40,247 nucleotides of DNA from a virus: positions 1-40,247 of IMG/VR virus record IMGVR_UViG_3300042905_001458. The stretch is one strand, 5' to 3'. Below are positions 1 through 40,247 of this stretch, one piece after another. The notes beneath the pieces are model-generated. The model did no database searches, was not told the origin of the DNA, and saw only the letters and a list, made by a program, of their open reading frames with translations. A program made the translations under genes and the position numbers. The number at the start of each line of letters is the position of its first letter. Positions within the stretch are counted from its first letter, which is position 1.

Positions 1-908
1 TTGGTCTGTCCAGATGAAGTCCTGAAATTATCACTGGCCGCAAGCCCTGAAACGGTGTATGTGACGGTGTAACTAACGTCAGGACAAAGTGCGGCCAACT
101 TTTGAACTACAACCGAACCCGCAACCGCCCCACCGTTAACCACATCCATGTCTCCGCCTGTTATGGTCACGGTTGTCGATACCGTGTTTGTGGTGACCGC
201 AAACTGATTAGGCGTGTCAAAGTCATCGCCAATGAACCCGAACTGCGAACATTGGCAAGGGTCGTAAATAGCTAGTTTGTAGCATCCATCAGATAAACCT
301 ATCGCCGCCCAGCTTTCAATTGAAACAGTCAAGTACCCGCCAGTAAATGTGAAATAGTCGGGAGGTATGCTGTCGATCGTATCGTTGTTCAGGTCAACCA
401 CGTCAACCGCTACGTCTGTGCTGACTGGCTTTAATAGAATATTTGAAAGCGTACCACCTAAAGCCTCTGGAAAGTAAAAGTTAAGGTTTGTCATTCCATC
501 GCTGTCGAATATCAGCGTTTGACCACCGCTTACATAGAAGGTCTGAGTAATGCCAAGATTAGACGATAGAATCAGTACCCCATTGTACAGAGTAAGGTCG
601 AATGACAACTCATAATACAAACCTGCCGCGCCTGTTATTGATTGCTGAATGTAACCGCTACCGCCTATTGGCGAGGTAGCCACATTATCCGCAAATACCC
701 ATGTTCCGTTTACCGTCCACCCCGTACTGCCACTAGCGAAATTACCGTTGGTCAATATGCTTCCTGTATTGCCACAAGCCCCGAAGGTGAACTGCATTGA
801 CGTTCTATCCCCCCGTTCTATCTTCTGAATCCAGTTAGCGCATGGAAGCGTACAGTTCGGTTCAAGTCCGAACGGCAACGGTTGATATGGTATTAATCCA
901 AGACCCAT
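1..908 (-). CDS. Putative tail or fibre protein with carbohydrate-binding-like domain (3' end cut by window edge)
   Basis: An open frame starts at an ATG two bases after the stop of the preceding tail gene and runs off the left edge (about 302 codons visible). The N-terminus has short Cys motifs (CTLPC, then FGACGN). From about residue 50 it reads like a beta-sandwich carbohydrate-binding module: NGNFASGSTGWTV is the usual entry motif of such modules in phage and secreted proteins. Later parts are Thr/Ser/Val/Gly-rich beta repeats. It follows the tape measure and tail-tip genes, where tail fibre or receptor-binding proteins usually sit. The structural role is inferred from position and composition. 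If the window ends are joined directly the protein would end after about five more codons at a TGA (total about 307 aa). Confidence 0.6.
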   Translation of the reverse strand, partial: MGLGLIPYQPLPFGLEPNCTLPCANWIQKIERGDRTSMQFTFGACGNTGSILTNGNFASGSTGWTVNGTWVFADNVATSPIGGSGYIQQSITGAAGLYYELSFDLTLYNGVLILSSNLGITQTFYVSGGQTLIFDSDGMTNLNFYFPEALGGTLSNILLKPVSTDVAVDVVDLNNDTIDSIPPDYFTFTGGYLTVSIESWAAIGLSDGCYKLAIYDPCQCSQFGFIGDDFDTPNQFAVTTNTVSTTVTITGGDMDVVNGGAVAGSVVVQKLAALCPDVSYTVTYTVSGLAASDNFRTSSGQT

Positions 909-2834
909 TTAGCTGTTTCCAAAGGTAGAACGAATTGTCCAATCTGCCATACCACTTTCTAAGTTGCGCGTAACGTCCTTCAAATAGCCTCTGATCGTTC
1001 CGTTTTTATGTGTTACGCTGATTCTCCCGTTCCTATCGGCTAAAAACGTCTGCCAATCCTGCGACCCCATTGGAATTTCAAATGCCGTCTCAACTAAGTA
1101 CGTGTTATACGGGTCGTATGTCTTTGTTATAAAGTCAAGACCATTCACTTGAAAAAACGAATCTGACAATATATCAAGCCCACCGATCACACGAATAGCA
1201 ATCCTATCTCCAATATTGGCGTTAAGCGTGTAGCTGTTTGTACATTGATACGCCCCATTGATGAACGCCCAGTTTTGAAACATCTGTTGTTCGAGTATTG
1301 CTGATGACGAAGACCCAAAACGGCACACACTTACCCCCGTTATTCCGCCAAAAGTATCGGCAACACGAACCATGAACGACACGGTATATATTGATGACAC
1401 GGGAGCAGTATAGATGGTGTTACCGCTCGAATATGTGTTAATTATCGGTGTAAGTGGAGTTACCGTGTTAAGGTCAAAAGTGGATGTCGAATAGCTGATG
1501 TTTAAGTTTGGGTCAAAACCGAAAGGTGGGTATGTTAACGGGAAAGTAAGGTAAGTAGCAGATAATATGGTTGGCAGAACCTGAACGTAAGTAGGTAGGT
1601 AATTCAATACCATTATAGCCCTTGCACCGTTCTGATCTGCTCCTAAGAACAGATATATTGGAAAAGGAACGCCATCTCCCCACCTTGTAGCAACACGGAA
1701 GTTGGTAAGAAGGTCATTGTAATATCGTAGGGTTGATGTCACTGGATGTTGATACCTGACGCTTATATTGTCCGACCCAAACGTGACCATGTATATGTCC
1801 TCATTTTTACCCGTAAAATCGACACCTCCACCCGATGCGTTTGGCAGATTTGCCATTATTATATTTGGGTCGGTAGTTATAGTGGTAAGCTGTAAATCAA
1901 GCGTAGCCTTGGTGTTGCACTGGCCGCCCATGTGGTATTCCTCTTGCCTGAAACCAAGAAACGTGATATTCGGGTAATAGTCAAAATCCTCATTCTCATC
2001 AATCTGACTTCCAAACATTACCTTTTGCACAAAACTCTTTTCGTCAGAACGCTGTTCAACCTTCTCTGGGTACTGAAATGATGAAGGTGTTGTTGATTGC
2101 TTGAAGTAGCTGTCCTGTTCCACTCTAAACACACCATTTTGAACTGAGAACGTGAGATTGTATAGACTAGAAACGTCAGTAAATAGTTCCTCAAATGATA
2201 TGTAAGGGAAATAATCACCGCTACCAGTTCTTAACTCGTCTGCCGTAACTAATACAGGAATACGAACGTCATCATCGTCATCGTCTGGGTACAGAAAGTC
2301 GCTTTCAAACCCAAGCAACCCGTCCGTCATAAATCCTATCAACATTTTAAGCGCGTCATATACACGGACTCCGCTTCTGTTTGTTGCGGATGTTCCACTT
2401 ACTGTATTTGATTTAAACTCTAGGTCGGTCTGAACTGAAACATAAGAGGTAATGTCAACATCATTCTTGGATCTAGGAACATTTACATATGCTTTTATTC
2501 CCATGTTCTGGTCTATCAGCGACAAGAAACCACCATCAACTACTTGAAGCTTGACGCTGCATATGTCTGGCCGCCATTCAGCGTCATTCAGGAAAAGATT
2601 ACCGTTCAATGTAAGCCCCCATGAGTCGGTAACTACCACGGGAATCACTGAACAAGCACCTGTTATATATTGTCTCCTGAGATAAGCGTAGTCGTCTCCA
2701 TAAAACGTGAGGTCGCCATTGAACTCTTCCAAGTACCCACGCAACTCAGATGAGTAGTACACCCGATGTTCCAACTCACGCAGACCCTCGGGTTCTCTTG
2801 AAATACTAAACTGGGAGGACGTTATACTAAGCAT
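909..2834 (-). CDS. Putative distal tail / tail-tip structural protein
   Basis: A 641-aa protein encoded directly downstream of the tape measure gene, overlapping it by 8 bp. In siphophages this place holds distal tail, baseplate hub or tail-tip proteins. I recognise no enzyme motif. The sequence is beta-rich with aromatic and Asn/Thr residues throughout and one acidic run (PDDDDDDV, near residue 185). The C-terminal part contains an isolated beta-type domain, and the final residues (FLADRNGRISV, TWSIRSTFGNS-like ending) look like a compact structural fold. The start ATG overlaps the tape measure stop, consistent with translational coupling. Virion role inferred from gene order; the exact tail position is unknown. 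Confidence 0.6.
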   Translation of the reverse strand: MLSITSSQFSISREPEGLRELEHRVYYSSELRGYLEEFNGDLTFYGDDYAYLRRQYITGACSVIPVVVTDSWGLTLNGNLFLNDAEWRPDICSVKLQVVDGGFLSLIDQNMGIKAYVNVPRSKNDVDITSYVSVQTDLEFKSNTVSGTSATNRSGVRVYDALKMLIGFMTDGLLGFESDFLYPDDDDDDVRIPVLVTADELRTGSGDYFPYISFEELFTDVSSLYNLTFSVQNGVFRVEQDSYFKQSTTPSSFQYPEKVEQRSDEKSFVQKVMFGSQIDENEDFDYYPNITFLGFRQEEYHMGGQCNTKATLDLQLTTITTDPNIIMANLPNASGGGVDFTGKNEDIYMVTFGSDNISVRYQHPVTSTLRYYNDLLTNFRVATRWGDGVPFPIYLFLGADQNGARAIMVLNYLPTYVQVLPTILSATYLTFPLTYPPFGFDPNLNISYSTSTFDLNTVTPLTPIINTYSSGNTIYTAPVSSIYTVSFMVRVADTFGGITGVSVCRFGSSSSAILEQQMFQNWAFINGAYQCTNSYTLNANIGDRIAIRVIGGLDILSDSFFQVNGLDFITKTYDPYNTYLVETAFEIPMGSQDWQTFLADRNGRISVTHKNGTIRGYLKDVTRNLESGMADWTIRSTFGNS

Positions 2835-5352
2835 ATCCGCCCCTCTTATTTTGATTCATCTTTAGTTTTGATGCCATCATTTCAAAGCCTCTGATCGTGG
2901 CGTGTCTATTCCTATCCAAAGCGTGAATTATGTTCGAGTCTTTTAGATTGGCTGTTAGCCCATTCAATTCAGCCGACCTCCCAATGTCTGAGAATCCATT
3001 GAGCAAAGCCCTATCAAGTGCGGGCTTCACGTAATGCTGTGCAATGTACTTTTCACCGATCCCTTTGTTTACTGCGGCCAATAGGTCTGCGTGTTTACTA
3101 GATTGTTTGGCGTTTGTGATAAACTCACCACCCTCGGCCTCTATCACTACACCACCTTGCTTATGTTTTCTTCCAATGATTGCCCCCGTTTCCTTAACCA
3201 CCGCTCCACCCGTTGCAAATTGAGGTAACGGTTGAGCCGCTATAACACCTATTTCCACCGCTCCCAATGCTGCCGATATACCAGCTAAAATATAACCAGC
3301 TGGCGGAGCTATTGTCAGTGCCGAAGATACGGCTAATGCTGTGTTGATTATTGACTGGAATATTGCAGCGTTTTTTTGGTCAATAGCTGCTTTTCGTTCT
3401 AAATCCCTTCTCTTCTTGTCGTATTGTTCACGTGATATTTGACCTTTTTCTAGCCGTTCATCAAGACTGGCCAATTCTGCCGCATGACCAGCAGCGATCG
3501 CTTCGCTTATACCATCTACGATGTTGCCTACGGCTTGGGCATACTGCTGAAATTTTTTTAACTGACAGTCGAAGTCACACTCTTCCTCGTCTCCTGCTGG
3601 ATGACCATCGATACTACTAGCAGATGCGTTAGGGAATCCCAACGCTGGATCTATGGTATCGTCATTGAAATCCTTAACCTTAGTTGTTAGCTTATCAATC
3701 TCATCAGACGCATCCTTGTACCTCTGTGAAAATTCTGGAGAACTATTTAGAATGTCTTGCTGTTCTTTTAAAAGTGCATTAAGGCCGTTAAGTGTAGATG
3801 ACAATGCGGTTACCACTGGAATCCCATCGGCCATTTCAGCACCCGTGAATACTTGCGCCCTCAGTTTGTTGGTCAACTCAAGTTGTTCACGTAGTTTCTT
3901 TTGCGCGTCCGTTTCCTTTCCAAGTAGTCGGGCAAGTTCTTCTTCAAGTTCAATGCGTTGCTTGACCAAGGGCATTATAGCTTCCCTTGCGATGCCCTCA
4001 GATTCTATTGATTCAGTCAAGTCATCTATCGCAGCTTTCAGAAAAAAGGGGTTGCGTATCTGACTGTTGGCCGCATCTTCACGCTCCTTGTCCAAAGCTG
4101 ACATTGCAGACGCTATTTCCTTCAGGTCGAAAGCCTCACTACCAAAATCGGATTTCCGCGCATTCTTTCGTTGCTCAATCTGATTTCCAATAACCTTCAA
4201 CAACTCAGCTTGCAGTATTATGTTGTCTCGAAGTTCTTTTGAGTTTTTACCAAGTCCATCTTTGGTGGCCTTAGCAAGTATTTCAGATTGCTTTTCATAG
4301 GCTTCATTTAATTGCGGGATTGTCTTTTCCGCCATTTCATCTTGAATCCGCATAACCGCTGCCGCGTCCTGAGATATGAGTTGCAGTCCTTTTGCAAATT
4401 CAGTAAGCCCCGCTATCACGAACCCACCGACTTTTGTTTTAAAGTTTTCCCAAACGACAGTAAGTTGTGCCAATTGGTCGGCTGCGGTGTCTGCCTCCGT
4501 TCCAACCCGCGCAAGTTCATCCGTTGCAATGTCACCGACAGCTTTAGCAACGTCACCAATGGTCGCGGCTGATTTGGCCGTATCGCCTAACTTATCCTTT
4601 AGTTCAACCGCGCTGATACCAAGGTTGTCAAGGATAGGGATGGACTTACGTCCGATACCAAGGATTATCGAGTCCACAAGGTAATCAACGCTTTCACCCG
4701 TTGCCCGTGCGCGTGTCTGAGCGAACTTGAATAGGGTAGCTAATTGGTCAAGTGGTATCTTGAAGTTATTGGCCTTGACCGCGTTCTGCATGAGAACCAC
4801 GTCCGTGACCGTTCCCCTTGTCGCATCCCGAAGCCCCTGCAATAGTTCGGGCGAGCCGATACGCTTGAAAGCACGTTCAACACCTTCGGCTTTTGCCGCA
4901 AGCATTACAGCCTCCTTACCGAACGCTATTATTTGTTGAACCCCGAACGCAACACCAAGCGCAACGCCAACGCTTTTGAAAGTGGAGACAAGAGTATTAC
5001 CAACCGTGTTGGTTTCCTTTAGGCCAGCATTAGCCTTACCAATCGCAGCCGTGGTATCATTGATCGCCTTAGTGACCTGTTTGAACCCCTCCGTGCCTAT
5101 TTTGGTATCGTCACGAAGCAACTCTTTTAGCCTTTGGAGTTTCAACTCCATCTCGGCCAACGTCTGAGGTTGCTTTCTTAACTCGGCATCTAGTCTTTTA
5201 GCACCGTCAGAACCCTTAACGAAAGAGTCTGACATTGCCTTTGCCGCGCGTTCTGCTTTGGCCGCAGCCTGATCGGATGTATCAGCTAACTTTCGGAGGC
5301 TTGCGATTGCCCCCTCCACCTCCAGACGATACTTGCCTACTACTTCGCTCAT
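2827..5352 (-). CDS. Tail tape measure protein
   Basis: The 841-aa length, Ala/Lys/Glu-rich helical composition and position directly after a frameshifting tail chaperone identify the tape measure, the scaffold that sets tail length and sits in the tail lumen. Residues about 1-110 are coiled-coil-like. A hydrophobic stretch lies near 125-145, and a second hydrophobic, Gly/Ala-rich segment (SALTIAPPAGYILAGISAAL) lies at about 680-720, the usual membrane-inserting part. The mid-region (about 150-290) resembles the conserved tape measure core seen in many phages. Using the rule of thumb of about 1.5 angstrom per residue, the tail would be roughly 120 nm. The first 71 bases overlap the -1 frame extension of the chaperone gene. 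Confidence 0.85.
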   Translation of the reverse strand: MSEVVGKYRLEVEGAIASLRKLADTSDQAAAKAERAAKAMSDSFVKGSDGAKRLDAELRKQPQTLAEMELKLQRLKELLRDDTKIGTEGFKQVTKAINDTTAAIGKANAGLKETNTVGNTLVSTFKSVGVALGVAFGVQQIIAFGKEAVMLAAKAEGVERAFKRIGSPELLQGLRDATRGTVTDVVLMQNAVKANNFKIPLDQLATLFKFAQTRARATGESVDYLVDSIILGIGRKSIPILDNLGISAVELKDKLGDTAKSAATIGDVAKAVGDIATDELARVGTEADTAADQLAQLTVVWENFKTKVGGFVIAGLTEFAKGLQLISQDAAAVMRIQDEMAEKTIPQLNEAYEKQSEILAKATKDGLGKNSKELRDNIILQAELLKVIGNQIEQRKNARKSDFGSEAFDLKEIASAMSALDKEREDAANSQIRNPFFLKAAIDDLTESIESEGIAREAIMPLVKQRIELEEELARLLGKETDAQKKLREQLELTNKLRAQVFTGAEMADGIPVVTALSSTLNGLNALLKEQQDILNSSPEFSQRYKDASDEIDKLTTKVKDFNDDTIDPALGFPNASASSIDGHPAGDEEECDFDCQLKKFQQYAQAVGNIVDGISEAIAAGHAAELASLDERLEKGQISREQYDKKRRDLERKAAIDQKNAAIFQSIINTALAVSSALTIAPPAGYILAGISAALGAVEIGVIAAQPLPQFATGGAVVKETGAIIGRKHKQGGVVIEAEGGEFITNAKQSSKHADLLAAVNKGIGEKYIAQHYVKPALDRALLNGFSDIGRSAELNGLTANLKDSNIIHALDRNRHATIRGFEMMASKLKMNQNKRGGYA

Positions 5353-5644
5353 GGTTTCTTCGGGCTAATTCTGAATTGACAAAGGTAACTAATTCGATCA
5401 TGAAATCTGCCCTTGAAAGACGATACGCGCGTGTTGCGCCTCCCATGTGGTTCTGCATAAAGAGAGACAGATTCAGCCCGTCTTTTCTGATTCGCTTGTA
5501 CGTGTCATCAAACGACTGGAATCCAAGAGACTTGACAGGCTTCTTGCTGCCGCTTTTGAGGCGTAGAAACTGCTTGTCAACTGATCCCCAGAAATCCCGT
5601 ACTGAGACAAGAGTTGTATCAAGTGCGGACGCTCGAAAAAAAAA
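5282..5644 (-). CDS. -1 frame extension of the tail assembly chaperone (gpGT-like C-terminal part)
   Basis: This frame has no start of its own. It opens just three codons before a run of nine T (minus strand) inside the upstream chaperone gene and stays open for 120 codons to a TGA inside the tape measure gene. The residues look like genuine protein (for example SLGFQSFDDTYKRIRKDGL, then LSLFMQNHMGGATRAYRL and FMIELVTFVNSELARR) and fill a 120-bp gap that is otherwise empty. In lambda and many siphophages the tail chaperones G and GT are made by a -1 frameshift at this genomic place. Slipping at T_TTT_TTT after residue 148 would give a fusion of about 266 aa. Frameshift efficiency and exact slip point are inferred. 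Confidence 0.75.
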   Translation of the reverse strand, partial: FFFRASALDTTLVSVRDFWGSVDKQFLRLKSGSKKPVKSLGFQSFDDTYKRIRKDGLNLSLFMQNHMGGATRAYRLSRADFMIELVTFVNSELARRNHERSSRQVSSGGGGGNRKPPKVS

Positions 5645-6081
5645 GTGCCGCGTTCAATCTCGCCAAGCAACCAATCGCATTTCTCTGAGTGTATGGCCTC
5701 GTTAAAGACGCTCTCATCTTCGTCAGACCGCACGTAACTAACGGCAATGATGTTGACCAATACGTGGAGGTTGAATACCTTTTTCGGAAGTTCACGAAGC
5801 GATTGAATGATAGCACCTGCAACGTCAAGTTTGTTGTTTGCCCATGCGTCAAGTACAGCACTTAAAGCGTCATCCATTTGCTTGCCCGTTAGTCCACTTG
5901 CTAGAAATTGCATTTGGGTCTGTTGGGCTGCAAGGCGTGAAACAGGAAAATCCGAAGCGTCTCGGAATGTTGACCACCAACGCCCCATATCATCCTTAAA
6001 CTGCGCCTGTAATTTTGCCTTTGATTGCTTGGCAAGTATGCGCTTATGTTGGCGCAGTATATAGTCCTCAAATAGTTTCAT
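5473..6081 (-). CDS. Tail assembly chaperone, short form (gpG-like)
   Basis: A 202-aa mostly helical protein, two genes before the tape measure in the G position of the lambda G-GT-H order. It starts with an ATGA overlap with the upstream small gene. Residues 1-146 are shared with a longer product if the ribosome slips at the T9 run. The remaining 54 residues (ending TRTSESEKTG) are specific to the unshifted form. Family knowledge: such proteins coat the tape measure and recruit tail tube subunits, then leave the particle. No sequence motif is diagnostic; the call rests on position, the slippery site and the overlapping -1 frame. Confidence 0.7.
   Translation of the reverse strand: MKLFEDYILRQHKRILAKQSKAKLQAQFKDDMGRWWSTFRDASDFPVSRLAAQQTQMQFLASGLTGKQMDDALSAVLDAWANNKLDVAGAIIQSLRELPKKVFNLHVLVNIIAVSYVRSDEDESVFNEAIHSEKCDWLLGEIERGTFFFERPHLIQLLSQYGISGDQLTSSFYASKAAARSLSSLLDSSRLMTRTSESEKTG
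5636..5644 (-). other. Probable -1 programmed frameshift slippery run (T9)
   Basis: Nine consecutive T on the coding strand read ACT TTT TTT TTC in the chaperone frame, which contains the canonical X_XXY_YYZ heptamer T_TTT_TTT. A TGA closes the -1 frame only a few codons upstream, so the -1 frame becomes readable almost exactly at this run. That coincidence is the main support. A downstream stimulatory structure was not established. Confidence 0.7.
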
Positions 6082-6281
6082 GTAACCTTTTTCAACGTGT
6101 CAAGTTCGTCTGTCAATTCAACTTCATAAACGTCAATGTAAGTGCCATTGCAAGCAACCGTGTATGTGATAGTGCCACCGACAAAGAAACGGACGGCAGT
6201 TATCTGACATGGTATCTGTTCACGGTCTGTTTTGATGTAAACCTCTGAACCGAAGTCAAAGGCGTGTGTCAGTTTACCCAT
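6078..6281 (-). CDS. Small hypothetical phage protein
   Basis: A 67-aa protein with predicted beta-strand character (DFGSEVYIKTDREQIPCQIT, then FFVGGTITYTVACNG), compatible with a small SH3-like barrel. It overlaps the chaperone start by 4 bp (ATGA) and the preceding membrane protein gene by 13 bp, so it is translationally coupled inside the tail operon. I do not recognise a named family. Its position suggests a virion or assembly accessory role, which is inference only. Confidence 0.65.
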   Translation of the reverse strand: MGKLTHAFDFGSEVYIKTDREQIPCQITAVRFFVGGTITYTVACNGTYIDVYEVELTDELDTLKKVT

Positions 6282-6556
6282 TTATTGATAAGGGTGTTGA
6301 ATAGTGCAACGATTAACAATGTCGGCAGCCACCAAGTCAATGAACCACCTAGAATGAAATGCCAGAACGTGCCGTGAACCGAAGCCATACAGGTCGGGCA
6401 ATACCACAATGGTTTGTAAATTATCCGCTTCCACTTGTGCCATTGATGGTAATTCAATGAAGGGTCGCCATGAAACTCAAAATACAACTGATTGGCTACA
6501 ACATGAAAGCCCATCGTGACAATGGAAATGAATAATGCCTGTGGTATCAACTGCAT
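6269..6556 (-). CDS. Small membrane protein with CxxC motif
   Basis: A 95-aa protein with an N-terminal hydrophobic segment (about residues 3-25) and a C-terminal one (about 66-88, SLTWWLPTLLIVALFNTL). Between them lies WYCPTCMASVHG, a CxxC motif that could bind metal or form a disulfide. It lies in the tail operon between a small Cys-rich structural protein and the small SH3-like gene, overlapping both. It is too far from the lysis genes for a holin call to be comfortable, although size and two membrane segments would allow one. Function unknown. Confidence 0.6.
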   Translation of the reverse strand: MQLIPQALFISIVTMGFHVVANQLYFEFHGDPSLNYHQWHKWKRIIYKPLWYCPTCMASVHGTFWHFILGGSLTWWLPTLLIVALFNTLINKWVN

Positions 6557-6897
6557 ACGGTCAATGTCTCAGATGTTCCCGTTACCACTAATCCGTCCTT
6601 GTCCTTCCTGAATACGAACCTAACGGAAACACACGTCCGAATCGTGCCGCCAAGTGTCCAAGTGGCACTCGCAGTAACCGTGTATCCAACGCCTCCAATG
6701 AATGAAGGTAGGTTTGCTGATGTGATACTGAGCGACCCGCCCGCTGCCGTTCCTGTGGCAATATGCTCCGAACCGTCTGCCGTGTTCTTGAAAGTAAGCG
6801 TCACCGCCCCGTTAGCGAACTGCCCGAAGTTCACCGAAGCGAAACAGGCGTTCATGTCTTCTGTCGGGGTGCAGCCCGTGCAATTGTAGCAACTCAT
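6547..6897 (-). CDS. Putative small structural protein, Cys-rich N-terminus, Ig-like fold
   Basis: A 116-aa protein whose first 18 residues hold four Cys (CYNCTGC...AC), followed by Thr/Ser/Gly/Val-rich alternating beta sequence of the immunoglobulin-like type common in phage tail and head decorations. Similar Cys-rich N-termini occur in the probable major tail protein at about 10.4-11.0 kb and in the large fibre at about 26-28 kb. It starts 4 bp inside the end of the small terminase gene. Virion role is inferred; no family recognised. Confidence 0.55.
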   Translation of the reverse strand: MSCYNCTGCTPTEDMNACFASVNFGQFANGAVTLTFKNTADGSEHIATGTAAGGSLSITSANLPSFIGGVGYTVTASATWTLGGTIRTCVSVRFVFRKDKDGLVVTGTSETLTVCS

Positions 6898-7343
6898 TTG
6901 TCCATTCGTTTTATTACAACCTCCAATTGGTTTGAAGTAACCTTTTGGTCTATTTCCTGTTTGTCGGTCAGCCCATTAAGACGTGCCGTAAGGTTCGGAT
7001 TGTACAGTCCAAGCATACCTCCCTGCACCTGTTCTGACTTCACGCATTCCCTTATACGTGTAGTGACCCCTAAAAATTCATCGTAAGCCTTACCCGTATT
7101 TTCAAAGTATTGTCTTGCCCCGTCACCCAATCCTTTATAGAAAATGAACAGATTGAACGCCTCCAAAGTAAGCGGTGGTTGAAGCGGTATCGGAACAACT
7201 TCACCCGTTCTGCCGCTTAGTTCATACTTGATACGCGGGTTCTTCTTATTGTGTTCAACGTATTCTTCAAACACCTGCCAAAGTTCTTCGGGGTCTTTGA
7301 ATATCCGTGGCCTACCTACCTTATTTGCTTTCTCTTTATCCAT
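6894..7343 (-). CDS. Terminase small subunit
   Basis: The protein starts MDKEKANKVGRPRIF and is about 149 aa. The N-terminal GRPRIFKDPEELWQVFEEY segment is the typical start of phage DNA-packaging small subunits, which recognise the packaging site and load DNA onto the large subunit. The ATG at this start is chosen over an in-frame TTG twelve codons upstream, because the ATG leaves only a 28-bp overlap with the large terminase and begins at the conserved region. Unusually it is transcribed after the large subunit; the common order is small then large. Confidence 0.85.
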   Translation of the reverse strand: MDKEKANKVGRPRIFKDPEELWQVFEEYVEHNKKNPRIKYELSGRTGEVVPIPLQPPLTLEAFNLFIFYKGLGDGARQYFENTGKAYDEFLGVTTRIRECVKSEQVQGGMLGLYNPNLTARLNGLTDKQEIDQKVTSNQLEVVIKRMDK

Positions 7344-8605
7344 TCCTGAATGACCTTGATGTTGACCATATACCTCCAAGCGTCCAAGTGGTCGGCACGT
7401 TGCCCGATGTTCTTTCTGTCGGCCTTAATAATACCTTCGTTGGCATCTACTTCGACCGTTCTTAGGTCACGATCCAAATTTAGGCATTTATCTGACACGG
7501 TGAAGTCCTCTATGTTTGCTAAAAGAAAATTACAATCCGTTCGGCTATTTGAGTGTCGCGGGTTCGGCCTTACTTCGAGTTGGCCATCTCTTAATCTAAG
7601 TAGCCGTTGTATGGTTTTGAAGTTTGATGCGTTGTCGGGTGACTGCATTGACCTTGCCGTTCCTGAGAAGTCACCCGTTACGTGCATATTATGCGACAAG
7701 TGGCCGTATTTGGCCTTTATCTGTCGTGCCGCTTCGTCAAGTGACCCGCCTTGAATTGAAAGTTCGTCAAAGATGTGGAAATGGAATCCGTTACGATCTT
7801 CCCAAACGTGGCCGAATATGACCGCGAACGGGTCAAGGTTAAAGTCGAACGAAATGTAAAGCGTCCGATGTGGTTGAAGCGATGTGAACCCGCGATGTTT
7901 AATGTGGTCGTATTGGGTCGCAAATGGTCGGATGACCTGATGAATACCCCATTGCCCATCAACCTCCACCGCGTAACGTTCGGGATTCGATGCTGCCAAC
8001 TGTTCACGAGAAATGATGTATTGAACATCAAGGTTCTCGATGTTGACGCGGTACGTTGAATGAAGGTAGAAGGTGTCCTCGCGCTGTGGCTCATGGAATC
8101 TCTTGCGTATCCAATGGTCAGGCGGAATAGACGTGTTGTACGTCATGCGAATCTGACATTTGGCGTTCTTCTTTCTGACCGAACCGTCTATCTTATCAAA
8201 GTCACTTTCGCTTATTTCCTCGGCCTCCTCTATCCAAACCTTTGTAGGGTTAACAATAGATTTGAAACGCGCTGTGTCCTTTTTACTTGACTGTTTAAGA
8301 CCGCGTGAAATAATGGAATTGCCTGTTGACGGACAATGGAACTCCATACGGGTTTCATTCACCTCGATACGTTCACTAAGACCAGAAGCCTCAATTACGG
8401 CCTTTATCTCAGCGAATTGCGAATGTCGAATAGTGTCTGAAACCTCCCTGACCATAACGCCACGGAAGTATTCAGGTGAAACAATGTCAAGTACGAAACC
8501 TATTGCCTCTTGGCGTGACTTTCCGCTACCGCGACCACCGAAACTGTGAACATAACGGTGTGGTGCTTTCAGACAATCCCAAAAGTGTTCATTGACCGTT
8601 ATCAT
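7316..8605 (-). CDS. Terminase large subunit (DNA-packaging ATPase/nuclease)
   Basis: A 429-aa protein with the complete architecture of Terminase_3/PBSX-type motors. Walker A GGRGSGKS is at residues 23-30, Walker B VWIEEAEE at 123-130, and the YNTSIPPDHWIRKRF coupling segment at about 156-170. RNase H-like nuclease residues are visible in ISFDFN (D254), GDFSG (D312) and the C-terminal ADHLDAWRYMV. It translocates DNA into the prohead through the portal and cuts concatemers. The start overlaps the end of the dehydratase gene by 17 bp. All expected catalytic motifs are present, so it should be functional. Confidence 0.95.
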   Translation of the reverse strand: MITVNEHFWDCLKAPHRYVHSFGGRGSGKSRQEAIGFVLDIVSPEYFRGVMVREVSDTIRHSQFAEIKAVIEASGLSERIEVNETRMEFHCPSTGNSIISRGLKQSSKKDTARFKSIVNPTKVWIEEAEEISESDFDKIDGSVRKKNAKCQIRMTYNTSIPPDHWIRKRFHEPQREDTFYLHSTYRVNIENLDVQYIISREQLAASNPERYAVEVDGQWGIHQVIRPFATQYDHIKHRGFTSLQPHRTLYISFDFNLDPFAVIFGHVWEDRNGFHFHIFDELSIQGGSLDEAARQIKAKYGHLSHNMHVTGDFSGTARSMQSPDNASNFKTIQRLLRLRDGQLEVRPNPRHSNSRTDCNFLLANIEDFTVSDKCLNLDRDLRTVEVDANEGIIKADRKNIGQRADHLDAWRYMVNIKVIQEWIKRKQIR

Positions 8606-9563
8606 TAATCCAGTACCCGATCATGTCATCAATAAGAGAATCAAAGGAATGTTCGGGTTTCCATCCTGTGGCATCTTTGAACCTTGAAGCGTCACCGCGT
8701 AGGTAGTGAAGTTCTTCGGGTCTTAGGTACTTTTCAGATGTTCGGACGTGCTTAATTGGGTCTAATCCAAGTTTATTGAAAACAACATCTACGAGTGTTT
8801 GAACCGAGTGAGTGATTCCAGTTGCTATCACGTAATCGACAGCTTCTGGCAATTGAAGTAGTGCGTAATGCGCCCGAACTGAATCTTTAGCGTGTGACCA
8901 ATCCCTGAATGAATTAAGGTTGCCCAATGTAAGATATTGCGATTTGCCGAGGTGAATGTTGACGGCCTCTTTCACCACCTTGTTCGTTACGAAGTTGATT
9001 CCGCGTCTTGGGCTTTCCGAATTGAACATGATACCTGAATAGACTTTCAGGCCGTAAGCGTTGCGATAGTTGGCGCAAAGGGTATGAGCGTACAGCTTGG
9101 AACACCCATAAGGCGAAACGGGATTCATTGGCGTTGTCTCGCGCTGATAACCGTCTGGGTCAACGTTGTTTCCGAACATTTCAGAGGTCGAACTATTGTA
9201 GATGCGCGTATGTGGCGAGAACTTGCGAACCGCCTCCAATATCGAAAGCGTACCACCTCCGTTCGTGTCAAGAGTGTACTGAGGGAGTTCGTATGAAATC
9301 TGAACGTGCGATTGTGCCGCGTAGTGGAATAGCAGGTCGGGTTGAACCTCGGATATTACACCCTGAATACTGTTAGGGTCTGTCAGGTCTGCGTAGTGAA
9401 GTTTAATTGATCCGTCAACGTGTAACCCTTCAATCCGCGTGGTCTGAGATTCGGGTACTGAGTTTCTGCGAATCGTTCCGTGAACTTCGTAGCCCTTCTC
9501 AATGAGTAGTTCGGCCATATATGAGGCAATTTGGCCGTTTGCCCCCGTTATCAATGCCTTCAT
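8589..9563 (-). CDS. gmd: GDP-mannose 4,6-dehydratase
   Basis: A 324-aa short-chain dehydrogenase of the extended type. The NAD(P)-binding loop TGANGQIAS is at residues 6-14, and the catalytic set is T126, E128 (STSEMFG), Y152 and K156 (YGCSK). SPRRGINFVTNKVV and GNLNSFRDWSHAKDSVRAH are signature segments of GDP-mannose 4,6-dehydratases. The last Gly of the usual GxxGxxG is Ala here. It converts GDP-D-mannose to GDP-4-keto-6-deoxymannose, the first step to GDP-L-fucose, GDP-rhamnose and related sugars. It is coupled to a glycosyltransferase upstream and to the terminase downstream. Its pathway partner, a fucose synthase, is 28 kb away at about 38 kb. Confidence 0.92.
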   Translation of the reverse strand: MKALITGANGQIASYMAELLIEKGYEVHGTIRRNSVPESQTTRIEGLHVDGSIKLHYADLTDPNSIQGVISEVQPDLLFHYAAQSHVQISYELPQYTLDTNGGGTLSILEAVRKFSPHTRIYNSSTSEMFGNNVDPDGYQRETTPMNPVSPYGCSKLYAHTLCANYRNAYGLKVYSGIMFNSESPRRGINFVTNKVVKEAVNIHLGKSQYLTLGNLNSFRDWSHAKDSVRAHYALLQLPEAVDYVIATGITHSVQTLVDVVFNKLGLDPIKHVRTSEKYLRPEELHYLRGDASRFKDATGWKPEHSFDSLIDDMIGYWINDNGQ

Positions 9564-10426
9564 TTCGCGTTCAGGTGTTTGTCCTTCATTAGTTCAGATT
9601 GAAGGTATAGGTAAGGTGCTTTCATTTCACGAACAATAGCATCGTAAAGCCTCAACCATTTCTTCTGGGTGGTCGTTCCATCGCGTCCTGTGCCGTAAAT
9701 TGAAAGGAACGAGTAATGCTCACGTGCTTCATCTTCTGTAATGGTAACGTGTGGCGTTCCGAACAGTAGCGGCCTTATTTCGTCAGGATGGTCGGGTATC
9801 AATCCCATCTTTGCAAATACACCTTGATATACAAGTTCATCAGGTAGCGTACCACCCCAAGCCTGAGACAGAACATGGCGAGGTATTCCGACCGACATAA
9901 AGTGGTCTATGTAATCTTGCATAATGTCGCACGTCTGTGATGCCTCAAAGTACATCCAACTGGATTGAATACCGCAAACGGTCGCTGATTCGTCAAGCCC
10001 GAACGTTTTCCAAATGTTCTCGTTCGTTGCCCAAAGTGAATACCCTATTGCATCATTCCGTCCACCACGCCCGAGAACGTCAGTTGATACGACAAGCCCG
10101 TTCATGCTTTCAAACATCGGCAACGGGTCATTCATACATATCGCGTCAACGTCCAGATACATGAACCTGTCGAAGTACTTTCGGCCAAGTTTGTAAACTA
10201 TGGTCTTGACCTTCGCGGGGTCAACACCTCCACGTTCGTCTGTAAACTGATCCCGTGTCAAATGGTCAACGTGGTCAAACACGGATGGGTCTTGGATGTG
10301 ATGCGCGATACCTCCGTCAACCCATAATGATATTCGTGCGTTCGGATTAAGTCGCTTAATTGAAAAAGCGAGGTTATACGCCATTAACGCATAACCCCGC
10401 TTCCCGAATGCACAAAGTAGGAACAA
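9560..10426 (-). CDS. Glycosyltransferase, GT-A fold (GT8-like)
   Basis: A 288-aa protein opening with a Rossmann-like strand and LAFSIKRLNPNA, then the metal-binding DxD in MYLDVDAICMND (D92, D94), typical of nucleotide-sugar transferases that act on a donor with Mn2+. The start is a TTG: no ATG exists between the in-frame stop of the preceding gene and residue 15, and the residues before M15 belong to the fold. It follows the probable major tail protein after 9 bp and overlaps the dehydratase by 4 bp, so donor synthesis and transfer are linked. Acceptor unknown; virion protein or host surface are both possible. Confidence 0.8.
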   Translation of the reverse strand: MFLLCAFGKRGYALMAYNLAFSIKRLNPNARISLWVDGGIAHHIQDPSVFDHVDHLTRDQFTDERGGVDPAKVKTIVYKLGRKYFDRFMYLDVDAICMNDPLPMFESMNGLVVSTDVLGRGGRNDAIGYSLWATNENIWKTFGLDESATVCGIQSSWMYFEASQTCDIMQDYIDHFMSVGIPRHVLSQAWGGTLPDELVYQGVFAKMGLIPDHPDEIRPLLFGTPHVTITEDEAREHYSFLSIYGTGRDGTTTQKKWLRLYDAIVREMKAPYLYLQSELMKDKHLNAK

Positions 10427-10435
10427 ACAGTCTTT

Positions 10436-10999
10436 TTATGGGAACAATGCCACAGGCATCGCAACGGCTACTGGCCCAAGTCGGCTCTTGCCTGAAACGT
10501 TGAACTCATAGTGGATCACATCATCCTCAGAATCAGGAACAACGGCTGTTCCTATAAGTTGGAATGATGAAAGTGGCTTGTAAAGAACCGCAACCGCAGT
10601 CTCACCAACGGTCTGCCCAAGGATGGCGGCTATCTCCGTTCCGCTTGTTGAGTTGAGTGTTCCCCAAGCCGTATCGTTGGCAAGTGAGAAGTTCTCATCC
10701 ATTAAAGAAAAGTCGATGGTGTAGCTTCCGACCTTTGGAACACCACCCGCAACGTATGAAGCTGAGTTTGCGTTCGGTGAACCAGCCGCAGAACTTCCCT
10801 TGATGCCAAGTACCATTGTGGCGTAACCGTTGGCAATGTCTGAGTTGATGGTCGCAGTGGTGTAATCGTCATTTTCAACGGCCACTGATTGGCAAGAGAA
10901 TAGAACTAGGTTCTGAACGCCACCCCCTACTGTATCTCCGCAGTCGGTGTTAGTATGATCTGGAAATGGTGTAGCGCAGTATGTTGAGCAGGTTGACAT
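10436..10999 (-). CDS. Probable major tail (tube) protein
   Basis: A 187-aa protein with a Cys-rich N-terminus (CSTYC, DC) followed by a beta-rich Gly/Ser/Thr sequence and a C-terminal NVSGKSRLGPVAVAMP segment. Size, composition, its own leader with a promoter-like sequence and location before the terminase/tail-chaperone block fit a tube subunit. It could instead be another abundant virion protein, for example a decoration protein. No paralogue is seen in the tail operon that would be a better candidate. The ATG follows a 58-bp gap, one of the few in this tightly packed segment. Confidence 0.5.
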   Translation of the reverse strand: MSTCSTYCATPFPDHTNTDCGDTVGGGVQNLVLFSCQSVAVENDDYTTATINSDIANGYATMVLGIKGSSAAGSPNANSASYVAGGVPKVGSYTIDFSLMDENFSLANDTAWGTLNSTSGTEIAAILGQTVGETAVAVLYKPLSSFQLIGTAVVPDSEDDVIHYEFNVSGKSRLGPVAVAMPVALFP

Positions 11000-11023
11000 A
11001 TCAATCGTTTTAAAGGTTCGCTA

Positions 11024-11051
11024 CAAAGATATAAAAATTCTACTTTGCAAA
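11024..11051 (-). promoter_or_regulatory. Candidate Bacteroidota-type promoter before the probable major tail gene
   Basis: Minus strand reads TTTG-N16-TATCTTTG in the 58-bp gap upstream of the structural gene. The -7 box matches TAnnTTTG; the spacer is 3 bp shorter than the usual 19. Leader to the ATG would be about 20 nt. Confidence 0.45.
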
Positions 11052-11057
11052 CCGCGT

Positions 11058-11324
11058 CTATTTCTTCTTACTCATCGCCTCAATCTGCCCCTTCTCATTC
11101 CTGAAATACAGGCCAGCGCGTTCGGCCTTCATACGTTCGTTGGCTTCCTTTAGTAGTGCTTTGGCTGTTTTGCAGATGGCTAACTCCGTTCGATTGCTCG
11201 CATGGTCTTTAGAAGCCTGTTCGAGTATGGCATCGTAATCAGCCTTTAGCGAATCAATCCGAAGTTTCAAGAACCCGATGAAACCGAGCAATGCGATTAT
11301 GATTACTATCAGAAGTGGTGTCAT
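11058..11324 (-). CDS. Small membrane-anchored coiled-coil protein
   Basis: An 88-aa protein with an N-terminal hydrophobic segment (PLLIVIIIALLGFIGFL, about residues 3-20) followed by a charged helix (about 22-70) of coiled-coil type and a basic tail ending SKKK. The topology resembles inner-membrane spanins or other envelope accessory proteins, but it is far from the endolysin and no partner is evident. It overlaps the preceding gene by an ATGA. Function unknown. Confidence 0.6.
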   Translation of the reverse strand: MTPLLIVIIIALLGFIGFLKLRIDSLKADYDAILEQASKDHASNRTELAICKTAKALLKEANERMKAERAGLYFRNEKGQIEAMSKKK

Positions 11325-11557
11325 CCTACTATCTCTTTCTTGGTTACGGTTTCAACTATCCTTCTCCTTTCAAACTTCACGCCCTTATGAGTGAAGCTGC
11401 ATTTGTTCTTCGCCAGTGTCGCGTACTTGATGCCAAGTTCAAGAGGCAACCCGTCAACGAACCTTTGAAGCGAGCAAACTTTGGTAATCTTCGTGCCGTC
11501 AGTTAGTATCGCGGTGTATCTGAATCTTTGCGGCTCAACGCCCTTTCGTGTTCCCAT
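11321..11557 (-). CDS. Hypothetical small protein
   Basis: A 78-aa basic protein (MGTRKGVEPQRFRY, later KFERRRIVETVTKK) with no recognised domain. Its ATG lies five bases after a perfect -7 box (TACATTTG), so its mRNA may be leaderless or nearly so. It heads a short transcript running into the membrane protein and the probable major tail gene. Confidence 0.6.
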   Translation of the reverse strand: MGTRKGVEPQRFRYTAILTDGTKITKVCSLQRFVDGLPLELGIKYATLAKNKCSFTHKGVKFERRRIVETVTKKEIVG

Positions 11558-11562
11558 GTTTG

Positions 11563-11593
11563 CAAATGTAATTATTTATTTTGATTGTCCAAA
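11563..11593 (-). promoter_or_regulatory. Bacteroidota-type promoter, TTTG-N19-TACATTTG
   Basis: A perfect match to the -33/-7 pattern known for Bacteroidota sigma factor, with 19-bp spacing. The -33 element overlaps the 3' end of the preceding membrane-protein gene. The next gene's ATG follows the -7 box by only five bases. Confidence 0.7.
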
Positions 11594-11857
11594 GAAATTA
11601 CCCTGAGCCGTATCTCCAGCATTGAACCTATCAGCTTCGGCCTTGAAGTGAACTAGGCGAGAATGTCGGCACGTGTCCAGTAGGACAGCGTCATAGATAG
11701 CTGAATCGCCATACGTGTCTACCTGAATGATTCGGCAGTTGTGGAAGTCACCGCATGGGGGGATTGGTGGTTGATGGTACGTGAGTGCTGAGTATAAGTG
11801 GACAACAATAACAACCAACGATGTCAACGCCAATAGTGTGAATGTTTCGGCTTTCAT
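11576..11857 (-). CDS. Small secreted or membrane-anchored protein
   Basis: A 93-aa protein starting MKAETFTLLALTSLVVIVVH, an N-terminal signal-anchor, then a Cys-containing outer part (IPPCGDFHNCRIIQ, later LDTCRHSRL). This ATG is preferred over one seven codons upstream because it overlaps the stop of the preceding small gene as ATGA, the spacing used throughout this genome. Three Cys in the periplasmic part could form a disulfide. No family recognised. Confidence 0.6.
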   Translation of the reverse strand: MKAETFTLLALTSLVVIVVHLYSALTYHQPPIPPCGDFHNCRIIQVDTYGDSAIYDAVLLDTCRHSRLVHFKAEADRFNAGDTAQGNFFGQSK

Positions 11858-12015
11858 TTCATTGCTTTTACAACCCATGAATCGGGCTTTCGTTTTACTT
11901 CTCTTGTTTCAATATCCTGTACATCATGCTCCCATCCGTTGGCTGTTCTGAAAGTTCCAACGCATCGGAAAGTTCTGCCTTGATACGTGAATGAAGGTGT
12001 GGTCTTATGCTGCAT
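11854..12015 (-). CDS. Small hypothetical protein (53 aa)
   Basis: A short gene that exactly fills the gap between the DnaA-like gene and the signal-anchor gene: it overlaps the first by 11 bp and the second by an ATGA. The product begins MQHKTTPSFTYQGRTFRCVG and ends with basic helix KRKPDSWVVKAMK. The composition is protein-like and the tiling is perfect, which is the support for its reality. Function unknown. Confidence 0.6.
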   Translation of the reverse strand: MQHKTTPSFTYQGRTFRCVGTFRTANGWEHDVQDIETREVKRKPDSWVVKAMK

Positions 12016-12433
12016 TTCTTTCTAGCCTGTTGACTATCCTTTCAACCTTCGCCTTGAACGCCAGATCTGTTCGCATCCAATTGTCAACTTGTTTGGTCGA
12101 ATGAATTACCGTAGCGTGGTTGACTGAGTTGGTGACCTTTGCCGTTAGGTGTCCAGTCAATTCAAGCCGTCTCGTAAGATACCATCGAATAACGTGGCGC
12201 GGTGTGGTTGCGTATGGTATCCGCGTCTTTGCCAATGCGATTTCAGGCGTAACGGTGAACTCCCTGCACACTTCAAGAAACACATCCTTGACAGGCGGCC
12301 TGAATCTATCCTCCTTCATTCGGCCTTCGAACATCGTTACCATCAGTTCTTGATGAAGTTCGGCAACTGCTAGGTCAATGTTTTCATTGTGGCGATACAT
12401 TAGTTCGCGAAATTGGTCGTTGTTCTTTGTCAT
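12005..12433 (-). CDS. DnaA domain IV-like DNA-binding protein
   Basis: A 142-aa protein whose region about 65-125 matches the shape of the DnaA C-terminal DNA-binding domain. It has a TP(R)HVIRWYLTRRL helix, a linker, and VNHATVIHSTKQVDNW, which corresponds to the DnaA signature (RDHTTVIHA-type) recognising the DnaA box. No AAA+ ATPase domain is present, so it cannot itself melt an origin. It might bind origin-like sites, compete with host DnaA, or act as a regulator. It closes the replication gene block (Gp157, ERF, DnaB), which supports a replication role. Confidence 0.75.
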   Translation of the reverse strand: MTKNNDQFRELMYRHNENIDLAVAELHQELMVTMFEGRMKEDRFRPPVKDVFLEVCREFTVTPEIALAKTRIPYATTPRHVIRWYLTRRLELTGHLTAKVTNSVNHATVIHSTKQVDNWMRTDLAFKAKVERIVNRLERNAA

Positions 12434-12798
12434 GGTTCTATTTTTGCTTTAATGGTGTCAATAATCTTATCCATCCTGTTTTGATAGAACAGATTGAAGT
12501 CGGAGTAGCCTCCATCGTTTTGCTTCCAGTAAATGAATAGCACGTTTCTCAATCGTTGGCTTGGTGTCTTTGCGTTCGGAATGTCATCCATACCCAATTT
12601 TGAAGATTGGAGTAGGTCAATTTCATCCTGAGTAAGCGCATCGTTTGGCACTATTCCAATGGTGCATAGCTTGTTCTGCAATGGGAATAATTTACCGCCC
12701 TCGGTCAATTCCTGAGTGCCTAGAACTATCTTCAAAGTGTTGTCCTTTCGGCTTTGAATAGTCTCCACTTGGCAATTGAATGTGACCAACTTGCTCAT
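12430..12798 (-). CDS. Conserved phage protein of unknown function, recombination neighbourhood
   Basis: A 122-aa protein with an N-terminal beta part (LVTFNCQVETIQSRKDNTLK, then VLGTQEL) and a C-terminal helical part with SQRLRNVLFIYWKQ and FNLFYQNRMDKIIDTIK. This pattern (TRKDxTxKxxLGTQEL..., SQRLRxVLxxYWKQ) is familiar from many phage genomes beside recombination genes, but its role is not established. Stop and start overlap neighbours by 4 bp on each side. An OB-like fold for the N-terminal part is a guess. Confidence 0.65.
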   Translation of the reverse strand: MSKLVTFNCQVETIQSRKDNTLKIVLGTQELTEGGKLFPLQNKLCTIGIVPNDALTQDEIDLLQSSKLGMDDIPNAKTPSQRLRNVLFIYWKQNDGGYSDFNLFYQNRMDKIIDTIKAKIEP

Positions 12799-13292
12799 TT
12801 GATCTGCAAATTTTGGAACTCCTCAATGTAATAACCGTCAACCTCAAACCCGTTTTCAATGGTCGCTTTGATAGCCGTTAGATTCGGCTTGCGTTGCTCA
12901 GGTACAATGGTGACAAGTTCGTCAGGCAAGGGATGAAGTGATTGGCCTACGCATCGCTTTGACGTTCTGAATGACAGCTTTAATGTCGGTGTTTCAACCT
13001 TGAAGATACCGAACAACTTCATCGCTTTGGAGATTGAATCTTTGAGCCTGTCAACCTTTGACTGTTCCGATTTCTTTAGTGCCGTCAACCGTTTCAATTC
13101 AGCGTCAATGATAGCAATGTTGCCTTCGGCTTCACGGATAATAAAACCGTAACCAACGGCTTTCGTTTGAAGTTCACCCTCGGTTATGGCTAAAGCCGTT
13201 TCAAGTTCGGGCGTTAGTTCACCTTCGGCCTGTTCAATCTGTTCGGCCAGTTCAAGGTATTCTCGTTCGATGTTGTATAGTGCTTTTTTCAT
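12795..13292 (-). CDS. Siphovirus Gp157-family protein
   Basis: A 165-aa protein with an acidic helical N-terminus (ALYNIEREYLELAEQIEQAE, then GELTPELETALAI), a long charged coiled coil (about 60-95) and the KVETPTLKLSFRTS segment, together typical of the Gp157 family found in phage recombination and replication clusters. Gp157 from Streptococcus phages is linked to phage resistance phenotypes, but its molecular role is uncertain. It lies between the DGQHR protein and the conserved 122-aa protein. Confidence 0.8.
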   Translation of the reverse strand: MKKALYNIEREYLELAEQIEQAEGELTPELETALAITEGELQTKAVGYGFIIREAEGNIAIIDAELKRLTALKKSEQSKVDRLKDSISKAMKLFGIFKVETPTLKLSFRTSKRCVGQSLHPLPDELVTIVPEQRKPNLTAIKATIENGFEVDGYYIEEFQNLQIK

Positions 13293-14134
13293 TGTATTGC
13301 TTGCTTAAAGAGATTTGAAACGCTTTCCTCCGTACTGACCTTCAGCGATTTAGCTTGGTATTTATTTTTATAGTGGGTAAAAGCCTTTAGAATTAACTGC
13401 TCTTTTGCGGCTATTGGCATTGTCATTTTGCTATTAGTACTGGATGCTATTATCCTGTCTCGCAATAAATACACGGCATTGTTTGTAATGTCTCGTCCAC
13501 TCATTACCTCGTTAAAAAAAACTATGACATTTGGGTGTCTTTCGTACAGAAAAGCTATCATTCCGCCTACTACCGATGCTGGTATCCTAATCCCGCTTTT
13601 CGTTGTTAATTGCGTTGATTGTGAGTTTGCAAAATCAATTAACTCGGCCTCCATTTCGTAAAACTTCAATACATCTGTTGCCGTAGGTGTGGCGAATTTT
13701 TCGCTTGTCGAGTGATTTCTATATCTTAGCAACGCCCGTATCACAGCCGTCTTTTGGTTTGCAGATGTTACACCGCTTATACCCAATATAGACCCTATTG
13801 ACCGAGATGCCCCCGCATCAATAGTCATAAATGCCCGTGAGTCCACTCCGTATGTTACCCACATATAAACGGATACATTGCTTTTGATTATTGCGCTCAG
13901 TCGGTGTTGCCCGTCCACCATCATTCCGTTTTGGTCAAACTTTATTGATTCGCCATTGTCCGTTACCCAGTTGTTATTTGATAACTCCTGTGCGTATTTT
14001 GCCACTACTCGCTCGTTTATAGGGCGATTGTTTTTCAGATTCATAGCTAACATATCTGCCGCCTGAGTCGGTGTTATTAGTAATCGTTGTGTTCTCATTG
14101 ATTGGTTGTTTGTTGTTTGTTGTTCTGTTTTCAT
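13289..14134 (-). CDS. ParB-like / DGQHR-type protein
   Basis: A 281-aa protein. The N-terminal part reads ITPTQAADMLAMN, RPINERVVAKYAQ, NWVTDNGESIKFDQNGMMVDGQHR, with the ParB-like VDGQHRLSAI at about 72-81. This combination is known from phage and plasmid proteins annotated ParB-like nuclease. The C-terminal two thirds are helical and specific to the family. It overlaps the ERF gene by an ATGA, and the Asn/Thr/Gln-rich N-terminus (TEQQTTNNQS) is encoded by a low-complexity TTG/TTT run. A role in recombination or DNA processing is inferred from context; a nuclease activity is not shown. Confidence 0.7.
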   Translation of the reverse strand: MKTEQQTTNNQSMRTQRLLITPTQAADMLAMNLKNNRPINERVVAKYAQELSNNNWVTDNGESIKFDQNGMMVDGQHRLSAIIKSNVSVYMWVTYGVDSRAFMTIDAGASRSIGSILGISGVTSANQKTAVIRALLRYRNHSTSEKFATPTATDVLKFYEMEAELIDFANSQSTQLTTKSGIRIPASVVGGMIAFLYERHPNVIVFFNEVMSGRDITNNAVYLLRDRIIASSTNSKMTMPIAAKEQLILKAFTHYKNKYQAKSLKVSTEESVSNLFKQAIQ

Positions 14135-14772
14135 TGTTCAAAGTCTGCGGCAAGTTCTGCCAGTTTGGTCGCGTTGTCATCCGATACATTGTAAGCCTTG
14201 CGAATAGCCTCAATGGTTGTTTCACCTTTGGCAAGAGCCGATACCGCGCCTAACCATTTCGGATGCGTTGGTATAAGGTCGGTCTTTGCTTTCGGTTTTA
14301 CAGCCACAGGAGGCGGTGTAGGTATGTTGTCGCTGTGAGTGTTGTCCGTATCGTCAATCGTACCTGTCGGAACAAGGAACATATAGAGCATAAGATTCTT
14401 TAGCGCGTAGGTTGTCGCCTTTCCCGCTGCCTTATCCTGTGGGTCGATGCCGTGACCGTAACCCATGACCTCCTGACTTTCGCCCGATTCATGCAATAGT
14501 AGATACTTGGTCTTGACCGACACGTTAATGTTCTGTTTTTGTTTTGTGCCGTATTGGTTTGTTTCCTCCCATCTGTCAACCTGAACTACGTCCTCAATAC
14601 CTATCGGCAGAAGTGTTAAACCATGCTTTTGCATCGCCCGACCTATGGCCGTCTTAACGTCCTTATCGCTAACGCCTTTGTAGGTGTTCTGACCTGAGCC
14701 AACGGTCATGCTCTTGTCCACGCCCTTGACTTCATCCATTACGGCAAGGACGGCCTTTGCTAACTGTTTCAT
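14131..14772 (-). CDS. ERF-family single-strand annealing protein
   Basis: A 213-aa protein with the ERF superfamily pattern: YKGVSDKDVKTAIGRAMQKH at about 32-51, a beta-rich middle carrying SVKTKYLLLHESGESQEVMG, and GYGHGIDPQDKAAGKATTYALKN at about 103-125, the conserved core. The C-terminal part has a Pro-rich linker and a small helical domain. ERF proteins anneal complementary single strands during phage recombination, often paired with an exonuclease; the PD-(D/E)XK nuclease at 18.5-19.0 kb could be the partner. It overlaps the DGQHR gene by 4 bp. Confidence 0.85.
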   Translation of the reverse strand: MKQLAKAVLAVMDEVKGVDKSMTVGSGQNTYKGVSDKDVKTAIGRAMQKHGLTLLPIGIEDVVQVDRWEETNQYGTKQKQNINVSVKTKYLLLHESGESQEVMGYGHGIDPQDKAAGKATTYALKNLMLYMFLVPTGTIDDTDNTHSDNIPTPPPVAVKPKAKTDLIPTHPKWLGAVSALAKGETTIEAIRKAYNVSDDNATKLAELAADFEQ

Positions 14773-14782
14773 GTATCTGTTT

Positions 14783-15016
14783 TTAGTTGTTGTCTGATTC
14801 TACGTTCTTTATTTTCAAAATCGCTTCCAATAGAGTAGGCTCAATTGCCTCTGACAACTCTAAAAAATAAGTGTCACCAACCAACCCTACGCTTTCTTCG
14901 GCTTCGTGAACCTCAACAAATATCCTATCCTGATTTACGATTGAGAATATTCTCTCATAAGCACCCTTGTACTTGTTTGAGTTCGTTACGTTGGATATTT
15001 TGAGTTTGGTGTTCAT
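14783..15016 (-). CDS. Hypothetical small protein
   Basis: A 77-aa acidic protein (FVEVHEAEESVGLVGDTYFL) of predicted mixed alpha/beta fold without recognised family. It is the first gene after a strong promoter-like sequence and precedes the ERF gene by 10 bp, so it is probably an early gene co-transcribed with the recombination block. Leader is A-rich (AACAAAAACAGAGAC) without Shine-Dalgarno. Confidence 0.65.
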   Translation of the reverse strand: MNTKLKISNVTNSNKYKGAYERIFSIVNQDRIFVEVHEAEESVGLVGDTYFLELSEAIEPTLLEAILKIKNVESDNN

Positions 15017-15035
15017 GTCTCTGTTTTTGTTTTGT

Positions 15036-15067
15036 CAAATCTACGGCACATATCCTACATGGACAAA
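15036..15067 (-). promoter_or_regulatory. Bacteroidota-type promoter, TTTG-N20-TAGATTTG
   Basis: Both boxes match and the spacer is 20 bp. It stands in the 85-bp gap between RusA and the recombination genes. The -33 box is part of a 19-bp palindrome, and a second 17-bp palindrome lies about 30 bp further upstream. Confidence 0.7.
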
Positions 15068-15082
15068 CTAATTATTAGTTTG
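15064..15082. promoter_or_regulatory. 19-bp palindrome overlapping the -33 box (candidate operator)
   Basis: CAAACTAATTATTAGTTTG has two perfect 9-base arms around a single central T. It covers the -33 element of the promoter for the recombination genes, a place where a bound protein would block polymerase. Confidence 0.55.
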
Positions 15083-15089
15083 GGCGTAA

Positions 15090-15106
15090 TTTGGAACGAT
15101 TCTAAA
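15090..15106. repeat. 7-1-7 palindrome, copy 1 (TTTGGAACGATTCTAAA)
   Basis: One of four related 17-bp inverted repeats in early intergenic regions; this copy has two arm mismatches relative to the perfect version. Its centre lies about 68 bp upstream of the presumed start of the ERF transcript. It also contains the stop codon of the RusA gene. Confidence 0.65.
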
Positions 15107-15434
15107 TAGTGATTAGCCTCTTAATTTCAAACGCGAAGTACTCGCTACCCTTTTTAACCATCCGTTTCACCACGTGCATTTCCATGATGTCACGGTCGTT
15201 GAACCCGTATTTCTTTTGGAGTATGTCTTGAAGCGGTTTAACAGGGTTGTCGATGTCAGATAGCTGGTTGCTGAACCCGAACTCGTAGTAAACACTGAAA
15301 GGCGGGTCGGGTATTTTTATCTTAGGCAATAGCATCATTACCGCTTTTTCGTAGCTCTTATACTGAGGCGTTTTGAACCGTCTACCCTGAAACGCTACGT
15401 TGATCGACATTGGTGATATGCTTATCTTTTTCAT
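15102..15434 (-). CDS. RusA-like Holliday junction resolvase
   Basis: A 110-aa protein, close to the usual RusA length of about 120. The diagnostic acidic motif is SDIDNPVKPLQDILQKKYGF with D60, D62 and D70, followed by NDRDI (D80, D82). These Asp residues bind Mg2+ and cut four-way DNA junctions, which in phages clears recombination intermediates before packaging. It begins with SISPMSINVAFQGRRFKTPQY, the usual RusA N-terminal shape. It starts 53 bp inside the end of a small upstream gene. Confidence 0.85.
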   Translation of the reverse strand: MKKISISPMSINVAFQGRRFKTPQYKSYEKAVMMLLPKIKIPDPPFSVYYEFGFSNQLSDIDNPVKPLQDILQKKYGFNDRDIMEMHVVKRMVKKGSEYFAFEIKRLITI

Positions 15435-15582
15435 TCTTTCGTCTTTTAATCTCTTCGGTCAACGCCTGAATTGCAAGGTCTGTGACCAGTTCCAATTCAC
15501 GGCAGTTGGCCTTTGTCGGGTTGTCGCAAACGGCATTACTCGCATCGTTCGACTGTTTAAGCAATTTAGAAAACGTCCCCAT
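15382..15582 (-). CDS. Hypothetical small protein between DnaB and RusA
   Basis: A 66-aa protein of helical character (ELVTDLAIQALTEEIKRRKN) with no family recognised. It overlaps the helicase stop by 17 bp and the RusA start by 53 bp. The long overlap with RusA lowers confidence, but without it there would be a 131-bp hole in an otherwise tiled operon. Confidence 0.5.
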   Translation of the reverse strand: MGTFSKLLKQSNDASNAVCDNPTKANCRELELVTDLAIQALTEEIKRRKNEKDKHITNVDQRSVSG

Positions 15583-16951
15583 CGTCTATGTCATCAAGGT
15601 TATCAAATGAACTACTTGGTCGCATTACTGTCGGTATCTTCTCAACCGCGTAACCAGTCACCTTCTTATTCTCAAATCTCGTTAGCGGCTTATTAAAAAA
15701 CAGTTCAATGTCACCGCAAGCCCCGTTCCTATGCTTTGCCACAACTATGTAGGCAACTCCATCATCGGGCGAAGGTTGGCCGTTCACTTCGGTCTTATCC
15801 ATTTCAGGTCGGTAGATAAACTCAACTATGTCGGCATCCTGTTCTATTGCGCCCGAATCCCGAAGGTCTGACAACTTTGGAATCTTTGCACCGCCCCGCG
15901 TTTCAACCGCCCTACTTAGTTGGCTGAGACAAATAACAGGAACATCAAGAGCCTTGGCTAACATCTTTAAACTACGGCTAACCTCTGACACCTCGTTCTC
16001 TTTGCTTCGCCCCTTTTCGGTCTTATGATTAATCAATTGAAGGTAGTCAATAAACACCACATCAAGCCCGTACTGCATTTTGACCTTTCGCGCCTTGGTT
16101 CGGATACCGTTTAACGTGAAAACATCGTCAACTATCCTAAGGTTGTTCGTGGTCAGTTGCGGGGTTAACGCGTGGTACTTGTCAAAGTCCAATGGTGTCA
16201 GTTGGCCGCGTTGAATCTTGTGCAAGAAGATGCCCGTATGTACGGCCACTAACCTTTGAAACAATTGCTCCCCACTCATTTCAAGTGAAAAGAATATCAC
16301 TTTCTTATCCTCATTCACGGCCATGTGTAACGCTTCGCACAATGTCAAAGCGGTCTTGCCCATCGAAGGACGCGCGGCACGGATAATAAGGTCGGAACGT
16401 TGCCGACCGCTATACAATTGGTCAAGTTCATCAAACCCCGTCCGTATGCCAGTGATCCCGTTTGTGGTCGATGCCTTGTCCATTGCATTTGAAACTGAGG
16501 CCAAGTATTGCGCGTTGGTCTTTTCCTTGCCTATGCCTACGGAATTGGCTATACGTTCAGCTTCGGCCATAAGCAGATCGTTGGTATCGAACACGTCCTC
16601 CGAATCGTCTGCACCCATTGCGGTCAATCGCAGCCCTAAGTCAATCTGCATCCGCTTCATTTCCCGTTCCTTCAACAAGAGACAATGTTCCTGAAACGAA
16701 TCTCCCGAATTGATTGAGCCTATGAAGTCGGTAATTGATACGCTCGTTCCTGATTTTGATAGCCTATCTTCCAGAGTAAGGAACGATACCCGTTGATCCT
16801 GACCGAACATGAACGTCAACGCTTCAAACACCTTTCGGCATTTAGAATCGCTAAAACATCCTTCGGTCAATAGGTCGGAAACGGACACGTAAAGGTCGGG
16901 CGCGGCTATCAACGAACCGATGACCTGTTTTTCAATTGCTAAAGTGTTCAT
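15566..16951 (-). CDS. dnaB: Replicative DNA helicase, DnaB family
   Basis: From the chosen ATG the protein has 461 aa, a typical DnaB length. MNTLAIEKQVIGSLI begins the N-terminal DnaB domain. The C-terminal RecA-like domain has Walker A ARPSMGKTAL at about 193-202, FFSLEMS, Walker B DVVFIDYLQLI near 298-308, and CLSQLSRAVETR and LSDLRDSGAIEQDAD further on. It unwinds DNA at the phage replication fork. The start is fixed by an ATGA overlap with the stop of the DUF6291-type gene; an in-frame start 30 codons upstream would lie deep inside that gene. All helicase motifs are intact. Confidence 0.95.
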   Translation of the reverse strand: MNTLAIEKQVIGSLIAAPDLYVSVSDLLTEGCFSDSKCRKVFEALTFMFGQDQRVSFLTLEDRLSKSGTSVSITDFIGSINSGDSFQEHCLLLKEREMKRMQIDLGLRLTAMGADDSEDVFDTNDLLMAEAERIANSVGIGKEKTNAQYLASVSNAMDKASTTNGITGIRTGFDELDQLYSGRQRSDLIIRAARPSMGKTALTLCEALHMAVNEDKKVIFFSLEMSGEQLFQRLVAVHTGIFLHKIQRGQLTPLDFDKYHALTPQLTTNNLRIVDDVFTLNGIRTKARKVKMQYGLDVVFIDYLQLINHKTEKGRSKENEVSEVSRSLKMLAKALDVPVICLSQLSRAVETRGGAKIPKLSDLRDSGAIEQDADIVEFIYRPEMDKTEVNGQPSPDDGVAYIVVAKHRNGACGDIELFFNKPLTRFENKKVTGYAVEKIPTVMRPSSSFDNLDDIDDGDVF

Positions 16952-17583
16952 GTCGGATATTGTGGCGGTCTTGGAATAAATTTTGTCACAACGGGTTCGG
17001 CCTTTGGGCTGGATTGATTCGGTAGTTGAGTATCCGTCCAAACCCTGTCTTTCAAATAGTTTATAGGGTCTTTTCTGTAAAGTGGGGTTGCCTGAACATA
17101 CTTCGGAACGTGGGCTATTATCTTAGGATATTCACGCGGGTCAATCTGTGACCACTCCCTTTGTGACGGCACTCTCGATACGCCCTTGTCATACAAACTC
17201 CAAAATGTTTCAAAAAGGTCTTGTTCATTTGCATCAAAATCTTCATCCTCATTACCATTACCATTACCATTTACATTAGGGGTTGGGTTGGGGTTAGTTA
17301 GGGGTTGTTCAGGGGTTTCTTTGGGGTTCGCTTGGCCTTTGGTTGGCCGACCTCCTTTTGACCCATGTGAAGCACCTTTTGAACCGTTTTCAAACTTACG
17401 AATGTTCGCATCAAGGTTAGGCTTAATCAGCGTCCAAATCGTTTTAGCTACTCCAGTCAATTCAGGCTCTTGAAAATTCAAGCCGTAGTCGAAAATAGCC
17501 TCGTAAAGAATTGACTTGGTTTTGTGGTCTAACCCCCGCATCGCTTCAAAGAAGCTGCGGTAAAATATCATACTATCTCGCAT
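16948..17583 (-). CDS. DUF6291-type replication protein (helicase loader/initiator candidate)
   Basis: A 211-aa protein starting MRDSMIFYRSFFEAMRGL, followed by SILYEAIFDYGLN and PELTGVAKTIWTLIKPNLD, the signature of DUF6291. A low-complexity linker follows (KGGRPTKGQ, Pro/Asn runs, NGNGNGNEDED) and then a C-terminal domain with FETFWSLYDKGVSR. This linker plus helicase adjacency resembles phage replication initiators or helicase loaders, which are usually encoded just before DnaB. The start is the ATG after the 40-aa gene's overlap; an upstream start would add a hydrophobic stretch read from another gene's region. Loader role is inference. Confidence 0.75.
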   Translation of the reverse strand: MRDSMIFYRSFFEAMRGLDHKTKSILYEAIFDYGLNFQEPELTGVAKTIWTLIKPNLDANIRKFENGSKGASHGSKGGRPTKGQANPKETPEQPLTNPNPTPNVNGNGNGNEDEDFDANEQDLFETFWSLYDKGVSRVPSQREWSQIDPREYPKIIAHVPKYVQATPLYRKDPINYLKDRVWTDTQLPNQSSPKAEPVVTKFIPRPPQYPT

Positions 17584-17695
17584 GGTCAATGAAAAAAGGT
17601 GAGCGGCTATGGTAATCAGCCATAGTAGAATATGGAACACCGCTACACACGGCCTTGACCAAATCGTTTTTACCGCCCGTGAATGCTTTTTTCAT
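17573..17695 (-). CDS. Small basic protein (40 aa)
   Basis: A 40-codon ORF starting MKKAFTGGKNDLVKAVCSGV and ending FFIDHAR, overlapping the DUF6291-type gene by 11 bp and preceded by an A-rich leader. It fills most of the gap after RNase H. The 8-base inverted repeat CTACACAC/GTGTGTAG brackets its first 50 bases, one arm lying directly before its ATG. Reality is supported by tiling and composition, not by homology. Confidence 0.5.
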   Translation of the reverse strand: MKKAFTGGKNDLVKAVCSGVPYSTMADYHSRSPFFIDHAR

Positions 17696-17704
17696 TGTGT
17701 GTAG
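17643..17704 (-). repeat. Inverted repeat CTACACAC...GTGTGTAG around the start of the 40-aa gene
   Basis: Two perfect 8-base arms separated by 46 bases. In the transcript they could form a stem that encloses the ATG and first codons of the 40-aa gene, with one arm ending two bases before the start codon. This could control translation; chance is not excluded. Confidence 0.35.
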
Positions 17705-17741
17705 ATTCCCGATTGATTGTCGGACATTGCGAAGTTAGTAA

Positions 17742-18224
17742 TTAATTCGATGCTTGCAAGGAGTTTATTTTATTCCACTTCGCTTTTCTTGCCTCATTGT
17801 CACACCAATCGTTGACCCAACTTCGCGGGTTTTCCTTAGTGGTGTGCGCACGAACATGCCTAAACTCAATAGTCGGTTTGCTCTTTCCTGTTGATACCAC
17901 CTTATTGAATGACATTCTATACTTTTCACCCGCCTTCGCCCCTCCCGTGTAGGCGTTCTGAGCAGCCTTATCGTTCGTAAGTACGTGAATTGCGTTCATT
18001 GAATCGGTGTTAACGATAATCTTTGTCACACCATCGCAACCGTGTATAACGGTCATCAAGGCATTGATTATGCACTTTATCTCGCAGTCGGTAGGGTCGC
18101 TACACTTGTCCCTAAATGTTCCTGACTTGGTTATTTTGAAAGAGTTACTAATTGCCCAAAAAGCGTACCCTCCAAGTTTGTGCGGCTTACTGAAACTCGC
18201 ATCCGTGTTAATTGTGCAAAGCAT
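17742..18224 (-). CDS. RNase HI-like ribonuclease
   Basis: A 160-aa protein with the RNase H fold landmarks: INTDASF with D8, a conserved E48 (DCEIKCIINAL), VNTDSMNAI with D74, and a C-terminal HVRAHTT plus VNDWCDNEARKA carrying H127 and D139/D142. These residues coordinate two metals for hydrolysis of RNA in RNA-DNA hybrids. In a phage replication operon the likely job is primer removal or supply of ribonucleotides from hybrids. It sits between the winged-helix gene and the DUF6291/DnaB genes. The catalytic set is complete. Confidence 0.85.
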   Translation of the reverse strand: MLCTINTDASFSKPHKLGGYAFWAISNSFKITKSGTFRDKCSDPTDCEIKCIINALMTVIHGCDGVTKIIVNTDSMNAIHVLTNDKAAQNAYTGGAKAGEKYRMSFNKVVSTGKSKPTIEFRHVRAHTTKENPRSWVNDWCDNEARKAKWNKINSLQASN

Positions 18225-18238
18225 GGTTTCTGTTTATT

Positions 18239-18460
18239 TCACTCCCCCTTCCGATACTCCATTACTCTAACAGTCTCACCGTAACGGTTTACGATGTGGA
18301 TCATTTGCCTGTGGATAGGAAACCCCGACTTCTCAAGTTCGCCTATCCGTGAAGATAGTTCGCAGATTCCGAGGTCAATGAATGCGGTTAGACGGGTCAC
18401 CTTGCCTCCGTTGTTGAAGTGGGATTGAAGCCTTTCGAGTTGGGTTGATGTGTGTTGCAT
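18239..18460 (-). CDS. Small helix-turn-helix DNA-binding protein
   Basis: From the chosen ATG it has 73 aa: QHTSTQLERLQSHFNNGGKV, then TRLTAFIDLGICELSSRIGELEKSGFPI. This is a familiar phage helix-turn-helix layout in which the second helix pair (LGICELSSRIGELEKSG) is the recognition part, followed by a beta hairpin of the winged type. The internal ATG is preferred over one 13 codons upstream because it clears the previous gene and has an A-rich leader. It may regulate early transcription; its target is unknown. Confidence 0.7.
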   Translation of the reverse strand: MQHTSTQLERLQSHFNNGGKVTRLTAFIDLGICELSSRIGELEKSGFPIHRQMIHIVNRYGETVRVMEYRKGE

Positions 18461-18471
18461 GGGTTTGGTTT

Positions 18472-19005
18472 TTATTTCTGACCTATTTGTGATTTGCATT
18501 TGTAGATGTGGCTCAATGCCAATAGTATTCCAACGTAGGGTTTTCGCTCTTTGATCCTTACTGGATAGTAATTGAAATCAGGTAGGCTTATGATTCCAAG
18601 TTCGTCCACGCTTTCTATTTCCGAATACGCTATCAGTTGAAGTTTGTTCTCGAAGTAAACGCCCTTCGCATTACTCTTGAAATCACAAAGGTATGTCGTG
18701 CCATTTCTGGTGAACTTCACATCATACCTACCTTTCCAATGTTCGCAGGAAACCGACTTCTCAGATTCAACTATTTCAGCCCCCTCGAAAAACCTGTGGT
18801 AATTAGCCCTTAGTGTCGGGTCTTCAATTTCCTTGTTCAGCTTTATCATTTGCTCAACCTGTTCATGAAATGATCGACCGACCGCCTTCGACCTGTTGTT
18901 GTGGTCTTCGAGCGAAATGCCCTCCAAGCCTATTTTATTCGCCCAATTAAGTAGGGCGGGCTTGTCGAGAAGACTAAGTAGTTGTGTTACTGATGGCTGA
19001 TTCAT
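18472..19005 (-). CDS. PD-(D/E)XK nuclease (RecB/Cas4-like)
   Basis: A 177-aa single-domain nuclease. SFHEQVEQMI gives the motif I histidine (H46/47), GRYDVKF the first catalytic Asp (D95), LCDFKSN the second Asp and Lys (D108, K110), and NKLQLIAYSEI the downstream Gln/Tyr motif (Q123, Y127). This order matches RecB-like PD-(D/E)XK exonucleases. With the ERF annealing protein at 14.1-14.8 kb it could form a phage recombination pair. It overlaps the PAPS-reductase-like gene by 32 bp, suggesting coupled translation. Confidence 0.8.
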   Translation of the reverse strand: MNQPSVTQLLSLLDKPALLNWANKIGLEGISLEDHNNRSKAVGRSFHEQVEQMIKLNKEIEDPTLRANYHRFFEGAEIVESEKSVSCEHWKGRYDVKFTRNGTTYLCDFKSNAKGVYFENKLQLIAYSEIESVDELGIISLPDFNYYPVRIKERKPYVGILLALSHIYKCKSQIGQK

Positions 19006-20218
19006 TTTTCGTTATCTGTTCGTTTATTTTTCTCTTTGCTTTGATCTCTTTGAACTGGTGGTAAGCGTCCGAAAGCGGTTGTGTCTGTCCAAGCCCCTTG
19101 CACCAATAGTCATTTCGTAAAAGTACCTTGCACATCCTTCGCCATGATGGAACCCAACACTTGTTTTCCAGATCTTCGGGTGCTTCATCAGGAATTGAGA
19201 CATAGCCGCGATCCTGCCAACCTTTGATGAACTTTTTAAACCGCTTCGAGTAGTGTTCAGATGTGGCCTTTGGCATTGTAGACAGTAGCATATTGCAGAA
19301 CGACTGCCATGTGTGTCCTTCGGGTCTATTTATCTTGTGGTATCCAGTCATGTTTCCATTTTCCTGAATGTACAATGCGCCACTATTCACACCATTCACA
19401 CGAACGACCAACCTATACCAAGTCTCAGGCTCTAAAATGTGATACAACCACAACCCCTTTCTTTGGTCGTCACCGTATGGCTGACACAATCGTTGCTGAC
19501 TGATTTTCACACCCGCCATCATCATCTTATCGTATATCCGATTATGCGGCAAGTGACTGAATTTACCATTGAACACCCAAATGTCCTCTGTTTTCCAATC
19601 GTAGATCGGATAGACGTTAAAGAGGTTTTTTGAAACCAATGTAGTCCACTTCCAACCGTTTACCATAAGCCCGTCCTTGCGCGAAACTATCGCCCTGTAT
19701 CGGTGTAATGATTCATCTGACCTGATGCCAATGAATGCAGCCGTCTTCTTGCCTTGTGAATACCACTGTCCGAATATTACCATGAACTCCTCAAACTCCA
19801 TGTTCGGAACGTAGAAATCATACTGTGAAAGGTCAGAGGCTAATTTAGGCTTATCCCTTACCCAAATGTCCTTTTTTGATTCGTCCCAACAAGCCCAACG
19901 CGGCTGAAAATTACTAACCGCATTTCGCAGTAGAAGTTCAGCACACACCCAATGCAGTTCAATGTGGTCTTTGTACATTTCGACCATGTGTTCAATATGG
20001 GTAATGGTATCGTTGTACTGAGCCTCCAAGTCGATAATTAGAAGCCCGACCTTTCGGCCTCTTTTTATAGCCTCCTCCATAACGAGGTGCGTCATTACGC
20101 TACTGTCCTTACCGCCTGAGAATGAAATGTAAATGCGTTCAAACTCATCGAATGACTTTGATATGCGTTCTCTACTTGCGTCCAGTACGCTTGATTCAAT
20201 GTATCTTTTCGTTGCCAT
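18974..20218 (-). CDS. PAPS reductase-like / DUF3440-type PP-loop protein (IbrA-like)
   Basis: A 414-aa protein with the PP-loop ATP pyrophosphatase motif SFSGGKDSS at residues 32-40, then LLIIDLEAQYNDTITHIEHM, both typical of the PAPS-reductase/DUF3440 family. FIGIRSDESLHRYRAI and NLFNVYPIYDWKTEDIWVFN follow, matching the IbrA-like subgroup. Cys residues (CWDES, QRLCQPYG, NKCW, RRMCKVLL) are scattered and no CxxC cluster is evident. PP-loop enzymes activate a substrate as an adenylate, usually for sulfur or nitrogen transfer. Two bases separate it from the ParB-like gene upstream, the IbrB-IbrA pairing known in other bacteria and phages. True substrate unknown. Confidence 0.8.
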   Translation of the reverse strand: MATKRYIESSVLDASRERISKSFDEFERIYISFSGGKDSSVMTHLVMEEAIKRGRKVGLLIIDLEAQYNDTITHIEHMVEMYKDHIELHWVCAELLLRNAVSNFQPRWACWDESKKDIWVRDKPKLASDLSQYDFYVPNMEFEEFMVIFGQWYSQGKKTAAFIGIRSDESLHRYRAIVSRKDGLMVNGWKWTTLVSKNLFNVYPIYDWKTEDIWVFNGKFSHLPHNRIYDKMMMAGVKISQQRLCQPYGDDQRKGLWLYHILEPETWYRLVVRVNGVNSGALYIQENGNMTGYHKINRPEGHTWQSFCNMLLSTMPKATSEHYSKRFKKFIKGWQDRGYVSIPDEAPEDLENKCWVPSWRRMCKVLLRNDYWCKGLGQTQPLSDAYHQFKEIKAKRKINEQITKNESAISNTTT

Positions 20219-20219
20219 T

Positions 20220-21347
20220 TCAGTAGATATTTACTTGTCGTCCGATAGATAACGCCTCCTCAATTGTCAACGCGTCCATTTGGTATTTATCCCTCCACTT
20301 GTTCAGGTACACAAGTGCTAACTCATTCGCCTGATCCATTTGCTCTTGGCTCATTAGGTTGAACCCTGCACAATACTTGGACGGAACTCCCGTTGCGTAG
20401 CACATAGCGGCCTGACCTAACCACGCAATTCTATTCATTGCGGAATTAGTAAGGTAGTGCTCGCATGAATTGACCCATTCGGTTATTACTCCTGAAAGTG
20501 CCGCCTCAAATCTTGGTGAATCTGAAAGGAAATCAGCATAAGCCCTTTCGCACTCCTCGCCCGTCATTCCAACTTTCTTTGAAGCATAGAATCCCGCCTT
20601 GTGACATTCCCACTTATCGAACGTGTGAAATATTCGGGTCGGGTCGCTTGTGTTGACGGTTCTGTAATCTTCCAACTCCTCTTCTGTAAGGTCGTCTGTG
20701 ATAGGCTCAAATGAAGATTCCGTGTCCGAAGATTCCCATGCCTTACTGAACTCATCATTCTTGAAAATGTCCTGCAACCCCGTTATCTGACAAAGGCGTA
20801 GGATTTCGTCTTCGTCCATTCCAAGTTCACGCGCAATGCGTTCGTTTTTCCAGTTCCTGTTTTTCAGTTCGAGGATTATCTCGCTCATTGCATCCACCTG
20901 ATGCTTTCCCCTTGCGCGGTTGTGGCGTATCGTTGAAGCTATCCTGTCATTCTTGCCCGACTGTTCCTTGCGTATGGAAACGATCGGAGCGTAACCATGT
21001 ACGCGGCCTTGCACGATCTTCGATTCCCTACATACCCGCGTCCTATGAAACCCGTCCACAACTTCAATTTTTCCATCATAAGGATAGGTAACGACTGGTT
21101 GTGTGTAGCCATCATTCATTATTGATACTTCGAGCAACTCCATTTCAGGTGGAGCGACCTTGTTCGGGTTGTAGTCATTTGCGACTATCGAACCTATCGG
21201 CATCCATTCAACGAAATCAACAGGCTCGTTTTTGAACGGTGACAACTCATGTATGTGTCGCCTTAGTTCATTTATGGCAGTCACCTTTTCGGACATATCC
21301 ATCGGATGCAAATAATCCGTTATCTGTTTTTCAATGTTTTGATTCAT
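20220..21347 (-). CDS. ParB-like protein with IbrB-type domain
   Basis: From the chosen ATG it has 375 aa. The ParB/sulfiredoxin-like domain shows NDYNPNKVAPPEMELL at about 57-72, GYTQPVVTYPYDGKIEVV, and DGFHRTRVC at about 98-106. A helix-turn-helix region follows (NRNWKNERIARELGMDEDEI, about 163-182). The C-terminal domain contains WVNSCEHYLTNSAMNRIAWL at about 297-316, a conserved block of unknown function. This ATG is preferred because the 17 extra residues from an upstream ATG (NYYFYGNKIRK) are translated AT-rich leader. It pairs with the PP-loop gene. Nuclease or modification activity is not established. Confidence 0.75.
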   Translation of the reverse strand: MNQNIEKQITDYLHPMDMSEKVTAINELRRHIHELSPFKNEPVDFVEWMPIGSIVANDYNPNKVAPPEMELLEVSIMNDGYTQPVVTYPYDGKIEVVDGFHRTRVCRESKIVQGRVHGYAPIVSIRKEQSGKNDRIASTIRHNRARGKHQVDAMSEIILELKNRNWKNERIARELGMDEDEILRLCQITGLQDIFKNDEFSKAWESSDTESSFEPITDDLTEEELEDYRTVNTSDPTRIFHTFDKWECHKAGFYASKKVGMTGEECERAYADFLSDSPRFEAALSGVITEWVNSCEHYLTNSAMNRIAWLGQAAMCYATGVPSKYCAGFNLMSQEQMDQANELALVYLNKWRDKYQMDALTIEEALSIGRQVNIY

Positions 21348-21408
21348 TTTCCTTATCTTATTTCCGTAAAAATAATAATTAATTTCGTCCGTTTGCATCT
21401 ATCCGTAA

Positions 21409-21425
21409 TTTGGAATGGTTCTAAA
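21409..21425. repeat. 7-1-7 palindrome, copy 2 (TTTGGAATGGTTCTAAA)
   Basis: Second of the four related inverted repeats, upstream of the ParB-like gene, 62 bp from the chosen ATG. No clean -33/-7 pair was found between this copy and the gene, unlike the other copies. Confidence 0.6.
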
Positions 21426-21429
21426 TAGG

Positions 21430-21714
21430 CTATTGCTCGTCACCTTGCCCGAAGATGAAAAAAGTGCCGTTGTCGTATTGAATGTCAACGGCGTTCTGCA
21501 ACTCATCGAATACGCGAATAAAGGTGTAACGCCCTGACTTTATCGGCTTAACGCCTATTGCTTCGGCCAGTAGATGCAGCGTCTTACGGTCTGTGATGAT
21601 GTGGTCGTAACACTCCATCTTTAGCCGTACAACCGCCTTGATTCCTTCGTTGCGTACAAAGGTCGGAATCTTCGTGTTGGAGAGTTTTAATTCAAGTTCT
21701 GTCGATGTGATCAT
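21430..21714 (-). CDS. Hypothetical protein
   Basis: A 94-aa protein with helical centre (RKTLHLLAEAIGVKPIK) and a beta-rich end (DIQYDNGTFFIFGQG). No family recognised. It overlaps the preceding gene by an ATGA and is followed immediately by a palindrome, so it ends a short early cluster of three small genes. Confidence 0.6.
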   Translation of the reverse strand: MITSTELELKLSNTKIPTFVRNEGIKAVVRLKMECYDHIITDRKTLHLLAEAIGVKPIKSGRYTFIRVFDELQNAVDIQYDNGTFFIFGQGDEQ

Positions 21715-21986
21715 TCTGCTATTGTATAAGGTTCTGTTTTTAATTCGCTTGGAAAATCATTTACCGTGAAGGTCGTATCGTTGCACAGGTCGCACTCATC
21801 GAAGTGACTAAGTAGCCAATCCGTAACCTCATCCTCAATGTATGTGTAGATTGACACTACTCTGTCGGGTATATCCTCGGCTATTGAATCGCGGGTGTAT
21901 CGAGTACTGCCCTGCTCGAATTGAACCGAGGCGTGAAACTGATAACACCCGTCTAACGTGGTGACTGTGATGTGGTTGGTTTGCAT
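21711..21986 (-). CDS. Hypothetical acidic protein
   Basis: A 91-aa acidic protein with an EDEVTDWLLSHFDECDLCND segment whose CxxC could bind a metal or form a disulfide. Otherwise mixed alpha/beta without a recognised family. A 4-base periodic repeat rich in TAA separates it from the upstream gene, insulating it from readthrough in any frame. Confidence 0.6.
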   Translation of the reverse strand: MQTNHITVTTLDGCYQFHASVQFEQGSTRYTRDSIAEDIPDRVVSIYTYIEDEVTDWLLSHFDECDLCNDTTFTVNDFPSELKTEPYTIAE

Positions 21987-21997
21987 TTCGTGGTTGG

Positions 21998-22035
21998 TTA
22001 CTTAGTTAGTTACTTAGTTACTTAGTTAGTAGTAG
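21998..22035 (-). repeat. Tetranucleotide repeat with TAA in all three frames
   Basis: The coding strand reads repeated TAAC/TAAG units from inside the last codons of the 67-aa gene to just before the 91-aa gene. Because the unit is four bases and each carries TAA, all three frames meet stops within 12 bases. Either a slippage-born simple repeat or an insulator between two early genes. Confidence 0.6.
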
Positions 22036-22225
22036 CTGATTCTAAAACGCCTAACTCAACATCTCTCGTATATGCTTTGATGAACTTCATTTTCGGAACG
22101 TCAAAGTAGAAAACGTAGTTGTCATTGTCTGACAGGTTTTCAGCTGTAACCTTATTCCCGCTCTTACTGATCCTAACAATTTTATGTCGTTCACCGATTG
22201 TGTTTACAAAGATTTTCCCTTTCAT
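22022..22225 (-). CDS. Small basic early protein
   Basis: A 67-aa basic protein of predicted beta-barrel type (KIFVNTIGERHKIVRISKSG, then VFYFDVPKMKFIKAYT). No family recognised. Its leader is nearly identical to that of the 48-aa gene at about 23.7-23.8 kb although the two proteins are unrelated. A 10-codon upstream ORF (MKHDTKKLPR) ends on the gene's own start codon as ATGA, which may couple its translation. Confidence 0.6.
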   Translation of the reverse strand: MKGKIFVNTIGERHKIVRISKSGNKVTAENLSDNDNYVFYFDVPKMKFIKAYTRDVELGVLESATTN

Positions 22226-22300
22226 CGTGGTAGTTTTTTAGTGTCGTGCTTCATTGCTTACGACCTGACAATGATCGGGGTTATTATCGACACTACCAAA
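22226..22300 (-). promoter_or_regulatory. Leader and candidate promoter duplicated at 23.84-23.91 kb
   Basis: Contains TTTGGTAGTGTCGA near the far end, a degenerate -7 box (GATCATTG, N20 from TTTG), then TTGTCAGGTCG, CGACACTA and ACTACCACG-ATG. The same ordered elements precede the 48-aa gene. The GGTAGT/ACTACC and TAGTGTCG/CGACACTA arms are inverted repeats. Confidence 0.5.
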
Positions 22301-22322
22301 TTAATCTTTGATTTTGCGCTAA

Positions 22323-22339
22323 TTTAGAATGATTCTAAA
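22323..22339. repeat. 7-1-7 palindrome, copy 3 (TTTAGAATGATTCTAAA)
   Basis: A perfect inverted repeat with a single central base, identical to copy 4. It lies about 69 bp upstream of the presumed transcription start of the 67-aa gene, directly after the end of the lysis cassette. Confidence 0.7.
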
Positions 22340-22344
22340 TAAGG

Positions 22345-22773
22345 TCACTTAGCTATTATCAGCCCTGCACCAATCCCAACACCCAATCCAGTCACCCCAG
22401 TAGCAACCATTCCAATCGTTGACTTGAACCACTTGGCAACGGCCTGCCGCTTCAATCGTTTAACCTCTTTTTCAGTCAATTCGGTCACGTCATCCGCGAC
22501 CTCGATAATCGTATCCTTTGCCGCGACAATTAACTCCAGTTGCTCGATGTTCGTTTCGAGTAGTTCGGTTCGGGTCTGCCAATGCGTTACTTGCGTTTCA
22601 AGTTCGATCACCTTGTCCTTTGATTTCCACGCGCCTATCAAAGCAATTGTCACGGGTTCGGAGTTGCAGTAGTAAGCGTTGCCGTCAATCCTGACCAACT
22701 TCTGCGCTGATGTGTTGGAGTTCGCCAAGGATAGCAGAAGTGTCACCACGGAGTAAAGTAAGATTCGGTTCAT
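22345..22773 (-). CDS. Exported coiled-coil protein, probable lysis accessory (spanin-like)
   Basis: From the ATG chosen it has 142 aa. MNRILLYSVVTLLLSLANSNTSAQ is a signal peptide with a likely type I site after TSA. A Cys-bearing loop, a long charged coiled coil (about 50-115) and a C-terminal Gly-rich hydrophobic segment (TGVTGLGVGIGAGLIIAK) follow. It overlaps the preceding membrane protein by 89 bp in another frame, a hallmark of i-spanin/o-spanin pairs. No lipobox Cys is present, unlike classical o-spanins, so the membrane attachment would be by the C-terminal segment. Alternatively a unimolecular spanin-type protein. Confidence 0.6.
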   Translation of the reverse strand: MNRILLYSVVTLLLSLANSNTSAQKLVRIDGNAYYCNSEPVTIALIGAWKSKDKVIELETQVTHWQTRTELLETNIEQLELIVAAKDTIIEVADDVTELTEKEVKRLKRQAVAKWFKSTIGMVATGVTGLGVGIGAGLIIAK

Positions 22774-23062
22774 TTTGTTTAAGTCGGTTGTAACGGTTGA
22801 TTGATTCGGATAGTTTGGCCTCGTTGTCTTTAAGCGCAATGTGAATTATACTGACAGAATCAACGGCCTGTTGTACCTTATATTCAGCATCTTGCCGCGT
22901 TTGGAGCAGTTGGTTTATCTGTGCTTTGTTAACGGCCTTTTCTCTTTGGTTGCTCATCCATAGTTGAACGGATAGGAATATGATGAGAGCGATAAGAATA
23001 GCGGCTAACGTGGCGGCTGCAATGAGAATGTAGCGGTATGGCTTCGGGTCGAGGGCTGTCAT
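22685..23062 (-). CDS. Inner-membrane spanin-like protein
   Basis: A 125-aa protein with one N-terminal transmembrane helix (about 11-35, YILIAAATLAAILIALIIFL) and a long charged coiled coil (about 38-95), ending in a soluble tail. This N-in topology with a coiled periplasmic part is the i-spanin pattern (Rz-like). It starts with an ATGA overlap on the endolysin and its 3' end overlaps a second exported coiled-coil gene, so endolysin, i-spanin and partner form a standard three-gene lysis cassette. Spanins fuse inner and outer membranes at the end of lysis. Confidence 0.7.
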   Translation of the reverse strand: MTALDPKPYRYILIAAATLAAILIALIIFLSVQLWMSNQREKAVNKAQINQLLQTRQDAEYKVQQAVDSVSIIHIALKDNEAKLSESINRYNRLKQNEPNLTLLRGDTSAILGELQHISAEVGQD

Positions 23063-23475
23063 CGCTTCAACTCCAAATGTGGGTAATCTTTGAACTTAGG
23101 CCAATCGCCCCCATATTCCAACTCAACGCCCTTAGACTTCGCCACAGCTTGCAGGTGTCGGGCTATCGTTGTCAGGTGACCAATGTCCCACGATGCCTTA
23201 CCGTCCACAAATGCGTAAATGTCGAACGCTTCGCCCGATTGGTGGCGGCTCAGTTTCTTGTGGCCGTCAGCGTTGGTTATCTTCGGTTTGGTTAAATCTG
23301 TGCGCCCCTGAGCGTACATGGCGTTCTGTCTATGTGCCGTTCTCAGTCCACCGTCCTGGGGTATCCCGAAGTCGATAGGGCTTGTTTTAATCGCCTCCTC
23401 GATTATCTCGATAAGGATAGGCTTGATGCCGGTAAGCCGTTCGCGGCTTGTCTTGGATAGTTTGAATGGTTTCAT
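23059..23475 (-). CDS. Endolysin, M15-family peptidase (L-alanyl-D-glutamate type)
   Basis: A 138-aa peptidase with the zinc site of the M15 family: SRHQSGEAFDIY gives H78 and D85, and the C-terminal WPKFKDYPHLEL gives H133; the catalytic acidic residue should lie just before it. GGLRTAHRQNAMYAQGRTD is the usual substrate-groove loop. No signal peptide, so export depends on a holin. It would cut peptidoglycan cross-peptides at lysis. Upstream is a 49-aa gene and downstream the spanin-like genes; all overlap by ATGA. Confidence 0.9.
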   Translation of the reverse strand: MKPFKLSKTSRERLTGIKPILIEIIEEAIKTSPIDFGIPQDGGLRTAHRQNAMYAQGRTDLTKPKITNADGHKKLSRHQSGEAFDIYAFVDGKASWDIGHLTTIARHLQAVAKSKGVELEYGGDWPKFKDYPHLELKR

Positions 23476-23621
23476 ATCTCGTTAATTAGTTGGTGCATTA
23501 TCTCGTACTGCGCTTGTATCTGCGCCTTGATTTCGGCCTTAGTTGAGGCTTTCTTTTTCGGCTTGAAGAACTCCGCGAAGTTAGCATCGGGTGTCTTTGT
23601 GAAGTCGTATGTCTTTTTCAT
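23472..23621 (-). CDS. Small hypothetical protein preceding the endolysin (49 aa)
   Basis: The ORF starts MKKTYDFTKTPDANFAEFFK, continues with a basic patch PKKKASTKAEIK and a helix ending LINEI, and overlaps the endolysin start as ATGA. Leader is A-rich. The basic, Ala/Lys-rich helical composition and exact junction support a real gene. Function unknown; it may be a lysis-timing or unrelated early factor. Confidence 0.6.
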   Translation of the reverse strand: MKKTYDFTKTPDANFAEFFKPKKKASTKAEIKAQIQAQYEIMHQLINEI

Positions 23622-23689
23622 AATTCTCGTTTTAGTGCGGTAACGGGTTCATGGCAAGTGCCAATCCCCCGACCTACCACGGTTTCTAT

Positions 23690-23836
23690 TTATGCAAAGA
23701 TTTGGACGTAATAGTTTTTACACTTTCTCAAAGTGAGTGCTGCAAAAACGCAATCGCCAGATGGGTCAATTAGAAAGTAGGTAGTTTCACCGTTAAACCT
23801 TATTACAAAACCGTTTGATTCAAAAATCGTTTCCAT
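23690..23836 (-). CDS. Small early protein (48 aa) behind a strong promoter
   Basis: The protein METIFESNGFVIRFNGETTY... with CVFAALTLRKCKNYY at the end looks like a compact beta-rich domain with two Cys. The ATG was chosen because it follows the duplicated ACTACCACG leader; an upstream in-frame start would read through the leader and the -7 box. It is the first gene after the 303-bp control region and the best promoter match in the window, so it is probably expressed early and strongly. No family recognised. Confidence 0.6.
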   Translation of the reverse strand: METIFESNGFVIRFNGETTYFLIDPSGDCVFAALTLRKCKNYYVQIFA

Positions 23837-23875
23837 CGTGGTAGTTTTTAGTGTCGTTTGTTTGTTTCGACCTGA
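23837..23875 (-). promoter_or_regulatory. Duplicated 5' leader of the 48-aa gene
   Basis: From the presumed transcription start it reads GTCAGGTCG, a short A/C-rich spacer, CGACACTAAAAACTACCACG and ATG. GTCG and CGAC can pair, leaving a variable loop that differs from the copy before the 67-aa gene while the stem is kept. No Shine-Dalgarno is visible. Confidence 0.5.
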
Positions 23876-23906
23876 CAAATGTACACACCTTTTCGAGACT
23901 ACCAAA
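23876..23906 (-). promoter_or_regulatory. Strong Bacteroidota-type promoter, TTTG-N19-TACATTTG
   Basis: Both boxes and the spacing match the consensus exactly. Predicted leader is about 33 nt. The 7-1-7 palindrome (copy 4) lies about 78 bp upstream of the presumed start, roughly one helical turn further out than in the other two cases. Confidence 0.8.
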
Positions 23907-23939
23907 TAAATAATTCGTTTGACCCTAAAATAGTTGTAA

Positions 23940-23956
23940 TTTAGAATGATTCTAAA
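23940..23956. repeat. 7-1-7 palindrome, copy 4 (TTTAGAATGATTCTAAA)
   Basis: Identical to copy 3. It sits between a terminator-like hairpin and the strong promoter in the control region. Confidence 0.7.
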
Positions 23957-23991
23957 TAAGAAACCCGTACCAAACCAATGACACGGGCTTC
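23954..23991 (-). terminator. Terminator-like hairpin in the control region
   Basis: Coding strand GAAGCCCGT...ACGGGTTTC forms a 9-pair stem with one G-U, a 14-base loop and a T-rich tail (TTATTT). It could end transcription from the phosphoesterase operon, or attenuate a short RNA from the promoter-like site at about 24.02 kb. Confidence 0.5.
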
Positions 23992-24016
23992 AAACAGAAC
24001 AAGAAAACAGAGGTTG

Positions 24017-24043
24017 CAAATGTAGTATCTAATTTGATACACA
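24017..24043 (-). promoter_or_regulatory. Candidate promoter with embedded palindromic operator
   Basis: A TACATTTG -7 box is present; the -33 region has only TTG (17-bp spacing), not TTTG. Directly upstream of the -7 box lies the 16-bp palindrome GTATCTAATTTGATAC at 24025-24040, placed where a repressor would exclude polymerase. Confidence 0.45.
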
Positions 24044-24086
24044 ACGCGGTCAATCAACGGCTAACGATACTTTTTTGATAGGTTAG

Positions 24087-24117
24087 TTGAACGTGTTCAT
24101 ATTTTGAACGTGTTCAT
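24087..24117. repeat. Two tandem 12-bp palindromes TGAACGTGTTCA
   Basis: TTGAACGTGTTCAT occurs twice with 17-bp periodicity, and a degenerate third unit (TTGTGAACGC) follows. Arms TGAAC/GTTCA are perfect. They lie just after the phosphoesterase stop and before the promoter candidates, so they may be operator or origin iterons. The rest of the 303-bp gene-free stretch (23837-24139) holds the promoters, the hairpin and the palindrome listed here. Confidence 0.6.
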
Positions 24118-24139
24118 GTTTTGTGAACGCATGGCAATA

Positions 24140-25156
24140 CTATCGGATTTTGCCCTTGATAATCGTATGGTTGTGAACCGTGAAACCATTGTCGGCCTCG
24201 CGTTCAGCGTAGGCAAAACCCAAATTCCACTTGTTGATAGGCATATAGGACGGGTGCAATTCACAAAGGCAACCCGTTGACCAAGTGTTGACCACGTGGC
24301 CGTTCATACTCGGTTCAACGTGGCTGCTTGTTTGGTGGTTGTGGCCTGCAATACAGTTTTCTTTGCCTCTCATGTACAGACCGCGCGCGGGGTTAACTGG
24401 CGAGAAAACAGACTTGCCGAAATCATGGCCGTGCATTATATTGAGATTCCCGAACTTGGTTATACGCTTATCGTCAATCAACTCAATGCCCAATTCCCCA
24501 AACTTCAATAGCACATCCATTCTGAACTCAGAAACGTCCAATAGTTCGGGTGCTTTGATACGCAAATAACGCTCATACCTTTCCTCATGATTTCCTAATT
24601 TGTAGTAAATCGGCACTCCATCAAACTCTTTTCTTATCACAGAAAGGAACTGCCGACCCATTTCCAACTCCTCCGAGAAGCGTCTTTTGCGCGGGTCTTT
24701 TTCAAACGTTGACAGGCCGTAAAAGTCAAGGATGTCCCCGTTCAGCATGATACCGTTGGCGTTCTTGTCCTTGCCATATTGGATAGCCAAAGTCAAAGCA
24801 TTGACGTTGTGGTATGGGATGTGAATGTCGGACAGGATAAGCAACCTAGTGACCGATGGAGGTATGATGTAAGCCTCCCATTCGACCTCATCCGATTCGG
24901 GTAAATAGAACGGGTTAGGTATTCCCATTGCGTTAGCGTGTAGGGCATTCTCAGGCTTTTCCATGTTTCTAGTTTTTCTGTTGTATGTTCCGACCGTACC
25001 GCGATAATATCGAATGGTTGACCGTGTTGATTCAATGGATTTGAATAGCGAAGGATTCTCCGCGTATAGCTTTTTAGCAAGCGTCAATGTCGCTAAGTTC
25101 GGCCACTCTTTAAGCGCGGCAAGTACCACATTTCCCGATACTTCCGCCTTTCTCAT
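24140..25156 (-). CDS. Calcineurin-like metallophosphoesterase with N-terminal DNA-binding-like domain
   Basis: A 338-aa protein. Residues about 1-60 look like a helix-turn-helix domain (NVVLAALKEWPNLATLTLAK). The phosphoesterase core has SDIHIPYH (D110, H112), LNGDILD (D141), YKLGNHEERY (N189, H190), MHGHDF (H242, H244) and IAGHNHQ (H272, H274), a complete two-metal site. Phage relatives are often annotated as DNA-repair or phosphatase-like enzymes. Substrate unknown (nucleotides, DNA ends or phosphoproteins). It overlaps the 41-aa gene by one base (TAATG) and lies upstream of the control region, so its transcript ends near the tandem palindromes. Confidence 0.85.
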   Translation of the reverse strand: MRKAEVSGNVVLAALKEWPNLATLTLAKKLYAENPSLFKSIESTRSTIRYYRGTVGTYNRKTRNMEKPENALHANAMGIPNPFYLPESDEVEWEAYIIPPSVTRLLILSDIHIPYHNVNALTLAIQYGKDKNANGIMLNGDILDFYGLSTFEKDPRKRRFSEELEMGRQFLSVIRKEFDGVPIYYKLGNHEERYERYLRIKAPELLDVSEFRMDVLLKFGELGIELIDDKRITKFGNLNIMHGHDFGKSVFSPVNPARGLYMRGKENCIAGHNHQTSSHVEPSMNGHVVNTWSTGCLCELHPSYMPINKWNLGFAYAEREADNGFTVHNHTIIKGKIR

Positions 25157-25281
25157 TACCTACCTTGTCCCTTATATGCTTTCTTTGACCTGTGCTTGTT
25201 GGCTGATTTGACGTGCCGACCTAGCTTATTACGCGTCTTTGGCCTGAAAGTGACCGCGCTTGCTTGCTTAACCTTTGCCAT
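25156..25281 (-). CDS. Very basic 41-aa protein
   Basis: The product starts MAKVKQASAVTFRPKTRNKL and ends NKHRSKKAYKGQGR, dominated by Lys and Arg. Similar short C-terminal KSxKHxSKKYKGQGR-type proteins are familiar from many phage genomes and may bind nucleic acid. It overlaps the holin-like gene by 14 bp and couples to the phosphoesterase through TAATG. Function unknown. Confidence 0.65.
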   Translation of the reverse strand: MAKVKQASAVTFRPKTRNKLGRHVKSANKHRSKKAYKGQGR

Positions 25282-25525
25282 CTTTTTCAATTTGCTTTTG
25301 TGCCGCCTTGCCCGTGAATGATAGACCTATCAACGCGATCGGTTGCATCCATTCAATATGCGTCAGTTCTTCCATTCCTTTAGCCGTGAAGAACACTACG
25401 GCACACGCGGTCAACAACTGAATGAAGATGGCAAGAACGCCCGTTAGCAACGCCAACGAACAGGCCACGCGCATCCATGACAGATTGCCCTTGCCGTCAT
25501 CGTGAATCTTTTCGAGTTGGTTCAT
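25268..25525 (-). CDS. Two-helix membrane protein, holin-like
   Basis: An 85-aa protein with two hydrophobic segments (about 18-42 and 60-74, MQPIALIGLSFTGKAAQ) separated by a short polar loop, ending in a charged KQIEKDGKG tail. The size and the GLSFTGKAAQK ending resemble a phage membrane family often annotated as holin or holin accessory. The endolysin is 1.8 kb further downstream, so a lysis role is plausible but not demonstrated. It overlaps the preceding coiled-coil gene by 4 bp. Confidence 0.6.
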   Translation of the reverse strand: MNQLEKIHDDGKGNLSWMRVACSLALLTGVLAIFIQLLTACAVVFFTAKGMEELTHIEWMQPIALIGLSFTGKAAQKQIEKDGKG

Positions 25526-25860
25526 GGCTTCGGGTTTAATGGTTTGCGCTTGGCCTTTGGTGTTTCGATTACATTGTGCATCGCCATTGATAGCTGATTT
25601 ACCGACACTTTCAGCCCATCAATCTCGCTCTTCATCGCCTCATTTTCCTTCAAACAATCCTTACGATCTTCGCGGCTTCGGTCCAGTTCTTCGCGGGTGT
25701 AATCGGCAAACTCCTTGTACTCGGTCTTTAGCATTCGCAGTTCCTGAACGGCCTCTGATTTAGCCGCCCGTCTTTCGGCTGCAACGCCTCCGAGTAACCC
25801 GCCCGCACCACCTAGCAGCGCAGACACCCCATGTGATATAGTGTCCATTATGTCAATCAT
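25522..25860 (-). CDS. Small coiled-coil protein with Gly-rich hydrophobic N-terminus
   Basis: A 112-aa protein with a Gly/Ala-rich hydrophobic N-terminus (HGVSALLGGAGGLLGGVAAE, about 10-30) and a long charged coiled coil (about 35-95, KTEYKEFADYTREELDRSRE), ending in a Pro/Lys-rich tail (KAKRKPLNPKP). It resembles the accessory membrane proteins that accompany holin-like genes in Bacteroidota phages. It may anchor or regulate the holin-like protein encoded immediately downstream. Alternative start 4 codons further in. Confidence 0.55.
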   Translation of the reverse strand: MIDIMDTISHGVSALLGGAGGLLGGVAAERRAAKSEAVQELRMLKTEYKEFADYTREELDRSREDRKDCLKENEAMKSEIDGLKVSVNQLSMAMHNVIETPKAKRKPLNPKP

Positions 25861-25863
25861 TGG

Positions 25864-26049
25864 TCATGTCAGTTCAGGTCGTTCAATGTTTTCGTTCAGC
25901 CATTCGTGGTAATCCTCAACGGTGTCGAATTGAATGTCAGGAATCAGGTCATGGTCAGACACAACGTAGGCGGTTGTGCCGTCCTTGAGTGCCAACTCAA
26001 CAGGAATGACCCCCTCAATATTCGGCTTGGTGTGGTGTATCTGATACAT
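25864..26049 (-). CDS. Hypothetical small acidic protein
   Basis: A 61-aa protein (GVIPVELALKDGTTAYVVSD, then FDTVEDYHEWLNENIERPEL) of mixed alpha/beta type. It starts one base inside the stop of the large fibre gene (TAATG). A short acidic C-terminal helix suggests a partner-binding element, but no family is recognised. Possibly a chaperone or clip for the fibre; inference from position only. Confidence 0.55.
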   Translation of the reverse strand: MYQIHHTKPNIEGVIPVELALKDGTTAYVVSDHDLIPDIQFDTVEDYHEWLNENIERPELT

Positions 26050-28235
26050 TAGAATGCTCCGTAAGTAGGTGAATTAGCGGCTGTGGCGTTGATGCCTAAA
26101 CGTCCGTAGTCGTTCGGGTTCGATTCAAGCCAATACCACACATCAGGAAATTGACCCAATGTAACGGGGTGTGAACCGCTCCCTGCATTGTAGTAAGACG
26201 TGACCTGTGCGAGACTTGAATTAAAGGAGTTGAAGAATGCAACGTCCTTTATTTTTCCACTCAACTCAAATCCCCCTGACCAATATCGGCCAATGTACGC
26301 GCCTTGGTTAAGTGGCAATAGGTCGGTAGAACTTCCGCTTGTAAGTGTTAACGCAACCCCGTTAAGATACACGGTAAGGTTGTTTCCGAGTGCCGTCTTT
26401 TGAATGACCAAATTGTAACGAGTTGCCGTTGATACCACTTGATTGTATGTCCTGAGAGAACCCCCGACATTGACATAAACGTGAGTAGCATCCACCTCCA
26501 CGAACATATTTGATGCCGTACCCGCGAATATGATCGGCAGGTTCGCCAACGATGTGGCATTAAACCACATTGACATCTGCCATATGTTCGCGTTCAAGAG
26601 TCTGTTGAATGTGCCGTTAGCCGTTGATAGCCAGTTCGTGCCGTTCAATATAAGCCCGTTTGCAATGACATAGCTGACCGTAACATCCACGTCATCGCTT
26701 ACCCATGCAGACCCGTTCGTGGCCTCCACGCTTATCTTTTGCGCACCCGTGTAAACTGCCGTCCAGTTCAAGGTATTACCCGCTTGCGTTGTACGCGTCA
26801 AAGTGCCATCTTTCAATGGTACAATGAACGTGTAAGACGTTGGCGTTATGCCTGTCGGTGTTGCGGTTATCAGTACAACATCTCCGAAGTTGGGTGTGTC
26901 ATCGGATAGCGTTACGGCTAACGATGGCGAAGCGGGACACGTAGGAATTATCCAAGCAGACCCGTTCCAACTTCCTGCTGCAACACCACCTTGCAATACG
27001 TCCAAGTCTTCCGAACCTCCGCTTGGAATGTCTCCAGTTGCTCCAAGTGAAGCCCCGTTGATAGTGACCGTTGCATCAGGTGCGGTGATGACAACCGCCA
27101 ATTGACCCGAACGGATTGAACCCGTTCCGAGAACGTTTGAAGCTGTGTCTCTAAGCGAATACGTGCCATCAGGTGCGGTTATATTCGCGCTTGAGTCCGA
27201 TTGTATCGGTGTAGTTGAGATGGTGTTGTTTGCCGTGTCCTTAACTACAGCGGTCGCATCAGGTGCTGTGATGTTCGCGCTTGCCTCGGCTGCTATCGAA
27301 CCCGTGCTAATAGTCGTGCCTCCTGATTTCTTTAGCGTGTAGGTTGAGTTGGCTACGATGGACGGATTGGCCGAAGTGCCTACTGCCGTGCCTGCCGTGT
27401 TGCGGATAAGTTGGTTATTCGTGCCACCGCTTACGGTCGTGCCAATAGTTGTTCCGTTGACCTGTTGGGTTACGTCTGCACATGGCGGTATCACACACTC
27501 GCTATCAAGTAACTCGGTCTGCGCGGCCAATGTCAAGCAATCAAACACATCGACCACCACATCTTCAGGAAGAACGTCTGCTAACTGTTCGCATAGTGGA
27601 ACACATAGTTCACCTTCAATGCAAGCTAACTGTTCGGGTGTAAGTCTTTCAAGAGTCGCTGGATTACACCACGGAAACATTTGTAGAATGTCTGGATAAT
27701 CAGCACAGTCAGCCCAACATGAGCGAGTCGCCACAACCGTAACCGTAAGGTCTATCATAACCATTGACCGCGAATATTTCGGTTCGGTTATCGGTGTTGT
27801 AAATTCCTCTTGCCATATCTTGGGCGTGTCGGTTTCAATTGAGGTTACCGTGATGACAGCCCGATTTGCGCCAAGTATCGTGCGTAGGTCTTGATTCGTT
27901 CCCGTAAGAATGTTTGCAACGTCCTGAGAATAAACTTCTGGGTTATTGTCATCGCGCCTAATCATTGCCACAAATCGCAATGGGTAAGTTGCTTGTATCG
28001 GTTTCTCGGCTGTTCTTCCATCAACGGTTTCTAGCGTTCTAGCGGCACGAAGTCTGAAATAGCTTACACTACCACCGTCAACCTCAACGGGCTTGAAATT
28101 GCCACCACCTACATACTCGTAAGGCATTGTTGTGCCGTCAGAACCACTACGCCTTTCAACGATGCAGTATGTTCGTTCGATGTTTCCAACAGTTGAAACG
28201 AGCGTATTGAGATATTGTAATATTAGGTCTGTCAT
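26049..28235 (-). CDS. Large modular structural protein with Cys-rich hinge, beta repeats and LamG-like domain
   Basis: A 728-aa protein in four parts. Residues 1-170 are a mixed alpha/beta domain like tail-completion proteins. Residues 173-252 hold nine Cys (C173, C177, C190, C205, C211, C215, C233, C247, C252), an unusual density. From about 260 to 420, three or so repeats of about 30 residues carry ITAPDAT/ITAPDGT, giving DNA repeats near 27074, 27167 and 27257. From about 530 to the end, a concanavalin/LamG-like domain (ANGLILNGTNWLSTANGTFN, later VYLNGVAL, IKDVAFFN) probably binds carbohydrate. Likely a head-tail or fibre protein that recognises a glycan; exact location unknown. Confidence 0.7.
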   Translation of the reverse strand: MTDLILQYLNTLVSTVGNIERTYCIVERRSGSDGTTMPYEYVGGGNFKPVEVDGGSVSYFRLRAARTLETVDGRTAEKPIQATYPLRFVAMIRRDDNNPEVYSQDVANILTGTNQDLRTILGANRAVITVTSIETDTPKIWQEEFTTPITEPKYSRSMVMIDLTVTVVATRSCWADCADYPDILQMFPWCNPATLERLTPEQLACIEGELCVPLCEQLADVLPEDVVVDVFDCLTLAAQTELLDSECVIPPCADVTQQVNGTTIGTTVSGGTNNQLIRNTAGTAVGTSANPSIVANSTYTLKKSGGTTISTGSIAAEASANITAPDATAVVKDTANNTISTTPIQSDSSANITAPDGTYSLRDTASNVLGTGSIRSGQLAVVITAPDATVTINGASLGATGDIPSGGSEDLDVLQGGVAAGSWNGSAWIIPTCPASPSLAVTLSDDTPNFGDVVLITATPTGITPTSYTFIVPLKDGTLTRTTQAGNTLNWTAVYTGAQKISVEATNGSAWVSDDVDVTVSYVIANGLILNGTNWLSTANGTFNRLLNANIWQMSMWFNATSLANLPIIFAGTASNMFVEVDATHVYVNVGGSLRTYNQVVSTATRYNLVIQKTALGNNLTVYLNGVALTLTSGSSTDLLPLNQGAYIGRYWSGGFELSGKIKDVAFFNSFNSSLAQVTSYYNAGSGSHPVTLGQFPDVWYWLESNPNDYGRLGINATAANSPTYGAF

Positions 28236-28765
28236 TTTCTTTCGCCTCTTAAAATAGCGGTCAACTCCAAAAGTAAGACCCTATCGAACGTTTCTTTTTC
28301 CTCGGTTGTAAATTCTCCAAAATCACCAAATCTTTCAATATTGCCGTTCCATTTGTCCACGTTCTTTTCAGACCTTAATTCCTCAACGAATAGGTCGTTA
28401 CTGACTTTTATCACTTTTCCTGAGTCGGCCTTTCCCGTTCCTGAATTGGTATTGCTGTTTGCGAAGTCTGATTGAAGGTCGTTTGTTACCCGAAGATTGA
28501 CCTTTGACCCATCGAACCCGATAGCTGATTTGAACGCCCCGTAATCCTTAAACTTTCCGCTTACTGAACTACGTGAGTTTTTCGCGGAAATGTAGATAGG
28601 TGAACGGTCTGAATATTTAGCCCCGTCAATACCTTTGTCGAATATCCTTTCCACACGCATAGCATGAACGGTCTGTGCGGCTATTTGTAACGCCTTACCA
28701 TCCGCCAACTGGTCGGCCTGTTTTCGGAGTTGCGCTGAAAATTGTGCGGGTGTCAGTTGAGCCAT
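28232..28765 (-). CDS. Putative tail-completion / head-tail connector protein
   Basis: A 177-aa protein with the layout of gp10-like or virion-morphogenesis proteins: an N-terminal helix with QLRKQADQLADGKALQIAAQ, a RVERIFDKGIDGAKYSDRSP segment near 37-56, a beta core and a basic C-terminus (LTAILRGERK). Such proteins close the head after packaging and attach the tail. It overlaps the large fibre by an ATGA. Identification rests on layout and position between the capsid block and the fibre, not on catalytic motifs. Confidence 0.6.
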   Translation of the reverse strand: MAQLTPAQFSAQLRKQADQLADGKALQIAAQTVHAMRVERIFDKGIDGAKYSDRSPIYISAKNSRSSVSGKFKDYGAFKSAIGFDGSKVNLRVTNDLQSDFANSNTNSGTGKADSGKVIKVSNDLFVEELRSEKNVDKWNGNIERFGDFGEFTTEEKETFDRVLLLELTAILRGERK

Positions 28766-28830
28766 ATCCGTATCAATCGTTTTCGATTTGCGCTTACCAA
28801 TATTTCCTGTTCAGCGTGTTTTACTTTCAT
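28753..28830 (-). CDS. Possible 25-aa peptide between head genes
   Basis: The 61-bp gap after the 328-aa head protein contains an ORF beginning with an ATGA overlap at its stop and ending inside the start of the next gene. Product: MKVKHAEQEILVSANRKRL..., basic and helical. Overlap at both ends imitates the junctions used throughout this genome. It may alternatively be a leader peptide that couples translation. Low certainty because of its size. Confidence 0.35.
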   Translation of the reverse strand: MKVKHAEQEILVSANRKRLIRIWLN

Positions 28831-29813
28831 GGGATAGCTTGATATATCCCGTTGCGCTTCTGACAATGGAAACAAACTGGATCATTCGGAAGTATCACCC
28901 GCATCAAAGCTGTTTTCATTGAAGAATCGTACTCGGACTTATAGAACCCGTGACGTTCCTTTAGCTTGTCATAATCTCTCATCGTCTTTGTGTTGCCGCG
29001 TGAACTTGATGTGACCGCATATTCCATCATCAGTTCAGCTATCTTGTACATGATCGGGATGGCTATCTGTTGCTTGATGCCACACAACCATGATTCGTTG
29101 TCGCACTCCATTGACACGTCAACCATAAGACCGCCCATGTCATAGCCGTAGGTTGGTACAAGTGGCGTTGCAATAGGTGTTGTAACGGGTCGGGCTGTGG
29201 TGTGAACATTGACCCTCCAATTGTTGCACGAAACACACCCTGCGATGTTGTAATCAATCCGCGTTTCGTAACCGCCTATCGCTGTGGCATCATAGACGAT
29301 CAGTAGCTTTTGAACATTGAATAACCTGTTGACATCCACTTTAACAGGCGAGCCAGCAACGGCCACAATTGCATCGGTTGCAAGTGTTACGCCCGTCAAT
29401 CCGTTAATGTACTTGACCACAACATTACCCGAGTAATTACCAATGAATCCGATTGAAGTTATGCGATACCCAAGGCTCGGAAATACGGTGCATCTGTCAA
29501 AGAATACACCTTTGTACAACGCGGCAGCACCCGAAGCGATAAGGCCGTTGGAATAGTTACCTAGTGACTGTTGATTGATAACCGTTCGCGAAATGTACTT
29601 TTCTCGCATGTGGTTCTGAATCTCGGCAAGGACAAACTTTACAGCCGTTTCACGAATGTCGGTAAAGAACTCGTCAACGCTTGCGTAGTCGTTCTGATCA
29701 ACAAAGTCAGACAACTCCGAATAAGTGACCTTGGAGTTAAGGAAAAGCGAAGCGTCTGCCGAAATCTCAGCGCACCCACCTTTTAGACCGATAAGCGTAT
29801 TCAAACATTCCAT
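28827..29813 (-). CDS. Putative head protein downstream of the major capsid (neck/vertex)
   Basis: A 328-aa protein with several Cys (GCVSCNNW near 193, GGCAE, MECDNESWLCG, CFHCQK) and a beta-rich core (VVVKYINGLTGVTLATDA). It follows the capsid gene after a terminator and has its own -7 box five bases before its ATG. In this gene order it would be a head-tail adaptor or a vertex/decoration protein. No family is recognised. The CFHC motif at the end might bind a metal. Confidence 0.6.
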   Translation of the reverse strand: MECLNTLIGLKGGCAEISADASLFLNSKVTYSELSDFVDQNDYASVDEFFTDIRETAVKFVLAEIQNHMREKYISRTVINQQSLGNYSNGLIASGAAALYKGVFFDRCTVFPSLGYRITSIGFIGNYSGNVVVKYINGLTGVTLATDAIVAVAGSPVKVDVNRLFNVQKLLIVYDATAIGGYETRIDYNIAGCVSCNNWRVNVHTTARPVTTPIATPLVPTYGYDMGGLMVDVSMECDNESWLCGIKQQIAIPIMYKIAELMMEYAVTSSSRGNTKTMRDYDKLKERHGFYKSEYDSSMKTALMRVILPNDPVCFHCQKRNGIYQAIP

Positions 29814-29818
29814 AGCTA

Positions 29819-29826
29819 CAAATTTA
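29819..29826 (-). promoter_or_regulatory. -7 box (TAAATTTG) five bases before an ATG
   Basis: TAAATTTG-TAGCT-ATG. No good TTTG lies at 19-20 bp; the nearest -33-like TTG is 22 bp away inside the terminator stem. Arrangement matches two other starts in this window with N5 spacing to ATG. Confidence 0.4.
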
Positions 29827-29831
29827 GAATA

Positions 29832-29867
29832 AAAAGAAAGGGGCGAAGCAATTAGCCACGCCCCTTT
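29832..29867 (-). terminator. Intrinsic terminator after the capsid gene
   Basis: Perfect 9-bp stem AAAGGGGCG...CGCCCCTTT, 13-base loop, and TTTCTTTTT tail. It stands 20 bp after the capsid stop and would end the capsid transcript. The stem is flanked by A on the other side, so it could work in both directions. Confidence 0.85.
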
Positions 29868-29887
29868 TTAAATGGCTTTCAATGATC

Positions 29888-30973
29888 TTAGCAGCTTGCT
29901 AGGTCGGCACAAGTAACGCCTATCTGCCCGATTCCGTTCACACGCTCCAAGTTGTGACCAGCTTTGTAGCGATCGTCTGGAAGGTAGAAGAATTGGTAAG
30001 TTGAACGAACTTGGATCAACCACTCATCACATGGGCGTGTCATTCGGAAGTCGAACATCATGCCAGTTGCAGGATCGTAGATGGTGTCAGCGATGCTGTC
30101 CTCCTGACGAATCTTCGCTCCATCGGCAGCATACAATGAGAATCCAACAGGTGCAATTGAGCCAAGTCCAACTGCAAGGTTAGTGGCTGCACCAACACCT
30201 GACAGAACCGTTGCAAGGTTTCTGTCGTAGGTTGCCCCGATTCCGTAAGCGTCCAACATTGCACGAAGGTTGTAACCAACTGCGCTGTCTGATCCTGCAA
30301 TCGCGCGTCTTACGTAAGATGCCAACTCGTTACCACCGAAGATTCCAGTAGTTCCGTAGTTTGACATTTCCAAAGCGGTTCGGATCTGCTCGAAAAGAAC
30401 TGGATTAGCGATTCTCGCAGCACCCGTTCCATTTGCAAGGGTAGTGTTCACTTGCAGAACATCGTTCGCAACGGCCACACCGTCAATGTCAGAAGTGTCT
30501 CCAGACCACGCACCTGCGGCAGCTACGGCAGCGGTTGCAAGGTCGATTGAGATAGCCTCTTTGATGGCGTCCATTCTCAGACGCAATGCCTTGGCAATGG
30601 TTTCTGTGTTCGTCTCGAAGGATTCTGTCAGTTCGGTCAATCCAAGCGTAAAGTCCATTCCTCGGTTGAGGTCAGGATTAAACGTGTAGTCCTTCGTGTT
30701 CTGACAGTCTGTTCCTGTTGCGGTACATCCTGAAAGGTTTGAAGAAACTTCTGACGCTAGTTTCGCTTGATCGAACCGAAGTTCAACGCTTCGCACTTTG
30801 CCGTCTCGTGACATTCGCTTTTGAAGGTCGAAGGTCGCTACGTTCTCAGGTGATAGAACGAAATCAAGAAATGGTGTTTTGGTGGCAGTAAGGTTACTTG
30901 CACCCAAATAAACATCATCCAGTCTGTCTTGGATGGCGTTCATAATTACTCTTTCACATAATGAATATGACAT
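29888..30973 (-). CDS. Major capsid protein
   Basis: A 361-aa protein of mostly alpha/beta type encoded just after a scaffold-like gene and followed by a strong terminator, as expected for the most abundant virion protein. The body resembles capsid folds: DLNRGMDFTLGLTELTESFE, long central helix IAKALRLRMDAIKEAISIDL, then ANPVLFEQIRTALEMS and a C-terminal segment ADTIYDPATGMMFDFRMTRP. A CTATGTDC insertion near residue 85 and a C-terminal CADLASC give it several Cys. It has no separate protease gene nearby, so maturation by cleavage is not evident. A long structured leader precedes its ATG. Confidence 0.8.
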   Translation of the reverse strand: MSYSLCERVIMNAIQDRLDDVYLGASNLTATKTPFLDFVLSPENVATFDLQKRMSRDGKVRSVELRFDQAKLASEVSSNLSGCTATGTDCQNTKDYTFNPDLNRGMDFTLGLTELTESFETNTETIAKALRLRMDAIKEAISIDLATAAVAAAGAWSGDTSDIDGVAVANDVLQVNTTLANGTGAARIANPVLFEQIRTALEMSNYGTTGIFGGNELASYVRRAIAGSDSAVGYNLRAMLDAYGIGATYDRNLATVLSGVGAATNLAVGLGSIAPVGFSLYAADGAKIRQEDSIADTIYDPATGMMFDFRMTRPCDEWLIQVRSTYQFFYLPDDRYKAGHNLERVNGIGQIGVTCADLASC

Positions 30974-30978
30974 TTTAA

Positions 30979-31034
30979 AGGTCTTTAGGTTTGTTTATCC
31001 ATTCAGTAGGCCGAATGAAAACGCCTGAAGACCT
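30979..31034 (-). promoter_or_regulatory. Nested inverted repeats in the capsid mRNA leader
   Basis: An 11-base arm pair (AGGTCTTCAGG and CCTAAAGACCT on the coding strand, one mismatch) encloses a second stem CATTC/GAATG with an 8-base loop. The outer stem ends five bases before the ATG. It could stabilise the mRNA or control translation of the capsid gene. Confidence 0.5.
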
Positions 31035-31063
31035 ATTAGGGAAGTCACGCCCTGAGAGACACT

Positions 31064-31846
31064 TTACTGATGCCTTGGTGCTACTGCCCGACCATTTGTC
31101 GGAGTAGTTGGCACGTGTGGTGTCGATGCAAATGTATGAACTTTATTTGGATTTACAACCTGTCCAAGTTTTGCCTCCTTAAATTCCGCGTCAATCACCT
31201 CTTGATAAGATGCTGGTTCGGCTGCTTTAACCTTTGACATTACGGGTTTCCCGTCCTTGTCCTTTACGATGTGCTTTCCTTCCGCATCAAGGTCAAAGGT
31301 GTATTTCTTCGTTAGTTCCGTTTGGAATCCAACTTTAGCGTATTGATTTGCAGTTTCGGAGAACTTCAACGCTCCGTAATGCTTGGTGAACTCAGAGTCA
31401 ATCTTTGAAGTCCTTTTATCTTGCTCAACGGTTGCTTTGAAACCATCGAAATCAGCCGCAACGGTCTTTAACATTGTTTCTTTTTCGGCTGCAATCCCTT
31501 TGTATTTCTCAATGTCTCCTTTGTACTTTGCCTCGATTGTTTCAGCCGTTGCACCTTTCTGAGAATCAAGTTCATCGAATTTAACCTTAACCGCAGACGC
31601 GAAGATTGAAGGTAGATCAGTCAGGCTCTTGTCTTTCAAATCAGCCGAATCAACTTCAACGCCAATATCCTTGAATCCCTTTTTTATGGCGTGTGCTACC
31701 TTTCCATTCAACTCGCCCAACGCCTTTGAGTGCGTTTCAACTGGCACATACTTAGCGTTGAACGCCTCGGCCAATTGTTCGGGTGTCATATCGTCTTTCA
31801 GTTCGATACCTGTAAATGCGGAAATGTCTTTTAATTCTAACGACAT
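31064..31846 (-). CDS. Scaffolding protein
   Basis: A 260-aa Lys/Glu/Ala/Asp-rich, mostly helical protein (SKALGELNGKVAHAIKKGF, then IEKYKGIAAEKETMLKTVAA), lacking Cys, with a Pro/Thr-rich C-terminal tail (HVPTTPTNGRAVAPRHQ). Such proteins assemble the prohead with the capsid protein and leave before packaging. It lies between a Pro-rich small gene and the capsid gene, the standard scaffold place. A promoter-like sequence occurs inside its 3' end. The call is by composition and position. Confidence 0.8.
   Translation of the reverse strand: MSLELKDISAFTGIELKDDMTPEQLAEAFNAKYVPVETHSKALGELNGKVAHAIKKGFKDIGVEVDSADLKDKSLTDLPSIFASAVKVKFDELDSQKGATAETIEAKYKGDIEKYKGIAAEKETMLKTVAADFDGFKATVEQDKRTSKIDSEFTKHYGALKFSETANQYAKVGFQTELTKKYTFDLDAEGKHIVKDKDGKPVMSKVKAAEPASYQEVIDAEFKEAKLGQVVNPNKVHTFASTPHVPTTPTNGRAVAPRHQ
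31129..31159 (-). promoter_or_regulatory. Candidate promoter for the capsid gene inside the scaffold gene
   Basis: GTTG-N19-TACATTTG lies in the last 100 bp of the scaffold gene; three of four -33 bases match. The codons for TFA alone create part of the -7 box, so chance is possible. Position before the capsid gene and the structured leader makes it interesting. Confidence 0.35.
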
Positions 31847-31849
31847 GGT

Positions 31850-32251
31850 CTATTTGTTTGCAGGCTTTCGGCCTCGTTTCTTGGTTTCTACTTGGATCGG
31901 TTCGGTAACTATTTCACCTTCATTCGGTGTCGGAGTTGGAACGGGTACTGGTATCGGGTTGTTCGGCTCAGACGGTGGCGGAACTGGCACGGGTGATGCA
32001 TTCCTGAACGGAATAGCCCCATGTGTCGGCATCGCTGGAATTACGCGATTAGGGTCAAGGTATTTGAACTTGGCGTAAAGCAATTGCAACTCCTCCTCCG
32101 TCAACTTTTCTTTCAGGTCAGGGTCTGCAATTTCAGCAACTCCATAATGCTTTTCCAATCGTTCAAAGAAGTCACCGATTAAAGCGGCAAGTTTGAACTC
32201 ACGCGGAACTTTGCCCCCGCAAACGGTACGAATCAATGTGTCTTTACCCAT
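31850..32251 (-). CDS. Small head-associated protein with Pro-rich linker
   Basis: A 133-aa protein: helical N-terminal half (LAALIGDFFERLEKHYG, then LKEKLTEEELQLLYAKF), then a Pro-rich linker (PVPVPPPSEP, PVPVPTPTP) and a basic end (VETKKRGRKPANK). It overlaps the portal stop by 8 bp. Such small proteins beside portal and scaffold are often assembly factors; here the function is unknown. A promoter-like sequence lies 43 bp upstream inside the portal gene. Confidence 0.6.
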   Translation of the reverse strand: MGKDTLIRTVCGGKVPREFKLAALIGDFFERLEKHYGVAEIADPDLKEKLTEEELQLLYAKFKYLDPNRVIPAMPTHGAIPFRNASPVPVPPPSEPNNPIPVPVPTPTPNEGEIVTEPIQVETKKRGRKPANK

Positions 32252-34049
32252 TCAGTCCTAATGCACGGCCAACTGGATTGTCGGTCGGTGCAACAAATGT
32301 AACCTCTTTTGCTTTACTTTCCAAAATATTGATTCTTTCGGTAATATCAAGATCAAGATACTTCGGGTTTTCTCGTATCAATCCATTGACAATCTGCAAT
32401 GCTGAATCGTGAATAGTAAGCTGCCAAGGCTCAATCGCATTGGAAGCCTTACGTGCCGCAACTGCGGTAGCCGAAACGGAAAACAGTTTATCCGCGTTTG
32501 TTATCGTTTCAAATATTTTCAATGCGTCTGGAGACGATGAAAGTAGGTTATTCAATAGCGAATAGAACAACTCCTGAATGATGTACGCGGGTGCTTCGGC
32601 CTCACGTGCGGTTTTGATCTGCGCCCAAATGTCGGCCTCTGTTCTGAAATTGAACGACTGAGGATAAATGAGCGTTGGTACTTGCTCGTAATTCCCGTAA
32701 CGCTGAAATGATATTCGTTTGAACATCCAATCCCACAACCCGAATATTTGGTCTGAAATGCCACGGATAAAAGCGAATTGACTTTCTCGGTCAATTGCCA
32801 TTCCAGTAGCCGTCATATCCTGCGAACCCTTGACATCTGAATTAGACGTGTGAAGGTGAAGGATTGACCGCGCCTTTTCGGTGTCCAATGAAACCTGTTC
32901 ACGTACAAATTCAAGACCTTGAACGGGTGCTTCCACGAACTCAACGGGCTTGTATGGGTATTGGCCTCCTGCCGTTGTTCCTTCGGGTTTCTTCCATAGG
33001 TATTGACCAAGGGGCGAATATGGCAACCGCTGCCCACTACCTCCGCACGAATGACATTTACCCATAAGGTCACCCGTATCAAGGCTAACCAATTTACCCA
33101 TCGAACAGCGTGACGTTGAATCTTCAAAGTCACATTCGTCCGACATCATAATCTTAAAAGGAAACACCACCGAAGCGATGGACACTTGCATGATGTTCCT
33201 ATTGGTCAATGCAAGGTCAAGTAGGTCGGTTGCGAACCTGAAAGGACTTATCCAATATATCGAACCGTTGGCCGCTATTTGTGGAATCCCGCCAAGGTCA
33301 ATACATGGCATCTTATCCTCACCGTGAGCGAAGTATAGATAGGTGTTATACTTATTATCGCTCTTTACTCCTACCTGTTCCGAACGATAGATTGCTTCGG
33401 GTGTGTAGATGAACAATACACGCCCCTCTTTTGCAGGTTTCCCCGAAACCGTAACGACCGACCTTTCATCGTCAATCACAACCACTACATTCCTTTCGCG
33501 CACCAATACCTTCTCAGATGGATGGTAAAAGATAGCGGGTTCGGGCAGTTGGGTATCGTCAAGGATAAATTCACCCTGTTCGTTCTGAATGAATTTAAAC
33601 CCGTGTGGACGGATAGCTATAATACCGTTCGCATCACTCAACTTGATTGATGGCAGGACATTCTTTACGAAATATTCCGTTGAATGATAAACGGGGAAAT
33701 TTTCGGTGCAATACGTTTTCAGTTCATCGCTTCCCTCGCCCCAAATCATCTGCCAATTGTTGTCAATGAACGCACGTCCGACAACTGACATTAGTTCCTG
33801 CCAAATTGGGTTGGTGGTACATTTGTAATTCGCCTTGACGTATTTGAATTGGTCGTCTGTGGCATTTGGCGCACGTACCGCGAATAGTTCAGAGGGGAAG
33901 TGTTCAGGGTCTGAATGTGCCTTGATGCGCTTTGTCTGTTTAACGGCATCCACGTACATCTTGCCGTACATTTCTTCGGGCTTACCCATCTTCCGCTTTT
34001 CGCGGTCAAGGAGCGATGCTATCAACGATTGCGCTTGTTCAAGTAGCAT
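32244..34049 (-). CDS. Portal protein
   Basis: From the chosen ATG it has 601 aa, within the range of large phage portals. The N-terminal part is helical, and a long mixed core with ANGSIYWISPFRFATDLL and later MTATGMAIDRESQF fits the portal family of Bacteroidota siphophages. Four Cys at about C306, C315, C332 and C335 (CHSCGGSG) form a putative zinc site in a loop after ASVVFPFKIMMSD. The start is fixed by a one-base TAATG overlap with a 39-aa gene; longer versions use a GTG and would read through that gene. The portal forms the packaging channel at one vertex. Confidence 0.85.
   Translation of the reverse strand: MLLEQAQSLIASLLDREKRKMGKPEEMYGKMYVDAVKQTKRIKAHSDPEHFPSELFAVRAPNATDDQFKYVKANYKCTTNPIWQELMSVVGRAFIDNNWQMIWGEGSDELKTYCTENFPVYHSTEYFVKNVLPSIKLSDANGIIAIRPHGFKFIQNEQGEFILDDTQLPEPAIFYHPSEKVLVRERNVVVVIDDERSVVTVSGKPAKEGRVLFIYTPEAIYRSEQVGVKSDNKYNTYLYFAHGEDKMPCIDLGGIPQIAANGSIYWISPFRFATDLLDLALTNRNIMQVSIASVVFPFKIMMSDECDFEDSTSRCSMGKLVSLDTGDLMGKCHSCGGSGQRLPYSPLGQYLWKKPEGTTAGGQYPYKPVEFVEAPVQGLEFVREQVSLDTEKARSILHLHTSNSDVKGSQDMTATGMAIDRESQFAFIRGISDQIFGLWDWMFKRISFQRYGNYEQVPTLIYPQSFNFRTEADIWAQIKTAREAEAPAYIIQELFYSLLNNLLSSSPDALKIFETITNADKLFSVSATAVAARKASNAIEPWQLTIHDSALQIVNGLIRENPKYLDLDITERINILESKAKEVTFVAPTDNPVGRALGLNG
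32294..32325 (-). promoter_or_regulatory. Promoter-like sequence inside the portal gene, TTTG-N20-TACATTTG
   Basis: Both boxes match exactly with 20-bp spacing, 43 bp before the ATG of the Pro-rich gene. It would drive scaffold and capsid genes independently of the portal transcript. Being inside a coding region, it could also be coincidental. Confidence 0.5.
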
Positions 34050-34168
34050 TAGGCGGCTTTCTTCATAGTGATGTAAAAGTCGGTCAACGTGCATCCAGAA
34101 CGGCCACCGCACTTAGCTTTAACACTTTCGTCCTGTGGCCTTATCCGTATAACTATCGGCTTATTCAT
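34049..34168 (-). CDS. Small basic protein upstream of the portal (39 aa)
   Basis: Product begins MNKPIVIRIRPQDESVKAKC and ends TLTDFYITMKKAA, overlapping the portal ATG by one base as TAATG. Its short beta strand plus two helices could be a ribbon-helix-helix-like DNA-binding fold; two Cys flank a Gly-rich turn. The ATG lies six bases after a TAATTTTG -7 box, so its mRNA could be leaderless. Too short for family assignment. Confidence 0.55.
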   Translation of the reverse strand: MNKPIVIRIRPQDESVKAKCGGRSGCTLTDFYITMKKAA

Positions 34169-34173
34169 ACTTG

Positions 34174-34201
34174 CAAAATTACGAATTAATAGGTTGGCAA
34201 A
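34174..34201 (-). promoter_or_regulatory. Promoter-like sequence before the portal operon, TTTG-N16-TAATTTTG
   Basis: The -7 box matches; the -33 TTTG is at 16 bp instead of 19. The ATG of the 39-aa gene follows the -7 box by five bases. It separates the sugar/methyl cassette from the head module. Confidence 0.5.
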
Positions 34202-34859
34202 GAATGTCGAACTGTTCATCGTCCATTCCTTGTTCGGAATAGATGTTCCTAATGATGTACCCGTTAGCCGACAACCAACCGAATACGTAACTCACACTTG
34301 CGCCCTGACGAAGTAACGCGCCCTTATTTATTTCAAGTAGCATTGTTGGGCGAAATTTCGCTATTGTCTTTTCAGCACCTTTCAAAGCGTTCCACTCAAA
34401 GCCCTCGCAGTCCATCTTAATAAAGTCACAGGCATCAAGTCCAAGCGAATCAATGGTGATACATTTGAAGTCATCGCCCTCAATCGCATAGGCCGCACCA
34501 CCGTTGGCATCCTGCGCCAATGATATTGAATGTTCCTTATCGCTTGCCCCGACATTCAAGCATAGCACGTTCTTATGTTCACGCATATTGAACTCCAAGC
34601 ATTCAAACGCTTTTGGGTTAGGCTCAAATGCATAGACCTTTCCTGTTCGTCCGACACGTTCAATGTAGTCTTCCGTATGATCACCGATATATCCGCCAAT
34701 GTCCAAAACCGTAAAACCTTTGTGAATGTACGGGTCGAGTAACGGAAGCATATTTCTGTCGTGGTCAAGTCTACCCTCCATTTCAACCCACTTTCCGATA
34801 TGTGAATCGCCCTCAATCAGCGCAACGGTTCGACCGTTTTTCAGTTCTACTTTTCTCAT
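34179..34859 (-). CDS. FkbM-type SAM-dependent methyltransferase
   Basis: From the chosen ATG it has 226 aa. VLDIGGYIGDHT (about 51-62) is the SAM motif I with the FkbM-type GxxxGxxT shape, VYAFEPNPKAFECLEFN is motif II, and FIKMDCEGFEWNALKGAEK near 155 is the FkbM signature. FkbM enzymes methylate sugar hydroxyls in polyketides, polysaccharides and Nod factors. As the last gene of the sugar cassette it could methylate the transferred fucose or another sugar. Start ATG overlaps the preceding stop as ATGA. Confidence 0.8.
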   Translation of the reverse strand: MRKVELKNGRTVALIEGDSHIGKWVEMEGRLDHDRNMLPLLDPYIHKGFTVLDIGGYIGDHTEDYIERVGRTGKVYAFEPNPKAFECLEFNMREHKNVLCLNVGASDKEHSISLAQDANGGAAYAIEGDDFKCITIDSLGLDACDFIKMDCEGFEWNALKGAEKTIAKFRPTMLLEINKGALLRQGASVSYVFGWLSANGYIIRNIYSEQGMDDEQFDILCQPINS

Positions 34860-35422
34860 TTGATAATGTACCACGAAGGTGCATCGCCCTCCGCGTTGGT
34901 TACGTGAATAGTGTAATTCGTCTGTGAAAAGAACTCGTCAACCGCGTCTTTCACATTGCATTGATAGTTTTCGGTGTTGACGTTATGGTAATCGTGACCT
35001 CCGAAGATACCGCCTTTCTTGACCTTATCAAACCACGCGTTCAGGTCGTTGTCAATGTACGGGCGCATGTGGTTAGCGTCAATGTAAACGAAGTCAAGTG
35101 AGTTGTTCTGGAATGCCCTTGCACCCTGAACACTTGAAAGCCTTGTCATTACGGCACGGTCACCGAACCGCCTCAACTTATCCTCACAGTATAGGTAGCA
35201 ACCGCCCCAATCTTTGATAGCATCTGCAAAGCCTTTAGGGTTCTCGTTCGGTACATAGTTCCAAGGGTCAACCAATATCAACTGGCTTATTTCGCAACTG
35301 TCAAGAATTATCTCAGCATTTTCACCGAACGCCACGCCAACTTCAACGCCACGCCCTAACAGACCCATTTCAGTGAGTACGTGGCCTATGTCGTATCGGC
35401 TTTTAAGGTCGGTCAGTTTCAT
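34856..35422 (-). CDS. Class I SAM-dependent methyltransferase
   Basis: A 188-aa protein with GRGVEVGVAFGENAEIIL as SAM motif I, LILVDPWNYVP as motif II and LDFVYIDANHMRPYIDNDLN, the acidic-loop motif of small O-methyltransferase-like enzymes (Methyltransf_24 type). VKKGGIFGGHDYH follows. Located in the sugar cassette, it could modify a sugar or protein. The start overlaps the small membrane protein by 20 bp; a start seven codons upstream is possible. Substrate not determinable. Confidence 0.75.
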   Translation of the reverse strand: MKLTDLKSRYDIGHVLTEMGLLGRGVEVGVAFGENAEIILDSCEISQLILVDPWNYVPNENPKGFADAIKDWGGCYLYCEDKLRRFGDRAVMTRLSSVQGARAFQNNSLDFVYIDANHMRPYIDNDLNAWFDKVKKGGIFGGHDYHNVNTENYQCNVKDAVDEFFSQTNYTIHVTNAEGDAPSWYIIK

Positions 35423-35591
35423 TTTCGTCTTTTGATTCTGCAATCAGTCCGTTATAAATCCCGCATATTGCAAGACCAACAAAATAGCTTAAGATGTCAA
35501 GGTTCGGAATGTATTTGAACGCCACGATATTCAATATCGCCATTATGACTATTGCCAATACCCTATTCCAAAACAGTTCCCTTTTTCTCAT
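35403..35591 (-). CDS. Small two-helix membrane protein
   Basis: A 62-aa protein with hydrophobic segments about 9-27 (NRVLAIVIMAILNIVAF) and 33-52 (ILSYFVGLAICGIYNGL) and a charged N- and C-terminus. It might anchor neighbouring enzymes to the membrane or alter the host envelope; no family recognised. It overlaps both neighbours by a few bases. Confidence 0.55.
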   Translation of the reverse strand: MRKRELFWNRVLAIVIMAILNIVAFKYIPNLDILSYFVGLAICGIYNGLIAESKDENETDRP

Positions 35592-36139
35592 CCTTCATAA
35601 ATGTAAATGATTCCACGATACGCCCCGTCAGCCTCCGTATTGTAATGCCACTTCGGAGACTTGAAAACCTTATGCAATAGCGGCTCAATCTCCTCAATGC
35701 TCAAAGGAAAATCGTATTCGTCATATCCGAAGTCCTTTTCAGGTACGCGGAAATCATGGATTGCTATAACGATGTTTGTCAGCTTCGCAGCGGCAAGGAT
35801 TTGCAATTCCTGTTTCAACGGACAACCGCCTATTTCGCAGCCGTGAGCGTCTAAGTAGTAAAGCGCGTGTGACGCAATCTCTTTACGTAGCACGTCCTGT
35901 GATAGCCCCTCGATCAATCTGACATTATCAATGGTCTTTAATCGCTCCTTTGCAACATATAGAAATTCCGCATCAGCCTCAATTGAAACAACGGTTTGCA
36001 ACATCTCGCAGAACGATTGTGTCGTTGCTCCGTATTGCGTACCCGTCTCAACGCAATTAGTCAGTCCGAACTTATCCCTCAAAGCCTCCAATTCGGCACG
36101 GATAAATGTATCTCCCTCAAATGGTTTCTGTCCGTTCAT
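35588..36139 (-). CDS. Putative SAM-dependent methyltransferase of the sugar cassette
   Basis: From the chosen ATG it has 183 aa: MNGQKPFEGDTFIRAELEAL, then TNCVETGTQYGATTQSF with a SAM-binding-like GTxxGATT loop, SIEADAEFLYVAKERLK as motif II, and ALYYLDAHGCEIGGC. It resembles small methyltransferases coupled to sugar clusters. Two Cys (CEIGGC) are a local oddity. Start is fixed by ATGA overlap with the glycosyltransferase. Substrate unknown. Confidence 0.65.
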   Translation of the reverse strand: MNGQKPFEGDTFIRAELEALRDKFGLTNCVETGTQYGATTQSFCEMLQTVVSIEADAEFLYVAKERLKTIDNVRLIEGLSQDVLRKEIASHALYYLDAHGCEIGGCPLKQELQILAAAKLTNIVIAIHDFRVPEKDFGYDEYDFPLSIEEIEPLLHKVFKSPKWHYNTEADGAYRGIIYIYEG

Positions 36140-36828
36140 GTTAAGTATGTTCCAATTTCTGCCATCACTTCGTCTGTCAACCCTCCCCAACTCCAAAACT
36201 GCCGAACCTTGTTCTTTGGTAGATCGCCCGTTTCGGTGTCTTGAAAGTGGTACTGGTCGGCTAGGTACTTTTCAGCATAAGCCCCGATCGCGTTGAACTC
36301 GCTGAAAGCCCTGTGTGGCACGGAACTAAGGTAATTACGCAACGGTCGTTTATGAACACCCTCTATAAACGCCTGACAATCAACTAACGTTGAACGTAGA
36401 TAGGTCAGCGGCATCCTACGCATGTATTCCCATTCCACATCAAACCCGACAGCCCTTTCAGTTATCGGCCTCCAAGGTGTTTGTGTAAGTTCATATTTGG
36501 TTTTCCAAATGATGGGTTTACCGTCCTTGATCCATTCCGAAACGTCCACGGGTTCACAAGCTATAACGTCAGAATCCCAAAAGACAATGGCATCGGCATC
36601 GGTGTATTTCCAAGCCTCCATCTTTGTCAACTGTTGGCCGATATAACCGTCTTTCATATCCTCAACCTGAATAACTTTTTCAATGGTCAACATTGATAGC
36701 AGATTCTTGTCTGGAATAGTGATTATGATGTTCCGATAGCCAGTGACGTGACGCTGAATTGATGCTAAAGCGATGTGTAACCAGTCAATGTCTTTTGAAT
36801 ACGTGCGAATAAAAATATCTACGTTCAT
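36136..36828 (-). CDS. Glycosyltransferase-like protein, GT-A type
   Basis: A 230-aa protein beginning VDIFIRTYSKDIDWLHIALA, the start of DUF6492/GT-A-like transferases, with a DxD-like metal motif in IVFWDSDVIACEPV (D85, D87). The C-terminal half has EWEYMRRMPLTYLRSTLVDC and FSEFNAIGAYAEKY, which probably form the acceptor site. It overlaps both neighbours by 4 bp, so it should be co-translated with the second transferase. Acceptor sugar unknown. Confidence 0.7.
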   Translation of the reverse strand: MNVDIFIRTYSKDIDWLHIALASIQRHVTGYRNIIITIPDKNLLSMLTIEKVIQVEDMKDGYIGQQLTKMEAWKYTDADAIVFWDSDVIACEPVDVSEWIKDGKPIIWKTKYELTQTPWRPITERAVGFDVEWEYMRRMPLTYLRSTLVDCQAFIEGVHKRPLRNYLSSVPHRAFSEFNAIGAYAEKYLADQYHFQDTETGDLPKNKVRQFWSWGGLTDEVMAEIGTYLT

Positions 36829-37520
36829 ATTGCAGATTGGCGTATGGTTCGATAAACTCTGTGGTTAACTCCTGCGGGTGTTTGACTTGGCATGAAGTTC
36901 TCAATCCATTGGAAATGTCGTGTCATGTAGTTCCATTGCTCAGTTGAGTATTGGACGTTGTGCCTCATGTGGTAGAACATAGTTTCCTTGACCAAATACG
37001 CGGGAATCTTATTCGTTATGAATCTGTATGGGATCCAGTAATCCCACCACGTCTGCCCCATGCAGAACATAGACTGAGGTATCAAGTGATAAAAGTTCTT
37101 GTGAATAACAAACACATCAAACCCAAAGGAATAGACTGTCGGGTTCTGAAAGTCTCCGTTATGGTCGTGCCTGTTGCTGAATATCAACCCATGATGCGCG
37201 TGGTTCAGATAGTCGTTAAGTCGGCTTGTTTCGTCCTTTATAACGATGTCCGAATTGATAAGCATTACTTGCTCAAATCCGTGTTCTTTGGCGTAATCAA
37301 TGAACGATGAAATCGGAACGTAAGGCACTTTGAAAAGTCCTTCCATCGTTCGGAAGCATGGCACAAACTCAACATCATAATCAGCTTTCAGAACCTCAAT
37401 CTCGGAAGGTGCGTTGAAGGACAAGACCCGAAAGCCCAATTCCTTCCAGCTTTCAATCGCTTGTTTCTGCACGTCACCGTTCGTGTGCTTCGGTGAAATT
37501 GATGTCATTACTACTGTCAT
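36825..37520 (-). CDS. Second glycosyltransferase-like protein
   Basis: A 231-aa protein with EQVMLINSDIVIKDE near 83-97, an NSD variant of the DxD motif, and a conserved block FGFDVFVIHKNFYHLIP and MGQTWWDYWIPYRFI. Similar transferases add single sugars in phage and bacterial cassettes. The ATG overlaps the fucose synthase stop as ATGA, so donor synthesis and transfer are directly coupled. It may use GDP-fucose, but donor preference cannot be read from sequence. Confidence 0.65.
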   Translation of the reverse strand: MTVVMTSISPKHTNGDVQKQAIESWKELGFRVLSFNAPSEIEVLKADYDVEFVPCFRTMEGLFKVPYVPISSFIDYAKEHGFEQVMLINSDIVIKDETSRLNDYLNHAHHGLIFSNRHDHNGDFQNPTVYSFGFDVFVIHKNFYHLIPQSMFCMGQTWWDYWIPYRFITNKIPAYLVKETMFYHMRHNVQYSTEQWNYMTRHFQWIENFMPSQTPAGVNHRVYRTIRQSAI

Positions 37521-38413
37521 GCGTGACGGCTAAGGTAGTCGTTATATGCTGTTTTCAAAGATTGACCCATGTCGAAATCAACCGACCCGTGACGGCTTGA
37601 ATCCATTAGCTTGCGTGGCGTTCCGTTAGGATATTCGCTATTCCAAATGACCCGACCATTGAACCCGACAACCGTAGCAATTATTTCGGCCAGTTCTGAT
37701 ACTGAGAACTCTTGACCCGAACCGATGTTCAGGTAATTGTGATCCGTTCCGTTTTGCATTAGTTCAACGATTGACGCGGCCAAAGAATCTACACACATGA
37801 CTTCCCTTAACGGTGTTCCATCGCCCCAAAGTTCGACCGTGTCTGAGCCGCTTTCTTTTGCATCATGGAATTTACGGATAATTGAAGCGATAACGTGCGA
37901 ATCATGCGGGTGGTAATTGTCACCGATACCAAATAGATTAGGCGGCATGACCGTAAAGAAATCGCACCCGTATTGGTGACGGTACGCCTCACACATTTTC
38001 AGCCCTGCTATCTTGGCTATTGCGTACGGCTCGTTGGTGGGTTCAAGTCCTCCCGTCAACAAATACTCCTCTTTGATAGGCTGTTGCGCGAACTTCGGAT
38101 ATACACATGATGAGCCAAGGAATATAAGCCGCTTAACACCGTTAAGATAAGCCGCATGGATAACGTTGGCCTGAATTATCAGGTTATCGTAAATGAACTC
38201 CGCCCGATACTTATTATTGGCATTGATGCCTCCGACCTTTGCAGCGCATAGATACACGTATTCGGGTCTGTTTTCCGCAAAGAACGCATTAACCTCGGCT
38301 TGATTCCGAAGGTCTAATTCGCTTGAAGTTCGGGTTATCACGTTGTCCTTTCCGAGCCGTCTGACTATTGCCGACCCGACCATTCCAGTATGACCAGCTA
38401 CATATACGCTCAT
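37517..38413 (-). CDS. fcl: GDP-L-fucose synthase
   Basis: A 298-aa epimerase-reductase of the SDR superfamily. GHTGMVGSAI (7-16) binds NADPH, and the catalytic set is S101/S102, C103, Y130, K134 (YAIAK) and H173. NLFGIGDNYHPHDSHVIASI and VELWGDGTPLREVM are signatures of this enzyme. It converts GDP-4-keto-6-deoxymannose, made by the dehydratase at 8.6-9.6 kb, to GDP-L-fucose. The ATG overlaps the immunity gene as ATGA. All active-site residues are present, so it should be functional; product identity rests on family knowledge. Confidence 0.92.
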   Translation of the reverse strand: MSVYVAGHTGMVGSAIVRRLGKDNVITRTSSELDLRNQAEVNAFFAENRPEYVYLCAAKVGGINANNKYRAEFIYDNLIIQANVIHAAYLNGVKRLIFLGSSCVYPKFAQQPIKEEYLLTGGLEPTNEPYAIAKIAGLKMCEAYRHQYGCDFFTVMPPNLFGIGDNYHPHDSHVIASIIRKFHDAKESGSDTVELWGDGTPLREVMCVDSLAASIVELMQNGTDHNYLNIGSGQEFSVSELAEIIATVVGFNGRVIWNSEYPNGTPRKLMDSSRHGSVDFDMGQSLKTAYNDYLSRHA

Positions 38414-38577
38414 TCCTTAGTCAACGACCAAACAAGGGCAACCACCCATCCAATGAATGTCCAACCTAGAAATAGGTTAAGCGCGATAATTGCAGCGATA
38501 TTCTTTTTATCCCACCCCATTATTGAAGGCGCAAAGTAAACGGCAAGGATTATTACGGCTAGTATTATTTGACCCAT
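38410..38577 (-). CDS. imm: Superinfection immunity-type small membrane protein (T4 Imm-like)
   Basis: A 55-aa protein: MGQIILAVIILAVYFAPSIM, then WDKKNIAAIIALNLFLGWTF, then IGWVVALVWSLTKE. YFxPxI and NLFLGWTFIGWVVALVW are the conserved features of the superinfection immunity family. T4 Imm blocks DNA entry of a second phage. The gene is too short for many ORF finders and sits between the minor head protein and the fucose synthase, coupled to the latter by ATGA. Family membership is confident; the phenotype is inferred. Confidence 0.85.
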   Translation of the reverse strand: MGQIILAVIILAVYFAPSIMGWDKKNIAAIIALNLFLGWTFIGWVVALVWSLTKE

Positions 38578-38579
38578 GT

Positions 38580-39521
38580 TTATAGTCCGAAGTATTCTTT
38601 TTCTGTTCGTGTCGGCTCAAAATAGCCTGCCTCATAAGCTGCGATTCCGACCTCTTTAGGAACTGCAAATGTAGAAATAGGTAGTATTGAGTGTTGGCAA
38701 TTGTAGCCACCTGCGTTGACAAATATAGTATCTTCATTGGTATTTGGCATCATTCCCGCCCAACCTTTGCCCGTGTCACATTTACCGATACCGATACCAT
38801 TGCCCCATCCCTCTATTTCTTTTCGATGGAAGAATCCTCCGTTACGAACATCGCAGAAGCACCGTGTCGTTTTCATCTTGCCGCCTAAGTATCGGTAAAA
38901 TTGAAGCCCTAACTCATCGCCTACTATCTTAGTGAAAGCCCTGTCGGTGGTTGCGAATGTGTCCGAAACTATCTGTCTTGAATATCTGAGTAGTTGCCCC
39001 TCTTTTTGTGGGTCACCGATCACAAGGTTCTGCATCGCCTCCAATGTCAGCGTGTAGCGGCTGTTGGATGCCACCGCCTCTATCAAAGTGTTCCTAACGT
39101 CATTCAATAGCATCGAATCTAACGCCACGTTACCGATTACCGATTCAACGGCCAAAGCCCTATTCCTTTGATACATGGCCGAAGCGAATGAAGTAACAGG
39201 AACTTCGCCCGATACTAACGCGCCGAAGTAGCTTACCGTTCGGCCTTGTTGAACTAGAAACTCGTTACTGAACTCTGTGACAATTTCGAGGTATTCACCT
39301 TGTGTCAGGTAATTTCTTAGACCCGAAACAATGTCGTCAATCAAGTAAAGATTAGCCTCTGTCATGGCTATTCTACCATCGACCAATTCAAGGTCTGCAA
39401 GTAGCCTGTTAAGCCGTGTCAGTAGCCTCGGTTGATAAGCATCTATCGACCTAGCCCAACCGTCAGGAACGTCCGTTAGCGCGTCTAATTTCGCTTTGAG
39501 TATTTCGGCTGCGGTGGGCAA
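38580..39521 (-). CDS. Minor head protein (Mu F / SPP1 gp7-like)
   Basis: A 313-aa protein. The C-terminal region has TRCFCDVRNGGFFHRKEIEG near 233-252, then NTNEDTIFVNAGGYNCQHSI at about 264-283, the head-morphogenesis pattern with Cys/His that may bind zinc. The N-terminal half is helical. It starts with TTG; no ATG occurs for 50 codons, so this is a deliberate non-ATG start (the preceding gene stops 6 bp earlier). In related phages this protein sits inside the head near the portal. It precedes the sugar cassette. Confidence 0.75.
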   Translation of the reverse strand: MPTAAEILKAKLDALTDVPDGWARSIDAYQPRLLTRLNRLLADLELVDGRIAMTEANLYLIDDIVSGLRNYLTQGEYLEIVTEFSNEFLVQQGRTVSYFGALVSGEVPVTSFASAMYQRNRALAVESVIGNVALDSMLLNDVRNTLIEAVASNSRYTLTLEAMQNLVIGDPQKEGQLLRYSRQIVSDTFATTDRAFTKIVGDELGLQFYRYLGGKMKTTRCFCDVRNGGFFHRKEIEGWGNGIGIGKCDTGKGWAGMMPNTNEDTIFVNAGGYNCQHSILPISTFAVPKEVGIAAYEAGYFEPTRTEKEYFGL

Positions 39522-39526
39522 TTAGG

Positions 39527-40069
39527 TTATATTTCAATCAGTGTATAGGTGAGGTAAATTGTGATGTCTGAGTTACCTGCCGTTGGGTTGCCAGTTTCTA
39601 CATACGCTTCTATATCTGTATTTACTATTACATTAGTCCCTGTTGGAGATGAATGCCCAATTGAGAAAAACGCATCAGACGCTGATGATAAGAAAGCATT
39701 GCCGAACACGGAAAGCCCATTTGCCGCGCCAATAAATCTAATACCCACCCGCGTATTGGTAGCGTATGCAATTGAATTGTAATCTAGTGATGCCGCTACT
39801 GATATAGGCTGCACATAATACCCACTCGGCACGGTCAACCCGAACGCAACTGGAACGCTGTTAAGTGTCAACACCTGAGCCGTTGGTATAACCAATTTAG
39901 CAAACTGAACACACAAGCATCCATTCTCCGTGTTGGCCTGTGATATAGCCTCAAATGCTGGTGTTTTTGTCGTATTGCCGTCATCAGTGAACGTCACTAA
40001 GTAGTCTGCCGTAGTTAGTGCCGCAGCCGCTTTAACCGAAAGGTCTGTAATGTTGATCTCGTTAGCCAT
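39527..40069 (-). CDS. Small structural protein, beta-rich (fibre- or decoration-like)
   Basis: A 180-aa protein with NITDLSVKAAAALTTADYLV and FTDDGNTTKTPAFEAISQ, a beginning often seen in Bacteroidota phage fibre and structural proteins, then a GCLCVQFAKL turn and an alternating beta/Gly/Ser-rich body ending TIYLTYTLIEI. It overlaps the gene to the right by 8 bp. Virion role is inferred from composition; no family named. Confidence 0.6.
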   Translation of the reverse strand: MANEINITDLSVKAAAALTTADYLVTFTDDGNTTKTPAFEAISQANTENGCLCVQFAKLVIPTAQVLTLNSVPVAFGLTVPSGYYVQPISVAASLDYNSIAYATNTRVGIRFIGAANGLSVFGNAFLSSASDAFFSIGHSSPTGTNVIVNTDIEAYVETGNPTAGNSDITIYLTYTLIEI

Positions 40070-40247
40070 TTGTTGAATTGATTAGTATTACTTGACCCGC
40101 ACCTGTTGCAAGTCTGCTTGATATTGTGATTCCGCCTGTCGATGGAACTGTGATTGAATAGCCCTGTTGCGCGTCCGTGTAATCAGATGAACACGATATT
40201 CCTTTGGTCGGATTGCATGATGTCTTTTCTGTCAATTCGGTCTTATC
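40062..40247 (-). CDS. Structural-type protein at right edge, 5' end uncertain
   Basis: The frame is open to the right window edge and ends at a TAA overlapping the next gene by 8 bp. 61 residues are visible: Cys-containing start (EKTSCNPTKGISC), then QQGYSITVPSTGGITISSRL and VILINSTNG, typical of phage structural C-terminal repeats. Either this is the end of a larger gene, or it starts at the TTG at 40235 and is a 57-aa complete gene, which fits if the window ends join. Confidence 0.45.
   Translation of the reverse strand, partial: DKTELTEKTSCNPTKGISCSSDYTDAQQGYSITVPSTGGITISSRLATGAGQVILINSTNG

Follow-up and report, generated by a model that had tools for sequence, protein, structure and literature searches.

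What the paired genes of a ParB-like protein and a PP-loop protein do in a phage is the question raised by this locus. A preliminary description of the window, by which we mean the whole stretch of 40,247 bases analyzed here (a tailed-phage record with terminase, portal, Mu Gam-like, Erf, and DnaB genes), had placed an IbrB/IbrA-like pair at positions 18974-21398 and regarded the function of such pairs as an open question. The literature searched agrees on the latter point: for IbrAB/YbdNM genes, which many phages, plasmids, and bacteria carry, it yielded annotations and citations to prophage activation, and no chemical or biochemical activity.

The IbrB-IbrA pair and its surroundings

Both open reading frames were present on the minus strand, each beginning with ATG: the IbrB-like one at 20220-21398 (392 aa) and the IbrA-like one at 18974-20218 (414 aa), homologous to YbdM and YbdN, respectively. 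They are separated by a single nucleotide (position 20219) and not by the 2 bp first given. The order IbrB, then IbrA, was kept in all 128 related loci containing both genes, with a spacing that in most cases lies between -1 and +2 nt, and the adjacency is therefore not due to chance; with ibrA and ibrB adjacent, the locus belongs to the IbrAB systems. When the window was compared with its relatives, synonymous sites were saturated and dN was 0.12-0.24 for IbrA, IbrB, and the C module described below, so that all three are under purifying selection.

The next gene of the operon, at 18472-19005 on the minus strand, overlaps IbrA by 32 nt and encodes a PD-(D/E)XK/Cas4-like exonuclease (PHROG 298, E 3.4e-9; PADLOC Cas4, E 1.8e-4). 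Also downstream of the pair are genes for an HTH_39 protein (18239-18499), RNase H (17742-18224), DnaB (15566-17041), and a DUF6291 protein; the nuclease, RNase H, and helicase neighbors of the preliminary description were thus all recovered, and Erf as well. A conserved trio of IbrB, IbrA, and nuclease was considered and rejected. A PD-(D/E)XK gene lies beside the pair in just 4 of the 110 lineages, so the exonuclease is an occasional partner and not a core part. The same exonuclease family, PHROG 298, also adjoins IbrA in Mycobacterium phage Nebkiss. In that phage, gp102 (L133:3484-4380) is annotated as a DNA helicase, but its matches are to an exonuclease in PHROG (E 2.5e-36) and to PDDEXK_1. 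The window additionally carries two nucleotide-sugar dehydratase/epimerase genes (8589-9563 and 37517-38413; GDP_Man_Dehyd, E 6e-102; Epimerase, E 3e-59), FkbM-type and Methyltransf_24 domains, and a DUF6492 protein, a set whose annotations suggest glycan or virion decoration.

The core of IbrA (19226..20218, minus strand) consists of a PP-loop ATP-pyrophosphatase-type domain and part of DUF3440, as judged from Pfam, identity to YbdN, and structural neighbors. The protein scored 121 bits against DUF3440 (cut-off 25) and 57.3 bits against PAPS_reduct (cut-off 22.5; E 2.7e-15), matched PHROG 2302 (E 9e-85), and is 40.6% identical to E. coli YbdN over 392 aa, D module included. With both Pfam domains above their curated cut-offs, it is a member of the IbrA/YbdN family. 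In the PP-loop SGGKDSS (residues 34-40; 20099..20119, minus strand), the positions S34, G36, K37, D38, and S39 of the S-x-G-K-D-S pattern do not vary in any of the 33 diverse relatives compared, some of them as little as 36% identical, which is the opposite of the degenerate loop that had been envisaged as an objection. Further invariant residues were found in the regions GIRxxES..R and YP[IV][YF]DW...D.W of the same alignment. No cysteine of IbrA is invariant among these 33 relatives; its own cysteines therefore cannot be a conserved sulfur carrier.

The predicted structure of IbrA (pLDDT 84) has CysH, FAD synthase, CysD, and other ATP-pyrophosphatases as fold neighbors, and its structural neighbors include the adenylating enzymes ATP sulfurylase CysD (1zun), FAD synthases, TilS/MesJ, and GMP synthetase. 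The earlier label "PAPS-reductase-like" holds for the fold but not beyond it. CysH has SSFGIQAAV and ECGLH, whereas IbrA has SFSGGKDSS and no ECGxH, and its score against the CysH model was 27.8 bits (cut-off 154). Since GKDS is present in IbrA and CysD and absent from CysH, "PAPS reductase" describes the fold only, and the site that is kept appears, from its motif, to be of the adenylating type. An assignment to DndC was also rejected (TIGR03183, 15.9 bits against a cut-off of 290; no invariant Cys in the 33 relatives). Neither DndD nor DndE was found among the scanned window proteins or the recurrent neighbor families listed.

The core of IbrB (20682..21398, minus strand) is a ParB-like domain followed by the HTH segment already pointed out in the preliminary description, which is HTH-like and in the same region as in YbdM. 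Over its residues 18-221, IbrB shares 47.8% identity with the whole of E. coli YbdM (205 aa, E 3e-70), a homology that covers both parts and makes the protein a member of the IbrB/YbdM family. IbrB matched PHROG 2159, "ParB-like partition protein" (E 1.6e-68), and scored just 17.8 bits against Pfam ParB_N, under the cut-off of 26.3. The motifs DGFHR and TIRHNRARGxH are near invariant in 93 lineages. Two other identities were discarded: sulfiredoxin, as the catalytic Cys of GCHR is replaced by Phe in DGFHR, and ParAB partition, as no ParA occurred among the scanned window proteins or the top neighbor families listed.

A modular, mobile cassette

Most was learned from the C-terminal block of IbrB (CEHYLTN...NRIAWLGQA). 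It had been noticed as a conserved extension of the ParB-like protein, and it is real and, moreover, a separable third component, here called C (IbrB residues 254-392; 20220..20639, minus strand; HMM match 174 bits). In the window and in 37 other IbrA lineages, C is joined to IbrB in one protein, whereas in 60 it is a standalone gene; in several relatives, this gene lies between ibrB and ibrA. Among isolated phages, it stands alone in Mycobacterium phages Gaia/Nebkiss, Pseudomonas phage Amjad_SA, Microcystis phage Mwe-JY13, and Pseudoalteromonas phage XCL1123. C matched no family in Pfam or PHROG. Its model (pLDDT 94.1) is all-helical and gave no Foldseek-PDB match below E 2 and a single match in BFVD, an unnamed viral protein of 116 aa. 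The lone PDB sequence match, 7rpr (E 0.008 over 45 aa), looks like chance and was rejected.

A profile search from C alone returned at least 552 loci in viral contigs, none in plasmids, and 4 in 84,980 cellular genomes, the last figure being a lower bound because the scan depends on a short conserved pattern and on one first-sequence confirmation. In the 84 loci examined, the viral ones being the best 80 of the at least 552, IbrA was found within a few kilobases in 83 and IbrB likewise in 83, the exceptions lying at contig ends. The reverse search of viral contigs, starting from IbrA, found C in 63 of 66 loci, and the remaining three were edge fragments. Among 284 surveyed genomes from a single phylum, DUF3440 and C both occurred only in one already-known genome, a result with no bearing on whether C exists apart from the pair. 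While the IbrAB pair itself is already known and common, C as a separable component of the cassette is new here, and so are the separable D module and the cupin described below.

A fourth module, D, comprises the last ~65 residues of IbrA (PSWRR..LLRND...LGF; residues 332-396, IPDEAP..PSWRRMCKVLLRNDYWCKGLG; 19031..19225, minus strand; HMM 119 bits) and is a separate gene in 19 of the 110 IbrA lineages. A single case was found (L170:4074-5336) of a protein joining D to a phage DNA polymerase processivity factor (PHROG 947, E 1e-34). Because C and D are either fused to IbrB and IbrA or encoded next to them as genes of their own, with the order permuted, physical contact among the products is suggested.

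Relatives of IbrA were found in 216 phage and 606 plasmid records. The distances of IbrA and IbrB are correlated (r 0.85; permuted maximum 0.11), as are those of IbrA and C (0.58). Yet of the flanking genes, four on each side, only 8% were homologous at 85-95% IbrA identity and 3% at 75-85%; the resulting conclusion that the cassette travels as one unit between otherwise unrelated phages is also new here. It lands mostly among replication and recombination genes, such as those for DnaB, SF2/SNF2 helicases, SSB, PD-(D/E)XK, YqaJ, and DNA polymerases. Lineages were defined by single linkage at 85% and the relatives' genes are mechanical open reading frames, which affects the counts and not the linkage result.

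Some relatives have enzymes attached. Absent from the window, an ectoine-synthase-like cupin is encoded within the cassette, next to it, or as a domain of IbrB in 16 lineages. It scored 116 bits against Pfam Ectoine_synth (cut-off 27; E 1e-33) and E 1e-18 against solved ectoine synthases, and in an alignment with 5onn its Glu, Tyr, and His active-site positions, which we take to be the iron ligands of ectoine synthase, were invariant in 16 of 16 lineages; it can thus be classed as an ectoine synthase family member. In a few lineages, the cassette is directly flanked by genes for GNAT acetyltransferases. On one set of three near-identical contigs, a second PP-loop protein (L062:4065-4916; PAPS_reduct, E 7e-10) abuts ibrB, with a GNAT gene after ibrA. 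Four phages, with hosts in Streptococcus, Lactobacillus, Fusobacterium, and Flavobacterium, encode homologous SNF2-type helicases, 29-40% identical, immediately next to IbrAB or at a distance of one gene (L229:3336-4505, L231:2051-3220, L230:6671-7867, and L225:3240-4451). Apart from these, phages of Mycobacterium, Rhizobium, Arthrobacter, and Bacillus (L221, L222, L223, and L224) have a second, distinct ParB-like gene adjacent to IbrAB or in its vicinity, in some of them with terminase genes nearby.

Possible roles of the cassette

The intact ATP site, the cupin and GNAT partners together with the ParB/HTH protein, the replication context, the fusion of D to a clamp, and the helicases lead us to favor a system that would use ATP to modify phage DNA or nucleotides; DNA or nucleotide modification as such is plausible and draws support from the cupin, the GNAT, and the replication genes. 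The pair would be the core of a mobile enzyme cassette whose target is phage DNA, or nucleotides bound for DNA, early in infection. IbrA would bind ATP, adenylate a substrate, and release pyrophosphate, while IbrB, through its ParB/sulfiredoxin fold and HTH, would bind DNA and/or nucleotide and position IbrA on the target. The phage-only C and the small D may be structural adaptors in the same complex, and in some phages the cupin and the GNAT could be accessory tailoring enzymes acting on the product. The outcome would be chemically modified phage DNA, shielded from host nucleases or marked for phage gene expression.

This reading is put forward tentatively, at somewhat less than an even chance, because no product was seen and the sole phenotype on record is activation of genes. 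The original IbrAB pair reportedly activates the prophage eib genes (Sandt et al. 2002). Several observations also count against modification. No modified nucleoside was reported for any carrier in the literature found, and E. coli K-12, which has a chromosomal ybdNM, is not known to have a matching DNA modification. Besides IbrA being devoid of an invariant cysteine, no sulfur donor, DndD, or DndE is among the recurrent neighbors listed; the cupin and the GNAT are confined to a minority of lineages, and the fusion of D to the clamp is one case. A bolder version is improbable: the operons with IbrA, cupin, IbrB, C, and D might form a previously unrecognised phage DNA/dNTP hypermodification pathway, in which IbrA would adenylate a base carbonyl for attachment of an amine or amino acid (as TilS does), the GNAT would acetylate, and the cupin would close a ring. 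C, a new-fold, phage-only family, would then fit the host-type IbrAB pair to a phage task.

The likeliest alternative, although we consider it unlikely, is transcription control, with IbrB binding specific DNA through its ParB/HTH parts and an ATP-switched IbrA co-activating phage or host genes, with no covalent modification. The HTH-like segment agrees with this, the copies in S. thermophilus and E. coli phages are annotated "co-activator of prophage gene expression", and the family name and only known phenotype of E. coli IbrAB reportedly derive from eib gene activation. However, the invariant ATP-pyrophosphatase site, the cupin with its intact active-site positions, and the GNAT partners point to catalysis, and the cassette moves between unrelated phages that differ in regulatory layout.

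Also unlikely, and ranked below transcription control, is a role in anti-defence or defence acting on small molecules or proteins, whereby a host signaling nucleotide would be altered or destroyed, or a host nuclease blocked, and phage DNA would stay unmodified. A mobile two-gene cassette with unrelated flanks that is frequent on plasmids as well would suit such a role, and ParB-superfamily proteins have been proposed as nucleotide-degrading effectors (PMC10853773). Nevertheless, no PADLOC defence model was matched except for weak PP-loop matches to DndC/BrxP, and the neighborhoods are strongly biased to replication and recombination and not to counter-defence clusters. Modification of host or phage RNA by IbrA during infection, in the manner of TilS, TtcA, or NcsA, is very improbable, for although TtuA, NcsA, and MesJ/TilS are among its structure matches and tRNA is a common substrate of PP-loop enzymes with this fold, the constant partner is of ParB type, the context is DNA metabolism, no tRNA gene lies in the window, and IbrA has no invariant Fe-S cysteines.

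For the proposed modification of phage DNA or nucleotides, the modular and laterally moving viral cassette, with its phage-specific C and enzyme partners, offers handles on co-purification and catalytic residues, and Gaia/Nebkiss, Mwe-JY13, Amjad_SA, and XCL1123 are isolated carriers suited to modified-DNA analysis.

Comparison with known systems

A precedent for a ParB-superfamily protein and a PP-loop enzyme acting in DNA modification is DndB with DndC in phosphorothioation (PMC10853773). The likeness ends with this pairing, as IbrA is far below the DndC model cut-offs and differs in its cysteines and neighbors as described above. The YbdN-YbdM (IbrA-IbrB) pair of E. coli, the nearest characterized relative, whose genes are repressed by CitR (PMC9068703), likewise consists of adjacent homologous genes for DUF3440 and ParB-like proteins. 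In the ybd locus, however, ybdN precedes ybdM, the reverse of the window, and C is absent from YbdM and from the locus. Homologous IbrA/IbrB pairs occur in phages of S. thermophilus, Lactobacillus, Fusobacterium, and Flavobacterium, the retrieved representatives of which have no C; in several of them, a gene for an SNF2-type helicase adjoins the pair or lies close to it.

Among isolated phages, the closest match comes from Microcystis phage Mwe-JY13 (genes 25743-28028), with 63% identity in IbrA and 54% in IbrB plus C; there, C is the separate gene between IbrB and IbrA and is annotated as ParB/sulfiredoxin. Genes 103-107 of Mycobacterium phages Gaia/Nebkiss contain IbrA, IbrB, C, and D, as the window does, but in the order A, B, C, D, with an N-terminal ectoine-synthase-like cupin on IbrB and a GIY-YIG-like gene (L133:6631-7005) inserted between ibrB and C.
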